Of a stretch of 64,000 nt of DNA, positions 1 through 64,000 are shown one piece after another. A model generated the notes under the pieces. It saw nothing but the letters and a program-made list of their open reading frames with translations, made no database searches and had not been told where the DNA came from. Position 1 is the stretch's first letter. The number at the start of each line of letters is the position of its first letter. Source of the DNA: Clostridia bacterium (GTDB taxonomy: Bacteria > Bacillota > Clostridia > Oscillospirales > Acutalibacteraceae). The position numbers and the translations under genes were made by a program. The DNA is taken from contig JAFTUG010000013.1 in the NCBI GenBank assembly GCA_017466365.1, positions 1 through 64,000 on the forward strand. The letters run 5' to 3'.

Positions 1-64
1 AGATAAAGTTAGGAATGTTGAAATCTCCAACTTGTCTATATTGAATATTTGTATTGCTTTTCAT
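1..64 (-). CDS. TnpV-like transposon-encoded protein, N-terminal fragment
   Basis: The minus strand opens with ATG at 64 and reads MKSNTNIQYRQVGDFNIPNF to the window edge, so only about 21 residues are visible. The 'Y-x-Q-V-G-D-(F/Y)-x-I-P-N' start resembles the N-terminus of TnpV, a small protein of unknown role carried by Firmicutes integrative elements. A purine-rich AAAGGA lies about ten bases upstream, inside the end of the preceding DUF6809 gene, so the two are probably co-transcribed. The match rests on a short stretch recalled from family knowledge, so the identity is tentative. Confidence 0.5.
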   Translation of the reverse strand, partial: MKSNTNIQYRQVGDFNIPNFI

Positions 65-71
65 AGGTCAT

Positions 72-350
72 TCATCCTTTAGTATTCTTAAAAAATGTAT
101 CGTATATAAATTTTGCACCAAGTCTAAAGCCTGATATAAAGCTGTCAGCGTTACTTGTTATTGAAAACTCAATATATGCACTTATATAGCTTTGAAACAG
201 CTCTTTATCCTCACCGCTCAATCTTGCAGTAAGCTGTTCTTCTTTTTCGGCAAGGTTACTCAGCTTTTTCTTGAGTTTAGGCGTCAATTCGTTATTTACT
301 TCTTGTGGCTCAATGTTACCATAATAGAAATCTTCAATTATATTTGACAT
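72..350 (-). CDS. DUF6809 family small protein
   Basis: A 92-residue acidic, helical protein. It has the pattern of DUF6809 proteins common in Clostridia mobile elements: an 'I-x-E-D-F-Y-Y-G-N-I-x-P' opening, a central charged helical stretch, and a closing 'F-x-x-G-F-R-L-G-A-K' motif. Function is unknown. The start is well supported, with CGGAGGAA about 7 bases before the ATG at 350. The downstream TnpV-like start lies only 7 bases past its stop, so they look like one operon, typical accessory cargo of a transposon or integrative element whose body would lie left of this window. Confidence 0.7.
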   Translation of the reverse strand: MSNIIEDFYYGNIEPQEVNNELTPKLKKKLSNLAEKEEQLTARLSGEDKELFQSYISAYIEFSITSNADSFISGFRLGAKFIYDTFFKNTKG

Positions 351-590
351 TATGTATTCCTCCGTATCTGAGGAAATATATTAGAGTACGAAAGTTAGAA
401 TATGTATTGCCGAAGAACTACTTGTGTTATGAACATCCGTACCATAGTACTAATGCTGTATTGATACAATTTGTGTCGATATAGCATTTTTCTTTATAAA
501 TCTTCAATTATAACATATGTGCTGTACTGATTAATGTGCTTTTGGTGTGATACAATTTTGTTTATCATCGTAAGATAAAGGAGTTTTATA

Positions 591-953
591 ATGGAAAACA
601 GAATTGTTATTTATCAAATTTTTAACGGAGAAACAACACCTCTGCCCGAAAGAACACCGCAGGAGAAGATTGAGATTGCGTGTGTCGAAAGGGTGGGCGG
701 AGTGTATTTCACAACAGCAAAAGAACTTGAAGAATATGTTGAAAAAACAAGAAATGAAAAGTATTTGAGAAAGCAGAAAATGAGGGCATACAGAGAAAAT
801 TGCGGACTTTTGATTGATGAAGCCGCAACCTTGCTCGGTATATCCAAAACATACCTTGTCAAAATCGAAAACGGCGAAAAAGACCCAACTCTCGAATTAG
901 CGTTAAAAATCGCAAAATTCTACAAAACAACGGATGATGAATTGTTTAGCTAA
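591..953 (+). CDS. Cro/C1-type helix-turn-helix protein
   Basis: A 120-residue protein whose C-terminal half (about residues 63-120) is an HTH_3 domain: 'RENCGLLIDEAATLLGIS' forms the first helices and 'YLVKIENGEKDPTLELALKI' the recognition helix and following helix. The first 60 residues are a separate, unrecognised region with a 'V-E-R-V-G-G-V-Y-F-T-T' stretch. Such N-terminal extensions occur in transcriptional regulators or antitoxin-like proteins of mobile elements. AAAGGAG lies about 8 bases before the ATG. It precedes the SAP-domain gene by about 50 bases; co-regulation is possible but not shown. Confidence 0.75.
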   Translation: MENRIVIYQIFNGETTPLPERTPQEKIEIACVERVGGVYFTTAKELEEYVEKTRNEKYLRKQKMRAYRENCGLLIDEAATLLGISKTYLVKIENGEKDPTLELALKIAKFYKTTDDELFS

Positions 954-1012
954 TGTTATAATAAAATATCAGCTACCTTATTATTATATAGGAGTGTAAC
1001 ATTACGGGACTT

Positions 1013-2092
1013 TTGGATTTGTTTAAGATGAAATCTGTAAAATCAAAAGATTTAATTGAAACAATTCCAGAAAAAGAAAAAAAGCATTATCAGCCTGATT
1101 CATACTACACTGATGTTGCCTTTGAAGGAACACAGTTTGAAAAGAAAGTAATAACATTCGAAGAACGCAAAAAGACCGCATTTCCGTCAGATAATGGTTT
1201 ATATCCTGCCGAAATATTATTGTTGGAATACTGTACATATGGTGCTTATCCGAACCCCAAAAGCGGTTATCCTGGATTTTGGTGGTTTGAGTATGGTATA
1301 AGGGATGTAGGGGCGGTGCTAAAAACACTATCAAATAGGGGCTTTGTTGAAAAATCTTCTGTTAGGGAGTCCTTATCAAGCTTTACACTTACACAATTAA
1401 AGGAACTATTGGTGGCTAAAAATCAGCCGATTTCAGGCAGAAAAGCAGATCTTATTTTCCGCATTGTTGATTGTTATTCCGATGATGAATTGCTTTCAAA
1501 TGGTCTTGAGTTAAAATATAAGCTTACCGAAAAAGGACAAAAAGAACTTGAAGAAAATGCGTATGTACCCTATATGCATAAATCACCCCGAAAAACTATA
1601 GAGGGTTCTCCGTTCGGCAAACCATTTAATGTGTGGAGTATAAACAAAGCTCTTGGGATGGGCAATAAATCAAATTGGAAACAGATTATTGAAGAGTATG
1701 AAAAGTCAATAGAGAAAGAATCAGAAGAAAGAAACACCGTTTTTATGGAGAATTTGAAAAAGATAGATTTTGAAGGTTACCAAGAGTTGGAGGCACAAAA
1801 CAAACAACTTGCAGAAGTTCAAGAAGCAAGGAGAAAATATGATGAATCAAATGACTTGACAACCTATATTGCTTTTTGGGAAAAATTGTGGGCTACTGGT
1901 GGCTTGCTGTTTAAAGGCTCAAAATGGTTGTTTGAACTTCCAGATTTGTATATACAAGCTAAAAGGTTTGACGATGCTGAACAGTTGGTAAAAAGAATAA
2001 AAATAACGAAGTCTGATTATTCAGAAAAGGCTGATTACTATTTGAAGAAAATTGAAAAACAGAAAAATAAGAAAAAGGAAGGCTTATTATGA
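1013..2092 (+). CDS. SAP-domain protein of unknown function
   Basis: About 360 residues. Residues about 120-155 ('LTQLKELLVAKNQPISGRKA' and on) match a SAP motif, a helix-extended-helix DNA-binding module. The rest is charged and helical with a KKIEKQKNKKK tail. Similar proteins occur in Firmicutes plasmids, phages and integrative elements, but I know no function. The start is uncertain. The usable codon here is TTG at 1013. The best ribosome-binding site (GGAG at 991-994) is instead correctly spaced for an ACG at 1004, which would give the commonplace start M-G-L-L-D-L-F-K. ATG 1028 is a further alternative. The stop overlaps the next, broken gene by ATGA. Confidence 0.65.
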   Translation: MDLFKMKSVKSKDLIETIPEKEKKHYQPDSYYTDVAFEGTQFEKKVITFEERKKTAFPSDNGLYPAEILLLEYCTYGAYPNPKSGYPGFWWFEYGIRDVGAVLKTLSNRGFVEKSSVRESLSSFTLTQLKELLVAKNQPISGRKADLIFRIVDCYSDDELLSNGLELKYKLTEKGQKELEENAYVPYMHKSPRKTIEGSPFGKPFNVWSINKALGMGNKSNWKQIIEEYEKSIEKESEERNTVFMENLKKIDFEGYQELEAQNKQLAEVQEARRKYDESNDLTTYIAFWEKLWATGGLLFKGSKWLFELPDLYIQAKRFDDAEQLVKRIKITKSDYSEKADYYLKKIEKQKNKKKEGLL

Positions 2093-2431
2093 GAATAGGT
2101 ATAGGTAAAAGTTTGGCTCGATTCATATTGGAACAAGTTTTAGCACAAAAGGTATGGGTAAAGGGTTATGGTATTTAGTGGCTTGGCCGTTTTATTTGAT
2201 GTACTATATGTGCATATGGCCCTTTGTAGCAATTTATCGTGCGGTAACCAAAAAGAAGAAAGTAAACAAAGTAGCGGCAACAGCAGAAGCAACTCGATAT
2301 CTTGAAATAAAGCTTCGGGGGAAAACATTCTTGTTCATTCTATAGGAAAAAGCAATACAACGGAAACAATACTTACAGAATATGAGTTTGTTTCAAGATT
2401 AGAGAGTGCAAGGCAAAATATTATGAATTAG
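2089..2431 (+). pseudogene. Broken small membrane protein gene (two frameshifts)
   Basis: Translating with two frame changes restores one coherent protein. It begins MRIGIGKS at 2089. It resumes one base out of frame near 2112-2118 as FGSIHIGTSFSTKGMGKGL followed by a hydrophobic segment 'WYLVAWPFYLMYYMCIWPFV'. It shifts again at the G5 run 2317-2321 to end SGENILVHSIGKSNTTETIL...RQNIMN, stop at 2429. Both shifts look like loss of a single base, one next to a T run and one in a G run. The opening glycine-rich 'IGKS' segment recalls DUF4236-like starts, but I cannot assign the family firmly. It overlaps the SAP gene by ATGA, so it was the second gene of that pair. Confidence 0.6.
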
Positions 2432-2496
2432 GAATAATTGCGTATTACGATGTATAAGCCTCTGCTTGTATTTCAAGTTTTGGTGTGATAAAAATA

Positions 2497-2525
2497 TTGA
2501 CACGGTGATATTTCGATGTTAGAAT
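2497..2525 (+). promoter_or_regulatory. Sigma-A-type promoter for first GH16 gene
   Basis: TTGACA at 2497-2502 and TAGAAT at 2520-2525 are separated by 17 bases, close to consensus, and lie 44 bases before the ATG at 2569. Confidence 0.65.
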
Positions 2526-2568
2526 TTAGTTGTTATTAAGTTAACAAATCAGATTTGAGGTGGGCTAT

Positions 2569-3480
2569 ATGTTTGAAACATTTTTAACCGAAGTATTGAA
2601 GCTTGCTCCAAGGCAGATGTGGGGTGTTGAGCAGATACCTGTTTATCTTGGCGAAATATTCACTTCTTTTTCACTGGAAAAGATAATCGCTTCGTTCCTT
2701 GCTGTTATTGAGCTTTTCGGACTTGTTATTTTTGATACTCCTACTACTCCGAGAGGCAGCGAGCTTGACCTTACAGGCTACAGCCTTGTTTTTGAGGATG
2801 AATTCAACGGTAACGAGCTTAACACAGATGTGTGGGAATACAGAGGAAGCGGTCCGAGAAGAGGCGGCTTCAATGCCGAAAGTCAGGTCAAGGTTGATAA
2901 CGGAAAAATGATTATGACGGGCGAATATCTTACCGACGGAGCATACGGCGAGGGTTGGTATACCGGCATGATAAAGCTCAAGGAGCGCTACTGCAAGGGT
3001 TATTTTGAAATCCGCTGTATTGTAAACGAGGAGCCCGGTTTTTGGTCTGCATACTGGATTCAGGCTGATTCACCTTATACCGCATCCGTTTCAAAAGGCG
3101 GCGTAGGCGGAGCGGAAATCGATATTATGGAATCAATGAATTCCTCGGAGAACTATAATGCGGTTATTCAGACCATACATTGTGCAGGCGTTGACGGTGT
3201 TCAGGAAGGCTTCCAGTCGGAAAGACTCGGCGCATTCTACGGCGATGATATTTATAACAAATATAATACCTACGGTCTTGAATGGACCGATGAAGAGTAT
3301 ATATTCTATATTAACGGAGTTGAAACACGCCGTTCAACCTTTGGAAACGGTGTTTCCGAGGTTATGGAGGATGTTATAGTTTCTCTTGAAATCCCCGGTG
3401 AAAGCGAGCTTGAGGGGCTTGATAAAGAAACATACAACGCGGAATATATTGTTGATTATGTAAGAATTTATCAGAAATAA
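2569..3480 (+). CDS. GH16 family beta-glucanase / laminarinase-like hydrolase
   Basis: About 303 residues. The active-site signature E-I-D-I-M-E-S is present, with nucleophile E183, D185 and acid/base E188, and the domain opens with 'LVFEDEFNGNELN', typical of GH16 endo-beta-1,3(4)-glucanases acting on laminarin, lichenan or related polymers with retention of configuration. The first 60 residues are not a classical signal peptide: a charged helix is followed by a hydrophobic stretch (about 35-55, 'IIASFLAVIELFGLVIF'), so it may be a membrane-tethered or non-classically exported enzyme. ATG 2569 is preferred over GTG 2560 because GAGGTGG sits at the right distance. Its own promoter and terminator make it a single-gene unit next to a second GH16. 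Confidence 0.85.
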   Translation: MFETFLTEVLKLAPRQMWGVEQIPVYLGEIFTSFSLEKIIASFLAVIELFGLVIFDTPTTPRGSELDLTGYSLVFEDEFNGNELNTDVWEYRGSGPRRGGFNAESQVKVDNGKMIMTGEYLTDGAYGEGWYTGMIKLKERYCKGYFEIRCIVNEEPGFWSAYWIQADSPYTASVSKGGVGGAEIDIMESMNSSENYNAVIQTIHCAGVDGVQEGFQSERLGAFYGDDIYNKYNTYGLEWTDEEYIFYINGVETRRSTFGNGVSEVMEDVIVSLEIPGESELEGLDKETYNAEYIVDYVRIYQK

Positions 3481-3496
3481 TTTAAGGCGATAATAA

Positions 3497-3536
3497 AAAC
3501 CGAGCTTTAACCGTTTGGCAAAGAGCTCGGTTTTTT
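3497..3536 (+). terminator. Rho-independent terminator after GH16
   Basis: Inverted repeat AACCGAGCT / AGCTCGGTT followed by six T, 17 bases after the stop codon. Confidence 0.85.
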
Positions 3537-3903
3537 GTGATATATTGGCGGTGCTCTTTTGTGCAAAGTGACAAAATAAAAATTTTCTGAAATTTTTTTG
3601 TAACAAAATGATTTTTTTGTCATTAATATACAGAGGGGTAAAAAGTGAATTTGCCCAAGTGCAATCGGTCAGTATGCTTGAATTATTGCTGCGGCAAGGT
3701 TATGACTTTCCTGCGCCGTTGTAATAAGCTTCGGGAAATTGTAAGTTTATTATGCGAAAAGCCGTTAATTCGCCGCTTTTTACGCTCTTCACGGTTTTAT
3801 CACCGTGGAAGGCTCCGTGTTTACTTCCTTGCACGGGGCTTTCCGAATTTTATTGACAGCTTTTTTCTTTTATGCTAATATTTGAACAGAAAGAGGTGGT
3901 CAT
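3537..3903 (+). other. Intergenic region between GH16 genes
   Basis: A 367-base gap with no convincing gene. It holds an AT-rich inverted repeat (TGACAAAA near 3569 against TTTTTTGTCA near 3620), a hairpin at 3809-3842 (AAGGCTCCGTG / CACGGGGCTTT with two G-U pairs), and the promoter of the second GH16 gene. A 77-codon open frame from GTG 3645 is very Cys/Arg-rich and overlaps the hairpin, so I do not call it. Confidence 0.6.
3853..3881 (+). promoter_or_regulatory. Sigma-A-type promoter for second GH16 gene
   Basis: Perfect TTGACA at 3853-3858, 17-base spacer, TAATAT at 3876-3881, ending 22 bases before the ATG at 3904. Confidence 0.75.
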
Positions 3904-4809
3904 ATGATTAAATCCGTTCTTAAAATTATTATTGCGGTTTTAATGGTTATCAATCCCGAGCTTCCCGCTTTGCTTGACCTTGGCAAGCTTCCGAGCGAAA
4001 ATATGGTTAATATGGATAAGTTTGTTCTTGTATGGAATGATGAGTTTGACGGCGATTCGCTTGATAAAAACAAATGGGGCTATTCATGGTGGATAACCGA
4101 GCGAAAGGGCGGCTATTGGCATGAGGATATGGTCAGCGTTAAAGACGGAAATCTTGTTATAAGAGCAGAGTATCTTGAATCTCCGCCTGAAAATTATTAC
4201 GAGAATTCGGGGCTTGACATGGATGAATATAAGCCCGGCTGGTATACCGGTAAGGTTACGACCCGAGATAAGTACGAGCAGTGTTACGGCTATTTTGAAG
4301 TGCGCTGCATTCTTCCTGCCGCAACGGGAATGTGGAGCGCTTTCTGGATGATGAACGAAGGCGTTTATAATGTCAATAATTCCGGTCAGGATGGCACGGA
4401 GGTTGATGTTTTTGAATCGTTCTATTATAAGGATAACTGGTGGGGCAACGATGCGATATCAACAGGCATTCATTATGACGGATACGGTGAAGGCCATCAC
4501 GGAGATTCTATCGGAAAAATTTTTATCGAGAATGATCCTTATAAAGAATACAACACATATGGCGTTGAATGGAATAAGGATGAATACATTTTCTATATTA
4601 ATGGATATGAAACAGGCAGAATGTCAACCGGCGGTGTTTCGCAGAATCCTGAATATCTTCTTTTATCCTGCGAATTTGCAGGTGATAACGGCATTCAGGA
4701 ATCCGACAGACACGGTACGGGAGAAATCGAGCGTACTCCCGATGAAAACTGGCCTGCCGAATTTAAGGTTGACTATGTAAGATGTTATCAGTATAAAGAT
4801 TTGGTATGA
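3904..4809 (+). CDS. GH16 family beta-glucanase (second copy)
   Basis: 301 residues. It carries the GH16 signature E-V-D-V-F-E-S with E166, D168 and E171 as catalytic residues, and an N-terminal 'LVWNDEFDGDSLDKNKW' matching the family entry strand. Residues about 5-17 are hydrophobic ('VLKIIIAVLMVI'), a likely export signal or anchor. AGAGGTGG precedes the ATG. It differs in sequence from the upstream GH16 (different catalytic-motif residues, extra aromatic loops), so it is a diverged paralog rather than a fresh duplicate and may take a different beta-glucan. It has its own near-consensus promoter and shares a bidirectional terminator with the YfhO gene. Confidence 0.87.
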   Translation: MIKSVLKIIIAVLMVINPELPALLDLGKLPSENMVNMDKFVLVWNDEFDGDSLDKNKWGYSWWITERKGGYWHEDMVSVKDGNLVIRAEYLESPPENYYENSGLDMDEYKPGWYTGKVTTRDKYEQCYGYFEVRCILPAATGMWSAFWMMNEGVYNVNNSGQDGTEVDVFESFYYKDNWWGNDAISTGIHYDGYGEGHHGDSIGKIFIENDPYKEYNTYGVEWNKDEYIFYINGYETGRMSTGGVSQNPEYLLLSCEFAGDNGIQESDRHGTGEIERTPDENWPAEFKVDYVRCYQYKDLV

Positions 4810-4855
4810 AAAAATCCCCTTGGAAATGCGGAGCATTTTCAAAGGGGATTTTTGT
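4808..4855. terminator. Bidirectional terminator between GH16 and yfhO
   Basis: AAAATCCCCTTGGAAATGC pairs with GCATTTTCAAAGGGGATTTTT. T runs occur on both strands and the two flanking genes converge on it. Confidence 0.85.
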
Positions 4856-7741
4856 TTATTCTTCCGAATTGATTTTTTTGATTTCTTCCTCTATTATTGA
4901 TATTTCTTCTTCGGGGGAAGCTTCTTCATCAGAGGAAGTTTCTTCGTCGGGAATGTCGATTTCAACATTAACGGGCTCTTCACCGTTTTCAGCATCGGTG
5001 TTTTCCGTTTCTGCTTCTTCAACAATTACAGGTACATAAACGAAGGGGTCATTTGCATTGCTCTTTCTGCGCTTTTTAAAGATGATTGCAGCCAAAATAA
5101 GGGCAATAACAGTGAGTGCCGAAATGCCTGCACCGATAAGAAGTCCTTGAGGCATGAAGGAAAGCTCAACGGTATGCTCGCCTGCAGGAATGTTGAAGCA
5201 AAGGTAAGCGTCTTTGAGAGCCACATAATCCTCTTCTGCGATTTCAACTCCGTCAATCTTTACTGTCCAGCCCTTATCATAGGGGATTGAGGTGAAGAAA
5301 AGGGAATCGTAATTGAGGGAAACCGTGCCGCTGATTTTTGTTTCTTCAAATGAATCAACATAAAGACTTTGGCTGTTGAGAATTTCGTAGCCGTCGTTGA
5401 GTGCATCCTCGTTGATATAGTAGGGATAGAAGTCAATATAACCGTATTCGCTTTCGGGTACGTTGATTATAACGATAACCTCATCCTCGGGAGTTACAAC
5501 GCCGAGGTCGTAGATATAGGGCTCATCAGTATATTGGGTAACTTCTTCGCCGCCTTTGTTTATTGTTATATTATCAAAATCATATGAGTCAACATAGAGA
5601 TAGCAGTGCTTGGTTTCTTCGGTTTTGAGGAAGAAGGTTAGCTCGCCTTCGCCTGCACCTGATTTTGTGTAGTAGATATCGCCCGTTTCAAGTCCTGATG
5701 TAATTTCCTCCATGTTGTAATAACGGATTTCGTCAATGTTCATCATTCCAAAAACATCGGAGATGCCCGTTGCATATTCAAACCAGTCACTCTGAACGGT
5801 AAACGGATTATTGAGATCGGTCTGCCAGTTTGTTATATCCTTGCCTACGGCAAATCCGATAGGCAGGCAGTATTTGTTTTCGTATGCGGTGAATTTACCG
5901 TGAGTCATAAGCTCCGTATAGTAATCATCGGAAACGTTTACATTCGGGTCGTTGTCAACAATATATTTAAGCGAATGCATCATGTTGTAAATCGGAGTCT
6001 GCATATGATATGTGTAGCTGTTGATATAGTTGCCGCTCATACCAAGGTCGCTCTGAACATTGGACATCTTTTCGTATGCCATCGATGAAAATGTGGAAAC
6101 ACCGTTGTAGCCGTACCATGCGGGGTCCATTCTTGCTCTGTTATAGGTTAAATCCATACGGTAGAAATCTCCGCCGTCATAGGTGTCAAGCTCTTCTTTA
6201 AGAGCCTTGAAATCTGCGTAATCACCCGTGAAGTTCGATTTTAGCTGATCCATGCTGTAACGGTCTGTATTGGCGCATGAAACCTCGCCGATAACGCAGC
6301 AGAGAAGAAGCACGGCAACTGCCGATTGTTGATATTTTTTGTCCTTCATAAGGGCAAAAACAAGGCAGTAGGTAACGGTGAATATTATGCTGATAAGAAC
6401 GGTTATTTCTTCAACGTTCTTTGAGCCGAGCTCCTGAACAAGAATTATAAATCCGAGAACTCCGAGACCCGTTCCGAGAATAGCTCTGCCGCTGAATTCA
6501 TTGAGCCTTGTAAATGCTTTATAAGCAAGAACAAGAAGAATGAAAGAATACATGAATGACCAGCGGTAGGGAAGATCGTTGGGATAATGGAAGCCGTGCC
6601 AGATGTAGTTGACAATGTTGATATTGAAACTGAAATACATGATTCCGAGCAAAGCAACATTAGCAATTTTTTCTTTGAGAGGAACGGATCTTGTGAAAAG
6701 ATAAAGGGGTACGAGGATGACCGTTGCCATGCCGCAGAAAACATTGGGCAGAACATCATCGCCGCTGCTGCGGATTGTCGGGTCAACGCTTGCAAGGTGG
6801 TTTGCAAGAAAATCAAAAATAGAATAATAAGATTCGTAATTGGTCGGGAAGGTTCCCGAGGTTGCGGAGCAGCTTCTTAAAATAAGGAAGGTCGGTATAA
6901 GAGATACCGCAACAAGACCTGCGGCTGCAACGCTTGCAAATGCAAAGGTAAAGCCGCTTCGCAGGAAAAGGCTGCCCTTAATTTTATCCTTGAATTTATA
7001 AACCTTTTGCTCGTTTTCGTTTATGGTATATGGTGTCGAAACATGAACGGAGCCTGCTTCAAGTCGGCTGAAGTAATAAACAAGGAAATAAATAACCGAG
7101 AAAATGCAGGTCATATATCCCATGTAGTAGCTCGAAAGAAGAGTGAGTGCAAGGAAGGCAATGTAAACTCTCGGATTGCGTTTATTGACAATGTTTTCAA
7201 TACCGAGAATAACAAGCGGAAAATAAACCATCGCATCAATCCACATAACGTTCCAGTAGTATGCAATGAAATATCCGCACATTGCGTAAAGAACACCGAA
7301 GGCTGCAGTGGTGTAATCATGTCTGTTCTGCGATTTTTTAAGATAATAGGTAAATGAGGCGGCTGCAAGGGCTGCCTTTGTTATTATCATTCCGGCGATT
7401 GCTTCGGGCATGTTTTCATGGCCGAGAAGGAGCATGATTATTGCAGTCGGGCTTGAAAGATAGTTGAAAAAGTTGCCGAGGAACGGCGAACCGAGACCCG
7501 TCTGCCATGAGTAAAGAAAGCTTTTGAGCTCTGTAACTCTGTCGTAGAATTCGGCGAAAAGAGGACCGTACTGATGATAAAGATCCATTCTCAAAATTGT
7601 TGTTTCGCCGAACGGAAAAAGGTTATAGCAATAAAAAACAAGCATCATAACGCCTATTGTGCAAAAGCAGGAAAGCCAGCAATAGGAGTTGCCTGCAAAA
7701 AATCGTCTTATAAGAGACGGCTTTTTGTCAAGTCGAGTCAT
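4856..7741 (-). CDS. yfhO: YfhO family multi-pass membrane protein
   Basis: 961 residues. The N-terminal half has a dozen or so hydrophobic segments. A large extracytoplasmic region follows, with the YfhO hallmarks 'FYRMDLTYNRARMDPAWYGY' and 'GVSTFSSMAYEKMS' and 'SIPYDKGWTVKIDG', then a final TM helix (about 875-897) and KKRRK. The family has a GT-C-like fold. B. subtilis YfhO is linked to lipoteichoic-acid glycosylation, so sugar transfer to an envelope polymer is the likely role, inferred by family only. The last 60 residues form a very acidic Glu-rich cytoplasmic tail that is unusual for the family. CGGAGGAAA precedes the ATG at 7741, and a sigma-A promoter lies just upstream. Confidence 0.87.
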   Translation of the reverse strand: MTRLDKKPSLIRRFFAGNSYCWLSCFCTIGVMMLVFYCYNLFPFGETTILRMDLYHQYGPLFAEFYDRVTELKSFLYSWQTGLGSPFLGNFFNYLSSPTAIIMLLLGHENMPEAIAGMIITKAALAAASFTYYLKKSQNRHDYTTAAFGVLYAMCGYFIAYYWNVMWIDAMVYFPLVILGIENIVNKRNPRVYIAFLALTLLSSYYMGYMTCIFSVIYFLVYYFSRLEAGSVHVSTPYTINENEQKVYKFKDKIKGSLFLRSGFTFAFASVAAAGLVAVSLIPTFLILRSCSATSGTFPTNYESYYSIFDFLANHLASVDPTIRSSGDDVLPNVFCGMATVILVPLYLFTRSVPLKEKIANVALLGIMYFSFNINIVNYIWHGFHYPNDLPYRWSFMYSFILLVLAYKAFTRLNEFSGRAILGTGLGVLGFIILVQELGSKNVEEITVLISIIFTVTYCLVFALMKDKKYQQSAVAVLLLCCVIGEVSCANTDRYSMDQLKSNFTGDYADFKALKEELDTYDGGDFYRMDLTYNRARMDPAWYGYNGVSTFSSMAYEKMSNVQSDLGMSGNYINSYTYHMQTPIYNMMHSLKYIVDNDPNVNVSDDYYTELMTHGKFTAYENKYCLPIGFAVGKDITNWQTDLNNPFTVQSDWFEYATGISDVFGMMNIDEIRYYNMEEITSGLETGDIYYTKSGAGEGELTFFLKTEETKHCYLYVDSYDFDNITINKGGEEVTQYTDEPYIYDLGVVTPEDEVIVIINVPESEYGYIDFYPYYINEDALNDGYEILNSQSLYVDSFEETKISGTVSLNYDSLFFTSIPYDKGWTVKIDGVEIAEEDYVALKDAYLCFNIPAGEHTVELSFMPQGLLIGAGISALTVIALILAAIIFKKRRKSNANDPFVYVPVIVEEAETENTDAENGEEPVNVEIDIPDEETSSDEEASPEEEISIIEEEIKKINSEE

Positions 7742-7781
7742 AAATTTTTCCTCCGAAAGAAATTTTTATCAATACACATCT

Positions 7782-7810
7782 ACTATAACATAATATTATT
7801 TTCATTTCAA
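7782..7810 (-). promoter_or_regulatory. Sigma-A-type promoter for yfhO
   Basis: On the minus strand TTGAAA (7810-7805), 17-base spacer, TATAGT (7787-7782). The -35 box touches the left unit of a 20-bp tandem repeat. Confidence 0.6.
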
Positions 7811-7846
7811 GTGAACAAACTGTAAATCAAATGAACAAACTGTAAA
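7807..7846. repeat. 20-bp tandem repeat upstream of spoIIIA
   Basis: Two adjacent 20-base units, tcaaRtgaacaaactgtaaa, differ only at R (g in 7807-7826, a in 7827-7846). They lie between the divergent yfhO and spoIIIAA genes. Confidence 0.8.
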
Positions 7847-7873
7847 ACCGTGTTCTAAACAAGGACAAGAAGC

Positions 7874-7881
7874 CATATACT
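7874..7881 (+). promoter_or_regulatory. Possible sigma-E -10 element for spoIIIA operon
   Basis: CATATACT resembles the sigma-E -10 consensus CATACANT and lies about 30 bases before spoIIIAA, which is known to be sigma-E-driven in B. subtilis. I see no good matching -35, so this is weak. Confidence 0.35.
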
Positions 7882-7910
7882 TTACAAACGGAACGGAAAG
7901 GGAAAAGAAA

Positions 7911-8855
7911 ATGAACAATATTAAGAGGTTTGATGTTGCGGTAAACAGTCTGTCAAAAAAGCTTTCCGAATTGTTCCTTGCCTTGGGCGATGATGATAAA
8001 GACAGAATTCGGGAAATAAGAATAAGAAACCGACGGCCTGTAACGGTAATCACGGAGAAAGGTGCGGAATTTCTGACCTTCTCGGGCAGACTGACGCAGG
8101 TTTATTCTGATCTTACTGTTAAAACAGATGAAAACGAGGTTTGCGAGATTTTCAGAAGACTTTGCGGATATTCCGTTCACAGCTTTTCTGATGCCGTCAA
8201 CCGAGGCTTTATAACAATAAACGGAGGTCACAGAGCAGGAGTTGCGGGAACGGCCGTTACCGAAAACGGAAAGATTACCGCTGTTCGGGACATATGCACC
8301 GTAAATTTAAGAATAGCAAGGGAGATAAAAGGGGCTGCGGATGATATTATGAAACTGTTTTTTGCAGACGGTCTTTGTTCAATAATTATTGCAGGCCCTC
8401 CTTCAAGCGGAAAAACAACGGTGTTGCGAGATCTTGCACGTCAGCTTTCGGGCGCAAACGGGTTATGCCGAAAAACCTTTATTTGCGATGAGAGAGGCGA
8501 AATCGGCGCTTCGTTTTCGGGAATAGAGCAGAATGATATCGGAATAAACAGCGATTTGATTACTTCCTATCCTAAAGCAGAGGGGATAATTATAGGGCTG
8601 AGATCATTTTCTCCGGATATTATTATTTGCGATGAGGTTTCAGCTTATGAAGAAGCCGAAGCGATTATTTCGGGCGTTAACAGCGGAGTGTGCTTTGCCT
8701 TGAGTATTCATGCACGGAATGAAAAGGAGCTTAAATCAAAAACTCTGCTTAAAAAGCTGCTTGAAACGGGCGAATTCAGCAAAGTTATTCTTCTTTCTGG
8801 GACAGATGTAGGAAAAACGGAGAAAATCTTTGAGGCAGGTGATTTGATTGCTTAA
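7911..8855 (+). CDS. spoIIIAA: Stage III sporulation protein AA, secretion-type ATPase
   Basis: 314 residues. It has a Walker A motif 'AGPPSSGKTT' near residue 162, a following 'ICDERGEIGASFSG' and a Walker B-like 'IIICDEVSAYEEA' near 238. This is the cytoplasmic ATPase of the SpoIIIA-SpoIIQ feeding channel that links mother cell and forespore during engulfment, related to type II/IV secretion and pilus ATPases. Length is usual for the family (about 305-340). It begins the operon with spoIIIAB overlapping its end by 8 bases. In B. subtilis the operon is under sigma-E, and only a weak candidate element is visible upstream. Confidence 0.95.
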   Translation: MNNIKRFDVAVNSLSKKLSELFLALGDDDKDRIREIRIRNRRPVTVITEKGAEFLTFSGRLTQVYSDLTVKTDENEVCEIFRRLCGYSVHSFSDAVNRGFITINGGHRAGVAGTAVTENGKITAVRDICTVNLRIAREIKGAADDIMKLFFADGLCSIIIAGPPSSGKTTVLRDLARQLSGANGLCRKTFICDERGEIGASFSGIEQNDIGINSDLITSYPKAEGIIIGLRSFSPDIIICDEVSAYEEAEAIISGVNSGVCFALSIHARNEKELKSKTLLKKLLETGEFSKVILLSGTDVGKTEKIFEAGDLIA

Positions 8856-9360
8856 GGCTGCTGCAATGGTTTTGCTCGCCGTCGGATTTTCTCTTGCAGG
8901 CAGATGGGCGGCGGCAATGCAGAAAAAAAGAGTATCGGTGATAAGCGAGATCCTGCTTATGATTAATGTTGTTGAATCACGGCTTCGGTATTCACATTTG
9001 CCTGTTTCGGATTTACTTCGTGTGCTTAACGAAAACACAGGTCTTTCAAAGCTCGGTTTCATAAAAAACTGCCGTGAAAAGGTTTGTTTCGGTGAACCGT
9101 TTCCTGCCGCATGGCAGGAGTGCGTTGAAGCGGAAACGGAGCTTTGCAGATTGCTTCCCGAGTCCTCGAAGCATCTCGCAAGCTTCGGTGCGGATATAGG
9201 CTCTTCCGACCTTGAAAGTCAGCTTTCAGGTTGTGAATATTATAAACAGATTTTTTCCGCCGAGCTTGAGCTTGAGCGGGAAAAAAGTCAAAGATATACA
9301 AAGCTTTTTCCGTCTTTGGGTCTGCTTCTCGGAATTTCCGCGGCGATTATGATTGTTTGA
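8848..9360 (+). CDS. spoIIIAB: Stage III sporulation protein AB
   Basis: 170 residues starting at TTG 8848 inside the end of spoIIIAA, preceded by AGGCAGGTGA. Membrane segments sit at both ends (about 5-25 and 155-170) and flank a soluble helical region with the family motif 'LLMINVVESRLRYSHLPVSD'. SpoIIIAB resembles GspF-type inner-membrane platform proteins and is thought to help organise the SpoIIIA channel with the AA ATPase. Operon position and length match the family. Confidence 0.93.
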   Translation: MLKAAAMVLLAVGFSLAGRWAAAMQKKRVSVISEILLMINVVESRLRYSHLPVSDLLRVLNENTGLSKLGFIKNCREKVCFGEPFPAAWQECVEAETELCRLLPESSKHLASFGADIGSSDLESQLSGCEYYKQIFSAELELEREKSQRYTKLFPSLGLLLGISAAIMIV

Positions 9361-9374
9361 GAAGAGGTGCTTTT

Positions 9375-9569
9375 ATGGATATAACCATTGTAATCAAAAT
9401 AGCTTCGGTAGGAATAATTGTTGCGATTTTGAATTCGATTCTTGTTCGCTCCGGGCGGGATGAATATGCAATGATAACCATTCTTGCCGGAGTGGTTGTG
9501 GTGCTTATGATGCTGATACCGCATTTTTCACAGCTTCTTGATACGGTAAAAACCATTGTTGAATTTTAA
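9375..9569 (+). CDS. spoIIIAC: Stage III sporulation protein AC
   Basis: 64 residues with two membrane helices around a short polar loop 'LVRSGRDEYAMITI'. Size and order match SpoIIIAC, a small integral protein of the mother-cell part of the feeding channel. ATG 9375 is chosen because AGAGGTG stands about 7 bases before it; an in-frame extension upstream would overlap spoIIIAB and lacks a site. Confidence 0.93.
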   Translation: MDITIVIKIASVGIIVAILNSILVRSGRDEYAMITILAGVVVVLMMLIPHFSQLLDTVKTIVEF

Positions 9570-9571
9570 GC

Positions 9572-9958
9572 ATGGATATAGTTAAAGCGGCATTTGTCGG
9601 AATTCTGACAGCTATTGTTTATGCTTTTTTGAGAAACATCAGACCCGAAGCGGCACCTCTCGCGGTGCTTGGAGGCTCGGCTGTTATTCTGACAGCTCTC
9701 GGCGGACGCTTTCTTGATATTTTCAGCGGTGCCGACGAAATGATGAATCTTGCGGGGCTTGGAAAAGAAAATATTTCGATATTGATGAAGTCGCTCGGAA
9801 TATTTGTTGTAACGCAGTTTGCCGCCGATATCTGTTATGATAATTCTTGCTCTTCAATTGCGGCGGCAGTAGAGCTTGCGGGAAGAATAGGTGCGGTTTA
9901 TCTCGCAATGCCCATGCTTGAAACCGTTGCGAGGCTTGCAATAGGACTAATAAGGTAG
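9572..9958 (+). CDS. spoIIIAD: Stage III sporulation protein AD
   Basis: 128 residues, four hydrophobic segments, including the family stretch 'MKSLGIFVVTQFAADICYD'. It is an integral membrane component of the SpoIIIA complex, partner of AC and AE. It starts 2 bases after the spoIIIAC stop with no strong Shine-Dalgarno, which suggests translational coupling. Confidence 0.93.
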   Translation: MDIVKAAFVGILTAIVYAFLRNIRPEAAPLAVLGGSAVILTALGGRFLDIFSGADEMMNLAGLGKENISILMKSLGIFVVTQFAADICYDNSCSSIAAAVELAGRIGAVYLAMPMLETVARLAIGLIR

Positions 9959-9967
9959 TTAAAACAT

Positions 9968-11101
9968 ATGAAACACAAAAAATCGACAGCTTTCATTCTG
10001 TTTATGATGTTATTATTCGCTTTGAACATAAATGCACATGCAAACATTGATGAATACGGCACGGACTGGCTTGAAACAAGCGGAGCAAATGAGCTTTCGG
10101 AGAAGCTTTCGGAGGATACACGGGGTTATCTCGAAAAGATAGGCTGTGAAGATATTGATTTTGAAAATCTTTTAGGTATATCTCTTTCGTCTGTATCTGA
10201 CTTGATTAAGGAAATGTTTTCGCAAGGACTCAAAGAGCCTGTTGAATGCCTTTTGAAAACAACGGGAGCAGTTATGCTCATAAGTGTTTGTTCCGGGTTC
10301 TTTCCTGACGATGAAAAAAGCAAAACCGTACTCAATCTTATTTGCGGAAGTTTTTTGATTATAGAAATATTTGTGCCTGCAACGGAAAGCGTAAAAGCTG
10401 CGGTATCTGCCATGGGTGCGTGTGCGGCATTTGAAAAGGCTCTTATACCTGTGCTTGCGGCTGTGGTTACCGTCAGCGGTAATCCTGCAAGTGCGCTTTC
10501 TGTTCAGGGTACGGCATTTGCGGCGGCGCAGTTTGTTGAGGCTCTTGCGGCAGAAACAATCATGCCTCTTATAGGCATATGCGGCGCACTTAACATTACG
10601 GGTGCAATTCTTCCCACACTGCGTCTTTCGGCAATATCCGAAACCGTAAGGAAAACGGCGGTAACGTTTCTTGCATCTGCGGCGGGGCTTTTCACAGGCT
10701 TTTTATCTTTGAAAACAACACTTGCAGCATCAGTTGACAGCATGGCGGTTAAGGGAGTAAAGCTTGCGGCAAACACCTTTGTGCCGGTAATCGGCGGTGC
10801 AATAGGCGAGGCATATACCTCGGTGGTCGGGAGCTTATCGCTCATACGCAATACAATAGGAATATACGCAATAATTGCTTTTCTGGCGATAACTCTTCCT
10901 ATAATCATCAATCTTGCTTTGTGGACTCTTTCGTTAAGAATTGCATGCACGGTGAGTGATTTGCTGGATTGCCGACAATGTTCGGAGGTTATAAAAAGCA
11001 TCGCATTCGTTTTTTCAATGGTGAATACGTTGCTTTTGCTGTGTGCGGCGGTTTTTATTATATCGGCAGGTCTTATTGTGTTTATCAAAACGGGAGAGTA
11101 A
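9968..11101 (+). CDS. spoIIIAE: Stage III sporulation protein AE
   Basis: 377 residues. A cleavable-looking signal (about 1-25, ending INAHA), a soluble segment with 'GYLEKIGCEDIDFENLLGIS', then six to seven hydrophobic helices. SpoIIIAE is the largest membrane subunit of the forespore feeding channel and is related to permease-like proteins; in B. subtilis it needs SpoIIIJ (YidC-type insertase). Length agrees with the usual 390 or so. Embedded in the gapless spoIIIA operon. Confidence 0.94.
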   Translation: MKHKKSTAFILFMMLLFALNINAHANIDEYGTDWLETSGANELSEKLSEDTRGYLEKIGCEDIDFENLLGISLSSVSDLIKEMFSQGLKEPVECLLKTTGAVMLISVCSGFFPDDEKSKTVLNLICGSFLIIEIFVPATESVKAAVSAMGACAAFEKALIPVLAAVVTVSGNPASALSVQGTAFAAAQFVEALAAETIMPLIGICGALNITGAILPTLRLSAISETVRKTAVTFLASAAGLFTGFLSLKTTLAASVDSMAVKGVKLAANTFVPVIGGAIGEAYTSVVGSLSLIRNTIGIYAIIAFLAITLPIIINLALWTLSLRIACTVSDLLDCRQCSEVIKSIAFVFSMVNTLLLLCAAVFIISAGLIVFIKTGE

Positions 11102-11104
11102 TTT

Positions 11105-11581
11105 ATGGATATGTTAAAGGAATGGGCTCTGTGTCTTATGGCGGCAGCAGCTGCGGGAACTCTTGCTGTCGTCATTGTGCCGAGAGGGTCAATGGATAAA
11201 ACGGTTCGTGCGGTGGTCGGCATATTTGTTGTTGCGGTTATATGTGCGCCGCTTTCAGAAATTGAAAACTTCGATTTTTCGGTTGAGGCTTTTGCTAATT
11301 ACGGTGAAGTTCCCTTTGATAACACACATATAGATGATATGAATTTGCAGATGATAAATATATGCAAAAAAGCTGTTGAAGAGCAGATAAAAAAAACGGC
11401 AGATGAGCAGAATGTTACCGCGATTTCTGTTGAAGCGGATATATCGGTTGATGCAGAAAATTGCATAATTATACATAAAATTGATGTATGTATTGATGAC
11501 GGTGAATTTTTATCTGCAGATTTGCTTTCTGAAAAATTCAGTGAAAAGCTCGGTGTGCCGGTGGTTGTAAATGTGAAGTAA
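11105..11581 (+). CDS. spoIIIAF: Stage III sporulation protein AF
   Basis: 158 residues. Two N-terminal membrane helices (about 5-20 and 32-50) are followed by an extracytoplasmic alpha/beta domain that resembles ring-building motifs of secretion systems. It sits 3 bases after spoIIIAE. The length is shorter than the B. subtilis protein (about 206), as is common in Clostridia. Predicted to form a ring in the intermembrane space of the engulfed forespore. Confidence 0.92.
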   Translation: MDMLKEWALCLMAAAAAGTLAVVIVPRGSMDKTVRAVVGIFVVAVICAPLSEIENFDFSVEAFANYGEVPFDNTHIDDMNLQMINICKKAVEEQIKKTADEQNVTAISVEADISVDAENCIIIHKIDVCIDDGEFLSADLLSEKFSEKLGVPVVVNVK

Positions 11582-11596
11582 GGAACGGTATTCAGC

Positions 11597-12160
11597 GTGG
11601 AAAAAACAATCCGGATTATCAGGGAAACAATTGAAAAAATATCTGAAAAAAGCCGCCTTGGCAAAAAGCTTTTGCTTGTTGTTTTGCTCCTTGCTTCGGG
11701 TATCGTTCTGCTTCTTTTAAGTGAGCTTATACCTGCGGAAAAAACGGCTTCGGCACAGCCTGCCCAAACAACTCTGAAAACGGATATGCAGGAATATTCG
11801 GAAAGGCTTGAACAGCGGCTAACCTCAATAATATCAAGCATTGACGGTGCGGGTGCAACAAAGGTTATGGTTACTCTCGAGAGCGGAAGTGAGAATGTTT
11901 ATCTGCATGATTTTGACTATGGAGAAAATGCTGACCCGAGCGGTAAAAACAGCATTGAGCGCAAGGATGAATATGTGATAATCGACGGCTCATCCGGGGA
12001 GCAGGGAATTGTTGTGAGAACGGCAGAGCCGAGGGTAAGAGGGGTTGCGGTTGTATGCGAAGGCGGCGGCTCGGAGCAGGTGAGAAGCCAGATTGTTGAG
12101 GCTGTAACGGCTTTGCTTGATATAAGCAGTGCCAGAGTTAGCGTGGCAAAAATGAATTGA
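11597..12160 (+). CDS. spoIIIAG: Stage III sporulation protein AG
   Basis: 187 residues starting at GTG 11597. One TM helix at about 28-46 ('LLLVVLLLASGIVLLLLSE') is followed by an extracytoplasmic ring-building domain with 'ISSIDGAGATKVMVTLESGS', the classical AG signature. SpoIIIAG is a YscJ/FliF-like protein that forms a large 30-fold ring in B. subtilis. It also has the usual insertion (here about 100-140, containing 'SIERKDEYVIIDGSSGEQ'). Confidence 0.94.
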   Translation: MEKTIRIIRETIEKISEKSRLGKKLLLVVLLLASGIVLLLLSELIPAEKTASAQPAQTTLKTDMQEYSERLEQRLTSIISSIDGAGATKVMVTLESGSENVYLHDFDYGENADPSGKNSIERKDEYVIIDGSSGEQGIVVRTAEPRVRGVAVVCEGGGSEQVRSQIVEAVTALLDISSARVSVAKMN

Positions 12161-12203
12161 TGCATTCATTTTGTATAAAAATACATAAACGGAGGATATA
12201 GTT

Positions 12204-12776
12204 ATGATTATCAGGAAAAGGCAGCTTTTGCTTGCAACACTTGTTATTGCTCTTGCGGCGGCGGTTTTTGTGAATTGGTATTACACAAAGCCGCAGGTTG
12301 AAACAACGGGTGCCGAGGTCGGAACAACGCAGATTCAGGCACAGGAGGGCGCAAATCTCGGAGATGCACGTTATGTTATTTCAACGGATGCCGTGCTTGA
12401 GGATGCGGCGGCACAGGCTCAAGCGAGCGAATATTTTGCCGGTGCAAAGCTCCGCAGACAGACAGCTCACGATGAAGCAGCAGAGGCTCTTAATGACATA
12501 ATCAAAGACAGCTCTTCGTCTTCGGATGCCGTTTCAAAGGCAAGTGAAACTCTTGATGAGCTTGCAAAGTCAATTGCTCTTGAAAGCGATATTGAAAACC
12601 TCATCACTGCAAAGGTGGGCTGTGAAAATCTTGTTATTCTCAACGGCGGAAATGCGGAAATAATTGTTGAAAACGGCTCGCTCGATGATGTTTCGGTTGT
12701 GAAGATAAAAGAGATTGCCGTTAAAAATACAGGTCTGCCTGTAGATAACATAACAATTATCGAAATGGAATATTAA
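12204..12776 (+). CDS. spoIIIAH: Stage III sporulation protein AH
   Basis: 190 residues. One TM helix (about 5-25) is followed by a helical linker and a YscJ/FliF-like C-terminal domain ('NLITAKVGCENLVILNGGNA'). SpoIIIAH binds SpoIIQ from the forespore side to complete the channel; no spoIIQ is visible in this window. It ends the operon, and the next promoter (for nusB) follows at once. CGGAGGAT precedes the ATG. Confidence 0.94.
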   Translation: MIIRKRQLLLATLVIALAAAVFVNWYYTKPQVETTGAEVGTTQIQAQEGANLGDARYVISTDAVLEDAAAQAQASEYFAGAKLRRQTAHDEAAEALNDIIKDSSSSSDAVSKASETLDELAKSIALESDIENLITAKVGCENLVILNGGNAEIIVENGSLDDVSVVKIKEIAVKNTGLPVDNITIIEMEY

Positions 12777-12797
12777 TAATTATTTTATAAATTATAG

Positions 12798-12826
12798 TTG
12801 TATATTTAATCATTTAATGGTATAAT
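12798..12826 (+). promoter_or_regulatory. Sigma-A-type promoter for the nusB operon
   Basis: TTGTAT at 12798-12803, 17-base spacer, perfect TATAAT at 12821-12826. Start of a long housekeeping transcript running at least through recN. Confidence 0.75.
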
Positions 12827-12828
12827 TA

Positions 12829-12860
12829 CCGAGTAATATAGGGTTAACCCTACTCGGAGG
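12829..12860 (+). promoter_or_regulatory. Leader hairpin overlapping nusB ribosome-binding site
   Basis: CCGAGT (12829-12834) pairs with ACTCGG (12852-12857), enclosing the palindrome AGGGTTAACCCT (12840-12851). The 3' arm runs into CGGAGG (12855-12860), the nusB Shine-Dalgarno. Structure is seen; a regulatory role is inferred. Confidence 0.5.
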
Positions 12861-12866
12861 AAGATT

Positions 12867-13268
12867 ATGCTTACAAGACGTGAAGAAAGAGAGCAGGCTT
12901 TTATTCTGCTTTTTGAGAAATCATTTAATGAGGAAGTAACTGTTTCGGAGCTTTACGATATGGCGGTTGAAAATGAAGCAATAGCTGAAAGTGAGTTTGC
13001 AAAAACACTTGCTTTGAAGGTTACGGAAAATCTCGGCGAAATTGATGCCGCTATTGAAAAGCATTCCGTAAAGTGGAAGATGAACAGAATTTCAAAGGTT
13101 GCGCTTGCGGTTATGCGTCTTGCAATATGCGAGATTCTTTATTATGACGATATTCCCGTAGGTGTTTCGATTAACGAGGCTGTTGAGCTTTGCAAGAAGT
13201 ACGCTTCAAAGGATGATTATTCATTTGTAAACGGCATTCTCAGCTCAATTGCAAAGGAAGAGAAATAA
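12867..13268 (+). CDS. nusB: Transcription antitermination factor NusB
   Basis: 133 residues, all-helical, with the family opening 'TRREEREQAFILLFEKSFN', the core 'KMNRISKVALAVMRLAICEI' and the closing 'DDIPVGVSINEAVELCKKYA'. NusB with NusE binds boxA RNA and supports antitermination of rRNA operons. It is the first gene of the housekeeping operon, has its own promoter, and its stop codon shares one base with the next ATG. Length is typical. Confidence 0.95.
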   Translation: MLTRREEREQAFILLFEKSFNEEVTVSELYDMAVENEAIAESEFAKTLALKVTENLGEIDAAIEKHSVKWKMNRISKVALAVMRLAICEILYYDDIPVGVSINEAVELCKKYASKDDYSFVNGILSSIAKEEK

Positions 13269-14212
13269 TGCTTACTCTCGGAATCGATACAAGCAATTAC
13301 ACCACCTCTGTTTGTCTTTATAACAGCGGCAGCGGTGAGATGCACCAAAAAAAGCTCCTTTTACCCGTCAAAGAGGGGGAGAAGGGGCTTCGCCAGAGTG
13401 ATGCGGTTTTTCATCATACTTCAAGGCTTCATCCGCTTATGACAGAGCTTTTTGATGAGCATGGCGGAGAGATTGATGCAATAGGTGTTTCTCAAAAGCC
13501 GAGAGATTCAGAAGGCTCATATATGCCTTGCTTTCTCGTTGGCGTAAATGCTGCAAGCTGTATTGCTGCGGCATTGAAAAAGCCGCTTTACTGTTTTTCT
13601 CATCAGGCAGGTCACATTGCCGCCGCCCTTTATTCCTGTGGCAGAACAGAGCTTAAAAATGAAAAATTTATTGCCTTTCATGTTTCCGGCGGAACAAGCG
13701 AAATGCTGCTTGTTTCTCCGGACAGTGAGAGGACTTTTGATATTAAGATAATCGGCGAAACTCTTGACCTTAACTGCGGACAGGCAGTTGACCGCGCGGG
13801 AGTTATGATGGGTCTTTCCTTTCCGTGCGGAAAGGGGCTTGAAAAGCTTGCACTTAACTGCGATAAGACCTATAATCCGAAGATATGCGTAAAAGACGGA
13901 AACTGCAGTCTTTCGGGTCTTGAAAATCAATGCAAAAAAATGCTTGACAGCGGAGAGAATCACGAAAATATTGCCCGATACTGCATAGATTTTGTTGCAA
14001 AAACCGTTGAAAAAATGACGGAATATGCAGTAAAAAAATACGGTAATCTGCCTATTATCTACGCAGGCGGAGTAATGTCGAATTCGATAATCAGAGAAAG
14101 AATAATGAGTTTATATAAAAACGCAAGCTTTGCACATTCCGATTTTTCCTGCGATAATGCAGCCGGTGTTGCATATCTCGCTTCTTTGAAAGGAGTGGAG
14201 AATAATGCCTGA
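13268..14212 (+). CDS. TsaD/Kae1-like (M22 family) paralog
   Basis: 314 residues. The sugar-kinase/HSP70-like fold begins 'LGIDTSNYTTSVCL', and the metal-binding pair is visible as H112-Q-A-G-H116. TsaD proper makes the t6A37 tRNA modification with TsaB and TsaE. This protein is shorter than TsaD (about 340) and the nucleotide loops differ, so it is likely the second TsaD-like paralog many Clostridia carry between nusB and xseA rather than the essential enzyme. Its precise function is unknown to me. It overlaps nusB by 1 base and xseA by 8. Confidence 0.8.
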   Translation: MLTLGIDTSNYTTSVCLYNSGSGEMHQKKLLLPVKEGEKGLRQSDAVFHHTSRLHPLMTELFDEHGGEIDAIGVSQKPRDSEGSYMPCFLVGVNAASCIAAALKKPLYCFSHQAGHIAAALYSCGRTELKNEKFIAFHVSGGTSEMLLVSPDSERTFDIKIIGETLDLNCGQAVDRAGVMMGLSFPCGKGLEKLALNCDKTYNPKICVKDGNCSLSGLENQCKKMLDSGENHENIARYCIDFVAKTVEKMTEYAVKKYGNLPIIYAGGVMSNSIIRERIMSLYKNASFAHSDFSCDNAAGVAYLASLKGVENNA

Positions 14213-15404
14213 CGGTGTTGTTTTGAGCGTAAGCCAGCTTAACAGATATGTCAAATCAATTATTGAGCAGGACAGAAATCTGCAAACGGTTTTCGTTCAG
14301 GGCGAAATTTCAAACTTTACAAATCATTATAAAACGGGTCATTTTTATATGACAATCAAAGACGAATTTTCGTCGATAAAAGCGGTTATGTTCAAAACCG
14401 CAAATATGCGCCTTAAATTTATGCCCGAAAATGCAATGAGTGTTATCATCAAGGGCAGGGTTTCCGTTTTTGAGCGAGACGGTCAGTATCAGCTTTATAT
14501 TGATGATATGCAGCCTGACGGAATAGGCGCTTTAAGCTTTGCTTTTGAGCAGCTTAAGGAAAGGCTTGCAAAGGAAGGTCTTTTTGATTCGGAAAGGAAA
14601 AAGCCCATTCCTGCATATCCTGAAAGAGTCGGTGTAGTGACCTCTCCTACGGGTGCTGCAATAAGAGATATAATAAATGTTGTTTCAAGACGTTTTCCGT
14701 TAACGGAGCTTATTCTTTGCCCCGTTACGGTTCAAGGTGAACATGCCGCACCTCAAATTAAGTCGGCGATTGAAGCCTTCAACAAACAAAAAGCTGCCGA
14801 TGTTCTCATAGTTGGCAGAGGCGGCGGTTCGATTGAGGAATTATGGGCTTTTAACGAGGAAATCGTGGCAAGAGCGGTTGCCGCAAGTGAAATTCCCGTT
14901 ATTTCAGCGGTGGGTCACGAAACGGATTTCACCATTTGTGATTTTGCTGCGGATTTAAGAGCACCGACGCCGTCTGCAGCGGCAGAGCTTGCCGTGCCTG
15001 ATATGTTTCAGCAAAAAGAGATGCTTGCGGCAGCTCAAAGACGCATTAATTCTGCTGTTTATGATAAAATCGGCATTGAACGTGCAAAAGTTGAAATGAA
15101 AAAATCGGCTCTGCAAAGGCTGAGTCCTCAAAACTATATTGATAATATGCGTGTACGCTGCGACCGTGCGGTTATGTCAATGGATAATGCCGTTAAACAC
15201 GAAATAACCGTAAAATCAAAGGAATTTTCTTCTCTCTGCGCAAAGCTTGATGCAATGAGTCCGCTTAAAATTCTTGCAAGGGGCTATAGTGTTGCAAGCA
15301 AGCAGGGAAAAATAATATCGGATATTTCCGACGTTGAAAAAGGCGATATAATAAATGTCAGAGTATTCGGCGGTGATATCGAATGCGAAGTAAAGGGTTG
15401 TTGA
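14205..15404 (+). CDS. xseA: Exodeoxyribonuclease VII large subunit
   Basis: 399 residues. N-terminal OB-fold ('VFVQGEISNFTNHYKTGHFY'), catalytic domain with 'VGVVTSPTGAAIRDI', 'VGRGGGSIEELWAFNEE' and 'SAVGHETDFTICDFAADLRA', then the coiled-coil region that binds XseB. The enzyme degrades single-stranded DNA to oligonucleotides in mismatch repair and recombination. AAAGGAGTGG precedes the ATG. xseB follows directly, as usual. Confidence 0.95.
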   Translation: MPDGVVLSVSQLNRYVKSIIEQDRNLQTVFVQGEISNFTNHYKTGHFYMTIKDEFSSIKAVMFKTANMRLKFMPENAMSVIIKGRVSVFERDGQYQLYIDDMQPDGIGALSFAFEQLKERLAKEGLFDSERKKPIPAYPERVGVVTSPTGAAIRDIINVVSRRFPLTELILCPVTVQGEHAAPQIKSAIEAFNKQKAADVLIVGRGGGSIEELWAFNEEIVARAVAASEIPVISAVGHETDFTICDFAADLRAPTPSAAAELAVPDMFQQKEMLAAAQRRINSAVYDKIGIERAKVEMKKSALQRLSPQNYIDNMRVRCDRAVMSMDNAVKHEITVKSKEFSSLCAKLDAMSPLKILARGYSVASKQGKIISDISDVEKGDIINVRVFGGDIECEVKGC

Positions 15405-15406
15405 AT

Positions 15407-15610
15407 ATGGAAAAAATGACTTATGAAAAAGCTGTTGCAAGGCTTGAAGAAATAGTGGACAAGCTTGAAAACGGTAGTCTTTCCCTTGAAGAAATGATGA
15501 AGCTTTATGAAGAGGGTACTTCCCTTGCGGCGAAATGCTCAAAGAGTCTTGATGCTGCCCAACTTAAAATAACCGAGCTTTCTGCGGGAAGGGCGAACGT
15601 AAATGACTGA
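15407..15610 (+). CDS. xseB: Exodeoxyribonuclease VII small subunit
   Basis: 67 residues, helical hairpin with the signature 'RLEEIVDKLENGSLSLEEMM' and 'LYEEGTSLAAKCSKSL'. Several copies coat the coiled coil of XseA. ATG 15407, just after the xseA stop with AAAGGG about 10 bases before it, is preferred over an in-frame ATG at 15383 inside xseA. It overlaps ispA by 8 bases. Confidence 0.93.
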   Translation: MEKMTYEKAVARLEEIVDKLENGSLSLEEMMKLYEEGTSLAAKCSKSLDAAQLKITELSAGRANVND

Positions 15611-16505
15611 TTTTAATAAAAGATTTGATGAATATGTGAGCCTCATTAACGGTGCGGCGGATAAATATGTTGCCGAAGAAGCTTTTGAAGGCAGAGAATC
15701 GTCAGGACTTTCCGAAATGCTCAAAGCAATGGCGTATTCGCTCAAAAACGGCGGTAAGCGCATAAGACCCATGCTTACTCTGGAATTCTGCCGTTTATGC
15801 GGCGGCGATTATTGCAAGGCTTTGCCTTTCGCTCTCGGAGCGGAAATGATTCATACCTATTCACTCATACACGACGATTTGCCTTGCATGGATGATGATG
15901 ATATGAGAAGGGGAAAGCCTTCGAGTCACAAGGTTTTCGGCGAAGCAAATGCACTTCTTGCAGGAGATGCGCTTCTTACTCTTGCGTTTGAAACGGTTCT
16001 TTCGGCTGAAGGGGTAAGCTTTGAGGCAAAGGCAAAAGCGGGCCTTGAGCTTGCAAAGGCGGCAGGCTGTTCGGGTATGATAGCGGGTCAGGTTATGGAT
16101 CTTGCAAACGAAGGCAAAGCAGCTCCGCTTGAGGATATAAAAGAAACGGACAGGCTCAAAACAGGCGAAATGATAAGGGTATCCTGCGTTATGGGATGTA
16201 TAGCTGCAGGTGCCGACAAAGAGAAAATAAAAGTTGCGGAAATATACAGCGAAAATATAGGACTTGCTTTTCAGATTGTTGACGATATTCTTGATGTAAC
16301 AAGCGATGCCGAAACTCTCGGTAAGCCAATCGGAAGCGACAGCGAAAATGAAAAATCAACCTATGTTTCACTTCTCGGACTTGAAAAATCGGCTGAATAT
16401 GCCGAAAAGTTAACCGAAAGTGCAAAAGAAGCCTTGAATATTTTCGGCGGTGAAGGAGAATTTCTTGCTCGGCTTGCCGATATGCTTGCGAGCAGAAAAA
16501 ACTGA
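15603..16505 (+). CDS. ispA: Polyprenyl (farnesyl/geranylgeranyl) diphosphate synthase
   Basis: 300 residues. First aspartate-rich motif D91-D92-L-P-C-M-D97-D98 with 'RRGKPSSHKVFG' after it, second motif D227-D228-I-L-D231, and 'GGKRIRPML' for substrate phosphate. It condenses IPP with allylic diphosphates to make C15 (or C20) prenyl diphosphate for undecaprenyl and quinone-type lipids. It sits between xseB and dxs, which supplies its precursors through the MEP pathway. The chain-length choice cannot be fixed by eye. Confidence 0.92.
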   Translation: MTDFNKRFDEYVSLINGAADKYVAEEAFEGRESSGLSEMLKAMAYSLKNGGKRIRPMLTLEFCRLCGGDYCKALPFALGAEMIHTYSLIHDDLPCMDDDDMRRGKPSSHKVFGEANALLAGDALLTLAFETVLSAEGVSFEAKAKAGLELAKAAGCSGMIAGQVMDLANEGKAAPLEDIKETDRLKTGEMIRVSCVMGCIAAGADKEKIKVAEIYSENIGLAFQIVDDILDVTSDAETLGKPIGSDSENEKSTYVSLLGLEKSAEYAEKLTESAKEALNIFGGEGEFLARLADMLASRKN

Positions 16506-16508
16506 TTT

Positions 16509-18356
16509 ATGAATCAATCAATTCTTGAAAATATAAAGCATCCGTCTGATGTGAAAAATCTTGACGGAGACGGACTTGAACTGCTGTGCGGAGAAATTCG
16601 CAAGGTGCTGATTGATACCGTTGCTTCAACGGGCGGTCATCTTGCGTCGAATCTCGGCACGGTTGAGCTTACCGTTGCCTTGCACAAGAGTTTTCGCTCT
16701 CCCGATGATAAAATTATCTGGGATGTGGGTCATCAGGCATATACTCATAAGCTCTTAACGGGCAGATATTCCGATTTTTCAACCCTCCGCAAGGAAGGCG
16801 GAATATCGGGATTTGTTCGCCCGGATGAAAGTGAGCATGACAGCTTTTATGAAGGTCATGCGGGTGTTTCCGTGTCGCAAGCGGCAGGAGTTGCCGCCGC
16901 AAATGCAGCAAGGGGTAATAAGAATTATGCTGTTGCCGTTATCGGTGACGGCTCATTCGGCAACGGTATGGCATATGAAGCGCTCAACCATGCAGGGTCA
17001 ACCAAAACAAGGCTCATTGTAATTCTCAATGATAATGAAATGTCGATTTCCGAAAACGTAGGTGCGATGGCGAGGTATCTTGCCTCTGTGAGAGCGAAGC
17101 CCGAATATTACAGATTTAAGGCGGGCACGGAAAAGGCTCTTAACCGCATTCCCGTAGTTGGAAAATCACTTTCAAATCATTTGTTCAAGCTGAAAAATAC
17201 AATAAAGAATATTATCTATTCCAGCTCCTTTTTTGAAGATTTGGGATTCAAGTATATCGGGCCTATTGACGGCCATAACATTTCAAAGCTTTGCGAGGCA
17301 ATGAACAGTGCAAAGATGGTTGAACGCCCCGTTGTAATTCATATCAACACATTAAAAGGCAGAGGGTATGATTTTGCAGAGAATTCTCCCGAGAAGTTCC
17401 ACGGAATTTCAAAATTTGATATCAATACGGGTGAACCCGTCGGCGGCGGAGACTGCTATTCCTGCCGCTTCGGAAAAGCTCTTTCGGATTTTGCTGCAAA
17501 GGATAAGCGAATCTGTGCCATAACGGCGGCTATGGCTCTCGGAACGGGTCTTGAAGGCTTTTCAAAGAAATATCCCGACAGATTTTTTGATGTCGGTATT
17601 GCAGAGGAGCATGCGGTAACGTTTGCGAGCGGTCTTGCTGCGGCAGGTATGCTTCCGGTATTTGCCGTTTACTCAACCTTTTTGCAAAGATGTACCGACC
17701 AGCTCATACATGACGGCGCGCTTCAAAGGCAGAAAATGGTTATTGCTGTTGACAGAGCAGGGTTTGTCGGAGAGGACGGTGAAACACATCAGGGCTTGTT
17801 TGATGTTGCCTTGATGCAGAGTATTCCGAACACAACGGTCTATTGTCCCGCAACCTATTCGGAGCTTAACAAGGCTCTTTATAATGCTTTTTATAAAGAC
17901 GAAAATCTGATTATTGTAAGATACCCGAGAGGCAGTATGCCTGAAATAAACGATGATGAAAATGCGGGCGGCGATTTCGACGTTACGGGTAACGGAAAAA
18001 TCGCAATTGTCACCTACGGCAGACTTTATTTCAATGCTCTCAAGGCTGCCGAAAAGCTTCAGGCAAAAGGTATTGATTTAAAAATCATTAAGCTTAATAA
18101 AATTAAACCCATGCCTTCGGGTGCTGTTGAAAGTGCGCTTGAATGCGAAAAAGTGTTTTTCTTTGAAGAAGGCATGCGCTCGGGCGGTATAGCTGAAAAA
18201 TTCGGCTCACTTCTTCTTGAAAGCAGCTTTAAGGGCAGCTATTCAATAACAGCGATTGATGATGAATTTGTTGCTCATGCAAGTGTTTCAAGACTTATGG
18301 AAAAGTATTCGATGGATGCCGAGGGTATGGCACGCATAATCGAAAAAGAGGTTTAA
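16509..18356 (+). CDS. dxs: 1-deoxy-D-xylulose-5-phosphate synthase
   Basis: 615 residues. Thiamine-diphosphate motif G146-D-G148 ('VIGDGSFGNGMAYEALNHAG') and 'LNDNEMSISENVGAM', the transketolase pyrimidine domain with 'GIAEEHAVTFASGLA' and 'DRAGFVGEDGETHQG', and a C-terminal domain. It catalyses pyruvate plus glyceraldehyde-3-phosphate to DXP, the first step of the MEP pathway. It starts 3 bases after ispA. Length is normal for the family (about 620). Confidence 0.95.
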   Translation: MNQSILENIKHPSDVKNLDGDGLELLCGEIRKVLIDTVASTGGHLASNLGTVELTVALHKSFRSPDDKIIWDVGHQAYTHKLLTGRYSDFSTLRKEGGISGFVRPDESEHDSFYEGHAGVSVSQAAGVAAANAARGNKNYAVAVIGDGSFGNGMAYEALNHAGSTKTRLIVILNDNEMSISENVGAMARYLASVRAKPEYYRFKAGTEKALNRIPVVGKSLSNHLFKLKNTIKNIIYSSSFFEDLGFKYIGPIDGHNISKLCEAMNSAKMVERPVVIHINTLKGRGYDFAENSPEKFHGISKFDINTGEPVGGGDCYSCRFGKALSDFAAKDKRICAITAAMALGTGLEGFSKKYPDRFFDVGIAEEHAVTFASGLAAAGMLPVFAVYSTFLQRCTDQLIHDGALQRQKMVIAVDRAGFVGEDGETHQGLFDVALMQSIPNTTVYCPATYSELNKALYNAFYKDENLIIVRYPRGSMPEINDDENAGGDFDVTGNGKIAIVTYGRLYFNALKAAEKLQAKGIDLKIIKLNKIKPMPSGAVESALECEKVFFFEEGMRSGGIAEKFGSLLLESSFKGSYSITAIDDEFVAHASVSRLMEKYSMDAEGMARIIEKEV

Positions 18357-18358
18357 AT

Positions 18359-19168
18359 ATGAGTGGAAAAATGCGGCTTGATGTTGCCGTTTTTGAAAGA
18401 GGATATGCCGAAACAAGAGAAAAGGCAAAAGCCATGATAATGGCAGGCAGCGTTTATCTCAACGGTCAGAAGGCTCTCAAAGGCGGTGTGAATATAAAAG
18501 AAACCGATGTGATTGAGGTCAGGGGAGCGGTAAATCCATTTGTCAGCCGTGGCGGATTAAAGCTTGATAAGGCAGTCAAAAGCTTCGGGCTTGATTTGAG
18601 CGGCTGTGTCTGCATGGATATCGGTGCATCAACGGGTGGTTTTACCGACTGCATGCTCACCAACGGTGCAACCAAGGTTTATGCGATTGACGTAGGCTAC
18701 GGTCAGCTTGCGTGGAAGCTTCGCTGCGATGAGAGAGTGGTTAACCTTGAAAGAACCAATTTCAGATATGTTACTCGAGAACAGGTGCCCGATGAAATTG
18801 ATTTTGCAAGCGTTGATGTTTCGTTCATATCCCTTAAGCTTATCTTGCCTGTTATGCATTCTTTGCTCAAAGACGGAGGACATTCCGTATGTCTCATAAA
18901 ACCACAGTTTGAAGCAGGCAAGGAAAACATCGGCAAGAAGGGTGTAGTCCGTGATAAAAGCGTGCATGAGGATGTTGTTGCAAGCATTACCTCATTTGCA
19001 GCGGAAAACGGTTTCAAGGTTCTCGGTGTTGATTTTTCACCTATCAAAGGACCCGAGGGCAACATAGAATATCTTATGTACATAGAAAAAAACGAAAACG
19101 GCGAAATGCTCTGGGATGGCTCCGTTGCGGAGCTTGTTGAGCGTTCGCACGAAAATCTTGATAAATAA
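18359..19168 (+). CDS. tlyA: TlyA-type rRNA 2'-O-methyltransferase with S4 domain
   Basis: 269 residues. N-terminal S4 RNA-binding domain (about 4-62, 'RLDVAVFERGYAETREKAKA'), then an FtsJ/RrmJ-like domain opening with 'NPFVSRGGLKLDKAV' and the SAM motif 'CMDIGASTGGFTDCML'. TlyA methylates 2'-OH of rRNA cytidines (16S/23S in actinobacteria); in Clostridia it is a stable neighbour of dxs and nadK. Start 2 bases after dxs. Confidence 0.92.
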   Translation: MSGKMRLDVAVFERGYAETREKAKAMIMAGSVYLNGQKALKGGVNIKETDVIEVRGAVNPFVSRGGLKLDKAVKSFGLDLSGCVCMDIGASTGGFTDCMLTNGATKVYAIDVGYGQLAWKLRCDERVVNLERTNFRYVTREQVPDEIDFASVDVSFISLKLILPVMHSLLKDGGHSVCLIKPQFEAGKENIGKKGVVRDKSVHEDVVASITSFAAENGFKVLGVDFSPIKGPEGNIEYLMYIEKNENGEMLWDGSVAELVERSHENLDK

Positions 19169-19180
19169 GGGGATAAGAAA

Positions 19181-20032
19181 ATGAGAATTGTTCTTATGCC
19201 GAATTTAACCCGAAAGGAAGCCTTTGGTGTCACCGCGGGAATATGCGAATGCCTTAAAAAACTCGGTGCGGAATATTGCTTTTCTTCGGATTTTAAAAAT
19301 GAATTTGAATTTACCGGTGCTGAATTCCTTCCGCTTAAGGATGCTGTTTCGGGATGTGATGCCGTAATTGCAATCGGCGGAGACGGTTCGATAATTCATG
19401 CTGCAAAGCTTGCAGTTACGGATAAGAAGCCTATTTTGGGAATTAATGCAGGCAGGCTTGCTTTTATGGCAGGTCTTGAAGATAATGAGCTTAATCTTCT
19501 CTCAAGGCTGATTGAAGGCGATTATACACTTGATAAAAGGCTGCTCCTTAAAACCGAGGTTATTGATGCAAACGGAAAAATAATAAGCAACGGCTATTGT
19601 GTTAATGATTGCCTTGTAACGAATGAAGAAAAGCAGAGAATGGCGGCAATTGATGTTGCGCTGAACGGCAAGAATTTTAACAGTTGGCTGTGCGACGGTG
19701 TTCTCGTTTCTACTCCGACGGGTTCAACCGCCTATTCACTTTCGGCGGGAGGTCCTATTGTTGACCCCGAGCTTGAAAGCATACTTCTGACTCCTCTCTG
19801 TCCCCATTCGCTTGTTGACCGTTCGCTGATTTTCAGACCCGATGCGGTCATAACCGTAACCTCTGCGGAGGATTTGCCCCTTTGCATTTCCAATGACGGT
19901 GCGGAGCCTGTTATCATTGCTCCGGGCTGCCGTGCAGAGATTTCAAGAGCGGAATTAACCGCTGATTTTATCAGAATCAAGTCAGATAATTTTATCGACA
20001 TCTTATATAAAAAATTAGCTCAGAGGCGATAA
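19181..20032 (+). CDS. nadK: NAD kinase
   Basis: 283 residues. It has the diagnostic 'GGDGS' at G66-S70 (GGDGT in most homologs), 'NDCLVTNE', and 'STPTGSTAYSLSAGGPIV'. It phosphorylates NAD to NADP using ATP or polyphosphate. It is preceded by GGGGAT and lies in the usual tlyA-nadK-argR-recN order. Confidence 0.94.
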   Translation: MRIVLMPNLTRKEAFGVTAGICECLKKLGAEYCFSSDFKNEFEFTGAEFLPLKDAVSGCDAVIAIGGDGSIIHAAKLAVTDKKPILGINAGRLAFMAGLEDNELNLLSRLIEGDYTLDKRLLLKTEVIDANGKIISNGYCVNDCLVTNEEKQRMAAIDVALNGKNFNSWLCDGVLVSTPTGSTAYSLSAGGPIVDPELESILLTPLCPHSLVDRSLIFRPDAVITVTSAEDLPLCISNDGAEPVIIAPGCRAEISRAELTADFIRIKSDNFIDILYKKLAQRR

Positions 20033-20061
20033 TCAGCCTGTGTTGCGAAAGGATGAAAAAC

Positions 20062-20511
20062 GTGAAAAAGAAAAGACATGAAGCGATAATCAGATTAATC
20101 GAAGAAAACTGCCTTTCTACCCAGACGGATCTTCTCGAAATGCTCCGCAAGGAGGGTTTTGACACAACTCAGGCAACCATATCAAGAGATATCAAGGATT
20201 TACGCCTTATAAAAAAGGTTGACGATATGGGAAGAAGCCGTTATGCGGTTGATAACGGAGAATCGGGTGAGCTTCTCGGAAAGTACAGAAGCATTTTCAG
20301 CCACTCGGTTATTTCTGCCGATTATGCAGGAAACACACTTGTTATAAAATGCTATACAGGCATGGCTCAAGCTGCATGTGCCGCTCTTGATTCAATGCAT
20401 TGGGACGGTCTTGTAGGTACTCTTGCAGGTGATGACACGATTTTTGCACTTTGCAGAACTCCCGAGCTTGCAAACAGCATGAAAGAGGCAATTGCGGAAT
20501 TGCTCGGATAA
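20062..20511 (+). CDS. argR: Arginine repressor ArgR/AhrC
   Basis: 149 residues from GTG 20062. N-terminal winged helix with 'TQATISRDIKDLRLIKK', C-terminal arginine-binding hexamerisation domain with 'GTLAGDDTIFALCRT'. It controls arginine biosynthesis and catabolism genes, none of which are in the window. GTG 20062 is preferred because AAAGGA lies at a sensible distance; ATG 20053 begins only 2-3 bases after that site. Confidence 0.93.
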   Translation: MKKKRHEAIIRLIEENCLSTQTDLLEMLRKEGFDTTQATISRDIKDLRLIKKVDDMGRSRYAVDNGESGELLGKYRSIFSHSVISADYAGNTLVIKCYTGMAQAACAALDSMHWDGLVGTLAGDDTIFALCRTPELANSMKEAIAELLG

Positions 20512-20527
20512 TGAAGGGAACTACCAT

Positions 20528-22198
20528 ATGTTAGTCGGTTTAAAAATCGAAAATATAGCTGTTATCGAAAGTGCAGAGTTGGAATTTGACTCGGGTCTTA
20601 ACGTTATGACGGGAGAAACGGGTGCGGGTAAGTCTATTGTTATCGACTCAATCAATGCCGTTCTCGGTGAAAGAACATCAAGGGAGCTTGTTCGTTCAGG
20701 TGCGGAAAGTGCAAAGGTTTTTGCAACATTTTCCGATATTAATTCCGAAACGGAAAGCATTCTTGATGAAATGGGTATTGAAAAAATGCCTGATAAAACA
20801 CTTGTATTGAGCCGTTCATTGAGTCTTTCCGGAAAAAATTCCTGCCGTATAAACGGCTGCCCCGTAACGGTTTCCGCTCTTAAAGAAATCGGTTCGGGTC
20901 TTATAAACATTCACGGTCAGCATGACAGTCAGGCGCTTCTGTCACCTGATAAGCATTGCGGATTTATTGACCTTCTTGCTGAAAATCAGGCACTCCGAGG
21001 TGAATATAAGCAGGTTTTTACCCGCCTTGTTTCGGTGAAAAAAGAGCTTGATGCTCTTTATGATTCAAGAGATGAAAAGGCTGCAAGGCTTGATTATCTT
21101 AATTTCCAAATAAAAGAAATAACCGATGCGAATATCCGTATCGGTGAACGTGACGAGCTTTCAAAGGAAAAAGAGCTGCTTCAAAACAGCGGAAGAGTTA
21201 TAAAATCGCTCGAAAAAGCATATGCCGCATTGAGTGACGATAACGGACTTCTTACGGGTGCGGAGGACTGTGCCCATGAGCTTGACACAGCATCAAAATT
21301 CTTTGACGGTGCAAAGGATGCTGCAAAAAATATGCGTGCCGTTACCTATGAGCTTTCCGATATTTCTTCGCAGGTGAGGGAGCTTGTAAACAGCTTTGAT
21401 TTCAGCCCTGAAAGGCTTACCGAAATCAACGAAAGGCTCGATTTTCTTTACAGAATTTCGATGAAGTACGGTGCAAATGAAAGCGATATTCTTGATTGCC
21501 TTGAAAAAGCCGTTGAGGAGAGAAATGCAATTGAAGTTTCGGACGAAAGAATATCGGAGCTTGAGGAGCAGCTTTACGCTCTTTCCGATGAAATAAAGCT
21601 GCTTTCTGCGAAACTTACGGAAAGCAGAATGACGGCAGCAAGGGAATTTGAAAAGCAGGTTAAGGCGGAGCTTGAGTTTCTTGATATGCCCAAGGTTACT
21701 TTTGTTGTTGAGAGAAAGGCGACTGCTCTTACTTCAAAGGGTGCGGATGCTATAGAATTTCTTATCAGCGCAAATCCGGGTCAGGAGCCAAAAGCAATTG
21801 CAAAAATCGCTTCGGGCGGTGAACTTTCAAGGATAATGCTGGCAATCAAAAATGTGCTTTCCGATAAAGATAATATTTCAACGCTTATTTTTGACGAAAT
21901 CGATACTGGTGTAAGCGGTTCAGCAGCAGAGAAAATTGCCCTTAAGCTCTATGAGGTTTCAAAGGGCAGGCAGGTTATCTGCGTAACTCATCTTGCACGA
22001 ATTGCCGCACAGGCGGATAAACATATGAAAATCAGCAAGACCGCTGATGAAGAAAAAACCTTTACAAAGATAGATACTCTTGATTTTGACGGCAGAGCCG
22101 CTGAAATAGCAAGGATAACTGCAGGCGGAAATCTTACAGCTCTGCAGATAGAAACAGCAAAGGAAATGCTCAATAACGCAAAGGGGGATCTGATATGA
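20528..22198 (+). CDS. recN: DNA repair protein RecN
   Basis: 556 residues from ATG 20528. Walker A G29-ETGAGK-S36, long coiled-coil arms in the middle, and C-terminal ABC signature 'IASGGELSRIMLAIK' with Walker B 'LIFDEIDTGVSG'. This SMC-like ATPase acts early in double-strand-break repair. GAAGGGA lies about 10 bases before 20528; an earlier in-frame ATG (20492) lies inside argR and lacks support. Its stop overlaps the next ATG by ATGA. Confidence 0.95.
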   Translation: MLVGLKIENIAVIESAELEFDSGLNVMTGETGAGKSIVIDSINAVLGERTSRELVRSGAESAKVFATFSDINSETESILDEMGIEKMPDKTLVLSRSLSLSGKNSCRINGCPVTVSALKEIGSGLINIHGQHDSQALLSPDKHCGFIDLLAENQALRGEYKQVFTRLVSVKKELDALYDSRDEKAARLDYLNFQIKEITDANIRIGERDELSKEKELLQNSGRVIKSLEKAYAALSDDNGLLTGAEDCAHELDTASKFFDGAKDAAKNMRAVTYELSDISSQVRELVNSFDFSPERLTEINERLDFLYRISMKYGANESDILDCLEKAVEERNAIEVSDERISELEEQLYALSDEIKLLSAKLTESRMTAAREFEKQVKAELEFLDMPKVTFVVERKATALTSKGADAIEFLISANPGQEPKAIAKIASGGELSRIMLAIKNVLSDKDNISTLIFDEIDTGVSGSAAEKIALKLYEVSKGRQVICVTHLARIAAQADKHMKISKTADEEKTFTKIDTLDFDGRAAEIARITAGGNLTALQIETAKEMLNNAKGDLI

Positions 22199-22968
22199 AA
22201 TTCGGAGTATGTGTCGGAACGGATATAGAAAAAATGAAATATATAAAGGCTCTCAGCTATGATTATGCCGAAAGCCATTGTCAAGAGATTGCCAAAAAAG
22301 ATAAGGCATATCTTGATGAAATGAAAGCAACGGGTCTGCCCGTTATTGCTGCAAACTGTTTTATCGGTCTGCGTGTAGTCGGTGAAGAAAAAAATTATGC
22401 CGAGATTGATGAATACCTTGCAAGGCTTTTTGAAAATGCATCATATCTCGGGCTCAAATATCTTGTTTTCGGTTCATCGGGTGCAAGAAGAATTCCCGAA
22501 GGAATGAGCCTTGAAGAGGGCAGAGCAGAGATAGTTGATTTTCTTAAAAATCATGTTGTCCCTCTTGCGGAAAAATATAATATTATTATTGCAATCGAGC
22601 CTCTCCGTCCCGAGGAATGCAACGCAATAAATACAGTTGCAGACGGTGTTGAGGTTGCAAAAACTGTTGCTTCTCCGTTTGTAAAAGTGCTTGCAGATGT
22701 TGCTCATATGTATGTGCAGAACGAAAGTATGGAGAGTCTGCTTGAATATAAAGGTTGGGTTGTTCATGCTCATACCTCCAACCCCGACCCCGACGGTTCT
22801 CTTGACTGCAAGAGGATTTATCCCAAAAAAGGCGACGGATTCAGCCAGGCAAGCTTCGTTGCACCCCTTAAAGCAATCGGTGTTGAGCATTGCTCCATTG
22901 AGGCTAATGTTCTGGATTTTGAAGATGATGCAAAGAATGCATATGAAGTTCTTAAGGAGTTGAAGTGA
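22195..22968 (+). CDS. Sugar phosphate isomerase/epimerase (xylose-isomerase-like TIM barrel)
   Basis: 257 residues of AP_endonuc_2/xylose-isomerase-like TIM barrel. Metal-ligand candidates are in 'IIAIEPLRPEECN', 'VLADVAHMYVQNES', 'VVHAHTSNPDP' and 'HCSIEAN'. Homologs epimerise or isomerise keto-sugars and inososes, but I cannot pick a substrate. It is translationally coupled to recN by ATGA and is followed at once by an SGNH hydrolase, so the two probably act on one sugar derivative. Confidence 0.8.
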   Translation: MKFGVCVGTDIEKMKYIKALSYDYAESHCQEIAKKDKAYLDEMKATGLPVIAANCFIGLRVVGEEKNYAEIDEYLARLFENASYLGLKYLVFGSSGARRIPEGMSLEEGRAEIVDFLKNHVVPLAEKYNIIIAIEPLRPEECNAINTVADGVEVAKTVASPFVKVLADVAHMYVQNESMESLLEYKGWVVHAHTSNPDPDGSLDCKRIYPKKGDGFSQASFVAPLKAIGVEHCSIEANVLDFEDDAKNAYEVLKELK

Positions 22969-22969
22969 T

Positions 22970-23692
22970 ATGAAGCTTAATAAAAATGACGTTGTTTTAT
23001 TTTCAGGTGACTCCATAACTGACGGCGACCGCGGCAAAAGCATGGACTGTAATCATATCATGGGTCACGGCTATCAGTATATTGTTGCTTCAAAGCTTGC
23101 GCTTGAAAATGCCGAAAACATGCCGAAGTTTATCAATAAAGGATATTCGGGCGAAAATGCAGAGGGACTTCTTGAAAAATGGCAGGCAGATGTTATTGAT
23201 AACAAGCCGACGATACTCAGTATACTTGTCGGTGTCAATGACGGCGGATACGGATATTTTGATAAAATCACTCCCGATGAAGCAGCAAACCGCCATGAAA
23301 CAAATCTCCGCGCAATTCTTCAAAAGACAAGAGATGAACTCGGCGATATCAGGATAATTGTTTGCGAGCCTTTTTATTTTCCTCTTGATAAGTCGGATTA
23401 TTCTTATAAATTTACGCCTCATCCTGACGGAGTTGAATGTCCTTTTAAGAGACCTGACAGCAATGATCCCGAGGATTCAGTTGCCTACCGTGATGCTGCA
23501 AATATAAGAATCAGGGCGGCAACCAAAAAGCTTGCAGCAGAGTTTAACTGCATCTTTGTTCCGCTTTATGATAAGATTAAGGAAAACGCAGAGAGGTCGA
23601 GAATCGAATATTTCATATGGGACGGCACTCATCCGAGCATCGCGGGTCATATGATAATTGCGGAAGAATGGCTCAAAGCGGTTGAAGAATAA
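22970..23692 (+). CDS. SGNH/GDSL-family hydrolase
   Basis: 240 residues. Block I 'FSGDSITDGDRG' holds the serine nucleophile, block III 'VGVNDGGYG' the Asn, and block V 'WDGTHPSIAGH' the Asp-His pair. No signal peptide, so the enzyme is cytoplasmic. Such esterases remove acetyl or other acyl groups, often from sugars. It follows the TIM-barrel gene by 1 base and ends in a strong terminator. Confidence 0.87.
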   Translation: MKLNKNDVVLFSGDSITDGDRGKSMDCNHIMGHGYQYIVASKLALENAENMPKFINKGYSGENAEGLLEKWQADVIDNKPTILSILVGVNDGGYGYFDKITPDEAANRHETNLRAILQKTRDELGDIRIIVCEPFYFPLDKSDYSYKFTPHPDGVECPFKRPDSNDPEDSVAYRDAANIRIRAATKKLAAEFNCIFVPLYDKIKENAERSRIEYFIWDGTHPSIAGHMIIAEEWLKAVEE

Positions 23693-23701
23693 TATAAATC
23701 A

Positions 23702-23730
23702 AAAAACAGCAGCTAAAGGCTGCTGTTTTT
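23702..23730. terminator. Terminator after the SGNH hydrolase (bidirectional)
   Basis: AAAAACAGCAGC / GCTGCTGTTTTT with a five-base loop, T run on both strands, between convergent genes. Confidence 0.85.
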
Positions 23731-23731
23731 G

Positions 23732-24997
23732 TTAATTGCCGTACCATGCATTTAAGCCGTTGAATAAAATACCGTGTTTTTTTATTTCTTTTTGGATTTT
23801 ATCGAAATAAAACTCGTTGGATTTTTTAGGGAAAGTGATTCCGTCAGCATTCTTTTTCATAAAAGTGTTTTCTTGGTTTATTTTGCTGACAATACCGCAT
23901 TTTAATAAGAATGCTTCAAAAGCATCAAATCTTTTTTGAAAACCTGCGTTGAATTTACCGTAATCTGTCATACAGTATAAATCATACAAGCTCTGAATTT
24001 TTATTTTTTCTTTCCCGGTATTAATGATACCGGGAATATCGAAAAATTCTACCATCTCTCTTGTTCGTGCATCACACGAATAGCATAAAGAGGGTACACC
24101 TGAAAGAATAGGCATTATGGTGCCGTGAATTCTGCTTCCGAATGAAAAGCTTATGTTGTTTTCAACATAAAAACTCATCCATTGTTGAGTATCGGCAAAC
24201 AGATGGATTTTGCGGTTTGCCAATGCTCTTACAAAAGCATAGTCGCCTCTTTTGATTAGCTTTAATATTCGTCTGAAATCTATAGGATTTTCTTTGAAAT
24301 AATCAGGGTCATAAAGAAATTTTCCGTATACATCTTGGCAAACAAAATCAGATTTTTTAATATCTTTATCAGGAATAGGCAATTTGAATGTGCCGTTAAT
24401 TGCGGAGCGGAACTGATTTTCGGGAACTTTTTGATTGGTTATTTTAAGGTTTCTGCCCATTTGATAAATTGAAGGGCAGCCGGTAACTACGGCATTACGG
24501 AAACCTAAACGTTCAAAAAACTCGGCTGTAAAATAGCCTCTGAGGGCAAATTCTCCGCCTGTATTATAGACTGATTTAATGAATCTTGTTGCCGGTTCTT
24601 TTACGCTTTCTACCAAATCGGTAAGATCGTCATATGATTTTGCCTGAACTCCGCAAGCTATAACATAAACTGGAATTTTGATTTTTTCGATATAAGAGGA
24701 TCTTTTTTCCATGTATTGTATCCATCCGGTATGGAAGCAGTTAGCCAACGGAAGAAGAACACAGTCATAATTTTGATTAATATAATCCTCGGAAATGTTA
24801 TCATAACCAAATTCATATATGCAGTCAGGATTGCTGATTTCGGAAAGAATACCTTGAAGCCATACTTTGTTTCCGAAATTAGGAAATTTTCCGTTAAGTT
24901 CGTTTTTTACTCTTTCGGAAAGAATGCTGTAATCGGTTTTATCTAAATCACTCATTCCGAGTTTGTTCGGAGGATAATAAACAAGTATTCTTTTCAT
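23732..24997 (-). CDS. Polysaccharide pyruvyl transferase family protein
   Basis: 421 residues. It shows family landmarks 'NYDCVLLPLANCFHTGWI', 'FALRGYFTAEFFERLGFRNA', 'VVTGCPSIYQMG' and near the C-terminus 'FGSRIHGTIMPILSGVPSLC', the conserved R-x-H-G-x-x-x-x-x-x-G-x-P block. Members transfer pyruvyl ketal groups from PEP to polysaccharides or act on related sugars. No glycosyltransferases lie next to it, so it is isolated from any capsule cluster. GGGAGA precedes the ATG at 24997. Confidence 0.82.
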   Translation of the reverse strand: MKRILVYYPPNKLGMSDLDKTDYSILSERVKNELNGKFPNFGNKVWLQGILSEISNPDCIYEFGYDNISEDYINQNYDCVLLPLANCFHTGWIQYMEKRSSYIEKIKIPVYVIACGVQAKSYDDLTDLVESVKEPATRFIKSVYNTGGEFALRGYFTAEFFERLGFRNAVVTGCPSIYQMGRNLKITNQKVPENQFRSAINGTFKLPIPDKDIKKSDFVCQDVYGKFLYDPDYFKENPIDFRRILKLIKRGDYAFVRALANRKIHLFADTQQWMSFYVENNISFSFGSRIHGTIMPILSGVPSLCYSCDARTREMVEFFDIPGIINTGKEKIKIQSLYDLYCMTDYGKFNAGFQKRFDAFEAFLLKCGIVSKINQENTFMKKNADGITFPKKSNEFYFDKIQKEIKKHGILFNGLNAWYGN

Positions 24998-25112
24998 TTG
25001 TAAATCTCCCTAAACAAAATAAAGTTATAATCATTTGAAGTATATCATATATTTTTTGCTTATTCAATATTTTATTGTTTTATAAAACCAAAAATATAGT
25101 TATGCTCAATAC

Positions 25113-25142
25113 TTGACAAATAATAATTCTATAATGTATAAT
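25113..25142 (+). promoter_or_regulatory. Sigma-A-type promoter for T-box/tyrS
   Basis: TTGACA 25113-25118, 18-base spacer, TATAAT 25137-25142, just before the T-box leader. Confidence 0.75.
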
Positions 25143-25149
25143 ATTATCC

Positions 25150-25402
25150 AATGGCAATGACGGGAAGAAGTAACCGTTAAATTCGTTTCAGAGAGTCCCC
25201 GGGCGGTGAAAGGGGATAACGAAATACGAGTGAAATACATCCCCGAGCTGCTTTGCTGAACTTTCAGTAGGCAAAGCCGAGCGCGCCCGTTAAAGCGCAA
25301 GGGTATTTTTGAATACCCGCCGAGGAGTATGCCGTGAGGTATGCTCAAATAGAGGTGGTATCACGGTCAATTCGTCCTCTGTCATAGTGACAGAGGATTT
25401 TT
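25150..25402 (+). promoter_or_regulatory. T-box leader, tyrosine-type
   Basis: The leader carries the T-box sequence AGGTGGTATCACGG at 25353-25366 and a Rho-independent terminator TCCTCTGTCATAGTGACAGAGGA plus T run (25375-25402). The two are alternatives: uncharged tRNA stabilises the antiterminator. Stem I shows GGGGAT (25212-25217) pairing with ATCCCC (25239-25244). Two UAC triplets lie between (25225-25227, 25236-25238); the second, in GAAAUACA just before the 3' arm, is the likelier Tyr specifier. It stands directly upstream of tyrS, so it senses charged tRNA-Tyr. Confidence 0.9.
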
Positions 25403-25435
25403 GTTTTATAAATAATACCGAAAGGATGTAATAAA

Positions 25436-26659
25436 ATGCAAATTTATGAAGAACTTGTTGCAAGAGGTCTTATTGCACAGGTAACGGATGAAAAAGAAAT
25501 CAGAGAGCTTGTCAACAACGGAAAGGCTGTTTTTTATATTGGCTTTGACCCCACCGCTGACAGCCTCCATGTAGGCCATTTCATGGCTCTTTGCCTTATG
25601 AAGAGACTTCAGATGGCAGGTAACAAGCCCATCGCTCTTATCGGTGGCGGTACGGGTATGATCGGCGATCCTTCAGGCAGAAGTGACCTTCGTCAGGTTT
25701 TGACAAAGGAAACAATTCAGCACAATGTTGACTGCTTCAAAAAGCAGATGAGCCGTTTTATTGATTTCAGCGAAGGCAAGGCAATGCTTATCAACAATGC
25801 GGATTGGCTTCTCGACCTCAACTATGTTGACGTTCTCCGTGAAGTAGGCGCTTGTTTTTCAGTTAACAACATGCTCCGTGCGGAATGCTATAAGCAGAGA
25901 ATGGAAAAGGGTCTCTCTTTCCTTGAATTCAACTATATGATTATGCAGAGCTATGACTTCTATCATCTCTTTAAGGAATACGGCTGCAACATGCAGTTCG
26001 GCGGCGATGACCAGTGGTCAAATATGCTCGGCGGCACAGAGCTTATTCGTAAAAAGCTCGGCAAGGATGCTTATGCAATGACTATTACTCTTCTCCTCAA
26101 TTCCGAGGGCAAGAAGATGGGTAAAACAGCTTCGGGTGCCGTTTGGCTTGACCCTGAAAAGACATCACCCTATGAATTCTATCAGTATTGGCGCAATGTT
26201 GCCGATGATGATGTTCTCAAGTGCATCCGTATGCTCACCTTCCTTCCTCTTGAAGAAATCGATGCTATGGATTCATGGGAAGGCAGTCAGCTCAACACAG
26301 CCAAGGAAATCCTTGCATTCGAGCTTACAAAGCTTGTTCACGGAGAAGAAGAAGCTGCAAAGGCACAGGCAGCTGCAAAGGCTATTTTCAGCGGTGCAGC
26401 AGACCTTGACAATATGCCTTCAACAACTCTTTCAGACGAAGATTTCACAGATGATTCAATTGATATCCTTGATATCCTTATGAAAGCTGAAATCACAAAG
26501 TCAAGAGGCGAGGGCAGAAGACTTGTTCAGCAGGGCGGTATTTCCGTTGACGATGCAAAGGTAACAGATTTCACTATGAGCTTTGCAAAGGATGCTCTTA
26601 AGGAAAATCCCATCGTTGTTAAGAAGGGCAAGAAGATATTCCATAAGATAGAGGCATAA
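25436..26659 (+). CDS. tyrS: Tyrosyl-tRNA synthetase
   Basis: 407 residues, class I synthetase. '[12 protein letters not shown]' holds the HIGH-type motif (H45-V-G-H48), 'KMGKT' (K227-T231) is the KMSKS-type loop, and the tyrosine pocket reads '[20 protein letters not shown]'. A C-terminal S4 domain (about 340-405) binds the tRNA variable arm. Controlled by the T-box leader 34 bases upstream. Its codon use is visibly more biased (GGC, CTT, AAG-rich) than the surrounding genes, as expected for high expression. Confidence 0.96.
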
Positions 26660-26661
26660 TT

Positions 26662-27441
26662 ATGCTTAATAACAAAGAAAAGTGTGCGGTTTTTCTTGAT
26701 ATAGACGGCACTTTGATTACCGACAGCTTTATTATTCCTTCCGAAAATCTTGCTGCCATAAATGCGGCAAGAGAAAAAGGGCATCTTGTTTTTATCAACA
26801 CGGGTCGCTCATGGGGTAATATTCCTCCCGTTCTTATGGAGCAGATTGAAAAGCTTGACGGAATAATTGCAGGCAGCGGCGCAATGGTAACAATCGGCGG
26901 CAAAACCGTTTTTAACGGCTGCATGTCAAAGGCGCTTGTTTGCCGCATTGCCGAATATATATTTGTTCATCCCGAATATTGGGCAATTTTTGAGGGACTT
27001 CATTCGACTTATATATTAACTAATGGTTTAAGAAAACGTACCGAAATTCAGCAGTCTGTCAGCAATATGGAAGAACTGAAAGAAGCGTGCAAAGATGATG
27101 AGATTCAAGTTGTTGCAATGGGTAAAACCGTTCCTGAAGATTTCATAGAGCTTTTTAAAGATGAACTCACTGTTTTTCAGTTTGAAACCTATGCCGATAT
27201 AGTGGTAAAGGGTCTTAACAAAGCAGAGGGAATCAAAAAGGTACTTGAAGCAACGGGAATAAAACCTGAAAACACAATTGCAATCGGTGACAGCAACAAC
27301 GATTATGATATGCTTAAATATGCAGGCATAGGAGTTGCAATGGCAAATTCTCAGCAGTCAATTCTCAATATTGCAGATTGTGTAACGGTATCAAATTTTG
27401 ATTGCGGCGTGGCAAAAGCCATAAACAAATTTCTGTCTTAA
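26662..27441 (+). CDS. Cof-type HAD-IIB phosphatase
   Basis: 259 residues. Motif I 'FLDIDGTLITDS' with the nucleophile Asp, motif II 'INTGRSW', and motif IV 'GDSNNDYDMLKYAG', with 'LNKAEGIKKVLE' for motif III lysine. These enzymes dephosphorylate sugar phosphates or flavin/PLP-type phosphates; the substrate is not predictable. It follows tyrS by 2 bases and so falls under the T-box. Confidence 0.87.
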   Translation: MLNNKEKCAVFLDIDGTLITDSFIIPSENLAAINAAREKGHLVFINTGRSWGNIPPVLMEQIEKLDGIIAGSGAMVTIGGKTVFNGCMSKALVCRIAEYIFVHPEYWAIFEGLHSTYILTNGLRKRTEIQQSVSNMEELKEACKDDEIQVVAMGKTVPEDFIELFKDELTVFQFETYADIVVKGLNKAEGIKKVLEATGIKPENTIAIGDSNNDYDMLKYAGIGVAMANSQQSILNIADCVTVSNFDCGVAKAINKFLS

Positions 27442-27475
27442 ACAGTTATAAGGTATAAGAATCTGAATCAGAAAA

Positions 27476-27504
27476 AGCTCGGAGTGCAGCCACATTCCGG
27501 GTTT
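27476..27504 (+). terminator. Hairpin of the CTCGGARTGCA family, probable terminator
   Basis: GCTCGGAGTG / CATTCCGGGT with T-rich 3' flank, 35 bases after the HAD gene. Same family as hairpins at 36.8, 44.0 and 53.2 kb. Confidence 0.6.
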
Positions 27505-27593
27505 ATTTTTATAAATTTGATTTTGTTACACAAAAAGAGGCTCTAATAAGAATAAGTGTATATTTCCTGCTTTATTTGCAATTCATTTTACCC

Positions 27594-27622
27594 TTGACAA
27601 CCCGAGGGAAAATGCTTATAAT
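27594..27622 (+). promoter_or_regulatory. Consensus sigma-A promoter for the cobalamin operon
   Basis: TTGACA 27594-27599, exactly 17 bases, TATAAT 27617-27622. Both boxes are perfect consensus, so transcription is expected to start strongly and be controlled later by the riboswitch. Confidence 0.85.
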
Positions 27623-27650
27623 ATTTATCAATTGAATATAAGTTAAACGA

Positions 27651-27815
27651 GATACGGTTTGAAAAGTTGTAAGCTGAGTAAATCAAAAGGGAAATCAGGT
27701 TCGAGTCCTGAACAACCGCCATTACTGTATTTGACAAAGTCGGAGCATAAGCTGTTGATTATTGCTCTGCGTGGTAGCTCCACGGTTTCATAAGTCAGAA
27801 AACCTGCCGTGTCTT
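27651..27815 (+). ncRNA. Cobalamin riboswitch aptamer
   Basis: The conserved core is readable: AAAAGGGAA at 27685-27693, the paired ATCAGGT / AGTCCTGA segment, ACCGCCATTACTGT at 27715-27728, and the B12 box AGTCAGAAAACCTGCC at 27793-27808. Class II-type peripheral detail cannot be settled by eye. It lies about 30 bases downstream of a consensus promoter and upstream of two intrinsic terminators, so adenosyl- or other cobalamin should switch off the genes behind it, all of which look like B12 capture and import functions. Confidence 0.88.
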
Positions 27816-27842
27816 TTTTAGGTTTAACACAACTTTGGTGAG

Positions 27843-27898
27843 AAGAGTGCAACCGATTTATTGCCGCATAACGGCTTTGAGTTGCAGCTCTTTTTTTG
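27843..27898 (+). terminator. Riboswitch expression-platform terminator
   Basis: AAGAGTGCAAC pairs with GTTGCAGCTCTT around an inner GCCG/CGGC hairpin, followed by seven T. Confidence 0.8.
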
Positions 27899-27940
27899 TT
27901 TTGCAATTCAAGGTTGTTGTGCCGTGTTTTAAGTCTGTTG

Positions 27941-27977
27941 TACTCTTTTGACCTTTTGGGTTGAAAGAGTATTTTTT
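27941..27977 (+). terminator. Second tandem terminator in the B12 leader
   Basis: TACTCTTTTGACC pairs with GGGTTGAAAGAGTA (two G-U pairs), then six T, only 12 bases before the Shine-Dalgarno of the next gene. Tandem terminators after one aptamer are uncommon. Confidence 0.75.
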
Positions 27978-27994
27978 ATAAGGAGGGATGATAA

Positions 27995-28243
27995 GTGACA
28001 CCTGATGAGAAAAAGTTTTGGGCGGAAGAGCTTTTGCGTCAAAAAAGCAAGGAACTCGGCAGACTGCCCAGAAAGGATGATTTCGATGAGGCCACAAGAT
28101 CACGAATCAAAGCCTTCCTCGGACCTTGGCCGAGAGCCTTGGAAGCTGCCGGCTTGAAGGAGGCAAAAGAAACGCCGAAAAAACCGAAGAAAAGCAAAAA
28201 GCAGAAGAAATCCTTTAATTCAAAACCTAAAGAAGGAGAATAA
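27995..28243 (+). CDS. Small basic protein with homing-endonuclease-associated (HNH) repeat
   Basis: 82 residues from GTG 27995, with AAGGAGGG 7 bases before. Residues about 10-55 fit the 'homing endonuclease associated repeat': 'SKELGRLPRKDDFDEATRSR' then 'IKAFLGPWPRALEAAGL', a short helical DNA-binding-like module. The tail is Lys/Pro-rich (KKPKKSKKQKK). No nuclease domain is present. It is the first gene behind the cobalamin riboswitch, 5 bases before the secreted B12-system protein; I know no role for such a protein in B12 uptake, and a nucleic-acid-binding regulator is only a guess. Confidence 0.7.
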   Translation: MTPDEKKFWAEELLRQKSKELGRLPRKDDFDEATRSRIKAFLGPWPRALEAAGLKEAKETPKKPKKSKKQKKSFNSKPKEGE

Positions 28244-28248
28244 CAGTA

Positions 28249-31131
28249 ATGAGTAAAAAAATAATAAGCATGTTAATTATTTTTGCAATGATTTTCACCG
28301 CAATACCCTTAACAATATCGGCAATCGAACCCGATACAGTATATATTTCAATCAGCGATGACAGTCAGTTTGTAACCGACAGCAACGGCACTCCGATGGC
28401 ATTTTATCCCGTGACCCTTGATGAACTTGCAGAGATTGATCTCGGCGATTATTATCTTGACGGATATGCATACGATGCAGACGGTGACGGAAACTATGAA
28501 CTCACCGCACTTCACCTTTATATTTATGTTCACGAAGTAATACTCGGACTTGATTGGTCGGATGTATACGTCAGCGGAAGTGCAGGAAGCATTTACTTTG
28601 CAGGCGGTCTTTTCGGTTTCTCCGATGAGAATCTCCGCTATGACCTTAACGGTGCTTATCCTGCAGTTGACGGTTGGGGTTTGACCGCAGATCGGATTGT
28701 TCTCAATAACGGGGACTTTCTGAATATTGCACACTACACAAGCTGGGCGTTCTGGGGTGACAGCACAACAGGATTCCATTACTTTACCGATTCACAAGGA
28801 AATCTCAATCATACATATAACACTTCCGTTAATGAAGAACTTGAGCTTGGTTTGGTTCGCAGTTATTCAGACTGGATGAACGGCGGAGCTGCGGCATTTG
28901 ACCCTGAAATCGGTTATACCGTTTATTACGGAACCGATTACGGTATTCCCACAGGCAGCACAGTTACAGACGATAACGGACTTGTAAATATTTCGTTCCC
29001 CTCAGGCGGAACATGGTATGTGTGGACTGACGGCGGTTACGGCATGGAGAACCCTGAAGATATCGTTTCTGCACCTGCTTTTGCAACCGTAAAAGTAATA
29101 AAGGCAGAAGCTGAACCGATTGATGTTTTTGTAACTGTAGCCGACAAAGGCAAAGTAGTGATGGCAAACGAGGTTGTTACTGTAACCGACCTTGATAAGA
29201 GCGGTGATTTTAATGTGGATGAAGTTTTATTCGCTGCTCATGAAGATGCTTATGACGAAGGTTCCCAAGCAGGTTACGCTTCTGAAATGACTCCTTACGG
29301 TCTTAGTATCACTAAGCTTTGGGGCGATGACAGCGGAAATTATGGCTATTGGCTCAACGACACTTCATGCTGGAGCCTTGCAGACACAGTAAACGCAGGT
29401 GATTCGGTTGTCGCATTCGTTTATCAGAATACTGAAGTCTGGGATTCCTATTCAAAATTCTCGCAAAACAGTTATACCGCTATGGCTGAAACTTCTGCCA
29501 TTGTGACTCTTGAAAAAGCGGGATATGATGCAAACTGGAACACGGTTTTTGAGGCTCACAAGGGTGCAGCCCTAAAAATCTATGACAGCGCATTCAATGA
29601 AATCTCAGCAGAAGCATATAAAGTTACCGACAATGGTGACGGAACATACTCCGTGATTGTAAAGAACATCGGCGAATATACCGTTGCCGCTTATGACAAC
29701 GCAACACCCATTGTTCCCGCACTTTGCACACTTACTGTTACGGAAAATCCCGATGTTGTATATGCCGATGCAGTTGAAGCAAAAATCGATGACATCGGCA
29801 ATGTGAATATTTTTAATTACAAAAAGATTTATGCAGCCCGTGAAGCATACGATGCACTCACCGATTCACAGAAAACGCTTGTTGAAAACTATTTCGTTCT
29901 CACCGATGCAGAAAATTCTTTCGCAACCTTGCTTGCAGATGCTTCGGATGCAGACCACAAGGCAATTTATGAAGCAACGGGAGCATATATCAGTGCTCTC
30001 GGCACGCCTTCTGTCGGTTCAACCGGCGGCGAATGGATGGTAATTGACCTTACCCGTTCAGGCTACGACTGTCCCGAAGGATATTATGAAAACGTTGTTA
30101 ATTATGTAAAAGAAAACATCAATGATAAAGAGCAGCTCCACAGAGCAAAGTCAACAGATAATTCACGAGTTATTCTTGCTCTTACCTCGGCAGGTTATGA
30201 TGTAACCGACGTTGACGGTCATAATCTTCTTATGGGTCTGACCGATATGACATATCTGAAAAAGCAGGGTATCAACGGTCCAATCTGGGCATTGATTGCA
30301 TTTGACTGCCACGGCTATGAAATTCCCGTTAATGCAGATGCAACCGAGCAAGCTACCCGTGAAAAGATTATTGCTTATATTCTTGAAAAACAGTTTGAGG
30401 ACGGCGGCTGGGCACTTTCGGGCAAAGTTGCCGACCCTGATATGACAGGAATGGCAATTCAATCACTTGCTCCGTATTACGAAACAAATGCCGAAGTCAA
30501 AGCGGCGATTGACAAAGCAATTATCTGTCTTTCAGAAAAACAGTATAATAACGGCGGATTCGGTTCAATCGACGGTATTTGCAGCGAATCATGCGCCCAG
30601 GTTATCGTTGCGTTAACCGCACTCGGCATTAATCCCGAAACAGATCCTCGATTTGTAAAGAACGGTGTTTCCGTTGTTGATGCAATGTGTCTGTTTGCTG
30701 TTGAAGGCGGCGGATTTGCACATATTCCTGATGCAGGCATAAACGGTATGGCAACAGAGCAGGCGCAGTATGCTCTGGCATCATATTTCCGTTTCCTCGA
30801 CGGCAAAACACCACTTTATGATATGAGCGATGTTGATATTTACACAAAAGATGAAAAAGCAGCCGATGCAGTTGAAGCAATGATTTCCGCAATCGGCACA
30901 GTTACCGCAGAAAGCAAAGATGCTATCGAAGAAGCAAGGACTGCTTACGATGCTCTTACAGACGAACAAAAAGCACTCGTAGAAAACCACGGGGTTCTTA
31001 TTCAGGCAGAAACAGATTTCAATGAACTGATAAATGAAAAAGATATCAGTATCTTTGAAAAGCTTATTAATTGGTTTATAAAAGCATTCGATTGGATAAT
31101 TTCTTTTGCTAAAGGCATATTCTCGTTCTGA
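28249..31131 (+). CDS. Secreted transcobalamin/intrinsic-factor-like protein (alpha6/alpha6-barrel)
   Basis: 960 residues. A signal peptide (1-25, ending TISA) is followed by two beta-rich domains, each with a short helix motif: 'LTALHLYIYVHEVILG' near 85 and 'FNVDEVLFAAHEDAY' near 325. They resemble DUF4430-type beta-domains with 'YGYWLN'-like turns. At about 510-560 and 865-930 lie helical repeats 'AYDALT(D/-)xQKxLVEN'. Residues about 580-860 are an alpha6/alpha6 (squalene-cyclase-like) region with 'FEDGGWALSGKVADPDMTGM' and 'YNNGGFGSIDGICSESCAQV', the fold of the cobalamin-binding alpha-domain of intrinsic factor. The C-terminus is an amphipathic aromatic helix, with no LPXTG. Its place behind a B12 riboswitch and before an ECF transporter suggests surface capture of corrinoids. 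Confidence 0.75.
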   Translation: MSKKIISMLIIFAMIFTAIPLTISAIEPDTVYISISDDSQFVTDSNGTPMAFYPVTLDELAEIDLGDYYLDGYAYDADGDGNYELTALHLYIYVHEVILGLDWSDVYVSGSAGSIYFAGGLFGFSDENLRYDLNGAYPAVDGWGLTADRIVLNNGDFLNIAHYTSWAFWGDSTTGFHYFTDSQGNLNHTYNTSVNEELELGLVRSYSDWMNGGAAAFDPEIGYTVYYGTDYGIPTGSTVTDDNGLVNISFPSGGTWYVWTDGGYGMENPEDIVSAPAFATVKVIKAEAEPIDVFVTVADKGKVVMANEVVTVTDLDKSGDFNVDEVLFAAHEDAYDEGSQAGYASEMTPYGLSITKLWGDDSGNYGYWLNDTSCWSLADTVNAGDSVVAFVYQNTEVWDSYSKFSQNSYTAMAETSAIVTLEKAGYDANWNTVFEAHKGAALKIYDSAFNEISAEAYKVTDNGDGTYSVIVKNIGEYTVAAYDNATPIVPALCTLTVTENPDVVYADAVEAKIDDIGNVNIFNYKKIYAAREAYDALTDSQKTLVENYFVLTDAENSFATLLADASDADHKAIYEATGAYISALGTPSVGSTGGEWMVIDLTRSGYDCPEGYYENVVNYVKENINDKEQLHRAKSTDNSRVILALTSAGYDVTDVDGHNLLMGLTDMTYLKKQGINGPIWALIAFDCHGYEIPVNADATEQATREKIIAYILEKQFEDGGWALSGKVADPDMTGMAIQSLAPYYETNAEVKAAIDKAIICLSEKQYNNGGFGSIDGICSESCAQVIVALTALGINPETDPRFVKNGVSVVDAMCLFAVEGGGFAHIPDAGINGMATEQAQYALASYFRFLDGKTPLYDMSDVDIYTKDEKAADAVEAMISAIGTVTAESKDAIEEARTAYDALTDEQKALVENHGVLIQAETDFNELINEKDISIFEKLINWFIKAFDWIISFAKGIFSF

Positions 31132-31141
31132 TTTTTTCATG

Positions 31142-31171
31142 GTCGGCTGTTGTGTTTTAACAACAGCCGAC
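31142..31171 (+). other. Intercistronic hairpin without T run
   Basis: GTCGGCTGTTGT / ACAACAGCCGAC, a perfect 12-bp stem with a short loop and no U tract, between the two surface-protein genes. It may set mRNA stability or partial read-through. Confidence 0.65.
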
Positions 31172-31201
31172 ACCATAACAATCCGTCAGGAGGCAAGTTT
31201 T

Positions 31202-32662
31202 ATGAAAAAGAAGAAAATAGCAAATATAGTGATGGTCGCAGTCATTATAGCTATTGCGGCAGCGGGAATTTTTGGCGTCGGTCATATCAAAGGTTGGTTT
31301 GACAAATCCGATGAAAACACCGCTGTTCTTACTGATTTCCGTGGCATCATAACATTGCAGCGTGACGGAGTTGCCTATGCAACAACTGATAAAACTGTTC
31401 TCCGCAAAGGAGATAAAATTACTTGCGACCCCGGTGCAACCGTCAGAATTGCTTTGGGCGAAAACTATATTGCTCTCGGTCAGAATGCCGATGCAGAAAT
31501 CATAAATCCCGTTTCCGACGAGTTTGCCCTTAAAGTTAATGTCGGCGAAGCTTTTGTTAACACAAGCAATTCTGTTTCACTTGAATTTGCAGATAAGCAG
31601 ACTGAAATCAGTAATGCAGTGGCAAACTTAAGTGTCCGCAAAGGGGCACAAAGTATAAGCGTTTATCAAGGCTCTGTCGGTGAAGCAACCGAGGGTCAGA
31701 TGCTTGAATGGATTGGCGATAAGGAATCCATCAGAGATTTCTCTGTTAAAAGCCTTAACAGTTTCAATATTTCGCAAATACGAAAAGCCAACGAAACAAA
31801 AAAACTTGTTTTCTCAAATGGTGATCTGGACGAGCTTGAAAATGAACGATGGGACGAGATGCACGCTTCGGCTGAAACAACAACCGCGGATAATACTGCA
31901 GCGGAAACCGTAAAAACAACAAAAGCCAAAGAAACAACAGCAAAAGCGGCAGCATCCGTTAAAGCCCCAAAAGAGACTGCTTCAACAATCGCAGCTATAA
32001 CAAAATTGATAACCGAAAAATCAACAAGAGAGAAAACTACAAGAAAACCGACAACAAGACGTGACTATTCTCTCAACATTACAGCTTCAAAAGCAGCTGC
32101 AGAAGGCACAACAACCACCCAGGAAACAGAAACTGTCAAACCCGAAACAACAACGAAACCCGTTAGCACAACCAAGCCTTCGGAAACGGTAAAACCCGAA
32201 GTAACAACAAAGCCCGCCAAAACAACCAGACCTATTGAAACAACTGAGAAAAAACTAACTTGCACCATAACCATACGCTGTGATACAATTCTTGATAATA
32301 TGGATGACCTTGACCCTGCAAAGGCACCCTATGTTCCCGAGGACGGAGTCATTTTGAGGGAAGTGACGGTTGAGTTCACAGAGGGTGAAACCGTTTTTGA
32401 TGTTTTAAACAAAGTATGCAGAGAGTATAACATTCCGATTGAATACAGCTGGACACCGATGTATGACAGCTATTATATCGAGGGTATCAATAATTTATAT
32501 GAGTTTGACTGTGGCACGGAATCAGGTTGGATGTATAAAGTAAACGGCTGGTTTCCGAATTACGGTTGCTCAAGCTTCTATTTAACGGGCGGCGAAACAA
32601 TCGTTTGGTGTTATACCTGCAAAGGGCTCGGTGAAGATGTCGGTGCCGAGCGATGGGAGTAA
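31202..32662 (+). CDS. Membrane-anchored FecR-like + DUF4430 (transcobalamin beta-domain-like) protein
   Basis: 486 residues from ATG 31202 (AGGAGG before it). A short cytoplasmic KKKK start and one TM helix (about 7-25) are followed by a FecR-like beta domain (about 45-165, 'VLRKGDKITCDPGATVRIAL'), a long Thr/Lys-rich stalk (about 220-350) and a C-terminal DUF4430 domain with 'FEFD'-like 'YEFDCGTESGWMYKVNGWFP', 'NYGCSSFYL' and 'GETIVWCYTC'. DUF4430 corresponds to the beta-domain of intrinsic factor/transcobalamin. Together with the barrel protein upstream this completes both halves of such a carrier. The stalk would place the domain beyond the cell wall. Confidence 0.8.
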   Translation: MKKKKIANIVMVAVIIAIAAAGIFGVGHIKGWFDKSDENTAVLTDFRGIITLQRDGVAYATTDKTVLRKGDKITCDPGATVRIALGENYIALGQNADAEIINPVSDEFALKVNVGEAFVNTSNSVSLEFADKQTEISNAVANLSVRKGAQSISVYQGSVGEATEGQMLEWIGDKESIRDFSVKSLNSFNISQIRKANETKKLVFSNGDLDELENERWDEMHASAETTTADNTAAETVKTTKAKETTAKAAASVKAPKETASTIAAITKLITEKSTREKTTRKPTTRRDYSLNITASKAAAEGTTTTQETETVKPETTTKPVSTTKPSETVKPEVTTKPAKTTRPIETTEKKLTCTITIRCDTILDNMDDLDPAKAPYVPEDGVILREVTVEFTEGETVFDVLNKVCREYNIPIEYSWTPMYDSYYIEGINNLYEFDCGTESGWMYKVNGWFPNYGCSSFYLTGGETIVWCYTCKGLGEDVGAERWE

Positions 32663-32663
32663 T

Positions 32664-33554
32664 ATGAGAGAAGATGCTTTTTCAAAATTTCATCCTGCCG
32701 TAAATCTGATTTTTTTCATCGGAGCGATGTGCTTTGGTGTTCTTTTGCAGCACCCCGTATATTTGCTCGCAGGAATGTTTGCAAGCGGAGTATATTATTT
32801 TCTTCTGAACGGAAGAAAAGGCATAAAAGCAATTGCCGGAATGATACCGCTGTTTATATTTATCACGCTTTTTAATCCGATTGTAAATACTCGGGGAATA
32901 ACGGTTCTTTTTTCGCTGTTTGGCAGACCGTACACTTTGGAGGCGCTGATTTACGGTGTGGCTGTGGCTGCAATCTTTGTTGTTATGCTTCTGTGGTTCG
33001 GATGCTACGGCAAGGTTTTGACAGGTGATAAATTTACATGCCTTTTCAGCAATATTATGCCGTCAATCGCTTTGCTTCTTGTTATGGTTTTTCGTATGAT
33101 TCCGAATTTTGTCCGCAAAGCAAAGCAGATAATTGCTGCAAGAAGCTCTGTCGGAAAAGGTACAGAGGCTTCGGCTTCAATAAAAGATAAGCTCACATCG
33201 GGAATGAGCGTTATCGGAGTTTTAACATCTTGGGCATTGGAAGGCAGTATCGTGACGGGTGATTCAATGAGAGCACGTGGCTACGGAACGGCAAAGCGTA
33301 CAAGCTTTATGGTATATCGCATGACAAAAGCTGATTGGGTTTTGATTGTTATAATGCTTGCAATGCTCGGTGTTGTTATCGGTTTTGCCGCAAGCGGCTG
33401 CATGTATGCGGAATTTCTTCCCGAAAGGAATATTGCACCGATAGAAGGAGTCAACATAATCGCTTTTATCACATATTTGGGATTTTTGTTGATTCCGACG
33501 TTTCTGCACATAAAGGAGGTTATACAGTGGAACATTTCGAGATACGGAATTTAA
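32664..33554 (+). CDS. ecfT: ECF transporter transmembrane component EcfT (copy 1)
   Basis: 296 residues with about five to six membrane helices. The N-terminus 'SKFHPAVNLIFFIGAMC' and the coupling-helix motifs 'ARSSVGKG' and 'SMRARGYGTAKR' are typical of EcfT/CbiQ, whose two Ala-Arg-Gly-type motifs contact the ATPases. ATG 32664 lies 1 base after the DUF4430 gene stop. It overlaps the ATPase gene by 28 bases. It forms the scaffold of a cobalamin-type ECF importer, inferred from the riboswitch. Confidence 0.87.
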   Translation: MREDAFSKFHPAVNLIFFIGAMCFGVLLQHPVYLLAGMFASGVYYFLLNGRKGIKAIAGMIPLFIFITLFNPIVNTRGITVLFSLFGRPYTLEALIYGVAVAAIFVVMLLWFGCYGKVLTGDKFTCLFSNIMPSIALLLVMVFRMIPNFVRKAKQIIAARSSVGKGTEASASIKDKLTSGMSVIGVLTSWALEGSIVTGDSMRARGYGTAKRTSFMVYRMTKADWVLIVIMLAMLGVVIGFAASGCMYAEFLPERNIAPIEGVNIIAFITYLGFLLIPTFLHIKEVIQWNISRYGI

Positions 33555-35188
33555 GCTTTTCATATCCGACCGCCAAAGGTAAAAAGTCCCTTGATGATGT
33601 ATCGCTTAAAATAGAAAAAGGTGAGTATGCGGTTATTTGCGGAAAGTCAGGCAGCGGAAAAACAACTCTGCTGAAACATCTTAAAACTGTGTTGACTCCT
33701 CACGGAAAAAGAAGCGGAGAAATATATTTCAACGGATTCCCGCTTGAAAAAGTGAGCAACCGAGAGCAATCAGCAAAAATCGGATATGTAATGCAGAATC
33801 CCGATGATCAGATTGTAACCGATAAAGTATGGCATGAGCTTGCTTTCGGCTTGGAAAGTCTTGGCTGCGATCAAAAAAGCATGCGTTCCCGTGTTGCGGA
33901 AATGGCATGCTATTTCGGAATTCAGGATTGGTTTCATAAAGATGTTGCAACTCTTTCGGGTGGTCAAAAACAGCTATTGAATCTCGCTTCAATAATGGCA
34001 ATGCAGCCTGAATTGCTGATATTGGATGAGCCTACGAGTCAGCTTGACCCTATTGCTGCCTCCGATTTTCTTAATACCGTAAGAAAAATAAATGTTGAGC
34101 TTGGAACAACGGTTATTATAACCGAGCATCGTCTTGAAGATATTTTCCCTTATGCAGACCGTGCGGTTGTGATGGATAACGGACGTATTGTCGCCAATGA
34201 TACACCGAGAAATGTCGGTAAGCTTTTGTATGAGCAAGGCAATCCCATGTTTACGGCGATGCCTGCACCTGTTCGTGTTTTTTACAATGCAAACGGAAAA
34301 GGCGATTGCCCTTTAACCGTGCGTGAGGGCAGAACGTGGCTGAATAAAGAGTTTGCGGAAGAACCAAAGATTACCGAAATCCCTTTTGAAACAATAGAGG
34401 ATGATATCGAAAATCCTGCAATTTCCCTTAAAGAACTCTGGTTTCGTTATGAGAAGGACAGCCCGGATATTCTTCGAGGCGTCAGTCTGGATGTGCCTGC
34501 AGGAAGCTTATCCGCAATAGTCGGAGGAAACGGTGCAGGAAAATCCACAATGTTAAAAGCTGTCTGCGGCATTTGCAAGCCCTACCGAGGTAAAATCAAG
34601 GTTTTCGGCAAAGCCGTAAACAAATATAAATCAGCGGAGCTTTTTAAAAATTGCATTTCGATGCTTCCGCAAGACCCAAAGAGTTTGTTTGTGAAAAAAA
34701 CTGTCGCCGAAGACCTTGCCGAAATGACGAAAGACAGAAAAAAGATAACCGAGGCTGCTGAAATCTGTCAGATAACAGACCTCATGGATAATCACCCTTA
34801 TGATTTGTCGGGCGGTGAACAGCAGAGAGCGGCGCTTGCCAAAGTGTTGCTTACCGAGCCGAAGCTTCTTCTGCTTGATGAACCCACAAAAGGCATGGAC
34901 AGCTTTTTCAAAGAAACCTTTGCATCTGTTCTTCAAAAATTGAAGGATCAGGGAATAACCGTCATAATTGTGTCGCACGATGTTGAATTCTGTGCAAAAT
35001 ATGCCGACAGAATCAGCATGTTCTTTGACGGTCAGATATTAACCACCGACACACCGCAGAAATTCTTCGGAAGCAACAATTTCTATACTACGGTGGCAAA
35101 CCGAATGAGCAGGCACATATTCCGAAATGCCGTTACAAGTGAAAATGTTGTTGAATTATATCGGAAAAACAAAGGAGAAAAAGCATGA
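33527..35188 (+). CDS. ecfA: ECF transporter fused ATPase (EcfA-EcfA')
   Basis: 553 residues from GTG 33527 (AAAGGAGG 9 bases before). It has two complete ABC ATPase domains in tandem: Walker A 'GKSGSGKTT' (near 39) with signature 'LSGGQKQLLNLA' and Walker B 'LLILDEPTSQ', then Walker A 'GGNGAGKST' (near 330) with 'LSGGEQQRAALAK' and 'LLLLDEPTKG'. Fused ATPases occur in dedicated (group I) ECF systems. This one powers the two EcfT and the S component encoded around it. Start sites upstream of 33527 would run through the ecfT gene in another frame and are rejected. Confidence 0.9.
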   Translation: MEHFEIRNLSFSYPTAKGKKSLDDVSLKIEKGEYAVICGKSGSGKTTLLKHLKTVLTPHGKRSGEIYFNGFPLEKVSNREQSAKIGYVMQNPDDQIVTDKVWHELAFGLESLGCDQKSMRSRVAEMACYFGIQDWFHKDVATLSGGQKQLLNLASIMAMQPELLILDEPTSQLDPIAASDFLNTVRKINVELGTTVIITEHRLEDIFPYADRAVVMDNGRIVANDTPRNVGKLLYEQGNPMFTAMPAPVRVFYNANGKGDCPLTVREGRTWLNKEFAEEPKITEIPFETIEDDIENPAISLKELWFRYEKDSPDILRGVSLDVPAGSLSAIVGGNGAGKSTMLKAVCGICKPYRGKIKVFGKAVNKYKSAELFKNCISMLPQDPKSLFVKKTVAEDLAEMTKDRKKITEAAEICQITDLMDNHPYDLSGGEQQRAALAKVLLTEPKLLLLDEPTKGMDSFFKETFASVLQKLKDQGITVIIVSHDVEFCAKYADRISMFFDGQILTTDTPQKFFGSNNFYTTVANRMSRHIFRNAVTSENVVELYRKNKGEKA

Positions 35189-35889
35189 AAAAATCAAATA
35201 TTGCAATGCTTCTTGTGTTTCTCGCTTTAATTCCGTTGACTTTATTTTTGGGAGAAAAGCTTCCAGGCAAAGGATATTACATAACCGGTGTTCTTATTAT
35301 TGCCGAACTTATGCTGCCGTTTTTTATGATGTTTGAAAAGAGAAGGCCGCAGGCGAGAGAGCTTGTTGTTATTGCCGTTATGTGTACCATTGCCATTATC
35401 GGACGTGTTGCAATTCCCATTCCCCACTTCAAAGCGGCATATGCCGTTATTATGCTCACGGGTATTGCATTCGGTCCTGAAACGGGGTTTATCGTAGGAG
35501 CAATTACCGCATTTGCGAGCAACTTTTTTTACGGTCAGGGAGCATATATGCCTTGGCAGATGATGGCTTACGGAGCGGGCGGAATGCTATCGGGATTTGT
35601 GTTTCTGAATAATAAAGTTCCGAGAAAGCCCTGGATTATGGCAGTGTTCGGCTTCCTTTCTGTAATCCTTTGGATAGGTCCGCTGCTTGATACTTCTCAT
35701 ATTTTCCTTATGATGCCTGAAATCAATTTTTCTTCCGTTACGGCATCTTTGGCATCGGGCTTCCCTGTTAATGTAAGTCAGGGTGTTTGTACCGCATTAA
35801 TGATGTTTCTGCTTGGAAAACCCTTGCTCGAAAAACTGGACAGAATTAAGCTGAAATACGGAATGATGGAGGATGAAAATGGGGTTTGA
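35185..35889 (+). CDS. ECF transporter S component, probably cobalamin-specific
   Basis: 234 residues, about six membrane helices. 'ITGVLIIAELMLPFFMMFEK', 'LTGIAFGPETGFIVGAITAF' and 'QGAYMPWQMMAYGAGGMLSG' fit the substrate-binding S-component family (CbrT-like group). The start overlaps ecfA by ATGA. Specificity for cobalamin is inferred from the riboswitch and the transcobalamin-like proteins upstream, not from a known binding motif. Confidence 0.83.
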   Translation: MKKSNIAMLLVFLALIPLTLFLGEKLPGKGYYITGVLIIAELMLPFFMMFEKRRPQARELVVIAVMCTIAIIGRVAIPIPHFKAAYAVIMLTGIAFGPETGFIVGAITAFASNFFYGQGAYMPWQMMAYGAGGMLSGFVFLNNKVPRKPWIMAVFGFLSVILWIGPLLDTSHIFLMMPEINFSSVTASLASGFPVNVSQGVCTALMMFLLGKPLLEKLDRIKLKYGMMEDENGV

Positions 35890-36760
35890 GCTTTGTCATC
35901 CTGCCGTTAATCTGATTTATTTTACAGTTGTAATATACGGTATGCTTTGCTTCAGGCATCCTGCTTTTTTGATTGTTTCATATTTAAGTGCGGCTGCATA
36001 CAGCATAAAACGAAACGGCATAAGAGCGTTTGTTTTCGATGCCGCATTGCTGCCGTTAACGGGCGCGTTTGCGCTTTATTACAGCTCGTATACCCATTTC
36101 GGAGTAACCGTTATTCAGCAGAATTTTATCGGCAACAGCATTACCGTTGAATCTTTGGTTTACGGCGTTGTGCTGGGACTTTCTGTTTCGGGTGCAATGA
36201 TTTGGTTTTCCTGTATCTTCTCTGTTTTTTCTTCGGATAAGGTAATTTATTTGTTCGGAAAAGCAAGCCCGAAGCTTTCGCTCTTTCTTTCCGTTCTTCT
36301 CCGTATGGTGCCGAGAATCAAAAAGGAAGCCGGAAAAATAAATACGGCACAGCGGGGGATAGGCAGAGGTGTAAATCAGGGAAATATATTTGCACGTTTA
36401 AGAAACTGCATCCGTATTTTTTCGATACTGATTACATGGACAACAGACTCACTGACATCAGTCTCCGAATCAATGCAAAGCCGCGGAAGCCTGCTTCGGG
36501 GCAGAAAAGCTTTTTCAATCTACCGATTTGATAACCGTGACCGTGCGTATGTTATCGGTATGTTTGTTTGCATAACGCTCACGGTAATGGGAGTAATGCT
36601 TAAACAGACGGACATTGTTTATGACCCTAAAATCATTATCGCTCCTATAACCTCAATGTCGTATGTTTTTTATATCGGCTATGCCGTTTTGTGTCTTATG
36701 CCGCTCGGATTGGAGCTTTGGACGGAATATAAATTCCGAAAAGCAAGAAAGGCGATTTGA
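35879..36760 (+). CDS. ecfT: ECF transporter transmembrane component EcfT (copy 2)
   Basis: 293 residues, a diverged paralog of the EcfT at 32664: 'LCHPAVNLIYFTVVIYGMLC' at the start, 'AQRGIGRG' and 'SMQSRGSLLRGR' in the coupling region, five to six TM helices. ATG 35879 is preferred over 35873 since GGAGG is 7 bases before it. A dedicated ECF system with two distinct T subunits and one double ATPase suggests a heterodimeric scaffold. Last gene of the operon; a terminator follows at 36823. Confidence 0.85.
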   Translation: MGFELCHPAVNLIYFTVVIYGMLCFRHPAFLIVSYLSAAAYSIKRNGIRAFVFDAALLPLTGAFALYYSSYTHFGVTVIQQNFIGNSITVESLVYGVVLGLSVSGAMIWFSCIFSVFSSDKVIYLFGKASPKLSLFLSVLLRMVPRIKKEAGKINTAQRGIGRGVNQGNIFARLRNCIRIFSILITWTTDSLTSVSESMQSRGSLLRGRKAFSIYRFDNRDRAYVIGMFVCITLTVMGVMLKQTDIVYDPKIIIAPITSMSYVFYIGYAVLCLMPLGLELWTEYKFRKARKAI

Positions 36761-36822
36761 AAGCATTGAAAAAAAGAACAGAAACGCTCGGAAAATTCTG
36801 CGTCTGTACTTCATAATCACAT

Positions 36823-36853
36823 AAAACCCGGAATGCAGTGCACTCCGGGTTTT
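36823..36853. terminator. Bidirectional terminator, CTCGGARTGCA hairpin family
   Basis: AAAACCCGGA-aTGCAGTGCAc-TCCGGGTTTT. It serves the ECF operon on the plus strand and the tiny ORF on the minus strand. Confidence 0.85.
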
Positions 36854-36880
36854 GCTGTATTCTCTTATAATAGCCGATAA

Positions 36881-36928
36881 TTAAGCAACTTGTTCTACGC
36901 ATGCCATAGCTTTGTGAATAGTTCTCAC
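36881..36928 (-). CDS. Possible 15-residue peptide
   Basis: On the minus strand a GGAGG (36940-36936) stands 7 bases before GTG 36928, which opens MRTIHKAMACVEQVA and stops at 36881. A strong terminator follows 28 bases later. Ribosome-binding site, start, stop and terminator form a tidy miniature gene with no other explanation for the site. I do not recognise the peptide; it could be a leader, a toxin or chance. Confidence 0.35.
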   Translation of the reverse strand: MRTIHKAMACVEQVA

Positions 36929-36950
36929 TTCAAGTCCTCCGTAAAAAATA

Positions 36951-36979
36951 TTGCCTATGCAAAATTTATCTGTTATAAT
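36951..36979 (+). promoter_or_regulatory. Sigma-A-type promoter for the redox operon
   Basis: TTGCCT 36951-36956, 17-base spacer, TATAAT 36974-36979, 23 bases before the ATG at 37003. Confidence 0.72.
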
Positions 36980-37002
36980 TAAAATCGGAGGGGAGTGCTT
37001 TA

Positions 37003-38226
37003 ATGAAAACTGTTTTGGATCTTCCGTTAACAATACATAATAAAACAATAAAAAACCGAATTGTATTTCATCCCATGGAGGGATGTGACGGTACTTTTGA
37101 AGGTGCTGTCGATGAGCTTACACGCAGAAGATACATGCGTTTTGCTAAAAGCGGAGCAGGAATAATATGGTTTGAAGCAACTGCTGTTTCAGCTGAAGGC
37201 AGAGCAAATCCGAGGCAGTTATTTCTGAATGAAAGCACAAAAGAGTCTTTTAAAGCTCTTGTTAAAGAAATAAAAGAAACTGCAATTGCAGAAAACGGTT
37301 TTGCGCCTGTAATTATCGTTCAGTTAACCCACAGCGGAAGATTCAGCAAGCCTGACGTAGTTCCTAAACCGATAGTTGCCTACCGTAATTCTCATTGGGA
37401 AATCGGTAAGGAAAATCAGCCGTATGTTATTGCTTCGGATGATTATTGCAAAACTGTGCCCGAAAAATATTATAATGCAGCAAGGCTTGCCGAAGAGGTC
37501 GGTTTTGACGGCATTGATGTTAAATGCTGCCACGGATATCTGTTTAATGAGTTTTTGAGCGCAATAGAGCGTGAGGGAATTTACGGCGGCAGCCTTGAAA
37601 ACAGAACAAGGCTTTACTTTGAATGCATAGATGCTGTGAAAAAAGCGGTAAGCGAAGAAGTTTTTGTTACAACAAGACTCAATGCCTGTGATTGCTTCCC
37701 TTATCCTTACGGCTACGGTGTTGATGAAAATAATAATATTGACTTAACCGAAACAAAGCTGATAATAAAATCTCTTTATGAAAAAGGAATAAGACTGATA
37801 AACCTTACCTTGGGAAATCCCTATCTTATTCCCCACATTAACCGCCCCTGCATAAATGCACCTGAAGACGGCAATGTAGGTGTTCAAAGAATTTATGATA
37901 TTACAAAAGAACTCAATGATGAGTTTAAGGATATTTATTTTATTGCATCAGGCTTAACATATCCGGGCGAAAATGCAATAAAATATGCGGAAAAGATTAT
38001 TAATGACGGAGTTGCGGACTTTGCCGGCTTCGGGAGAATGACCTTTGCTTATCCTGAATTCTACAGAGACTATATTTTAAAAGGCGAGCTTGACAGAAAA
38101 AAGCTTTGCCTTAAATGCAGCAAGTGTTCTCAGCTTATGCGTGCGGGAACGGTTGCAGGCTGTCCCGTCAGGGATGCCGAGGTTTATATGCCCTATTATC
38201 AAAAATATGTATTGAGGAGTAAATAA
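37003..38226 (+). CDS. Old-yellow-enzyme-family NADH:flavin oxidoreductase with FeS motif
   Basis: 407 residues, FMN TIM barrel. 'RIVFHPMEGCDG' opens the barrel, 'VQLTHSGRFSKP' contributes to the flavin site, 'DGIDVKCCHGYLFNEFLS' is the OYE signature with the catalytic H-G-Y region, and 'CLKCSKC...GC' near 370-388 is a [4Fe-4S] motif as in trimethylamine dehydrogenase and 2,4-dienoyl-CoA reductase. The C-terminal FAD/NADPH domains of those enzymes are missing, so electrons must come from elsewhere. It leads a four-gene operon with an SDR, a flavoprotein and a hydroxyacid dehydrogenase. Confidence 0.87.
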   Translation: MKTVLDLPLTIHNKTIKNRIVFHPMEGCDGTFEGAVDELTRRRYMRFAKSGAGIIWFEATAVSAEGRANPRQLFLNESTKESFKALVKEIKETAIAENGFAPVIIVQLTHSGRFSKPDVVPKPIVAYRNSHWEIGKENQPYVIASDDYCKTVPEKYYNAARLAEEVGFDGIDVKCCHGYLFNEFLSAIEREGIYGGSLENRTRLYFECIDAVKKAVSEEVFVTTRLNACDCFPYPYGYGVDENNNIDLTETKLIIKSLYEKGIRLINLTLGNPYLIPHINRPCINAPEDGNVGVQRIYDITKELNDEFKDIYFIASGLTYPGENAIKYAEKIINDGVADFAGFGRMTFAYPEFYRDYILKGELDRKKLCLKCSKCSQLMRAGTVAGCPVRDAEVYMPYYQKYVLRSK

Positions 38227-38227
38227 A

Positions 38228-38965
38228 ATGACGGCTGTAATAACGGGAGGAAGCAGGGGAATAGGTCTCGGAATAGCAAAAGAGCTTTTGGAAAACGGCT
38301 TTTTCGTTGTTCTTTCTGCAAGAAACGAAGGCACGGAGATTGAAAAAATAAAGAATGAGTATAGCGGCAGAGTGTTTTTTGTTCCCTGCGATATTTCGGA
38401 TATCAATGATATTGAGAAACTTGTTTCTGCGGTCAAAGAAAAATTCGGCAAAATTGATTTGCTTGTGAATAATGCAGGTGTTGCACCGAAAGAACGAAAA
38501 GATATTCTGGAATTAACGCCCGAAGAATTTAATTATGTAACGGATATAAATTTAAGGGGAACTTTTTTTGTTACTCAAAAGTTTATTCCTTTGCTTAAAG
38601 AAAACGGCAAATCAAGAATTGTAAATATTTCGTCTGTGTCTGCATATACCGCATCATTGAACAGAGGCGAATATTGTATTTCAAAGGCAGGTATTTCTAT
38701 GATAACCAAGCTTTATGCAGCCCGTCTTGCGGAATTTGGCATAAGTGTTATTGAAATCAGACCCGGTATCATTGAAACGGATATGACCGCAAAGGTGAAA
38801 GAAAAATACGAAAAGATGATAAACGAAGGGCTTACACCCGTTAAAAGAATGGGAAGCCCCGAGGATATAGGAAAATGCGTTGCTTCTGTTGCAAAAGGTA
38901 ATTTTGATTTTTGCACGGGCACGGTTATTGACTGTGACGGCGGATTTAATGTGAGATGCTTATGA
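38228..38965 (+). CDS. Short-chain dehydrogenase/reductase
   Basis: 245 residues, classical SDR: cofactor loop 'TGGSRGIGLG', 'NNAG', catalytic Ser in 'NISSVSAYT', 'YCISK' (Y-x-x-x-K), and 'RPGIIETDM'. It oxidises or reduces a hydroxyl/keto pair with NAD(P). It starts 1 base after the OYE gene; the next gene overlaps its stop by ATGA. Confidence 0.9.
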   Translation: MTAVITGGSRGIGLGIAKELLENGFFVVLSARNEGTEIEKIKNEYSGRVFFVPCDISDINDIEKLVSAVKEKFGKIDLLVNNAGVAPKERKDILELTPEEFNYVTDINLRGTFFVTQKFIPLLKENGKSRIVNISSVSAYTASLNRGEYCISKAGISMITKLYAARLAEFGISVIEIRPGIIETDMTAKVKEKYEKMINEGLTPVKRMGSPEDIGKCVASVAKGNFDFCTGTVIDCDGGFNVRCL

Positions 38966-40734
38966 GAAAAATATATGATGCAATCATAATCGGAAGCGGA
39001 GCCGCCGCATACAGTGCTGCCGACTGGCTTTACAAAGAGGGCATAACCGATATTGCGATTATAACGGAAAACAGATTAAGCGGTACATCGAGAAATACAG
39101 GCAGCGATAAGCAGACATATTATAAAATGTCTATGGACGGCAATTCTCTTGACAGTCCCTATAAAATGGCACAGGATATTTTTTCGGCGGGCTGCTGCGA
39201 CGGTGAGAAGATGTATCTTCAATCAGTCAACAGTATTAAATGCTTTTTGAGGCTGTGTGACTATGGCGTAGGCTTTCCGCAAGATAAATTCGGCGGATTT
39301 CCGGGCTACAAAACAGACCATGATAATACGGTAAGAGCAACATCAATAGGACCTTTAACTTCAAAGGTTATGACCGAAAAGCTCGAAAATGCTGTGCTTT
39401 ATAAAAACAGAACTCCTCTTTTGGATAACAGACAGGTTGTTGAAATTCTGAAAGAAGGCAACAGAGCAATTGGCGTTGCTGCTTTAAATACCGAAACAAA
39501 TGAGTTTGAATGCTTTTATTCTCAAAATACTATTTGTGCCACAGGTGCGCCTGCCTGTATTTATGAAAATTCGGTTTATCCCGAATCACAGCATGGAATG
39601 ACGGGGGTTTTGCTTGAAGCGGGAGTGCATCTTTGTAATTTTGCGCAGTGGCAATACGGAATGGCGTCTGTCGATTTCAGATGGAATGTTTCGGGCAGTT
39701 TTATGCAGGTTATTCCGAGATTTGTGAGTGTGGATGAAAACGGTAATGAGCATGACTTTTTAAATTGTTATTTTGAAACTGCGGAAGAAATGTGCGGCAA
39801 TATTTTTTTGAAAGGCTATCAATGGCCGTTCAGCTTTGAAAGAGCAAAAATGTCTTCAAATATTGATATAGCTGTGCACAATGAGGTTGAAAAAGGCAGA
39901 AAGGTCTATCTTGATTATACGGCTAATCCGAAAGGCTTTTGCTTTGATAATCTTGATAATGAGGCGAGGCAATATCTGGAAAAGAACAATGCAACAGGTG
40001 ACACTCCTGTTGAAAGACTGAAAAAACTGAATTCCAAAGCTATTGATGTTTATTTGAATCAAAAAATTGATATTTCAAAAGAAAAATTGAGAATTGCGGT
40101 TTGTGCGCAACACAATAACGGCGGCGTCTATACCGATAATAATTGCGAAACCGATGTAAAAGGTCTTTATGTTATCGGCGAAGCGGCGGGCACATTCGGA
40201 CTTGCGCGCCCCGGCGGTACTGCGCTTAACGATACTCAAGTCAGCGGATTGCTGTGTGCAAGGCATATTACAGAAAAATCGGCATTTTCTTATGATTTTG
40301 AAGCAGCTGAATGTTGCTATGAAAAGTATAAGGATTTTATAACCGATAATGATGTTGATTATTCGTATTTAAAAACAAAAATGAGCAGGTGTGCAGCGTT
40401 TCTCCGCAATAGAGAAGAATGCGTTGCTTTGCTTGATGAAATTAATGATAAAATTTCAAATTATCCCTTAAGACACAAATCCTTGAGCGATTATTTTTAT
40501 GATAAAGATATGCTTATAAGTGCAAAGGCTCTTCTTGAAACAATAATCGGTGAAATGCCCCTAACCGGCAGCCGTGGAGGTGCGGTTTACTTTGAGAAAG
40601 GTGAAATTGCAGCAGAAAATCCCGAATACCGAAAATATCTTACTATAACCGAAAACGGAAAGGTATTGTTTGAAAAAGCCAAACCTGTTCCGAAAAACGA
40701 TGAACCGTTTGAAAAGTATCTTAATAAAATCTGA
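38962..40734 (+). CDS. FAD-dependent oxidoreductase, fumarate-reductase/aspartate-oxidase-like
   Basis: 590 residues. The N-terminal FAD motif 'DAIIIGSGAAAYSAADWL' and C-terminal 'YVIGEAAGTFGLARPGGTAL' with 'NDTQVSGLLCARHI' place it in the FrdA/SdhA flavoprotein fold. No FeS subunit or membrane anchor gene is adjacent, so it is a soluble oxidoreductase of unknown substrate. It could introduce or reduce a C=C bond next to a carbonyl, as relatives do. ATG 38962 is chosen for the ATGA overlap with the SDR gene; ATG 38956 is possible. Confidence 0.82.
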   Translation: MRKIYDAIIIGSGAAAYSAADWLYKEGITDIAIITENRLSGTSRNTGSDKQTYYKMSMDGNSLDSPYKMAQDIFSAGCCDGEKMYLQSVNSIKCFLRLCDYGVGFPQDKFGGFPGYKTDHDNTVRATSIGPLTSKVMTEKLENAVLYKNRTPLLDNRQVVEILKEGNRAIGVAALNTETNEFECFYSQNTICATGAPACIYENSVYPESQHGMTGVLLEAGVHLCNFAQWQYGMASVDFRWNVSGSFMQVIPRFVSVDENGNEHDFLNCYFETAEEMCGNIFLKGYQWPFSFERAKMSSNIDIAVHNEVEKGRKVYLDYTANPKGFCFDNLDNEARQYLEKNNATGDTPVERLKKLNSKAIDVYLNQKIDISKEKLRIAVCAQHNNGGVYTDNNCETDVKGLYVIGEAAGTFGLARPGGTALNDTQVSGLLCARHITEKSAFSYDFEAAECCYEKYKDFITDNDVDYSYLKTKMSRCAAFLRNREECVALLDEINDKISNYPLRHKSLSDYFYDKDMLISAKALLETIIGEMPLTGSRGGAVYFEKGEIAAENPEYRKYLTITENGKVLFEKAKPVPKNDEPFEKYLNKI

Positions 40735-40755
40735 TTCAAAGGAAATCTTATCGAG

Positions 40756-41760
40756 GTGGTTAATATAAAAATTGCATTATTCGGAGAGAACGAAATCGCA
40801 TTTTCAAAGGTATATTCCGAAACTGTGCTTGAAAAGTTAAGAAAACAAGGCGAAATTTCCGAAAGAATTGATAGAACCAATATAAATGAACATAAAGAGT
40901 TTCTTAAACAGTGTGAGGCAGCTTTTGCAACCTGGGGAATGATAAGATTCACCGAAGAAGAGATAAAGGAATATATGCCGAATTTAAAGGTTCTGTTTTA
41001 CAGTGCAGGTACCGTTCAGTATTTTGCCGAGCCTTTTTTGAACTGCGGGATAAGAGTGTTTAGTGCTTTTGCCGCAAACGGAGTGCCCGTAACCGAATAT
41101 ACCGTTTCACAAATTGTTCTGGCTTTAAAGGGTTATTTTCAGGGCGCAAAAAGATACAAGTCATTTTTACGTTATTCTTTAGCCCATACGCAGAACTGTA
41201 TAGGTGCTTACGGTGCAAAGGTAGGCCTTGTCGGGCTCGGTGCAATAGGCTCATCCGTTGCCGAAAAGCTTAAGGAATATGATGTAAAGGTTATGGCTTA
41301 TGACCCGTTTGTAAGCGAAGAAAGGGCAAGGGAACTGAATGTTACTCTTTGCAGCCTGGAAACGGTTTTTAAGGAGTGCGACGTTATAAGCAACCATCTT
41401 GCAAACAAAAAAGAGCTGAAAAATATATTCAACGCAAAATTATTCGGGCTTATGAAAAGGCACAGCACCTTCATTAATACCGGCAGGGGAGATCAGGTTG
41501 ATGAATTTGCTCTTGCGTTAAGTTTGCATGCTCACCCGTCAAGAACAGCTGTTGTTGATGTTTTGAAAAACGAAAAATTTCCCTACTCCAGCCCTCTTTT
41601 CTGGTGCCCCAATGTAATAATAACACCACATATCGCCGGAAGCCTCGGCAATGAAACGGAAAGAATGGCTGATTATATGATTGCACAGCTTGATAATTAC
41701 ATAAACGGAAAGCCCGTAAAATATGAAGTGACCAAAGAAAAGCTTGAAAGAATGGCATAG
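40756..41760 (+). CDS. D-2-hydroxyacid dehydrogenase family protein
   Basis: About 334 residues. Rossmann motif 'GLVGLGAIGSSVAEKL', and the catalytic Arg in 'NTGRGDQVDEF' and His in 'ITPHIAGSLGNE' of the family. It interconverts a 2-hydroxy acid and a 2-keto acid with NAD(P), probably the last step of the operon's pathway. The start is uncertain: GTG 40756 is the accepted codon, but GAGGTGG at 40753-40759 is best spaced for the ATA at 40765, which would give M-K-I-A-L-F-G. Confidence 0.83.
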   Translation: MVNIKIALFGENEIAFSKVYSETVLEKLRKQGEISERIDRTNINEHKEFLKQCEAAFATWGMIRFTEEEIKEYMPNLKVLFYSAGTVQYFAEPFLNCGIRVFSAFAANGVPVTEYTVSQIVLALKGYFQGAKRYKSFLRYSLAHTQNCIGAYGAKVGLVGLGAIGSSVAEKLKEYDVKVMAYDPFVSEERARELNVTLCSLETVFKECDVISNHLANKKELKNIFNAKLFGLMKRHSTFINTGRGDQVDEFALALSLHAHPSRTAVVDVLKNEKFPYSSPLFWCPNVIITPHIAGSLGNETERMADYMIAQLDNYINGKPVKYEVTKEKLERMA

Positions 41761-41797
41761 AAAAAAGTAAATTGTATTTTGCAGCTGCAATAAAAAT

Positions 41798-41832
41798 ACC
41801 GTACATTATCATTCAACTGATAATGTACGGTG
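41798..41832. terminator. Bidirectional terminator
   Basis: ACCGTACATTATCA / TGATAATGTACGGT, a 14-bp stem with T run on the plus strand and A-rich 5' flank, between convergent genes. Confidence 0.85.
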
Positions 41833-41838
41833 TTTTTG

Positions 41839-43797
41839 TTAAGCAGGTTCGGAATCAGCGGATATTAACGTCATTTTGACATCGCTGAATATCGCCTTGT
41901 TTTGAGAAACGAGAAGCTTCCCGAAAAGCAGATTGCTGAAATCCTTAACGGTTATTTCCTGCGGGGGAACAACGGGATATTCTGCATTGTATGAATCGGA
42001 ATTATGCTTTGAGTTAACCTTGGTGAAAAGATAATTATTTCCCATCCTGTGAACGTAAAATCCGTCAATTTCTATTCTTTGAGGCAGATAGCAGGTGTAA
42101 CCGAAATCGTGGTCCTCTGAATTTTCCGCATCTATAATATGGTTTGCTATTCCCGTGGGATAAAACTTGCAGTTGCGGATAATAAGCTCACCGTTCCATG
42201 TTGAGCCGTAATCTGAACGAAGGGCAATAAAGCTGTCGGATAAAACGGTTGTGTTTTCAATCAGAGCTGTTCCGTTTCCTATCAGCTTTATTCCGTGGTG
42301 ACCGAGAACGGAGTTTTTAACCGTTGCGTTAAGAACGCCCTGATGTGCGTCAAATCGAGAAAGCGCACAGCCGTCATACACAAGATTCTTGCAATAGTTC
42401 GTTCCCGCAATTCCCCAATAATCGTTATCTGTTATATCGTTTGTCTGATTGCAGTTAATAAATTTTGCATTAACTGCCGTTGCGGCGCCTATGTCGTAAG
42501 TACCCATTGCCACTGATGTTCCTGCAGAGCCTGTTGTTGAATACTTTTTATGCCCTGTAAATGTGCAGTTTTTAACCGTTACATCAGCGCAGCACGAAAG
42601 ACTTACAAAAGCCGAATACGGGGCGCCTGTTTTACCCTCATTTTCAATATCGTGATATATTCCGTCTATAACCGTATTTGAACGCCTGACCTGAATGCCT
42701 CTTGCGTAATAGTTATATTCGGAAGCATCGTTATTTGCAAGAGTTGTGAATTTTCCGCCTTTTACGGTTAATGTTTCGGAGTCGATGGGATAAGCCGTTG
42801 CGGCGGTAATTGAATCAAAGTTCCAGATAAGCGGAGTTTCTGATGCAATATTTCCGTTTTCATCGGCAAGTATAACATCCGTCTGATTGCTGCCTGAATT
42901 TTGATTTGCACCTTTGCGGATATAACGTTTGACATTTGAATCCGTAAGCACAACAAGACTTTTGCCATCAAGTGATGTGCCGATGTTTTTGGCATCAAGT
43001 TTAAGCGGAGTAACCTTATCGGTTATGTTTATTCCGCCCTGTGAAGGAGCAATGTTGAATACCCACGAACTTCTGTTTTCAACCTTTGTGTCATCAATAA
43101 TAAAGCATGCGGTTGACCAATCAGTATCAGTCATAACGTAAGCGGTTTTGTTAGCACCGCCGATATAATATGTTGCGATTTCGTTTGCGAAAACGCTTAA
43201 GCCGTTTGAGTTTGCATATTCATGGGTTTTCACAATGGCTTCAAGGTCATCTGCTTTGCCGTCGCCGACAGCACCGAAATCCTCATATGTTACGTAATCG
43301 GATAAAGCTTTATTGAACTCATAACCGTCTTTTAATTCATAATTGCCTTTTGAACACAGCAAAACTTCATCTGCAAAAGCAGTTATTCCTCGTGAAATTC
43401 CCGATTTTGAACTGCCTGTGATATAAATATTGCCGTTTTCAACCTTAAGGCTGAAGCTGTCGGTATCATTCAGAACTTCGTTGATTATAAAGGCTTTTGG
43501 GGCGGCATTTTCAGTTGCTGAAATCTTTTTGCCGCATGCCTTGTAAATCTTATCACAAAGGGTTTGTGCCGCATTGGAGTAAAGAGTGTTGTTCTCACAA
43601 TCGGGAATAACAACGGAGTATTCGTCAACAGACACTCCGTTTACGGTTATACCGTCGAGAGGCCTCACGATATACGGGCTTTCACAGTACCCCTTTGAGA
43701 ATTCTCTTTTTAGTGCAATTTCAGAAAAAAACTGCGAAAACGGGGTAGTGAAAACGGAAACAACGCACATTATGAATGCTATTATTCGTGAAAACAT
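41839..43797 (-). CDS. Secreted pectate-lyase-superfamily beta-helix protein
   Basis: 652 residues. A signal peptide (1-24) and an N-terminal region with 'LYSNAAQTLCDKIYKACGKK' resembling the GH67/GH115-type N-terminal fold come first. Then 'YEDFGAVGDGKADDLEAIVK' marks the start of a Pectate_lyase_3 right-handed beta-helix, and many 'V-x-N-C-x-F/-x-I-x-N-x-x' coils follow to about residue 560. Such proteins cleave or bind polysaccharides. It converges on the redox operon, which could process the released sugar acids, but this link is inference from position. Confidence 0.78.
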   Translation of the reverse strand: MFSRIIAFIMCVVSVFTTPFSQFFSEIALKREFSKGYCESPYIVRPLDGITVNGVSVDEYSVVIPDCENNTLYSNAAQTLCDKIYKACGKKISATENAAPKAFIINEVLNDTDSFSLKVENGNIYITGSSKSGISRGITAFADEVLLCSKGNYELKDGYEFNKALSDYVTYEDFGAVGDGKADDLEAIVKTHEYANSNGLSVFANEIATYYIGGANKTAYVMTDTDWSTACFIIDDTKVENRSSWVFNIAPSQGGINITDKVTPLKLDAKNIGTSLDGKSLVVLTDSNVKRYIRKGANQNSGSNQTDVILADENGNIASETPLIWNFDSITAATAYPIDSETLTVKGGKFTTLANNDASEYNYYARGIQVRRSNTVIDGIYHDIENEGKTGAPYSAFVSLSCCADVTVKNCTFTGHKKYSTTGSAGTSVAMGTYDIGAATAVNAKFINCNQTNDITDNDYWGIAGTNYCKNLVYDGCALSRFDAHQGVLNATVKNSVLGHHGIKLIGNGTALIENTTVLSDSFIALRSDYGSTWNGELIIRNCKFYPTGIANHIIDAENSEDHDFGYTCYLPQRIEIDGFYVHRMGNNYLFTKVNSKHNSDSYNAEYPVVPPQEITVKDFSNLLFGKLLVSQNKAIFSDVKMTLISADSEPA

Positions 43798-43912
43798 TTT
43801 TTATCACCTTTAAAGCCTTTTATTGTTATATTTCCATTATATATTTCAGATTACAGTTTTGCAATAGAAAGAATTAAAACATAACTTTAAATATTCGCAG
43901 AGAATAATAATT

Positions 43913-43999
43913 ATGAAGGTTTTCGAGATGACGTATCAAATAATTACGGTAGAGAAATTAAAAGAGCGGTCAGTAAAAAGTGTTGTTAAACATGTGTAA
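43913..43999 (+). pseudogene. 5' remnant of an M3 oligopeptidase (pepF-like) gene
   Basis: The 28-codon reading frame MKVFEMTYQIITVEKLKERS... matches the start of the M3 peptidase gene at 53308 (MKVSEMPYQRITVEEFKEQA): about 12 differences over the first 57 bases by eye. The match extends 26 bases upstream, including TTAAATATTC at identical distance from the ATG. Similarity stops abruptly after about codon 19. No usable Shine-Dalgarno remains (GAATAATAA instead of GGAAGGGG). It marks the left edge of the sigma/LRR block. Confidence 0.65.
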
Positions 44000-44025
44000 G
44001 TAAACGCCAATTTATATATTAAAAG

Positions 44026-44064
44026 AACTCGGAATGCAATGTTGATATGCACTCCGAGTTTTTT
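44026..44064. terminator. Terminator hairpin, CTCGGARTGCA family
   Basis: AACTCGGAATGCA ... TGCACTCCGAGTT flanked by A-rich and T-rich runs; it ends the sigma-LRR gene on the minus strand. Confidence 0.8.
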
Positions 44065-45838
44065 ATATTAAACTAAAATTAATTCCGTTAGCAACAGCAA
44101 AATCATGTGCTGCAGAACCTTCTTTACATCTTATCGTCAAAGAGCCGCAGCCGTCAAATGCATCATCTGAAATTGATGTTACACTTGCCGGAATTGTAAT
44201 TGTCTGCAAAGAAGAGCATTGTGCAAATGCTTCATCGTTGATTGTTATTGTTCCGTTTGGAACGGATATGTCAGTAAGGCTTGTACATCCGTAGAATGCG
44301 CCTATTCCTATCTGTTCAAGTGATGACGGAAGAGATACCGAAGTCAGCGAAGTGCAATCGGCAAAAGCTTCCTGACCTATTTGTGTTACTGATGACGGCA
44401 GAGAAACAGATTTAATATCCGTGTTTCCGGCGAATGCTCCTGAACCTATTGCGGTTATGCTGTTTGAACCGATGCTTGAAGGAATTGAAACATTTGAGTC
44501 GCTGCCTGTATATTCCGTGATTACTCCGCCGGAAGAACTGTAGTTGTTTTCGGGAGAGGTAGTCGGCGGATTTGTAGTAGTTGGTTTTGTTGTGGTGATT
44601 TTTTGGGTTGTAGTTTCCTTAATGGTAGTAGACGGTGCGGTTGTGGTAGTATGTTTTGTTGTTGTGGTTGATGCAAGTGTTGTTGTCGGTTTCGTTGCAG
44701 TAGTAGATGCTTTTGCGGTTGTTTGTTTTTGTGTTGCGGTTTTTGAAGCTTGAATTGTGGAATTTGCAGCTGTTGTCTGTGTTGTGTTCTGCGATGTGCT
44801 CGGTGATGTTGGTTCGGTTGTTGAAATGAAGGTTGATGAAACCAACGATGTAAATTCCGCTGTGGTTAAAATTTCGGTAATAATTTCCGGAACAGTACAG
44901 CTTTCTTCCGTTTTATATGTTGTTGAATGGATTGTGGTGCTTTCTGCAATCTTATTATCGATATGTTTTTTTACGGCAACAGTTCCGCCTACTGCAACCG
45001 AGCCTGCAACTGCTATTGCCGTTGCTTTTACAGCTATTGATGCAGCTGCTGTTGCGGCAACGGATGATGCGGCGCTTGTCCCTGATGTTGCTGATACTGC
45101 GATTGCGGCTGTTGTACCTGCGGCAGAAGCTGCACCTGCTGTTGATGCTGCGCCCGAAACTGAAGCGATTATGCTTTCAGAAATTGCGGCGGGAACAACG
45201 ATGTTTTCTGCCTGATATGACAAAAGGGAAAGAATAACGGGAATTGCACCGATACCAAAGAGTGTCGGATCTTTTTTGCGAAGTTTATCAAATTCTTTTT
45301 CAATCTGCTTTCTGCCGTTATGCAATCTGCTTTTTACGGTTCCCAAAGGTATGTTCAATATTTCGGAGATTTCATTCAGGTTTTTATCTTCAAAATGAAA
45401 AAGTATTATGCAAGTGCGTACTTCCGGTGAAAGTAAGTCGAGAATATCCGATATGCTTTTTCTCAATTCCTCACGTTCCATGTATTCCTGCGGAACGGGC
45501 TGTTTCCATTCTTCGGAGTGCTCATCGGCTTTATTTTTGAAGAAAATAATCGGAGCATGAATTCTCTGTTCCTTTTTTATGTAGTTTTTACATTCGTTTT
45601 CAACGATTGTTTTTATCCAGCTTTCAAAGCTCTCGGGATTTTTTAGCTCCGGCAGCTTTTGATATGCTTTGATGTAAGAGTTCTGCAAAACATCTTCGAT
45701 ATCTTCGCGGCTTTTCAGCAGAAAGCTTGCAGTTTGATATGCAGTTTTTGATGTGAGCTGATAAAGTTTTTCAAAAGCGGAGTTATCGCCGCTTATCGCA
45801 TCGTTTATCAGCTTTGAAAAGTCAACCGTTTCTTTCAT
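44063..45838 (-). CDS. Sigma-70 (ECF-like) factor fused to TM segment, Thr-rich stalk and LRR domain
   Basis: 591 residues. Residues about 10-90 are sigma region 2 ('FEKLYQLTSKTAYQTASFLL', 'EDVLQNSYIKAYQKL') and 130-188 region 4 ('LNEISEILNIPLGTVKSRLH'). Then come a hydrophobic stretch (193-215), an Ala/Ser-rich zone, a probable TM helix (about 267-289, followed by KKH), a Ser/Thr-rich linker (about 295-440) and a BspA-type LRR_5 domain (about 440-575, 'ITAIGSGAFAGNTDIKSVSL', repeated LPSSVTQIG-type units). Clostridial sigma factors with a membrane tail exist; an LRR sensor on the end is unusual. If the LRR is outside, binding could control release of the sigma domain. Topology is not certain: two TM segments would put it inside. 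CGGAGG precedes the ATG. Confidence 0.85.
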   Translation of the reverse strand: MKETVDFSKLINDAISGDNSAFEKLYQLTSKTAYQTASFLLKSREDIEDVLQNSYIKAYQKLPELKNPESFESWIKTIVENECKNYIKKEQRIHAPIIFFKNKADEHSEEWKQPVPQEYMEREELRKSISDILDLLSPEVRTCIILFHFEDKNLNEISEILNIPLGTVKSRLHNGRKQIEKEFDKLRKKDPTLFGIGAIPVILSLLSYQAENIVVPAAISESIIASVSGAASTAGAASAAGTTAAIAVSATSGTSAASSVAATAAASIAVKATAIAVAGSVAVGGTVAVKKHIDNKIAESTTIHSTTYKTEESCTVPEIITEILTTAEFTSLVSSTFISTTEPTSPSTSQNTTQTTAANSTIQASKTATQKQTTAKASTTATKPTTTLASTTTTKHTTTTAPSTTIKETTTQKITTTKPTTTNPPTTSPENNYSSSGGVITEYTGSDSNVSIPSSIGSNSITAIGSGAFAGNTDIKSVSLPSSVTQIGQEAFADCTSLTSVSLPSSLEQIGIGAFYGCTSLTDISVPNGTITINDEAFAQCSSLQTITIPASVTSISDDAFDGCGSLTIRCKEGSAAHDFAVANGINFSLI

Positions 45839-45854
45839 TGCAGCCTCCGTTAGA

Positions 45855-45909
45855 TTTCATCTTACAAAATATAACATAATCCGCAGTTTCTATCAACAAT
45901 AAGATGAAA
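45855..45909. repeat. Inverted repeat flanking the sigma-LRR promoter
   Basis: TTTCATCTTA (45855-45864) and its exact complement TAAGATGAAA (45900-45909) bracket the -10/-35 region of the sigma-LRR gene. A possible operator. Confidence 0.6.
45868..45896 (-). promoter_or_regulatory. Sigma-A-type promoter for the sigma-LRR gene
   Basis: Minus strand TTGATA (45896-45891), 17-base spacer, TATATT (45873-45868), 30 bases before the ATG. Confidence 0.65.
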
Positions 45910-45940
45910 AATAAAACTTTGAAAATTTTTGAAAAACAGT

Positions 45941-45967
45941 GAACTTTTTTACAGAAACAGTTGTCTA
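45941..45967 (+). promoter_or_regulatory. Candidate ECF-type promoter for the LRR surface-protein gene
   Basis: GAACTT (45941-45946), 16 bases, GTCTA (45963-45967) matches the general GAAC-N16-GTC pattern of ECF sigma promoters. It lies between the divergent sigma-LRR gene and the 1193-residue LRR protein. Confidence 0.45.
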
Positions 45968-46005
45968 TATTTATAAAAGAGTGGATAAGGAGAGCGATTT
46001 ATATG

Positions 46006-46033
46006 TTGTGATATGGTAAAACCCTATTATAAT
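46006..46033 (+). promoter_or_regulatory. Candidate vegetative promoter for the LRR surface-protein gene
   Basis: TTGTGA 46006-46011, 16-base spacer, TATAAT 46028-46033, 26 bases before the ATG. Confidence 0.55.
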
Positions 46034-46059
46034 GTGAATATAATATTTGGAGGACTACT

Positions 46060-49000
46060 ATGAAAAAACAAATAAAGAAAGTTTTATCCGGTTTTTTAGT
46101 GATTGCGGTTTTGGTTACAACCGTTGTTACAGTAAAGGCAACTCAATCAAGATATTGGAATTATAACACCAATTATACTCTCACGGGCAACGGTGCAACT
46201 GATATGGTTAATGTTGCTGTTGCACAGCTTGGACGTTCGGGTTCAAGTTTAGGATATTCCGAGGCATGGTGTGCTGACTTCGTTGGTGACTGCGCGATTC
46301 TTGCCGGAGTGAGTTCTCAAGTTCCGCTTCATGGCGGAGTATCTTATCTTAAAGATGCAATAGTAAACGCAGGCGGAAGGCAAGTGTACGACAGACAGCC
46401 GGGCGATATTCTTTTCTATTATTGTAACTCTTGCGGATGTTATGTTCATGTTGGTATAGTATTAGATGGTACATATTCTATAGAAGGAAACGTGAATTCA
46501 CAGGTGTATAAAGTTGGAGGTCAGTATAATTACTATATAGATGCAAGCGGACACTCTGTTAATGATGTTATTTCTTGCGTATATATCAGACCGAACTATA
46601 CATTGTTTGCCAACATTGGCGAAGATTTTTATGCAACATTTTTGAACAAAGCTTTCTGGAAGCCTATATCGGTAAAGAGAGGCAACGGTGTTACCATTGA
46701 AACCGAAGACGGAAAATCAACGCAGAAATGGCGTTTTACCCGTCAAAGCGACGGTGCGTATGTTATAAGGTCATGTTATAACGGAAAATGCTTGGAAATG
46801 ACCGACGGTATCAGAGAAAACAGCGGCATTCAGGTTACAGCTCAAAATGATTTCTGGGGCGGAAATTATCAGCAATGGTATGTAATTCCTTACGGAACAG
46901 ACAATTCATATATTATCCAAAACAAACACTATTATGATGAAAACTGGGTTCTCGATCTTTCCAACATCGATCCGAGTGACGGCAATGATATAATAATATA
47001 TCAAAGAAATAATAGCGATGCTCAAATTTGGAGCATATATTCAGCCGATGATGTTCAGCTTAAGCCGACAACTCTGACAGCAACCGTTAATTCGCCCGAT
47101 GTAACATTCACATGGGACGAAGTATTTGGTGAATCATCTTATGATGTTAAGATTTGGAAGGGTGAAGCATGGGACGGAGATCCTTACAAAGTAATATGGA
47201 ACACAGAATCGGGCTGCACCGTTGAACTTCCTGCAGGCACATACAGTGCTTATGTTGATGCTTGCGACTATTTTCAGTGCTTTATGAGCAATGTTGTTAC
47301 ATTCACCGTAGAAGAACCTGAAAAGGTGAGCGGTTATTATACCTATGAGGTTGATGAAAACGGCAATGCAACTATTATAAGGTGTGATCCTTCAATAAGC
47401 GGAGATATAACCGTACCGCAGACATTGGACGGATATCCGGTAACTAAAATAGGCAGTGCGGCTTTTCAAGGGTGTAAAAATATTACAGGAATTACCGTTT
47501 TGGAAAACGTTACTTCTATGGGAATGGCCGTATTTGACGAATGTGTTTCCTTGAAGTACGCTAATATTATGGCTGACGGAAATACTCTTAACCCATTTTA
47601 TCATAATTATGTTTTCCGTAAGTGTAGCAATCTTGAAACCGTATATTTACATAACACAAATTTGGCTTCATATGATATGTTTTATGTTAATTTTCATGAT
47701 TGTTATAAACTTATGAAAATTGAGTTTGCACCAGAGAACCCTTATTTTAAAACTGTAGACGGTGTTGTTTATTCAAAAGACGGCTCGACTCTTTGGTATG
47801 TTCCTAACGGAATTACGGATGAAGCATATTATGTTCCTGAAACAGTAACCGAAATAGCAGATGGAGCATTTTGTGACTGTATTAACATAAAAGACATTTA
47901 TATTTATGGTGCGGAAACTGTAATAAGCAGAAAATATCAAATGAATATTGGATATAAAACAAAATACTTTAATACTAACGTTTGGACAGGATATACTGAA
48001 AAACTTGACTATGTAACAATTCATGCAAAATCCGATTCACTTGCAAAAGAATATGCAGATAAACACGGAATAAATTTTGTTGAGCTTACAGAAAATCCGA
48101 CCACCGATTTGAGCTTGTTTACATATGAAATATCAAACGGTGAGGTAACACTTTTATCATGCAATTCAGAAGCAAAGGGCGAAATTATAATTCCTTCCGA
48201 AATTGAGGGCTGCCCCGTAACTGTTATAGGCGATTATTGTTTCTATAATTGCAGTCAAATATCAAACCTTGTTATTCCCGATACGGTAACAACCATCGGC
48301 AGCTATGCTTTCGGATGCGAATATGATTTTGATTCGGAAGAAACTTTTGAAGCTGTTTTTATTCCTGCAAGCGTTACGAGCATAGGCTATAATGCCTTTT
48401 ATGAGTGCGACAGTCTGAAAGAAATAATTGTAAGCGGAGATAATCTTTGTTATTCAAGTGATGAATACGGTGTTCTTTTCAACAAGGACAAAACCGAGCT
48501 TATCTGCTATCCGAAAGACTGTGAACAGAAAAATTATGAGATTCCTAACACCGTACAGAGATTGTCAGCTTGTGCTTTTCAGGGTGCGAATGTTGAGTAT
48601 ATTTCTATCCCTGAAAGTGTTTCTGAAATTGCAACAGACTCATTTTTCACTAATTTAAAAGGCATATCTGTTGACAGCAACAACTCATATTTTTCAAGTG
48701 ACGACTGCGGTGTTTTGTTTAACAAAGATAAAACCAAGCTTATACGTTACCCTGCATTAAGCGACAGAACAGGCTATAAGGTGCCCGAAAGTGTTGTTGA
48801 ACTTGAAATATGTGCTTTTGATGATTCCCAAAACCTTGTGAGCATTGAACTTCCCGATAACATAGAAGAAATCGGATATTGCACATTTAATGGATGTGTT
48901 AATTTGAAAAATATAACACTTCCAAAGAACTTGAAAGTAATAGGTGAATATGCATTCCAGAACTGTAAAAATCTTGAAAATTTTGTTATTCCCTATGGTG

Positions 49001-49641
49001 TTGAAAAATTGGGATATTATACGTTCAGGTGGTCTGAAAACATAGAGTATGTGCATATTACGGAAGATACAACTTCCATAGGTGAAAATATCCTTGACGA
49101 AATTGAAGGAAATGTATATATTTGCTCTGATACGGAAGATTGCTATGCCAAGGAATATGCAGAACAATACGGTTATGAATTCAGGATTTGCGATGGACAC
49201 GGATTAACCAAACCGGGTGAGCCTGACAAACCCGATTTGCCCGATAACCCTGATGTGCCTGACGAGCCTGACACACCGACTTTCCTTTCTGGTTTGATTC
49301 TTACTCCCAGTCAAACAACAGTCAGATACGGAGACAGCATCATCCTTCACGTGGATGCAGCAACGGTTCCGCAGGGCGGATATGTTGTCTGGGAAGCAAG
49401 TAACGATAATTTTGAAATTATTGAGGTTTCGGATGACGGCTTAACCTGCACTATAACCCCGAAATCAAGCGGTGATACAACATTTACTGCAAATGTTTAT
49501 AATGCAGATGGAAAAACAGTATGCAGTGATGTGCAGGATATGACCTCAAAAGCAAGCATTTGGGATAAAATAATTGCATTCTTCAAAACGATATTCGGTT
49601 TATCTAAAACCATTCCCCAGGTTTTCAGAGGAGTTTTTTGA
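46060..49641 (+). CDS. Large secreted protein: CHAP-like amidase, ricin-type lectin, LRR_5 repeats, Ig-like domain
   Basis: 1193 residues. Signal peptide (1-28). At about 45-180 is a CHAP/NlpC-like domain with Cys in 'SEAWCADFVGDCA' and His in 'YVHVGIVLDG', likely a peptidoglycan amidase. At about 190-325 a ricin-B-type lectin ('NGKCLEM', 'DAQIWSI'), then an Fn3-like segment (about 335-420). Two blocks of BspA-type LRR (about 440-680 and 700-1040: 'IGSAAFQGCKNITGITVLEN', 'FNKDKTELI'-type inserts), a Pro/Asp linker 'PDKPDLPDNPDVPDEPD', an Ig-like domain and an amphipathic tail 'SIWDKIIAFFKTIFGL'. It has no sortase motif. It is divergent from the LRR-bearing sigma factor, which probably senses or regulates it. 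TTGGAGG precedes the ATG. Confidence 0.82.
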   Translation: MKKQIKKVLSGFLVIAVLVTTVVTVKATQSRYWNYNTNYTLTGNGATDMVNVAVAQLGRSGSSLGYSEAWCADFVGDCAILAGVSSQVPLHGGVSYLKDAIVNAGGRQVYDRQPGDILFYYCNSCGCYVHVGIVLDGTYSIEGNVNSQVYKVGGQYNYYIDASGHSVNDVISCVYIRPNYTLFANIGEDFYATFLNKAFWKPISVKRGNGVTIETEDGKSTQKWRFTRQSDGAYVIRSCYNGKCLEMTDGIRENSGIQVTAQNDFWGGNYQQWYVIPYGTDNSYIIQNKHYYDENWVLDLSNIDPSDGNDIIIYQRNNSDAQIWSIYSADDVQLKPTTLTATVNSPDVTFTWDEVFGESSYDVKIWKGEAWDGDPYKVIWNTESGCTVELPAGTYSAYVDACDYFQCFMSNVVTFTVEEPEKVSGYYTYEVDENGNATIIRCDPSISGDITVPQTLDGYPVTKIGSAAFQGCKNITGITVLENVTSMGMAVFDECVSLKYANIMADGNTLNPFYHNYVFRKCSNLETVYLHNTNLASYDMFYVNFHDCYKLMKIEFAPENPYFKTVDGVVYSKDGSTLWYVPNGITDEAYYVPETVTEIADGAFCDCINIKDIYIYGAETVISRKYQMNIGYKTKYFNTNVWTGYTEKLDYVTIHAKSDSLAKEYADKHGINFVELTENPTTDLSLFTYEISNGEVTLLSCNSEAKGEIIIPSEIEGCPVTVIGDYCFYNCSQISNLVIPDTVTTIGSYAFGCEYDFDSEETFEAVFIPASVTSIGYNAFYECDSLKEIIVSGDNLCYSSDEYGVLFNKDKTELICYPKDCEQKNYEIPNTVQRLSACAFQGANVEYISIPESVSEIATDSFFTNLKGISVDSNNSYFSSDDCGVLFNKDKTKLIRYPALSDRTGYKVPESVVELEICAFDDSQNLVSIELPDNIEEIGYCTFNGCVNLKNITLPKNLKVIGEYAFQNCKNLENFVIPYGVEKLGYYTFRWSENIEYVHITEDTTSIGENILDEIEGNVYICSDTEDCYAKEYAEQYGYEFRICDGHGLTKPGEPDKPDLPDNPDVPDEPDTPTFLSGLILTPSQTTVRYGDSIILHVDAATVPQGGYVVWEASNDNFEIIEVSDDGLTCTITPKSSGDTTFTANVYNADGKTVCSDVQDMTSKASIWDKIIAFFKTIFGLSKTIPQVFRGVF

Positions 49642-49651
49642 TAAAAACAAG

Positions 49652-49677
49652 TACGGCAGGAGTTTTCTTCTGCCGTA
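49652..49677 (+). terminator. Hairpin between the two LRR genes
   Basis: TACGGCAG / CTGCCGTA without a strong T run, a weak terminator or processing site. Confidence 0.45.
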
Positions 49678-49697
49678 TGATTTATAATAATATCTGA

Positions 49698-49726
49698 TTG
49701 AAAAATGTTTGTTGTTACGATATAAT
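49698..49726 (+). promoter_or_regulatory. Sigma-A-type promoter for second LRR gene
   Basis: TTGAAA 49698-49703, 17 bases, TATAAT 49721-49726, 31 bases before the start codon. Confidence 0.65.
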
Positions 49727-49757
49727 TTAATTTGACAAAATAAAAAGGGGTGTTTGC

Positions 49758-52700
49758 TTGAAAAAGGCTGTTTCAATATTTCTTTTAATAGCGGTTATTA
49801 TTGCGCAGGTTGCCTTTGTTTTGCCTGTGCTGTCGATTAAATCCGAAGCGACGGAAACCGAAAACAAGTGCGGTGACAGTATAACCTGGACCGTTGATAC
49901 AGCATCGGGGGTGCTGATTCTTGAAGGTGCAGGTAAAACATATGAGTATAAATCGGGAAATGCCCCATGGGATAAATATGCAGGTTACATAACGGATATT
50001 GTTGTTTCCGAAGGTATAACCCATTTGCTCGAAGGAACCTTCAACAAGCTTAACAAAGCTGTAAATCTTACTTTGCCTTCAACAATTGAGGAAATATATA
50101 CAACCGCCGGTATGCCATGCCTTGAAAACATAGATTTTTCAAACGGTAAAACCCTTTATTATGTTCCCGATTCGTTTTGCGACAAGAGTGTGTGGTATAA
50201 AAATATTCCCGATGGCTCTTTGATTTATTTCGGTTCTTTACTTTTCGGATTTAAGGGCGATATTCCCGAAAACACTTCAATCGAAATCGCAGACGGAACA
50301 ACCGTTATAAGAGAAAAAGCTTTTTATAATAAAACAAATATAGTTGATGTCGTTTTTCCGTATTCATTGAAATATATAGGCTTCGGTGCATTTTATAACA
50401 GCGGTTGGTACAATTCTCAACCTGACGGATTGGTTTATGCGGGAAGCATGCTTCTTTCTTACAAAGGGACAATGCCCTCAACGGAAAAGGTTTGTTCAAT
50501 AAAAGAAGGCACAAAAGGAATTGCCGCATATGCGTTTAACGATAACAAGGTTATAACAGAAATAACCATACCCTCAACAGTTGAGGAAATAGGTGTGCAA
50601 GCTTTCAGTCAGTGCCTTAACCTGTCAAAAGTAACAATAGAAAAAGAAAGCGTTTTAAAAAAGATTCATAAAAGCGCTTTTTACGGATGTTTTGAAGTGA
50701 AGGACTTCCAAATTCCCGAAACCGTTGTTGAAATAGGCGATGAAGCATTTACTGTTACAGGATTAAAGTATGTATATATTCCTGCAAGTGTTGAAAAACT
50801 TGATGGCGCATTTTCGTTAAGCTCGAGAGTAGAATTTTTTGAAGTGTCAGCTGATAATTTAAATTATTGCTCGGATTCAGACGGCGTTATTTTCAGCAAG
50901 GATAAGACGATTTTATATAATGTTCCTGCCAAAATCGGTAAAACAGAATATGTGGTTCCTTCAGGAGTCCGCTATATCTTTGATAAAGCATTCGGCTACA
51001 CCAATCTTGAAAAGATTATATTTAACGATGAACTTCAAGGAACGGGAGAAGCACTTTTCTCCTACTGCAGAAATTTACATTGTCTGGATTGGGGCAAAGG
51101 CTTAAAAGTTATTTGCAAAAACATGTTCTATAACGCAAACAAGTTAAAAGAAATTGTGATTCCGAGAAGTATAAAACGCATAGAAGCAGGGGGATTGTAT
51201 TCTTACGCAGCAGAAAAAATATATATTCTCTCGGAGGATGTTGTTTTTGAAGGCAGATCAACAACGAATTCCAAAACGGTAATCCATTGCTACACAAATT
51301 CAACAGCACAGAAACATGCAGAAGAATACGGAATAAGCTATGTGCTTTTTGATGATGAGCACTATACCGCCAAGACAGATGAATTGATTGCTAAAGCAAA
51401 TGGAGTCTTCAGACCAAATTACACCGATGAAAGTCTTGCGGAGCTTGATGCTGTATTAGCAAAAATTAATTTGGAAGCAGAAGGTCTTACCCAATATCAG
51501 ATTGATGATTGGAGCGAAGAACTCGAAAACGCCATTAATAATCTAAAAGTAAAAACTGCGGATTTTTCTGAAGTTGATGAAGCAATAAAAACTGCGGAGT
51601 CAATCGACCGCAGCCTTTATACGGAAGAATCTCTTGCAAATTTAGATTCTGCAATTAATGCTGTTGACAGAACGGTAAATAATAACGAAGCGGTTTCAGC
51701 TTATGCCAAGGCGATTGAAGAGGCAATATCTGCTCTTGAATTTAAGCCTGCTGATTATACATCGGTTAACAGTGTTAAATCACAAATTGAGGTAATTAAT
51801 CGTCAGCTTTACACAGCCGAAAGCCTTGCAGAGCTTGACAATGCTGTTGCGGCAGTTGATTACAGCCTGACGATTGATAAGCAATTTATGGTTGATGAAT
51901 GGGTAAACAGTATTGAAAATGCAATAAAAAACCTTGAATACCTTCCTGCCGATTATTCAGCGGTTAATGCAGAAATCAATAAAACGGAAAAGCTTGACAG
52001 GCGTTTTTATTCACAGGTTTCTCTAATTGCCCTTGATACTGCTGTGAATTCGGTTGAATACGGCTTGAATATAACCGAACAAGCCAAAGTTGATGCTTTT
52101 GCAAAATCAATTTCAGATGCAATTTTTGCATTGCAATATGCTTCAATAGTGCTTCGCCATGAACCTTGCGGAGTTATTGTTTCCGCAACAACAAAAGAAA
52201 TAAAGCCTGATACGATACTTGCCGTTGAAGAAGGTGATCCGTCAAATTATGAGGGTACGAATTTTGCTGTTGGCGGCTCGATAAGGAGCTTGCATTTTTA
52301 TGATATCAATCTTGTTTATGAAACGGCGATTGTTCAGCCCGACGGTACTGTAACGGTGAAAATCAAGCTTTCAGATGGTGTTGACCCGAAAAAATGCAAA
52401 GTTTATCATGTTACGGAAGATATTGTCAATCCTCTTGTTCGTTTTGCAAGCACGATTGACGGCAACTACATAGTGTTTGAAACTGATCACTTCAGCGAAT
52501 TTGCAGTTATTGAGGTTGAAACGGTTCTTGACGGAATAGAAATATCAGCAATGCCTGATAAAACAGATTACGGTATCGGTGAACAGCTTGACTTAACAGG
52601 GCTGAAGGTAGTTGCTCATTACAGTGACGGCACAAGCAAAGATATAGGCGATTATAATGTCGGAATGGTAAATCTTAATTCCATAGGTGAAAAGAAAGTA

Positions 52701-53132
52701 ACCGTATACTATACCTTTGGTTCAATAACAAAAACTGCGGAGTTTGAAATAAACGTTTCAGCGGAAAAATGCTCTGCGGATATTACCCAAAACGGAAAAT
52801 CCGTTGAAAGAATCAATAATAAGCTCAATCTTTTTGCGCTCTACACAAAAGCATCAATTCAGCTTGACTGCGATATAAAGAATGCTGAAGGATGCACGGT
52901 CCGTTGGTCATCAGATAATTCAAAGGTTATTGTTGACGAAAACGGAAGAGTAACCTGCAAGGGCCTTTTTGGAGCAAAGAAAGCAAATATAACCGTTGAG
53001 GTTGTTGATGAAGCCGGAAATGTTCTTGTTAAAGATACTGTTTTCGTAATATTCTATAAGCTTTCATTTCAGCTTTCAAACACAATTTCACAGGCTGTCG
53101 GTTTCATAAAACAAAGCTTTGTTTTGTGGTAA
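49758..53132 (+). CDS. Large secreted LRR_5 protein with FIVAR and bacterial Ig repeats
   Basis: 1124 residues starting at TTG 49758, AAAGGGG about 8 bases before. Signal peptide (about 1-32). BspA-type LRR repeats to about residue 525 ('IPSTVEEIGVQAFSQCLNLS', 'VIFSKDKTILYNVPAKIG'). Four FIVAR-like helical repeats (about 540-795; 'YTEESLANLDSAINAVD', 'LYTAESLAELDNAVAAVD'). A beta domain, a Big_3-type domain (about 925-1005, 'YGIGEQLDLTGLKVVAHYSD'), a Big_2-like domain 'VRWSSDNSKVIVDENGRVTC', and a hydrophobic tail. Predicted cell-surface adhesin or glycan binder. The closest neighbours are the CHAP-LRR protein and the LRR-sigma factor, so the three form one module. Confidence 0.82.
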   Translation: MKKAVSIFLLIAVIIAQVAFVLPVLSIKSEATETENKCGDSITWTVDTASGVLILEGAGKTYEYKSGNAPWDKYAGYITDIVVSEGITHLLEGTFNKLNKAVNLTLPSTIEEIYTTAGMPCLENIDFSNGKTLYYVPDSFCDKSVWYKNIPDGSLIYFGSLLFGFKGDIPENTSIEIADGTTVIREKAFYNKTNIVDVVFPYSLKYIGFGAFYNSGWYNSQPDGLVYAGSMLLSYKGTMPSTEKVCSIKEGTKGIAAYAFNDNKVITEITIPSTVEEIGVQAFSQCLNLSKVTIEKESVLKKIHKSAFYGCFEVKDFQIPETVVEIGDEAFTVTGLKYVYIPASVEKLDGAFSLSSRVEFFEVSADNLNYCSDSDGVIFSKDKTILYNVPAKIGKTEYVVPSGVRYIFDKAFGYTNLEKIIFNDELQGTGEALFSYCRNLHCLDWGKGLKVICKNMFYNANKLKEIVIPRSIKRIEAGGLYSYAAEKIYILSEDVVFEGRSTTNSKTVIHCYTNSTAQKHAEEYGISYVLFDDEHYTAKTDELIAKANGVFRPNYTDESLAELDAVLAKINLEAEGLTQYQIDDWSEELENAINNLKVKTADFSEVDEAIKTAESIDRSLYTEESLANLDSAINAVDRTVNNNEAVSAYAKAIEEAISALEFKPADYTSVNSVKSQIEVINRQLYTAESLAELDNAVAAVDYSLTIDKQFMVDEWVNSIENAIKNLEYLPADYSAVNAEINKTEKLDRRFYSQVSLIALDTAVNSVEYGLNITEQAKVDAFAKSISDAIFALQYASIVLRHEPCGVIVSATTKEIKPDTILAVEEGDPSNYEGTNFAVGGSIRSLHFYDINLVYETAIVQPDGTVTVKIKLSDGVDPKKCKVYHVTEDIVNPLVRFASTIDGNYIVFETDHFSEFAVIEVETVLDGIEISAMPDKTDYGIGEQLDLTGLKVVAHYSDGTSKDIGDYNVGMVNLNSIGEKKVTVYYTFGSITKTAEFEINVSAEKCSADITQNGKSVERINNKLNLFALYTKASIQLDCDIKNAEGCTVRWSSDNSKVIVDENGRVTCKGLFGAKKANITVEVVDEAGNVLVKDTVFVIFYKLSFQLSNTISQAVGFIKQSFVLW

Positions 53133-53153
53133 ATTGTATTGTTTAAAAAACGC

Positions 53154-53183
53154 AACTCGGAGTGCTGTAGCATTCCGAGTTTT
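53154..53183 (+). terminator. Terminator, CTCGGARTGCA hairpin family
   Basis: AACTCGGAGTGC / GCATTCCGAGTT plus TTTT, 22 bases after the LRR-FIVAR gene. Confidence 0.85.
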
Positions 53184-53244
53184 CTTTATCCGAAAAAATA
53201 TTTAAACTAATCTTACACACTTTCACCAAACAGCAAAATTATTG

Positions 53245-53274
53245 TTGTATTTCTCACCCTTTCCATAGTATACT
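53245..53274 (+). promoter_or_regulatory. Probable promoter for the M3 peptidase gene
   Basis: TTGTAT 53245-53250, 18-base spacer, TATACT 53269-53274, 34 bases before ATG 53308. Confidence 0.5.
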
Positions 53275-53307
53275 ATAACTGTTAAATATTCACGGAAGGG
53301 GATAGCT

Positions 53308-54998
53308 ATGAAAGTTTCCGAGATGCCTTATCAGCGAATTACGGTTGAAGAATTCAAAGAGCAGGCTGAAATATAATTGCAAAAATAAAAAATGCCAAAA
53401 ATGCAGAGGAATTAAAAAGTGCAAGAGATGAGTTTAATAAAATAAGCGAAGAGGTTGAAACTGCTTGTTCACTTGCAAACTGTCGCTTTACTCTCAACAC
53501 AAGGGATGAATTCTACAATGCGGAGATGGAATATTACGACAACGCCATGCCGTTTTTCTCCGAGATTGAAAATGAATACAAAAAAGCTATGCTTGATTCC
53601 CCCTACAGGGCAGATGCTGAAAAAATTATAAATCCCAGAGTTTTCAAGGGATTTGAGATGTCACTCAAAACCTTCTCGCCCGAAGTTATTGAGGATTTAC
53701 AGCAGGAAAATGCACTTGTTACAAAGTACTCAAAGTTTATGGGTGAGCTTGAATTTGAGTTTGAGGGCGAAAAAATGCCTCTTTCCGTTTTGAGGGGTAA
53801 ACTCGAAGATGACAGCCGTGAGGTCCGCAGAAAAGCAGCAGAGGCTATCGGCAAAACAATGGAAGCCAACGCCGATACATTTGACGAAATCTTTGACGGT
53901 CTTGTTAAAATCAGAACTCAGATTGCCCGCAAACTCAGCTACAAAAACTTCGTTGAACTCGGTTATTACCGTATGGGCAGGGTAGACTATGACAAAAAAA
54001 TGGTTGCCGCATTCCGCAAGAGTGTTGAAACCGATATTGTGCCTGCCGTTGCCGAACTCAAAGAACGCATCCGCAACCGTCTTGGTCTTGATAAAATAAT
54101 GTACTATGACGATGCAATCAGCGTTACGGGCGAAATGCCCCGACCCGTTATCGGTACGGAAGAAATATTCGCTAACGCACTCAAAATGTATCACGATATG
54201 AAGCACGAAATCGGCGATTTTATGCAGAGAATGCTTGATGCCGAAGCCTTTGACGTTGAAGCCCGTGACGGCAAATTCGGCGGCGGTTACTGCACAACAT
54301 TTGCAAAATACAAGCAGCCGTTTATACTTGCAAACTTCAACGGCACAAGCGGCGATATCGACGTTATCACCCACGAATTCGGTCATGCACTTGCGGCTGA
54401 TTATATGTTCAAATTCGCCGAGCCCGATTATCCTACGGGCATGGAAACTCACGAGTGCCACAGCATGAGCATGGAATTCCTCTGTCATAAATATATGGAT
54501 GATTTTTTCGGTGATAAGTCGGATAAATACCGCTACAAGCATATTGTTGATGCGCTTTCGTTCATTCCTTACGGAACGATTGTTGACGAATTCCAGCACA
54601 TCGTTTATGAAAATCCCGACCTTACACCCGATGAACGCAAGTCGGAATATCTGAAGCTTGAAAGGAAATACAGACCTTATCTTTCATTTGAAGGAATCCC
54701 TTATCTTGAACGCGGCACACGCTGGCAGTATCAAATGCATATTTATGAAAGTCCGTTCTATTATATTGACTACTGTATTGCACAGTGTGTTGCACTCGGT
54801 TTTCTCGGACTTTCAAGGGAAAACTTTGAGGATGCTCTTGGAAAATATGTTGATTTTCTCAAGAAAACGGGAGGGATATCCCTCGGTGAATTAATCGAAG
54901 ACGCAGGGCTAAAATCTCCGTTTGAAGAAGGCGCACTGAATAAAACAGCAAAAGCAGCGATGAAAGCGATAACAGAAGCGGAAACTGAAATAGAATAA
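53308..54998 (+). CDS. pepF: M3 family oligoendopeptidase, frameshifted near the N-terminus
   Basis: The true start is ATG 53308 with GGAAGGGG upstream, reading MKVSEMPYQRITVEEFKEQAEI and then a stop at 53374. Restoring one base near 53371-53378 continues as 'IAKIKNAKNAEELKSARDEF' in the frame that runs to 54998, giving about 563 residues, the usual length for clostridial M3 oligoendopeptidase F. The zinc site H-E-F-G-H is at 54372-54386 ('VITHEFGHALAADY'), with the downstream Glu in 'METHECHSMSMEF'. It cleaves peptides of about 7-17 residues in the cytosol. If the shift is real, only an N-terminally cut product from ATG 53526 could be made, probably non-functional. Confidence 0.88.
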
Positions 54999-55005
54999 TA
55001 ATTGT

Positions 55006-55038
55006 AAAAGCACGGATTATTTTGAGTCCGTGCTTTTT
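55006..55038. terminator. Bidirectional terminator
   Basis: AAAAGCACGGA / TCCGTGCTTTTT between convergent genes. Confidence 0.85.
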
Positions 55039-55399
55039 ATATCATTTTTATTCTTATCGGTTTGCCCGTTTGTTTAACATATTCTATCATGGATTTTGTT
55101 CCCGGGCTGCGACCATCCCAAAAACATATAAAGTAATCCCCGATATCTGCCATCTGCTTATTTCTTATCGGTCCGGCTTTTTTACCAAAACTTTTCCAAT
55201 CTGCAGGATATGTTTCTATTGTATAATTATGTTCTTTTGCGTATTGTTCGCCGAGTGTATCAGTACCCTTGCAAGCACCCGAAACAAAAATCAATGTGTA
55301 TTTTTCTTTGATGTTTTTAACACAAACATCAATAAACATCTTTGCTTCATTATAATTGTTATAATATCTGCAGCCCGAAACAACAATACGTTTTACCGT
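55037..55399 (-). CDS. DUF2493 (YspA-like, SLOG superfamily) protein
   Basis: About 120 residues. The conserved blocks 'RIVVSGCRYYNN', 'LIFVSGACKGTDTLGEQYA', 'YPADWKSFGKKAGPIRNKQM' and 'FWDGRSPGTKSMIEYVK' are those of DUF2493, a SLOG-fold nucleotide- or ligand-binding protein often found in phages and mobile elements. The first block lies upstream of the first ATG (55339). The gene most likely begins at ACG 55399, 8 bases after GGAG (55411-55408). No ATG, GTG or TTG fits in that frame. Either ACG is used or an ATG has mutated. A divergent HTH gene shares the AT-rich upstream region. Confidence 0.8.
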   Translation of the reverse strand, partial: TVKRIVVSGCRYYNNYNEAKMFIDVCVKNIKEKYTLIFVSGACKGTDTLGEQYAKEHNYTIETYPADWKSFGKKAGPIRNKQMADIGDYFICFWDGRSPGTKSMIEYVKQTGKPIRIKMI

Positions 55400-55505
55400 A
55401 CGACCAACTCCGTTATATATATTTATATAAATATATATCTAATCAAGTGAATTGTCAAGGAAATATATCTCTAATAAAATATATTTAGAGGTGTAGAATA
55501 AAACT

Positions 55506-55706
55506 ATGGTAAAAATTATACTTGATAAGGCTTTAGAAAAAGCTGATATAAGCAGATATGAGCTTGCAAAACGCACGGGAATACAGTATCAGATTATAGA
55601 TAATTATTATAAGAATAGGGTTAAGCGTTATGACAGCTATGTTCTTGATAGAATTTGTGAGGCATTGAACTGCGATATCTCGGATATTATTGAATACAAA
55701 AATTAA
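55506..55706 (+). CDS. Small Cro/C1-type helix-turn-helix regulator
   Basis: 66 residues, a single HTH: 'SRYELAKRTGIQYQIIDNYY' and 'YVLDRICEALNCDISDIIEY'. This is the HTH_26 type seen in stand-alone phage- or element-borne repressors. Upstream, CTCTAA (55471) and TTAGAG (55486) form an inverted repeat in very AT-rich DNA, a possible operator. AGAGGTG precedes the ATG. Divergent from the DUF2493 gene, so it may repress it. Confidence 0.82.
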   Translation: MVKIILDKALEKADISRYELAKRTGIQYQIIDNYYKNRVKRYDSYVLDRICEALNCDISDIIEYKN

Positions 55707-55733
55707 GCGCAAGGCATCTGCCCTGCGCTTTTT
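55705..55733. terminator. Bidirectional terminator
   Basis: AAGCGCAAGGCA / GCCCTGCGCTTTTT between the HTH and PepSY genes, which converge. Confidence 0.8.
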
Positions 55734-55738
55734 GTTTG

Positions 55739-56269
55739 CTAATCGTTAAATTCCTTCTCCGATTTTAAGATTTTTCCGTTTTCAGCATCAACCTCGTAAT
55801 CATACTCGTATTTACCAGAATCAAATTCAATTTCATAAACAAGCATGCCTCTTTCTCTGTCAAGCTCGACTTTGTAAAGTTTCACATCGGTTTCAGCAAG
55901 TCCTGCATGAGCAAGAACGGTTTTCTTTGCTTCTTCCTTGGTGATTTTTACTTCGGAGTTAACAACTTTTTCTGTTGCCTTTGGAGCTTCGGTTGATTTT
56001 TTATTTGTGTTATCAGGTGTTTTTTCTTCATTTGGCTGTTCAATTGCTTTCGTGGGCGGCTGAACAGTTTTTTTCTCCGCTTTTTCTTTATCAACGGTTG
56101 GAGCTTCTGTAACTGCTGCAGGTGCAGCAGTTATCAATTCAGGTGCTTGTGTTTCCTGTGCAGATGTTGTTGTTTCAACGGGCGGGGGATTGCTGTTTTC
56201 AGAATTGCAGCCTGCAAGAAGTGCAAAAAGCAATGCAGTCGATGCCAATAATAACAAATATTTTTTCAT
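55739..56269 (-). CDS. PepSY-domain lipoprotein
   Basis: 176 residues. Lipoprotein signal with lipobox L-A-G-C (Cys near 21), a long Thr/Pro/Glu/Lys-rich linker (25-105) and a C-terminal PepSY domain (about 108-174; 'ITKEEAKKTVLAHAGLAETD' and 'EYDYEVDAENGKILKSE'). PepSY domains are thought to inhibit or modulate nearby peptidases at the cell surface. It is flanked by terminators on both sides and so is monocistronic. Confidence 0.88.
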   Translation of the reverse strand: MKKYLLLLASTALLFALLAGCNSENSNPPPVETTTSAQETQAPELITAAPAAVTEAPTVDKEKAEKKTVQPPTKAIEQPNEEKTPDNTNKKSTEAPKATEKVVNSEVKITKEEAKKTVLAHAGLAETDVKLYKVELDRERGMLVYEIEFDSGKYEYDYEVDAENGKILKSEKEFND

Positions 56270-56303
56270 TTTTATTCCTCCCTATTTTCACATCATTAGT
56301 ATA

Positions 56304-56336
56304 AACAAAAAAGAGAGGGCGCAATAACCCTCTCTT
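56304..56336 (-). terminator. Terminator after rubrerythrin
   Basis: Minus strand AAGAGAGGG-TTATTGCG-CCCTCTCTT followed by TTTTG. Confidence 0.8.
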
Positions 56337-56342
56337 AAAGTT

Positions 56343-56888
56343 TTAACCAAAATATCTCTCAAGAAGACCCTGGAATGCCTTGCCGTGTCTTGCTTCGTCA
56401 CGAGCCATTTCGTGAACAGTATCGTGGATAGCATCAAGACCCTGTTCTTTAGCCATTTTTGCAAGCTCAAACTTGCCTGCTGTTGCGCCGTTTTCAGCGT
56501 CAACTCTCATTTCGAGGTTCTTCTTGGTGCTGTCGGTAATAACTTCGCCGAGAAGCTCTGCAAATTTTGCTGCATGTTCTGCTTCTTCATAAGCTGCCTT
56601 TTCCCAGTAAAGACCGATTTCGGGATAACCTTCACGGTGAGCAACTCTTGCCATTGCAAGGTACATACCTACTTCTGAGCATTCGCCTTCAAAGTTAGCT
56701 CTCAAACCGTCGATGATTTCTTGGCTTACGCCTTTTGCAACGCCTACAACGTGTTCAGCAGCCCATGACATTTCGCCGCTCTTTTGTTCATTGAATTTTT
56801 CTGCGGGAACCTTGCACTGGGGGCAGAATTCGGGAGCTGAATCACCTTCGTGAACATAACCGCAAACTGAGCATACAAATTTTTTCAT
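56343..56888 (-). CDS. rbr: Reverse-type rubrerythrin (N-terminal rubredoxin)
   Basis: 181 residues from ATG 56888 (GGAGG 8 bases before; a TTG 15 bases upstream is less likely). An N-terminal rubredoxin site with two C-x-x-C pairs ('[11 protein letters not shown]', 'CPQC') is followed by a ferritin-like di-iron domain with '[20 protein letters not shown]', '[17 protein letters not shown]' and '[16 protein letters not shown]'. It reduces hydrogen peroxide to water in anaerobes. This domain order, opposite to classical rubrerythrin, is typical of clostridial revRbr, which are PerR-controlled; a PerR-like gene lies 50 bases upstream on the same strand. Confidence 0.93.
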
Positions 56889-56936
56889 AACATTTTCCTC
56901 CAAAATATAAATTTTAAATTATTTTTTATTTATTAC

Positions 56937-57320
56937 TTATCCGAGCTGCTTTGAGCATTCGGAGCAATAGCCTGTGAATAATACGGAATGTGAAATAATC
57001 GTTCCGTCAAATATCTTTGCAGCTTTTTCTGTTAAGCCGCAGTCACCATCAAGAAAAATATCGACAACGCCTGAACACTTAAGGCAGGAGAGGTGATAGT
57101 GCGGTGAAATGTTGCCGTCGTATCTTGCCGTGCCGCCCGAGCCTATACGGATTATTTTGCCGTCGGTTTCAAGCTGTGAAAGGTTTCTGTAAACCGTTGC
57201 AAGACTTAACGCAGGTATCTTTGGCTTGAGTGAAAAATACAAGTCTTCGGCTGTGGGATGATCGTATCGTGAACATAGGTTTTCAAGTATGGCATCTCGC
57301 TGCTTACTGTGTCTTTGCAT
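56937..57320 (-). CDS. perR: Fur-family regulator, PerR-like
   Basis: 127 residues from ATG 57320 (GGAGGTGACA before it). Winged helix 'PALSLATVYRNLSQLETDGK' with the DNA-contact 'ATVYRNL', metal-site His in 'SPHYHLSCLKCSG', and structural zinc cysteines C-x-x-C twice (CLKC, CSEC). The adjacent rubrerythrin argues for PerR (peroxide) rather than Fur (iron). An operator-like palindrome sits next to its own promoter, so it is autoregulated. PerR and Fur cannot be separated by sequence alone here. Confidence 0.87.
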   Translation of the reverse strand: MQRHSKQRDAILENLCSRYDHPTAEDLYFSLKPKIPALSLATVYRNLSQLETDGKIIRIGSGGTARYDGNISPHYHLSCLKCSGVVDIFLDGDCGLTEKAAKIFDGTIISHSVLFTGYCSECSKQLG

Positions 57321-57343
57321 CTTGTCACCTCCGTTTTCAATAA

Positions 57344-57358
57344 CGATAATCGTTATCG
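57344..57358. promoter_or_regulatory. Fur/PerR-type operator
   Basis: CGATAA-TCG-TTATCG, a perfect 6-3-6 palindrome inside a longer run of GATAAT-like hexamers (57343-57370), directly downstream of the perR -10 box. Confidence 0.75.
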
Positions 57359-57366
57359 TTATCATT

Positions 57367-57395
57367 ATTATAGCGGCAGTTTATATGTTTGTCAA
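57367..57395 (-). promoter_or_regulatory. Sigma-A promoter of perR-rbr
   Basis: Minus strand TTGACA (57395-57390), 17 bases, TATAAT (57372-57367), perfect consensus. Confidence 0.85.
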
Positions 57396-57424
57396 TAGGT
57401 TTTTTAAAAAAATTTGAGAAAAAA

Positions 57425-57456
57425 TTTAAAAAACTGCTTCAGTTTCTGAAGCAGTT
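57425..57456 (-). terminator. Terminator of the small membrane protein gene
   Basis: Minus strand AACTGCTTCAG-AAA-CTGAAGCAGTT followed by TTTTT. Confidence 0.8.
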
Positions 57457-57463
57457 CTGTTTC

Positions 57464-57499
57464 TTGTCATTCTGAAAGAGGCAAAGAATCTTTGCGTGA
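57464..57499. repeat. Short dispersed-repeat-like sequence
   Basis: TTGTCATTCTGAAAGAGGCAAAGAATCTTTGC closely recalls the TGTCATTCTGAGCG...AAGAATC intergenic repeat seen in many gut bacteria; one copy only in this window. Recognition is from memory. Confidence 0.35.
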
Positions 57500-57500
57500 A

Positions 57501-57719
57501 TTAATACATTTCCCAATGAAGGCGGATGGCTTCTTTTACAAACTCAACCATCTCTCCGAGATCCATACTTAATATATATTCAAACATATCCGTGTAGAAT
57601 TCAGGATCAAATAATGCGGGAAGCATATGCAGTCCGACTCCTCCGATAAATGCCAACACACATGAAGCCAATATCGGACCTGCAGTGAGAATAATAAGAA
57701 TCATCGGAAAAAGTTCCAT
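57501..57719 (-). CDS. Small membrane protein of unknown function
   Basis: 72 residues. One long hydrophobic N-terminal segment (about 5-37, 'MILIILTAGPILASCVLAFI') is followed by an amphipathic acidic tail ('FEYILSMDLGEMVEFVKEAI'). AAAGGAGG stands about 8 bases before the ATG, and a good terminator follows, so it is very likely a real gene. I do not recognise the family. Divergent from the LytTR-DUF3021 pair, whose repeats lie in the shared gap. Confidence 0.65.
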   Translation of the reverse strand: MELFPMILIILTAGPILASCVLAFIGGVGLHMLPALFDPEFYTDMFEYILSMDLGEMVEFVKEAIRLHWEMY

Positions 57720-57781
57720 TGTAATACCTCCTTTTTGAAAAAATTATATCAAAGTGGCATTGGATTTTCAACAAACTTCGG

Positions 57782-57826
57782 TTTACATCGGTGTAAATCC
57801 CGCTTTACATTTTCAGGTTGTGTAAA
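57782..57826 (+). promoter_or_regulatory. Operator-like repeats, probable LytTR binding site
   Basis: TTTACA at 57782 and 57804 (22 bases apart) and TGTAAA at 57792 and 57821. LytTR proteins bind two direct repeats about two helical turns apart, so the 22-base spacing fits autoregulation. Confidence 0.55.
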
Positions 57827-57903
57827 ATTTTCGACCGAATACCGTGTAACAATTGAAATATGATAAGAATTGATATATCATTTCGGTTGTAAGGAGGCTT
57901 CTT

Positions 57904-58338
57904 ATGAAATTCAGACTTATTATTGATGAAAAACGTGAAGAGGAAGTGATAGTTTATTCTCATAAAGAAACGAAGCTGACCGAAGAAATAAAAAGAATCG
58001 TTGAAAGCGATGCAACCGAACTTGTTGGATATTTTGAAAGAGAAGCATATAGAATAAAGCTTTCAGAGATTTTTTGCTTTGTTGCTCAAGATAATAATGT
58101 TTATGCGATAACAGACAAAAACAGTCTCAAAGTCAAAATGCGTATGTATCAGCTTGAAGAAATGCTTGACGATAATTTTATAAAAATCAATCAGTCTTGT
58201 ATAGTTAGTATAAGACAAATCAGAAAGTTCGACTCTTCTTTTTCGGGGGTTCTCAAAGTTGTGCTGAAAAACGGTTATTCGGATTATGTTTCACGGCGTA
58301 ATATCAAAAAAGTTAAAGAAAGGTTAGGTGTTAAATAA
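57904..58338 (+). CDS. LytTR DNA-binding domain regulator
   Basis: 144 residues. The C-terminal LytTR domain (about 45-142) shows 'FEREAYRIKLSEIFCFVAQD', 'DDNFIKINQSCIVSIRQIRK' and 'YVSRRNIKKVKERLG'. There is no receiver domain, so it is the stand-alone type that is always paired with DUF3021, the next gene, whose start shares one base with its stop. The membrane partner is believed to inhibit the regulator. TAAGGAGG precedes the ATG. Confidence 0.92.
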   Translation: MKFRLIIDEKREEEVIVYSHKETKLTEEIKRIVESDATELVGYFEREAYRIKLSEIFCFVAQDNNVYAITDKNSLKVKMRMYQLEEMLDDNFIKINQSCIVSIRQIRKFDSSFSGVLKVVLKNGYSDYVSRRNIKKVKERLGVK

Positions 58339-58754
58339 TGAACAGATACTTAAAGAATTTTTTGCAAAGAGGTCTTATGTTTGCAGGCTTCGGTCCGATT
58401 GTACTAGGCATAATATTTTTTGTTTTAGAGAAAACTCTTGATGATTTCAATGCAAACGGAGAACAGATTCTGCTTGGCATTGTTTCAACTTATCTGCTTG
58501 CATTTGTTCAGGCGGGTGCAAGCGTATTCAATCAGATTGAGCATTGGTCACTTCCAAAATCGCTGTTTTGCCATTTCGGAATGCTGTATGTTACTTATGT
58601 TCTTTGCTATGTCATCAATTCATGGATACCCTTTGAATGGGCGGTTATAGCGATTTTTACGGCGATTTTTGTTGTAGCATATTTTATAATATGGTTTACG
58701 GTTTATTTTATCGTGAAAGCAACGGGAAAGAAACTTAACGCAACGCTTGAATAG
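58338..58754 (+). CDS. DUF3021 family membrane protein
   Basis: 138 residues, four TM helices, beginning 'FLQRGLMFAGFGPIVLGIIF', with 'GIVSTYLLAFVQAGASVFNQ' and 'FEWAVIAIFTAIFVVAYFII'. It is the cognate membrane partner, probably a sequestering antagonist, of the LytTR regulator directly upstream. Confidence 0.9.
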   Translation: MNRYLKNFLQRGLMFAGFGPIVLGIIFFVLEKTLDDFNANGEQILLGIVSTYLLAFVQAGASVFNQIEHWSLPKSLFCHFGMLYVTYVLCYVINSWIPFEWAVIAIFTAIFVVAYFIIWFTVYFIVKATGKKLNATLE

Positions 58755-58760
58755 TTGAAA

Positions 58761-58798
58761 ACAGACTGCATCGTTATTGATACAGTCCGTAGTTTTAT
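58761..58798 (+). terminator. Terminator after LytTR-DUF3021
   Basis: GACTG-c-ATC / GAT-a-CAGTC with one mismatch, then GTAGTTTTATT. Confidence 0.6.
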
Positions 58799-59265
58799 TC
58801 AGCAAATTTTATAAGCGTTTCGCCGGTCATGCGGTAAATAGTCCAGTCATCCAAGGGTATTGCACCGAGAGAAAGGTAGAAATCAATGCTCGGCTTGTTC
58901 CAATCGAGGCAGCACCATTCAAGTCTGCCGCAGCCTCTTTCAACTGTTATTTTTGCAAGCTGTTTCAAAAGTGCTTTACCGTGCCCCTTCCCTCTGTATT
59001 CGGGAAGAACAAATAAATCCTCAAGATAGATTCCGGATTTACCGAGGAAGGTTGAAAAATTATGAAAGAAAAGTGCAAATCCTACTTCTTTACCGTTATC
59101 AAGTGCGAAAATAACCTCTGCCTTCTTCTTTTCAAATATCCATTCCTTCAATAATTCGGGGGTTGCGGTAACTTCATTTTCCATCTTTTCATATTCTGCA
59201 AGTCCTTTGATGAAACCGAGGATTAAATCTGTATCTTTTTCTGTTGCAAATCTTATTACGTTCAT
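58795..59265 (-). CDS. GNAT family N-acetyltransferase (diamine/thialysine acetyltransferase-like)
   Basis: 156 residues. The acetyl-CoA motif A 'VLPEYRGKGHGKALLKQLA' (R-G-x-G-x-A-type) is preceded by 'LEDLFV', with the C-terminal 'WNKPSIDFYLSLGAIPLDDW' close to spermidine/spermine acetyltransferase-like enzymes. It likely acetylates a polyamine or lysine analog. Monocistronic. Confidence 0.88.
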   Translation of the reverse strand: MNVIRFATEKDTDLILGFIKGLAEYEKMENEVTATPELLKEWIFEKKKAEVIFALDNGKEVGFALFFHNFSTFLGKSGIYLEDLFVLPEYRGKGHGKALLKQLAKITVERGCGRLEWCCLDWNKPSIDFYLSLGAIPLDDWTIYRMTGETLIKFAE

Positions 59266-59431
59266 TTTTTTGCTCCATTGTTTAATGTAATTAATTATAT
59301 CACAATAAGTAATATTATCAACTTAATGTTTTTTATTTTTTCTTAAGGAAATCTTAAAGTTTTCCCCGCTTTTTTATTAGAAATTATTTGGGTATAATAT
59401 GGATGTAATCAAAAAACAGGGGGACAAAACG

Positions 59432-59533
59432 ATGATAATTTTAAAAATCACGGCTATAGCAGCAATTCTTGTGATGACTCTCGGAGTCTGCGTTCTTTCG
59501 GGTAAAGGTTTGTTATCCGAACAGAATGCATGA
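59432..59533 (+). CDS. Small single-pass membrane protein, 33 residues
   Basis: ATG 59432 has CAGGGGGAC about 8 bases upstream and a -10-like TATAAT at 59394-59399. The peptide has a hydrophobic run (IAAILVMTLGVCVL) and ends SGKGLLSEQNA; a Rho-independent terminator follows at 59563. The layout of a free-standing tiny gene is convincing; the function is unknown. Confidence 0.55.
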   Translation: MIILKITAIAAILVMTLGVCVLSGKGLLSEQNA

Positions 59534-59562
59534 AGAAAAAACGGGGAAAGAGAACGGCGGTG

Positions 59563-59600
59563 AAAAGGCACCTTGCACTATGCAGGGTGCCTTAAGTTTT
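59563..59600 (+). terminator. Terminator after the 33-residue gene
   Basis: AAGGCACCTTGCA / TGCAGGGTGCCTT followed by AAGTTTTAT. Confidence 0.75.
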
Positions 59601-59664
59601 ATATAGTTATCATTAATAATCTTAACATAAAAATTCCGCCGACAGCAACAGTCAGCGGTATAAA

Positions 59665-59886
59665 TTATTTTAACTTGGGTGGATATGGTGTTCTTTCATC
59701 TGTTAAATCCATAAGAAAATCAAGACTTGTATTATAAAATTTTGCGAGGATGATTAAGTTCTCTGCTGTCGGCATTAAATCACCTTTTTCGTATTTGGAA
59801 ATCATGCTTTGCGGTATTCCGGTTTCCATTTGAACCTTTAATTGTGTATAGTCGTTAATTACTCTTATAAGCTTTAAGTTCTTCAT
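59665..59886 (-). CDS. Cro/C1-type helix-turn-helix regulator
   Basis: 73 residues from ATG 59886 (GAGGTGG 6 bases before; an in-frame ATG 9 bases upstream is less well placed). HTH_3: 'DYTQLKVQMETGIPQSMISK', 'YEKGDLMPTAENLIILAKFY', then 'TSLDFLMDLTDERTPYP', a very common stand-alone Xre regulator form. Divergent from the zinc-ribbon/Ltp gene, with the shared AT-rich gap containing ATATTCA-type repeats near 59950-59985 that could be its operator. Confidence 0.87.
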   Translation of the reverse strand: MKNLKLIRVINDYTQLKVQMETGIPQSMISKYEKGDLMPTAENLIILAKFYNTSLDFLMDLTDERTPYPPKLK

Positions 59887-60012
59887 AATATCCACCTCGC
59901 ATATTCAATTAAATCATAAAATATGCTTGACATTTATATTTTGTTTGAATATAATATTCACAGGATGAATATATTTCTATATTCATCTTTTATCATTTGA
60001 GGAGGAATATTA

Positions 60013-60791
60013 ATGTCAAAGAAAACCATAAAATGCAAATCATGCAGTAATGATGTTTCGTCAAAAGCAAAGGTATGCCCCAATTGTGGCTCAAAAATCA
60101 AAAAACCTATATATAAAAAATGGTGGTTCTGGCTTGTGATTGCTATTCTCTTTATTGCTGTTGTAAGTGGTGGCGGCGATGATGAAAATGTTGCCGAATC
60201 AGGAGAACCCACTACTGTTGTCGATGAAACCAAAGCTTTTGAAGGCGATTCTGCCGAGTTAACTATTGGAGAGAATACAAATTTAAATACGATAGAAGAA
60301 AGCAAAAAAGAAAAAAACAAACAACAACAAAAAACATTGTTGATAAAACAGAGTATAAAGAAACAATAGGTCAGAAAAATGCAAGAAAATCTGCTGAATC
60401 TTACTTGAGATATTCTTCGTTTTCAAGAGAAGGATTGATTGACCAACTTGAATATGAAAAATATTCACATGAAGATGCTGTTTATGCTGTTGATAAGTTG
60501 GAAGTAGATTGGAATGAGCAAGCTCTTAAATCGGCAGAATCATATTTGAATTATTCATCTTTTTCTTATGAAGGATTAGTCGACCAGCTTGAATACGAAG
60601 GTTTTACTTCATCAGAAGCGAAATATGGTGCGGATAATTGTGGTGCAGATTGGAATGAACAAGCAGCAAAATCTGCTGCGTCATATTTGGAATATTCCTC
60701 ATTTTCAAAAGGCGAATTGATAGATCAACTTGAATATGAAGGATTTACTCACGAACAAGCTGTTTATGGTGTGGAAGCAGTAGGATATTAA
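60013..60791 (+). CDS. Zinc-ribbon membrane protein with Ltp-type repeats, joined by a probable -1 frameshift
   Basis: The first part (zero frame, 118 codons to a stop at 60369) is a zinc ribbon (C-x-x-C ... C-P-N-C at about 8-25), a TM helix (about 37-53) and an acidic linker. A second frame to 60791 carries three copies of the 'SYLxYSSFSxxGLIDQLEYEGF' repeat of Ltp-family host-cell surface proteins. At 60312-60318 stands A_AAA_AAC, the canonical -1 slippery heptamer, in the right phase; shifting there joins both parts (..EKN-QTTTKNIVDKTEY..) into 259 residues. A plain one-base deletion in the A7 run would look the same. Ltp repeats in phage lipoproteins block DNA injection (superinfection exclusion). 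Confidence 0.75.
60312..60342 (+). other. Candidate -1 ribosomal frameshift signal
   Basis: Slippery A_AAA_AAC (60312-60318, codons GAA AAA AAC), six-base spacer, then CAACAA (60325-60330) pairing with TTGTTG (60337-60342). The stem is short and weak. Confidence 0.45.
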
Positions 60792-60795
60792 AATC

Positions 60796-60832
60796 AAAAC
60801 CCGTCAACGATTTAACTCGTTGGCGGGTTTTT
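60796..60832. terminator. Bidirectional terminator
   Basis: AAAACCCGTCAACGA / TCGTTGGCGGGTTTTT between convergent genes. Confidence 0.85.
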
Positions 60833-60863
60833 GATGTGTAAGATAATATGATTTGTATAATTT

Positions 60864-61217
60864 TTATACAGTCAGTCTATCAATGTTTTTTTCGAGAATT
60901 ACGGTGCTGATGCCTTCAACGTTCGTGATTTCTTCAACTGTTCTGAATGTACCGTTTTCTTCTCTGTAATCAATGATTGCCTGCGCTTTCTTTTCGCCTA
61001 TCAGCTCAAGCTGTGTAAGCTCTTCGATATCGGCGGTGTTAATGTTCACCTTACCTTCGGGTGCGGCAACGGTTGAACTTACCGTTGATTCGGTGATTAG
61101 CGGCACTGCTTCAAGCTTGTTATACTTCGGAGAATCCAGCACCGAGTAAAGCAATGAACATGAGGCGATGATAAGTGCTGCGGCAATAAGCAAAAGTTCG
61201 TGTTTCTTTTCGCTCAT
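60864..61217 (-). CDS. comEA: ComEA-like helix-hairpin-helix protein
   Basis: 117 residues from ATG 61217, two bases after the MIF-like gene's stop. One N-terminal TM helix (about 8-26), a linker, and a C-terminal ComEA-type HhH domain: 'VNINTADIEELTQLELIGEK', 'KAQAIIDYREENGTF', 'TVEEITNVEGIS'. It binds DNA outside the membrane during natural uptake. It is shorter than B. subtilis ComEA (about 205). No comEC is visible nearby. Confidence 0.87.
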   Translation of the reverse strand: MSEKKHELLLIAAALIIASCSLLYSVLDSPKYNKLEAVPLITESTVSSTVAAPEGKVNINTADIEELTQLELIGEKKAQAIIDYREENGTFRTVEEITNVEGISTVILEKNIDRLTV

Positions 61218-61219
61218 AA

Positions 61220-61564
61220 TCAGAAGTTTGAGCCGTTCCAGCCCCAATGCTCGGCTTCTTCATATTTGATATAGATATTTGCTCTGTCTATTCCAAGCTC
61301 TTCGTTAATGATTTCCGAAAGAGCGGCAGTCAGTCTGTCATAAGCGGCATCGGAAGTGCTTCCGAAAAGGCTTACCTCAAGGTAAGCGTATTCTTCGCTG
61401 CAATCGCCTTTGAAATACATATTGATGTTATCTTCAAATGCAAGCATAAGCCATGCTTCGCTTTTTCCGGGGATAAGTGCGATTGCCTGACCGAGCTTTG
61501 ATTTAAGGTTTTCTTTGTTTTCTGCGGTGAGCTCCTTGCTGACCGTTGTTCTGATATAAGGCAT
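61220..61564 (-). CDS. MIF/phenylpyruvate tautomerase family protein
   Basis: 114 residues, tautomerase fold with the catalytic Pro right after the initiator Met ('PYIRTTVSKELT') and the MIF-like closing 'NIYIKYEEAEHWGWNGSNF'. The family includes MIF and D-dopachrome tautomerase; bacterial members are of unclear function. AAGGAGGAAA precedes the ATG. It lies between DUF5696 and comEA on the same strand. Confidence 0.88.
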   Translation of the reverse strand: MPYIRTTVSKELTAENKENLKSKLGQAIALIPGKSEAWLMLAFEDNINMYFKGDCSEEYAYLEVSLFGSTSDAAYDRLTAALSEIINEELGIDRANIYIKYEEAEHWGWNGSNF

Positions 61565-61576
61565 GATGTTTCCTCC

Positions 61577-63832
61577 TTAATTGACTCTTAAAAAGTTTCT
61601 TGCTTCAACCACAACACCGAGAACGGAGAAATCGGCGTTTGTATAGTTAACATAAATTCTTGCGCCTGTATCGTATTCTGTGCAGAAAATACCGTCTTCG
61701 ACCTCGTAATGGTCAGTAATTCTTGCATCGCGAAGGTCGTTTAAAGCCTCGTTTGCTTCGGTATAGAATTCTGCGGCGGCATTGATGGTATTATCATAAT
61801 AAAAGTTATCGTTTTCCGTTCTGCTGATAACCGATTCGTAATTCCATTCAAAATGCGGACAGGCTCCGTATTCAATATTCTTGAGAAGCGTTTCACGCAG
61901 ATTGATGCCAGTGTTAATCGGTTCACCTGCATAATCGGTTATGCCGTGAAGTATGAGCTGAACAAAGGGGACTGCAAGATATGCGCCGCTTTCCGCAACA
62001 CTCGTACCTATGGGAATGTTAATAATCGAGTCAACATTTTTCAGCATATAGAAATTGCCTTTTACCGCCATAACGGAGTGACCGGTTGAGAGAGGTGCAA
62101 TTGCGGAATTTATTGCTTCTGCCGCCTCATTTCTCAACATACCGTCGGATGAAAAATCCGAATAAAGAACAGAGCCTGCATCGTTGAGGCAATATCCTGA
62201 AAAGGTATAGTATCTTGTGTCGCTCAATACGGAGGCGACAATGTTTTTCAGCTTTTTAAGGCTTCGCAGCTGTCTTTCTCCGACTTTCTCCTCCATAAAA
62301 TCCACAAGAGCATTTTCCGGAGTGAAGGATGCTGTGTATTTTCGGATGTTGGTTGCTGATGCGCCCGAAAAGCCGCTTGATGATGAGAAGAGATTCATGT
62401 CAAGGAAAAGGCTCATTTTCTGCGATGAAATATATTCATAAAGCTCGCTTAATTTATCTGTTCCCCCGAGGCGCAGCATAATATCGGAGGAAACAATGTC
62501 CTTTGAATCGAGTCCGCCGTCAAAAACGCCTGCATATCTTACACTGACATTGTTGATGCCTTTGTTTTTCATTCTTGTGAGCATATCCTTTGCCTGCTCG
62601 AATGTTGTAAGATTGGAAAGATATTTTATCGGTCCGAGGGATTTTTTTGCACTTCCCGTAAGTGTGAGATAGAAAGGCATGTAATCTCCAACATCAACAG
62701 TCCTTGTTGAAAGCACGGAGTTTCTTATGAGCTGCTCGCGGCAAGCGGAGGCAAGACCCGCATAGGTCGCATTGCTTCCCGCAAGGAAACGATAGCAAAG
62801 TGAAATTTCATTGATTGTTGATGCTTTTGAAATATAAAGGGTTTCGTTATCGTAGCTGACTGGAGTAATGTTAAATGAGGGGTAAACGATATTGTATTCG
62901 CTGATTTGTGTTGCTTTTTTTGCGTTAATTGATGCAACAGCATCGCCGCTCTGAATAAGCGAAACAAAAGCCGTGTTGCCGTGTTTGATACCGAATGCGG
63001 GAATTATTGCGCTTTCGGTTTCCTCTTCGCTGTCTGAAGAAGGGTCGCTTCCGTAAACATCAAATGAAAGAGATTCAAACGATTCATCGTAGATGGATGT
63101 TCTGATTATCGCACCGCATCCATCGGGTACAAGCAGGAAATCTCCTTCCTGTGTATCGTTGTATGCGCCGAAGTAGTTGAGCAGCTCGATATCTTCGATA
63201 TATGCATCAGGATTTCCCGTGATATTGGAATGAGTACAGGTCACTATCATGCTGCCGTCTTTTAAAACAGCACTTACGGTAACGTTAAATCCGATGTCAG
63301 TTTTATCATATGTGGATTTTGCGGCGGTTTCTTCATTTGCAAATATATCAAAAATAAATGCCGCACCGTTATCAATGGAGATATAAGAGGCCTTACCGTA
63401 TGCAACTGAATTATCCTGCGAATTGAGATAATAAATATCCGTTCCGCCGATGATTTTCAATGAAACCATGCTTGCGTCGGTAACAAGCTTTTCTCCGTCT
63501 GCTGTTTTATTTAAAAGCGGCAGAGCACTCCAAAGCTGGCTTTGCGTGGTTTCTCTTATGCCGAAGGAGTTAGTTTCAGGATCAACAAGAAGTTCGATAA
63601 GACCGGATGCCGCTGCTTTAACCGAAAAGCTTTCCTCGCTGTCGGAATAATGCACCGTGGCATCCTCGGAAAGGTTGGTAATAGTGTTTCGTGCAGCAAC
63701 GGATTTTACCGTTTTTATGCCGCTTTCTTCTTTGCCGGAGCATGATGAAAGACATCCTGCCGTAAAACATATACAGAGAACAGCGGATATGAGTCTTGTC
63801 AATATTTTTTTATTGTTAGTGTTTATTATCAT
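61577..63832 (-). CDS. DUF5696 lipoprotein, possible glycoside-hydrolase-like barrel
   Basis: 751 residues from ATG 63832. A lipoprotein signal is followed by Cys in a 'CLSSCSGKEE' segment. The N-terminal beta region (about 45-330) includes 'LLVPDGCGAIIRTSIYDESF', and a TIM-barrel-like region follows (about 380-690, 'GINNVSVRYAGVFDGGLDSK', 'SLFLDMNLFSSS', 'SGYCLNDAGSVLYSDFSSDG'). This is the DUF5696 architecture common in gut Firmicutes, probably acting on a host or plant glycan but uncharacterised. AAAGGA lies about 11 bases before the start. It overlaps the upstream histidine kinase gene by 17 bases. Confidence 0.82.
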   Translation of the reverse strand: MIINTNNKKILTRLISAVLCICFTAGCLSSCSGKEESGIKTVKSVAARNTITNLSEDATVHYSDSEESFSVKAAASGLIELLVDPETNSFGIRETTQSQLWSALPLLNKTADGEKLVTDASMVSLKIIGGTDIYYLNSQDNSVAYGKASYISIDNGAAFIFDIFANEETAAKSTYDKTDIGFNVTVSAVLKDGSMIVTCTHSNITGNPDAYIEDIELLNYFGAYNDTQEGDFLLVPDGCGAIIRTSIYDESFESLSFDVYGSDPSSDSEEETESAIIPAFGIKHGNTAFVSLIQSGDAVASINAKKATQISEYNIVYPSFNITPVSYDNETLYISKASTINEISLCYRFLAGSNATYAGLASACREQLIRNSVLSTRTVDVGDYMPFYLTLTGSAKKSLGPIKYLSNLTTFEQAKDMLTRMKNKGINNVSVRYAGVFDGGLDSKDIVSSDIMLRLGGTDKLSELYEYISSQKMSLFLDMNLFSSSSGFSGASATNIRKYTASFTPENALVDFMEEKVGERQLRSLKKLKNIVASVLSDTRYYTFSGYCLNDAGSVLYSDFSSDGMLRNEAAEAINSAIAPLSTGHSVMAVKGNFYMLKNVDSIINIPIGTSVAESGAYLAVPFVQLILHGITDYAGEPINTGINLRETLLKNIEYGACPHFEWNYESVISRTENDNFYYDNTINAAAEFYTEANEALNDLRDARITDHYEVEDGIFCTEYDTGARIYVNYTNADFSVLGVVVEARNFLRVN

Positions 63833-64000
63833 AGTATTCGGAATCCTTTGAAACTTCAAAAGTGAAAACAACGCCGTTTTCAACGTTTTCTACACCGTAT
63901 TTACAGGCGTGAGCAGTCATAATGCTTTTTACTATGGAAAGTCCGAGACCAAAGCGGTTTTCGCTTCTTCCGTGAGCCTTGTCCGCTCTGTAGAAGCTGT
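63816..64000 (-). CDS. Sensor histidine kinase, C-terminal fragment
   Basis: The last 61 residues of an open frame entering from the right edge. 'SFYRADKAHGRSENRFGLGL' and 'SIVKSIMTAHACKYGVEN' form the G-box end of a HATPase_c domain (FYRADKAH...GLGLSIVK, as in OmpR-partner kinases), followed by a short tail to a stop at 63816. The overlap with DUF5696 suggests one transcript. The response regulator would lie outside the window. Confidence 0.85.
   Translation of the reverse strand, partial: SFYRADKAHGRSENRFGLGLSIVKSIMTAHACKYGVENVENGVVFTFEVSKDSEYYDNKH

Follow-up and report, generated by a model that had tools for sequence, protein, structure and literature searches.

The window, meaning the entire 64,000-nucleotide stretch analyzed, belongs to a genome of 2.06 Mb in 20 contigs that is estimated to be 79.6% complete. 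It contains a cobalamin riboswitch leader followed, in order, by an HNH_repeat ORF, a barrel protein, a stalk protein, and the T, A-A, S and second T proteins of an ECF importer (Table 1). A single unit holding a secreted barrel protein, a stalked DUF4430 protein and an ECF module had been proposed in a first-pass annotation, and all of these parts were located, between positions 28249 and 36760. That annotation was silent on the HNH_repeat ORF, which sits between the leader and the barrel gene and resembles ORFs in the operons of relatives, and on the presence of two T-type proteins.

Table 1. Features of the operon, in window coordinates.
Feature	Position	Strand	Basis
Sigma-70-type promoter, TTGACA-17-TATAAT	27594..27622	+	12/12 consensus positions (consensus match only)
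Cobalamin riboswitch aptamer, RF00174	27638..27825	+	48.9 bits, gathering cut-off 31.5, E 3.4e-9
Expression platform, long hairpin and terminator (27940-27972)	27825..27985	+	Folding, terminator scan
82-aa HNH_repeat ORF	27995..28243	+	PF18780, 42.7 bits, cut-off 26
Secreted 960-aa protein with alpha6/alpha6 barrel	28249..31131	+	N-terminal hydrophobic signal-like segment, structure model
Alpha6/alpha6 barrel domain as modeled	29956..30864	+	Residues ~570-865, pLDDT 95.2
486-aa membrane-anchored stalk protein	31202..32662	+	N-terminal hydrophobic segment, Thr-rich stalk, C-terminal DUF4430
DUF4430 beta domain as modeled	32249..32659	+	pLDDT 95.0
EcfT-type protein 1	32631..33554	+	PF02361, 21.2 bits, under cut-off 25
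Fused double ECF ATPase, A-A (start set by eye)	33530..35188	+	TIGR04520, 369.1 bits, cut-off 315
CbrT-like S component	35185..35889	+	PDB match 6fnp_A
EcfT-type protein 2	35873..36760	+	PF02361, 25.5 bits, cut-off 25

The consensus promoter and cobalamin aptamer of the first-pass annotation were both recovered, the latter accepted by the Rfam model and the sole cobalamin riboswitch detected in this 79.6% complete genome. Folding of positions 27825-27985 gave a single long hairpin (z -8.7). Of two terminators previously claimed in the leader, the site at 27940-27972 passes a terminator scan and the candidate at approximately 27843-27898 was picked by eye alone. The leader can be aligned among relatives, and a reading of its hairpin as a mobile element was therefore dropped.

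Structure prediction bore out the claimed alpha6/alpha6 barrel, the fold found in the animal carrier family of intrinsic factor (IF), haptocorrin (HC) and transcobalamin (TC). By sequence, one of 21 members matched Pfam PF01122, the alpha domain of this family, at E 0.14, a value that does not place the barrel within it, and the barrel profile found no solved IF or TC chain at E values up to 10. No IF or TC chain stood among the best 50 matches listed when the model was compared by structure; the nearest sequence and fold matches among those listed were squalene-hopene cyclase and other enzymes. The earlier proposal that the barrel is the counterpart of the IF/TC alpha domain agrees with the fold, and a kinship closer to IF than to other toroids is at most a possibility. 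Polar residues of the barrel, among them D686, D731, Q784, D799, K804, H825 and R848, are invariant in all 66 aligned rows. Residues ~290-400 of the same protein were considered as another DUF4430 and rejected: hhalign gave a probability of 0.5%, Pfam DUF4430 was not among the 25 families listed, and no HMM match was significant. In congeners, this N-terminal part is a separate 260-aa protein.

The stalk protein proved to have the predicted architecture, with DUF4430 (PF14478) scoring 63.1 bits against a cut-off of 23.8, and no other PF14478 match turned up in the genome (79.6% complete). Consistent with the suggestion that DUF4430 resembles the carrier beta domain, the top 14 rows of a structure search with the modeled domain were HC, IF and TC. 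No solved IF or TC chain was found by sequence, either with a DUF4430 profile (E up to 1) or with the single domain (E up to 10).

A complete ECF module had also been claimed, and its ATPases, T component and S component were all found. EcfT-type protein 1 matches the second T protein at 2e-32. As a single sequence searched against PDB, the S component first matched 6fnp_A (E 4.9e-6); as a 37-row profile, it matched this chain at E 9.4e-18, with a riboflavin uptake protein next (5.6e-6). We take chain A of 6fnp (182 residues) to be CbrT. HMM family scans of the S component matched no curated model named CbrT. The genome, at 79.6% complete, yielded eight matches to PF02310 (B12-binding) and none to the FecCD permease; thus, apart from this ECF system, no B12 importer was found in the incomplete genome.

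The operon recurs within the genus, where 26 of 45 genomes, counting that of the window, have the barrel. According to gene maps, 17 of the 26 encode barrel and DUF4430 in a single ORF and six, the window among them, have a gene for each; the rest are two loci cut by contig ends and G009, which lay outside the set. The split layout described in the first-pass annotation is therefore real in the window and one of several, fused forms occurring in the same genus. In a quick tree of 41 barrels, all 16 fused rows shared one side of a single branch (SH-aLRT 100), and the window grouped with rows having a separate DUF4430 gene, some of which also carry DUF4430 on the barrel ORF. A B12 riboswitch over the curated cut-off lies directly upstream in 17 of the 26 loci (RF00174 in 13, RF01689 in four), with matches below cut-off in two more (L070 and L074) and none in five (L065, L066, L067, L069 and L071, the last starting near a contig end); one contig (G036) starts inside the operon and G009 was left out. 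Gene maps of the genus, and of the public loci and riboswitch-less loci discussed below, are longest-ORF calls, and ORF starts are consequently often too early.

Among 200 family genomes, DUF4430 was found in 150 and the barrel in 54. The survey comprised 66 barrel places (from 69 rows, three second fragments being omitted), at least 150 DUF4430 places (the 150 listed were used), 149 RF00174 places and 28 RF01689 places. A same-strand riboswitch lay no more than 10 kb upstream at 37 of 66 barrel places, with none downstream and none on the opposite strand, and at 81 of the 150 listed DUF4430 places, with none downstream and two on the opposite strand. Many homologs thus lie behind B12 riboswitches, in favor of the first-pass annotation, which had named homologs never lying beside B12 genes as a point against it. 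Conversely, 72 of 149 RF00174 matches were followed, no more than 10 kb downstream, by a barrel or DUF4430 place from the lists. In these family genomes, a B12 riboswitch was not found at 29 of 66 barrel places or at 69 of 150 listed DUF4430 places.

A scan of public genomes for barrel relatives returned at least 532 stretches, of which 80 loci were kept, from Ruminococcus bromii, Paenibacillus, Lutispora, Clostridium, Terrisporobacter, Fusibacter, Vallitalea and others. The nearest named locus among the matches listed was in a metagenome-assembled genome of a Clostridia member from the rectum of a roe deer, with 97% identity in the barrel. Of 79 public loci with a barrel ORF, many cut by contig ends, 73 carried DUF4430 within or near the barrel ORF and 52 carried DUF4430, T, A-A and S together. 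Riboswitches were sought at 39 loci chosen by hand from the 80. In 31 of 39 genomes, an RF00174 match (30 over cut-off, one under) shared the contig of the barrel ORF and either stood no more than 2.5 kb upstream of it or overlapped the ORF's start, which is over-extended; in eight, none was found at that position. This count follows 36 coordinate mappings, of which five on other contigs (L156, two of L161, L197 and the second of L149) were excluded. Some relatives have SLH or dockerin domains on proteins of such operons.

Collectively, these data confirm the observation made in the first-pass annotation and support its interpretation, a role in B12 capture, for which corrinoid binding is what we infer. 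We favor, at a probability of roughly two in three, a corrinoid-scavenging operon in which barrel and DUF4430 would clamp the corrinoid and a CbrT-type S component with its A-A/T motor would import it. Low cellular adenosylcobalamin would leave the riboswitch leader open and allow the operon to be made. The secreted barrel protein, in the alpha role, would then come together at the cell surface with the tethered DUF4430 domain, in the beta role, and the two would enclose a corrinoid as in intrinsic factor. The corrinoid would presumably be handed on to the S component resembling CbrT, after which the A-A/T ECF motor would bring it into the cell.

The main rival makes DUF4430 the sole corrinoid binder, an accessory receptor of the ECF transporter that would supply CbrT, with the barrel acting as an anchor, a binder of glycans or B12 carriers, or a scaffold. 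Its case draws on the wider occurrence of DUF4430 in family genomes, on the SLH or dockerin domains of some relatives, and on a transcobalamin beta domain solved by itself with cyanocobalamin (5np4, according to its title). It draws also on riboswitch-less loci. Twelve riboswitch-less DUF4430 loci were picked by hand from the 69, away from listed barrel places; in eight of these an S component adjoins DUF4430 (six strong matches, E 2e-16 or better, and two weak, 5e-9 and 3e-5, at L246 and L249) and no barrel match was seen, and in four no S match lay beside DUF4430. Eight riboswitch-less barrel loci, hand-picked from 29, included two with S nearby, one with T only and five (L256-L260) with no T, A-A or S match nearby. 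Given the counts at these 20 loci, DUF4430 is more firmly linked to CbrT than the barrel is, and certain barrel proteins may have another job or supply a distant transporter. Nevertheless, we judge a DUF4430-only receptor unlikely in view of the frequent fusion of the two domains in the genus, the invariant polar residues of the barrel and its frequent position behind B12 riboswitches.

Two further alternatives carry much less weight with us. The ligand might be something other than a corrinoid, such as another tetrapyrrole, cobalt or a lipid-like molecule, with the riboswitch merely tying the system to B12 status. Barrel and DUF4430 places where no B12 riboswitch was found, and the five barrel loci with no importer match nearby, fit this idea, which is nonetheless very improbable given the ECF-CbrT match of the S profile, the structural match of DUF4430 to a cobalamin-carrier beta domain and the presence of two B12 riboswitch families upstream of such operons. 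Least credible of all is that the barrel is a secreted enzyme, terpene-cyclase-like or a sugar-active toroid, present in the operon by chance. Its closest sequence and fold matches are indeed enzymes, but the toroid fold is common to the animal carriers, and the signal-like N-terminal segment, fusion to a carrier-type beta domain in relatives and association with B12 riboswitches all argue against it.

We rate the locus as a CbrT-type system whose surface capture step, with barrel and DUF4430 acting together, would be intrinsic-factor-like. The combination of domain shape, riboswitch and importer suggests a bacterium that may catch B12 much as stomach intrinsic factor does. A bolder and tentative reading is that Bacillota possess a widespread surface counterpart of intrinsic factor, its halves in trans or on one chain, attached to the S-layer in some species and bearing a dockerin in Ruminococcus bromii. 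This counterpart would share ancestry with the animal B12 carriers, and the IF/HC/TC design would then have arisen as, or been taken from, a bacterial nutrient-capture device. The recurrent riboswitch-associated operon of barrel, beta domain and CbrT supplies named proteins to test, some from cultured species, and bacterial material with which the origin of the animal B12 carriers can be examined. In the literature searched, mostly outside subscription journals, we recognized no description of a bacterial barrel and DUF4430 capture system, and a prior description is possible.

Compared with IF, HC and TC, the system is bacterial rather than animal, has its alpha-like and beta-like parts on two proteins rather than one chain (as in the fused congeners), anchors the beta part to the membrane whereas the animal carriers are soluble, and has a barrel not recognized by sequence as their alpha domain. 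According to the portions of PMC5997447 available, the ECF-CbrT deposited as 6FNP comes from Lactobacillus delbrueckii; it carries both cobalamin and cobinamide and, with a shared module, transports cobalamin by itself. The window likewise has A-A and T proteins with its S component but has a dedicated module, two T proteins and two extra extracytoplasmic proteins. CbrUVT is listed as a B12 importer of gut bacteria in the accessible part of PMC6593275. In the sections available of a proteomics study of Lacticaseibacillus rhamnosus (PMC9963975), an 'Additional lipoprotein component of putative cobalamin ECF transporter' is annotated and a DUF4430 protein, LGG_02295, adjoins rtpR; a lipoprotein linked to a cobalamin ECF transporter, perhaps of the same kind as LGG_02295, thus has an earlier record, and those sections give no barrel, structure or mechanism. 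The proposed capture step may also be likened to that of Bacteroides BtuG and BtuH, which capture B12 at the surface before import, and by family name neither appeared among the window's HMM family matches. The part of PMC8941943 available states that the BtuH binding domain has no known structural homologs and reports, for Eubacterium siraeum, a BtuH homolog neighboring a predicted ECF cobamide transporter. BtuH cargo is said likely to cross via BtuB, whereas the cargo of the window's surface proteins would enter through an ECF transporter.

DUF4430 proteins in some relatives of the window operon carry S-layer homology domains (table), and in the loci L147 and L154 these ORFs include barrels as well. 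The barrel/DUF4430 protein of Ruminococcus bromii ATCC 27255 carries a type I dockerin, which suggests attachment to a cohesin scaffold.

Within the N-terminal part of the window barrel protein, approximately residues 285–404 are without a Pfam match in the window copy. LWG and GY..N motifs are conserved in this stretch, and its counterpart in congeners is a separate 260-aa protein. Small ORFs resembling the 82-aa HNH_repeat ORF are repeatedly present in operons of relatives, as seen in gene maps. A second cobalamin riboswitch lies 3' of the fused barrel gene in four relatives (L076, L079, L080 and L081); it precedes the gene for the EcfT-type protein (T) in L076, L079 and L080, while in L081 the contig ends after the riboswitch, ahead of any T gene. 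The window also holds a T-box leader, and the ORF behind it presumably encodes a tyrosyl-tRNA synthetase.

Coordinates of features in the window and in loci of relatives
Feature	Locus	Position	Remark
Type I dockerin on barrel/DUF4430 protein	L137 (R. bromii ATCC 27255)	8140-10041	
S-layer homology domains on operon DUF4430 protein	L147	5464-11145	
S-layer homology domains on operon DUF4430 protein	L154	4837-9873	
S-layer homology domains on operon DUF4430 protein	L166	2914-8823	
S + double-ATPase single ORF, example	L137	11692-14532	
S + double-ATPase single ORF, example	L197	12202-14922	
T-type protein	window	32631-33554	
T-type protein	window	35873-36760	
82-aa HNH_repeat ORF	window	27995-28243	PF18780; between riboswitch and barrel gene
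N-terminal part of barrel protein	window	28249-29460	residues 1-404
T-box leader	window	25148-25382	122.7 bits; upstream of ORF 25436-26659

In three DUF4430 loci (L244, L246 and L249), a DUF4430 ORF of 144–162 aa adjoins a small ORF resembling an S component, the match being weak in L246 and L249. No double-ATPase or T matches were found near the pair in these loci, whose S-like proteins are possibly served by a shared ECF module.

In the window operon, the double ATPase and S component are flanked by two T-type proteins, whereas gene maps of many relatives show one. S component and double ATPase share one ORF for 30 of the 57 S proteins found. Such a fusion is odd, because S components are proposed, in an excerpt of PMC5997447, to leave the motor during the transport cycle.
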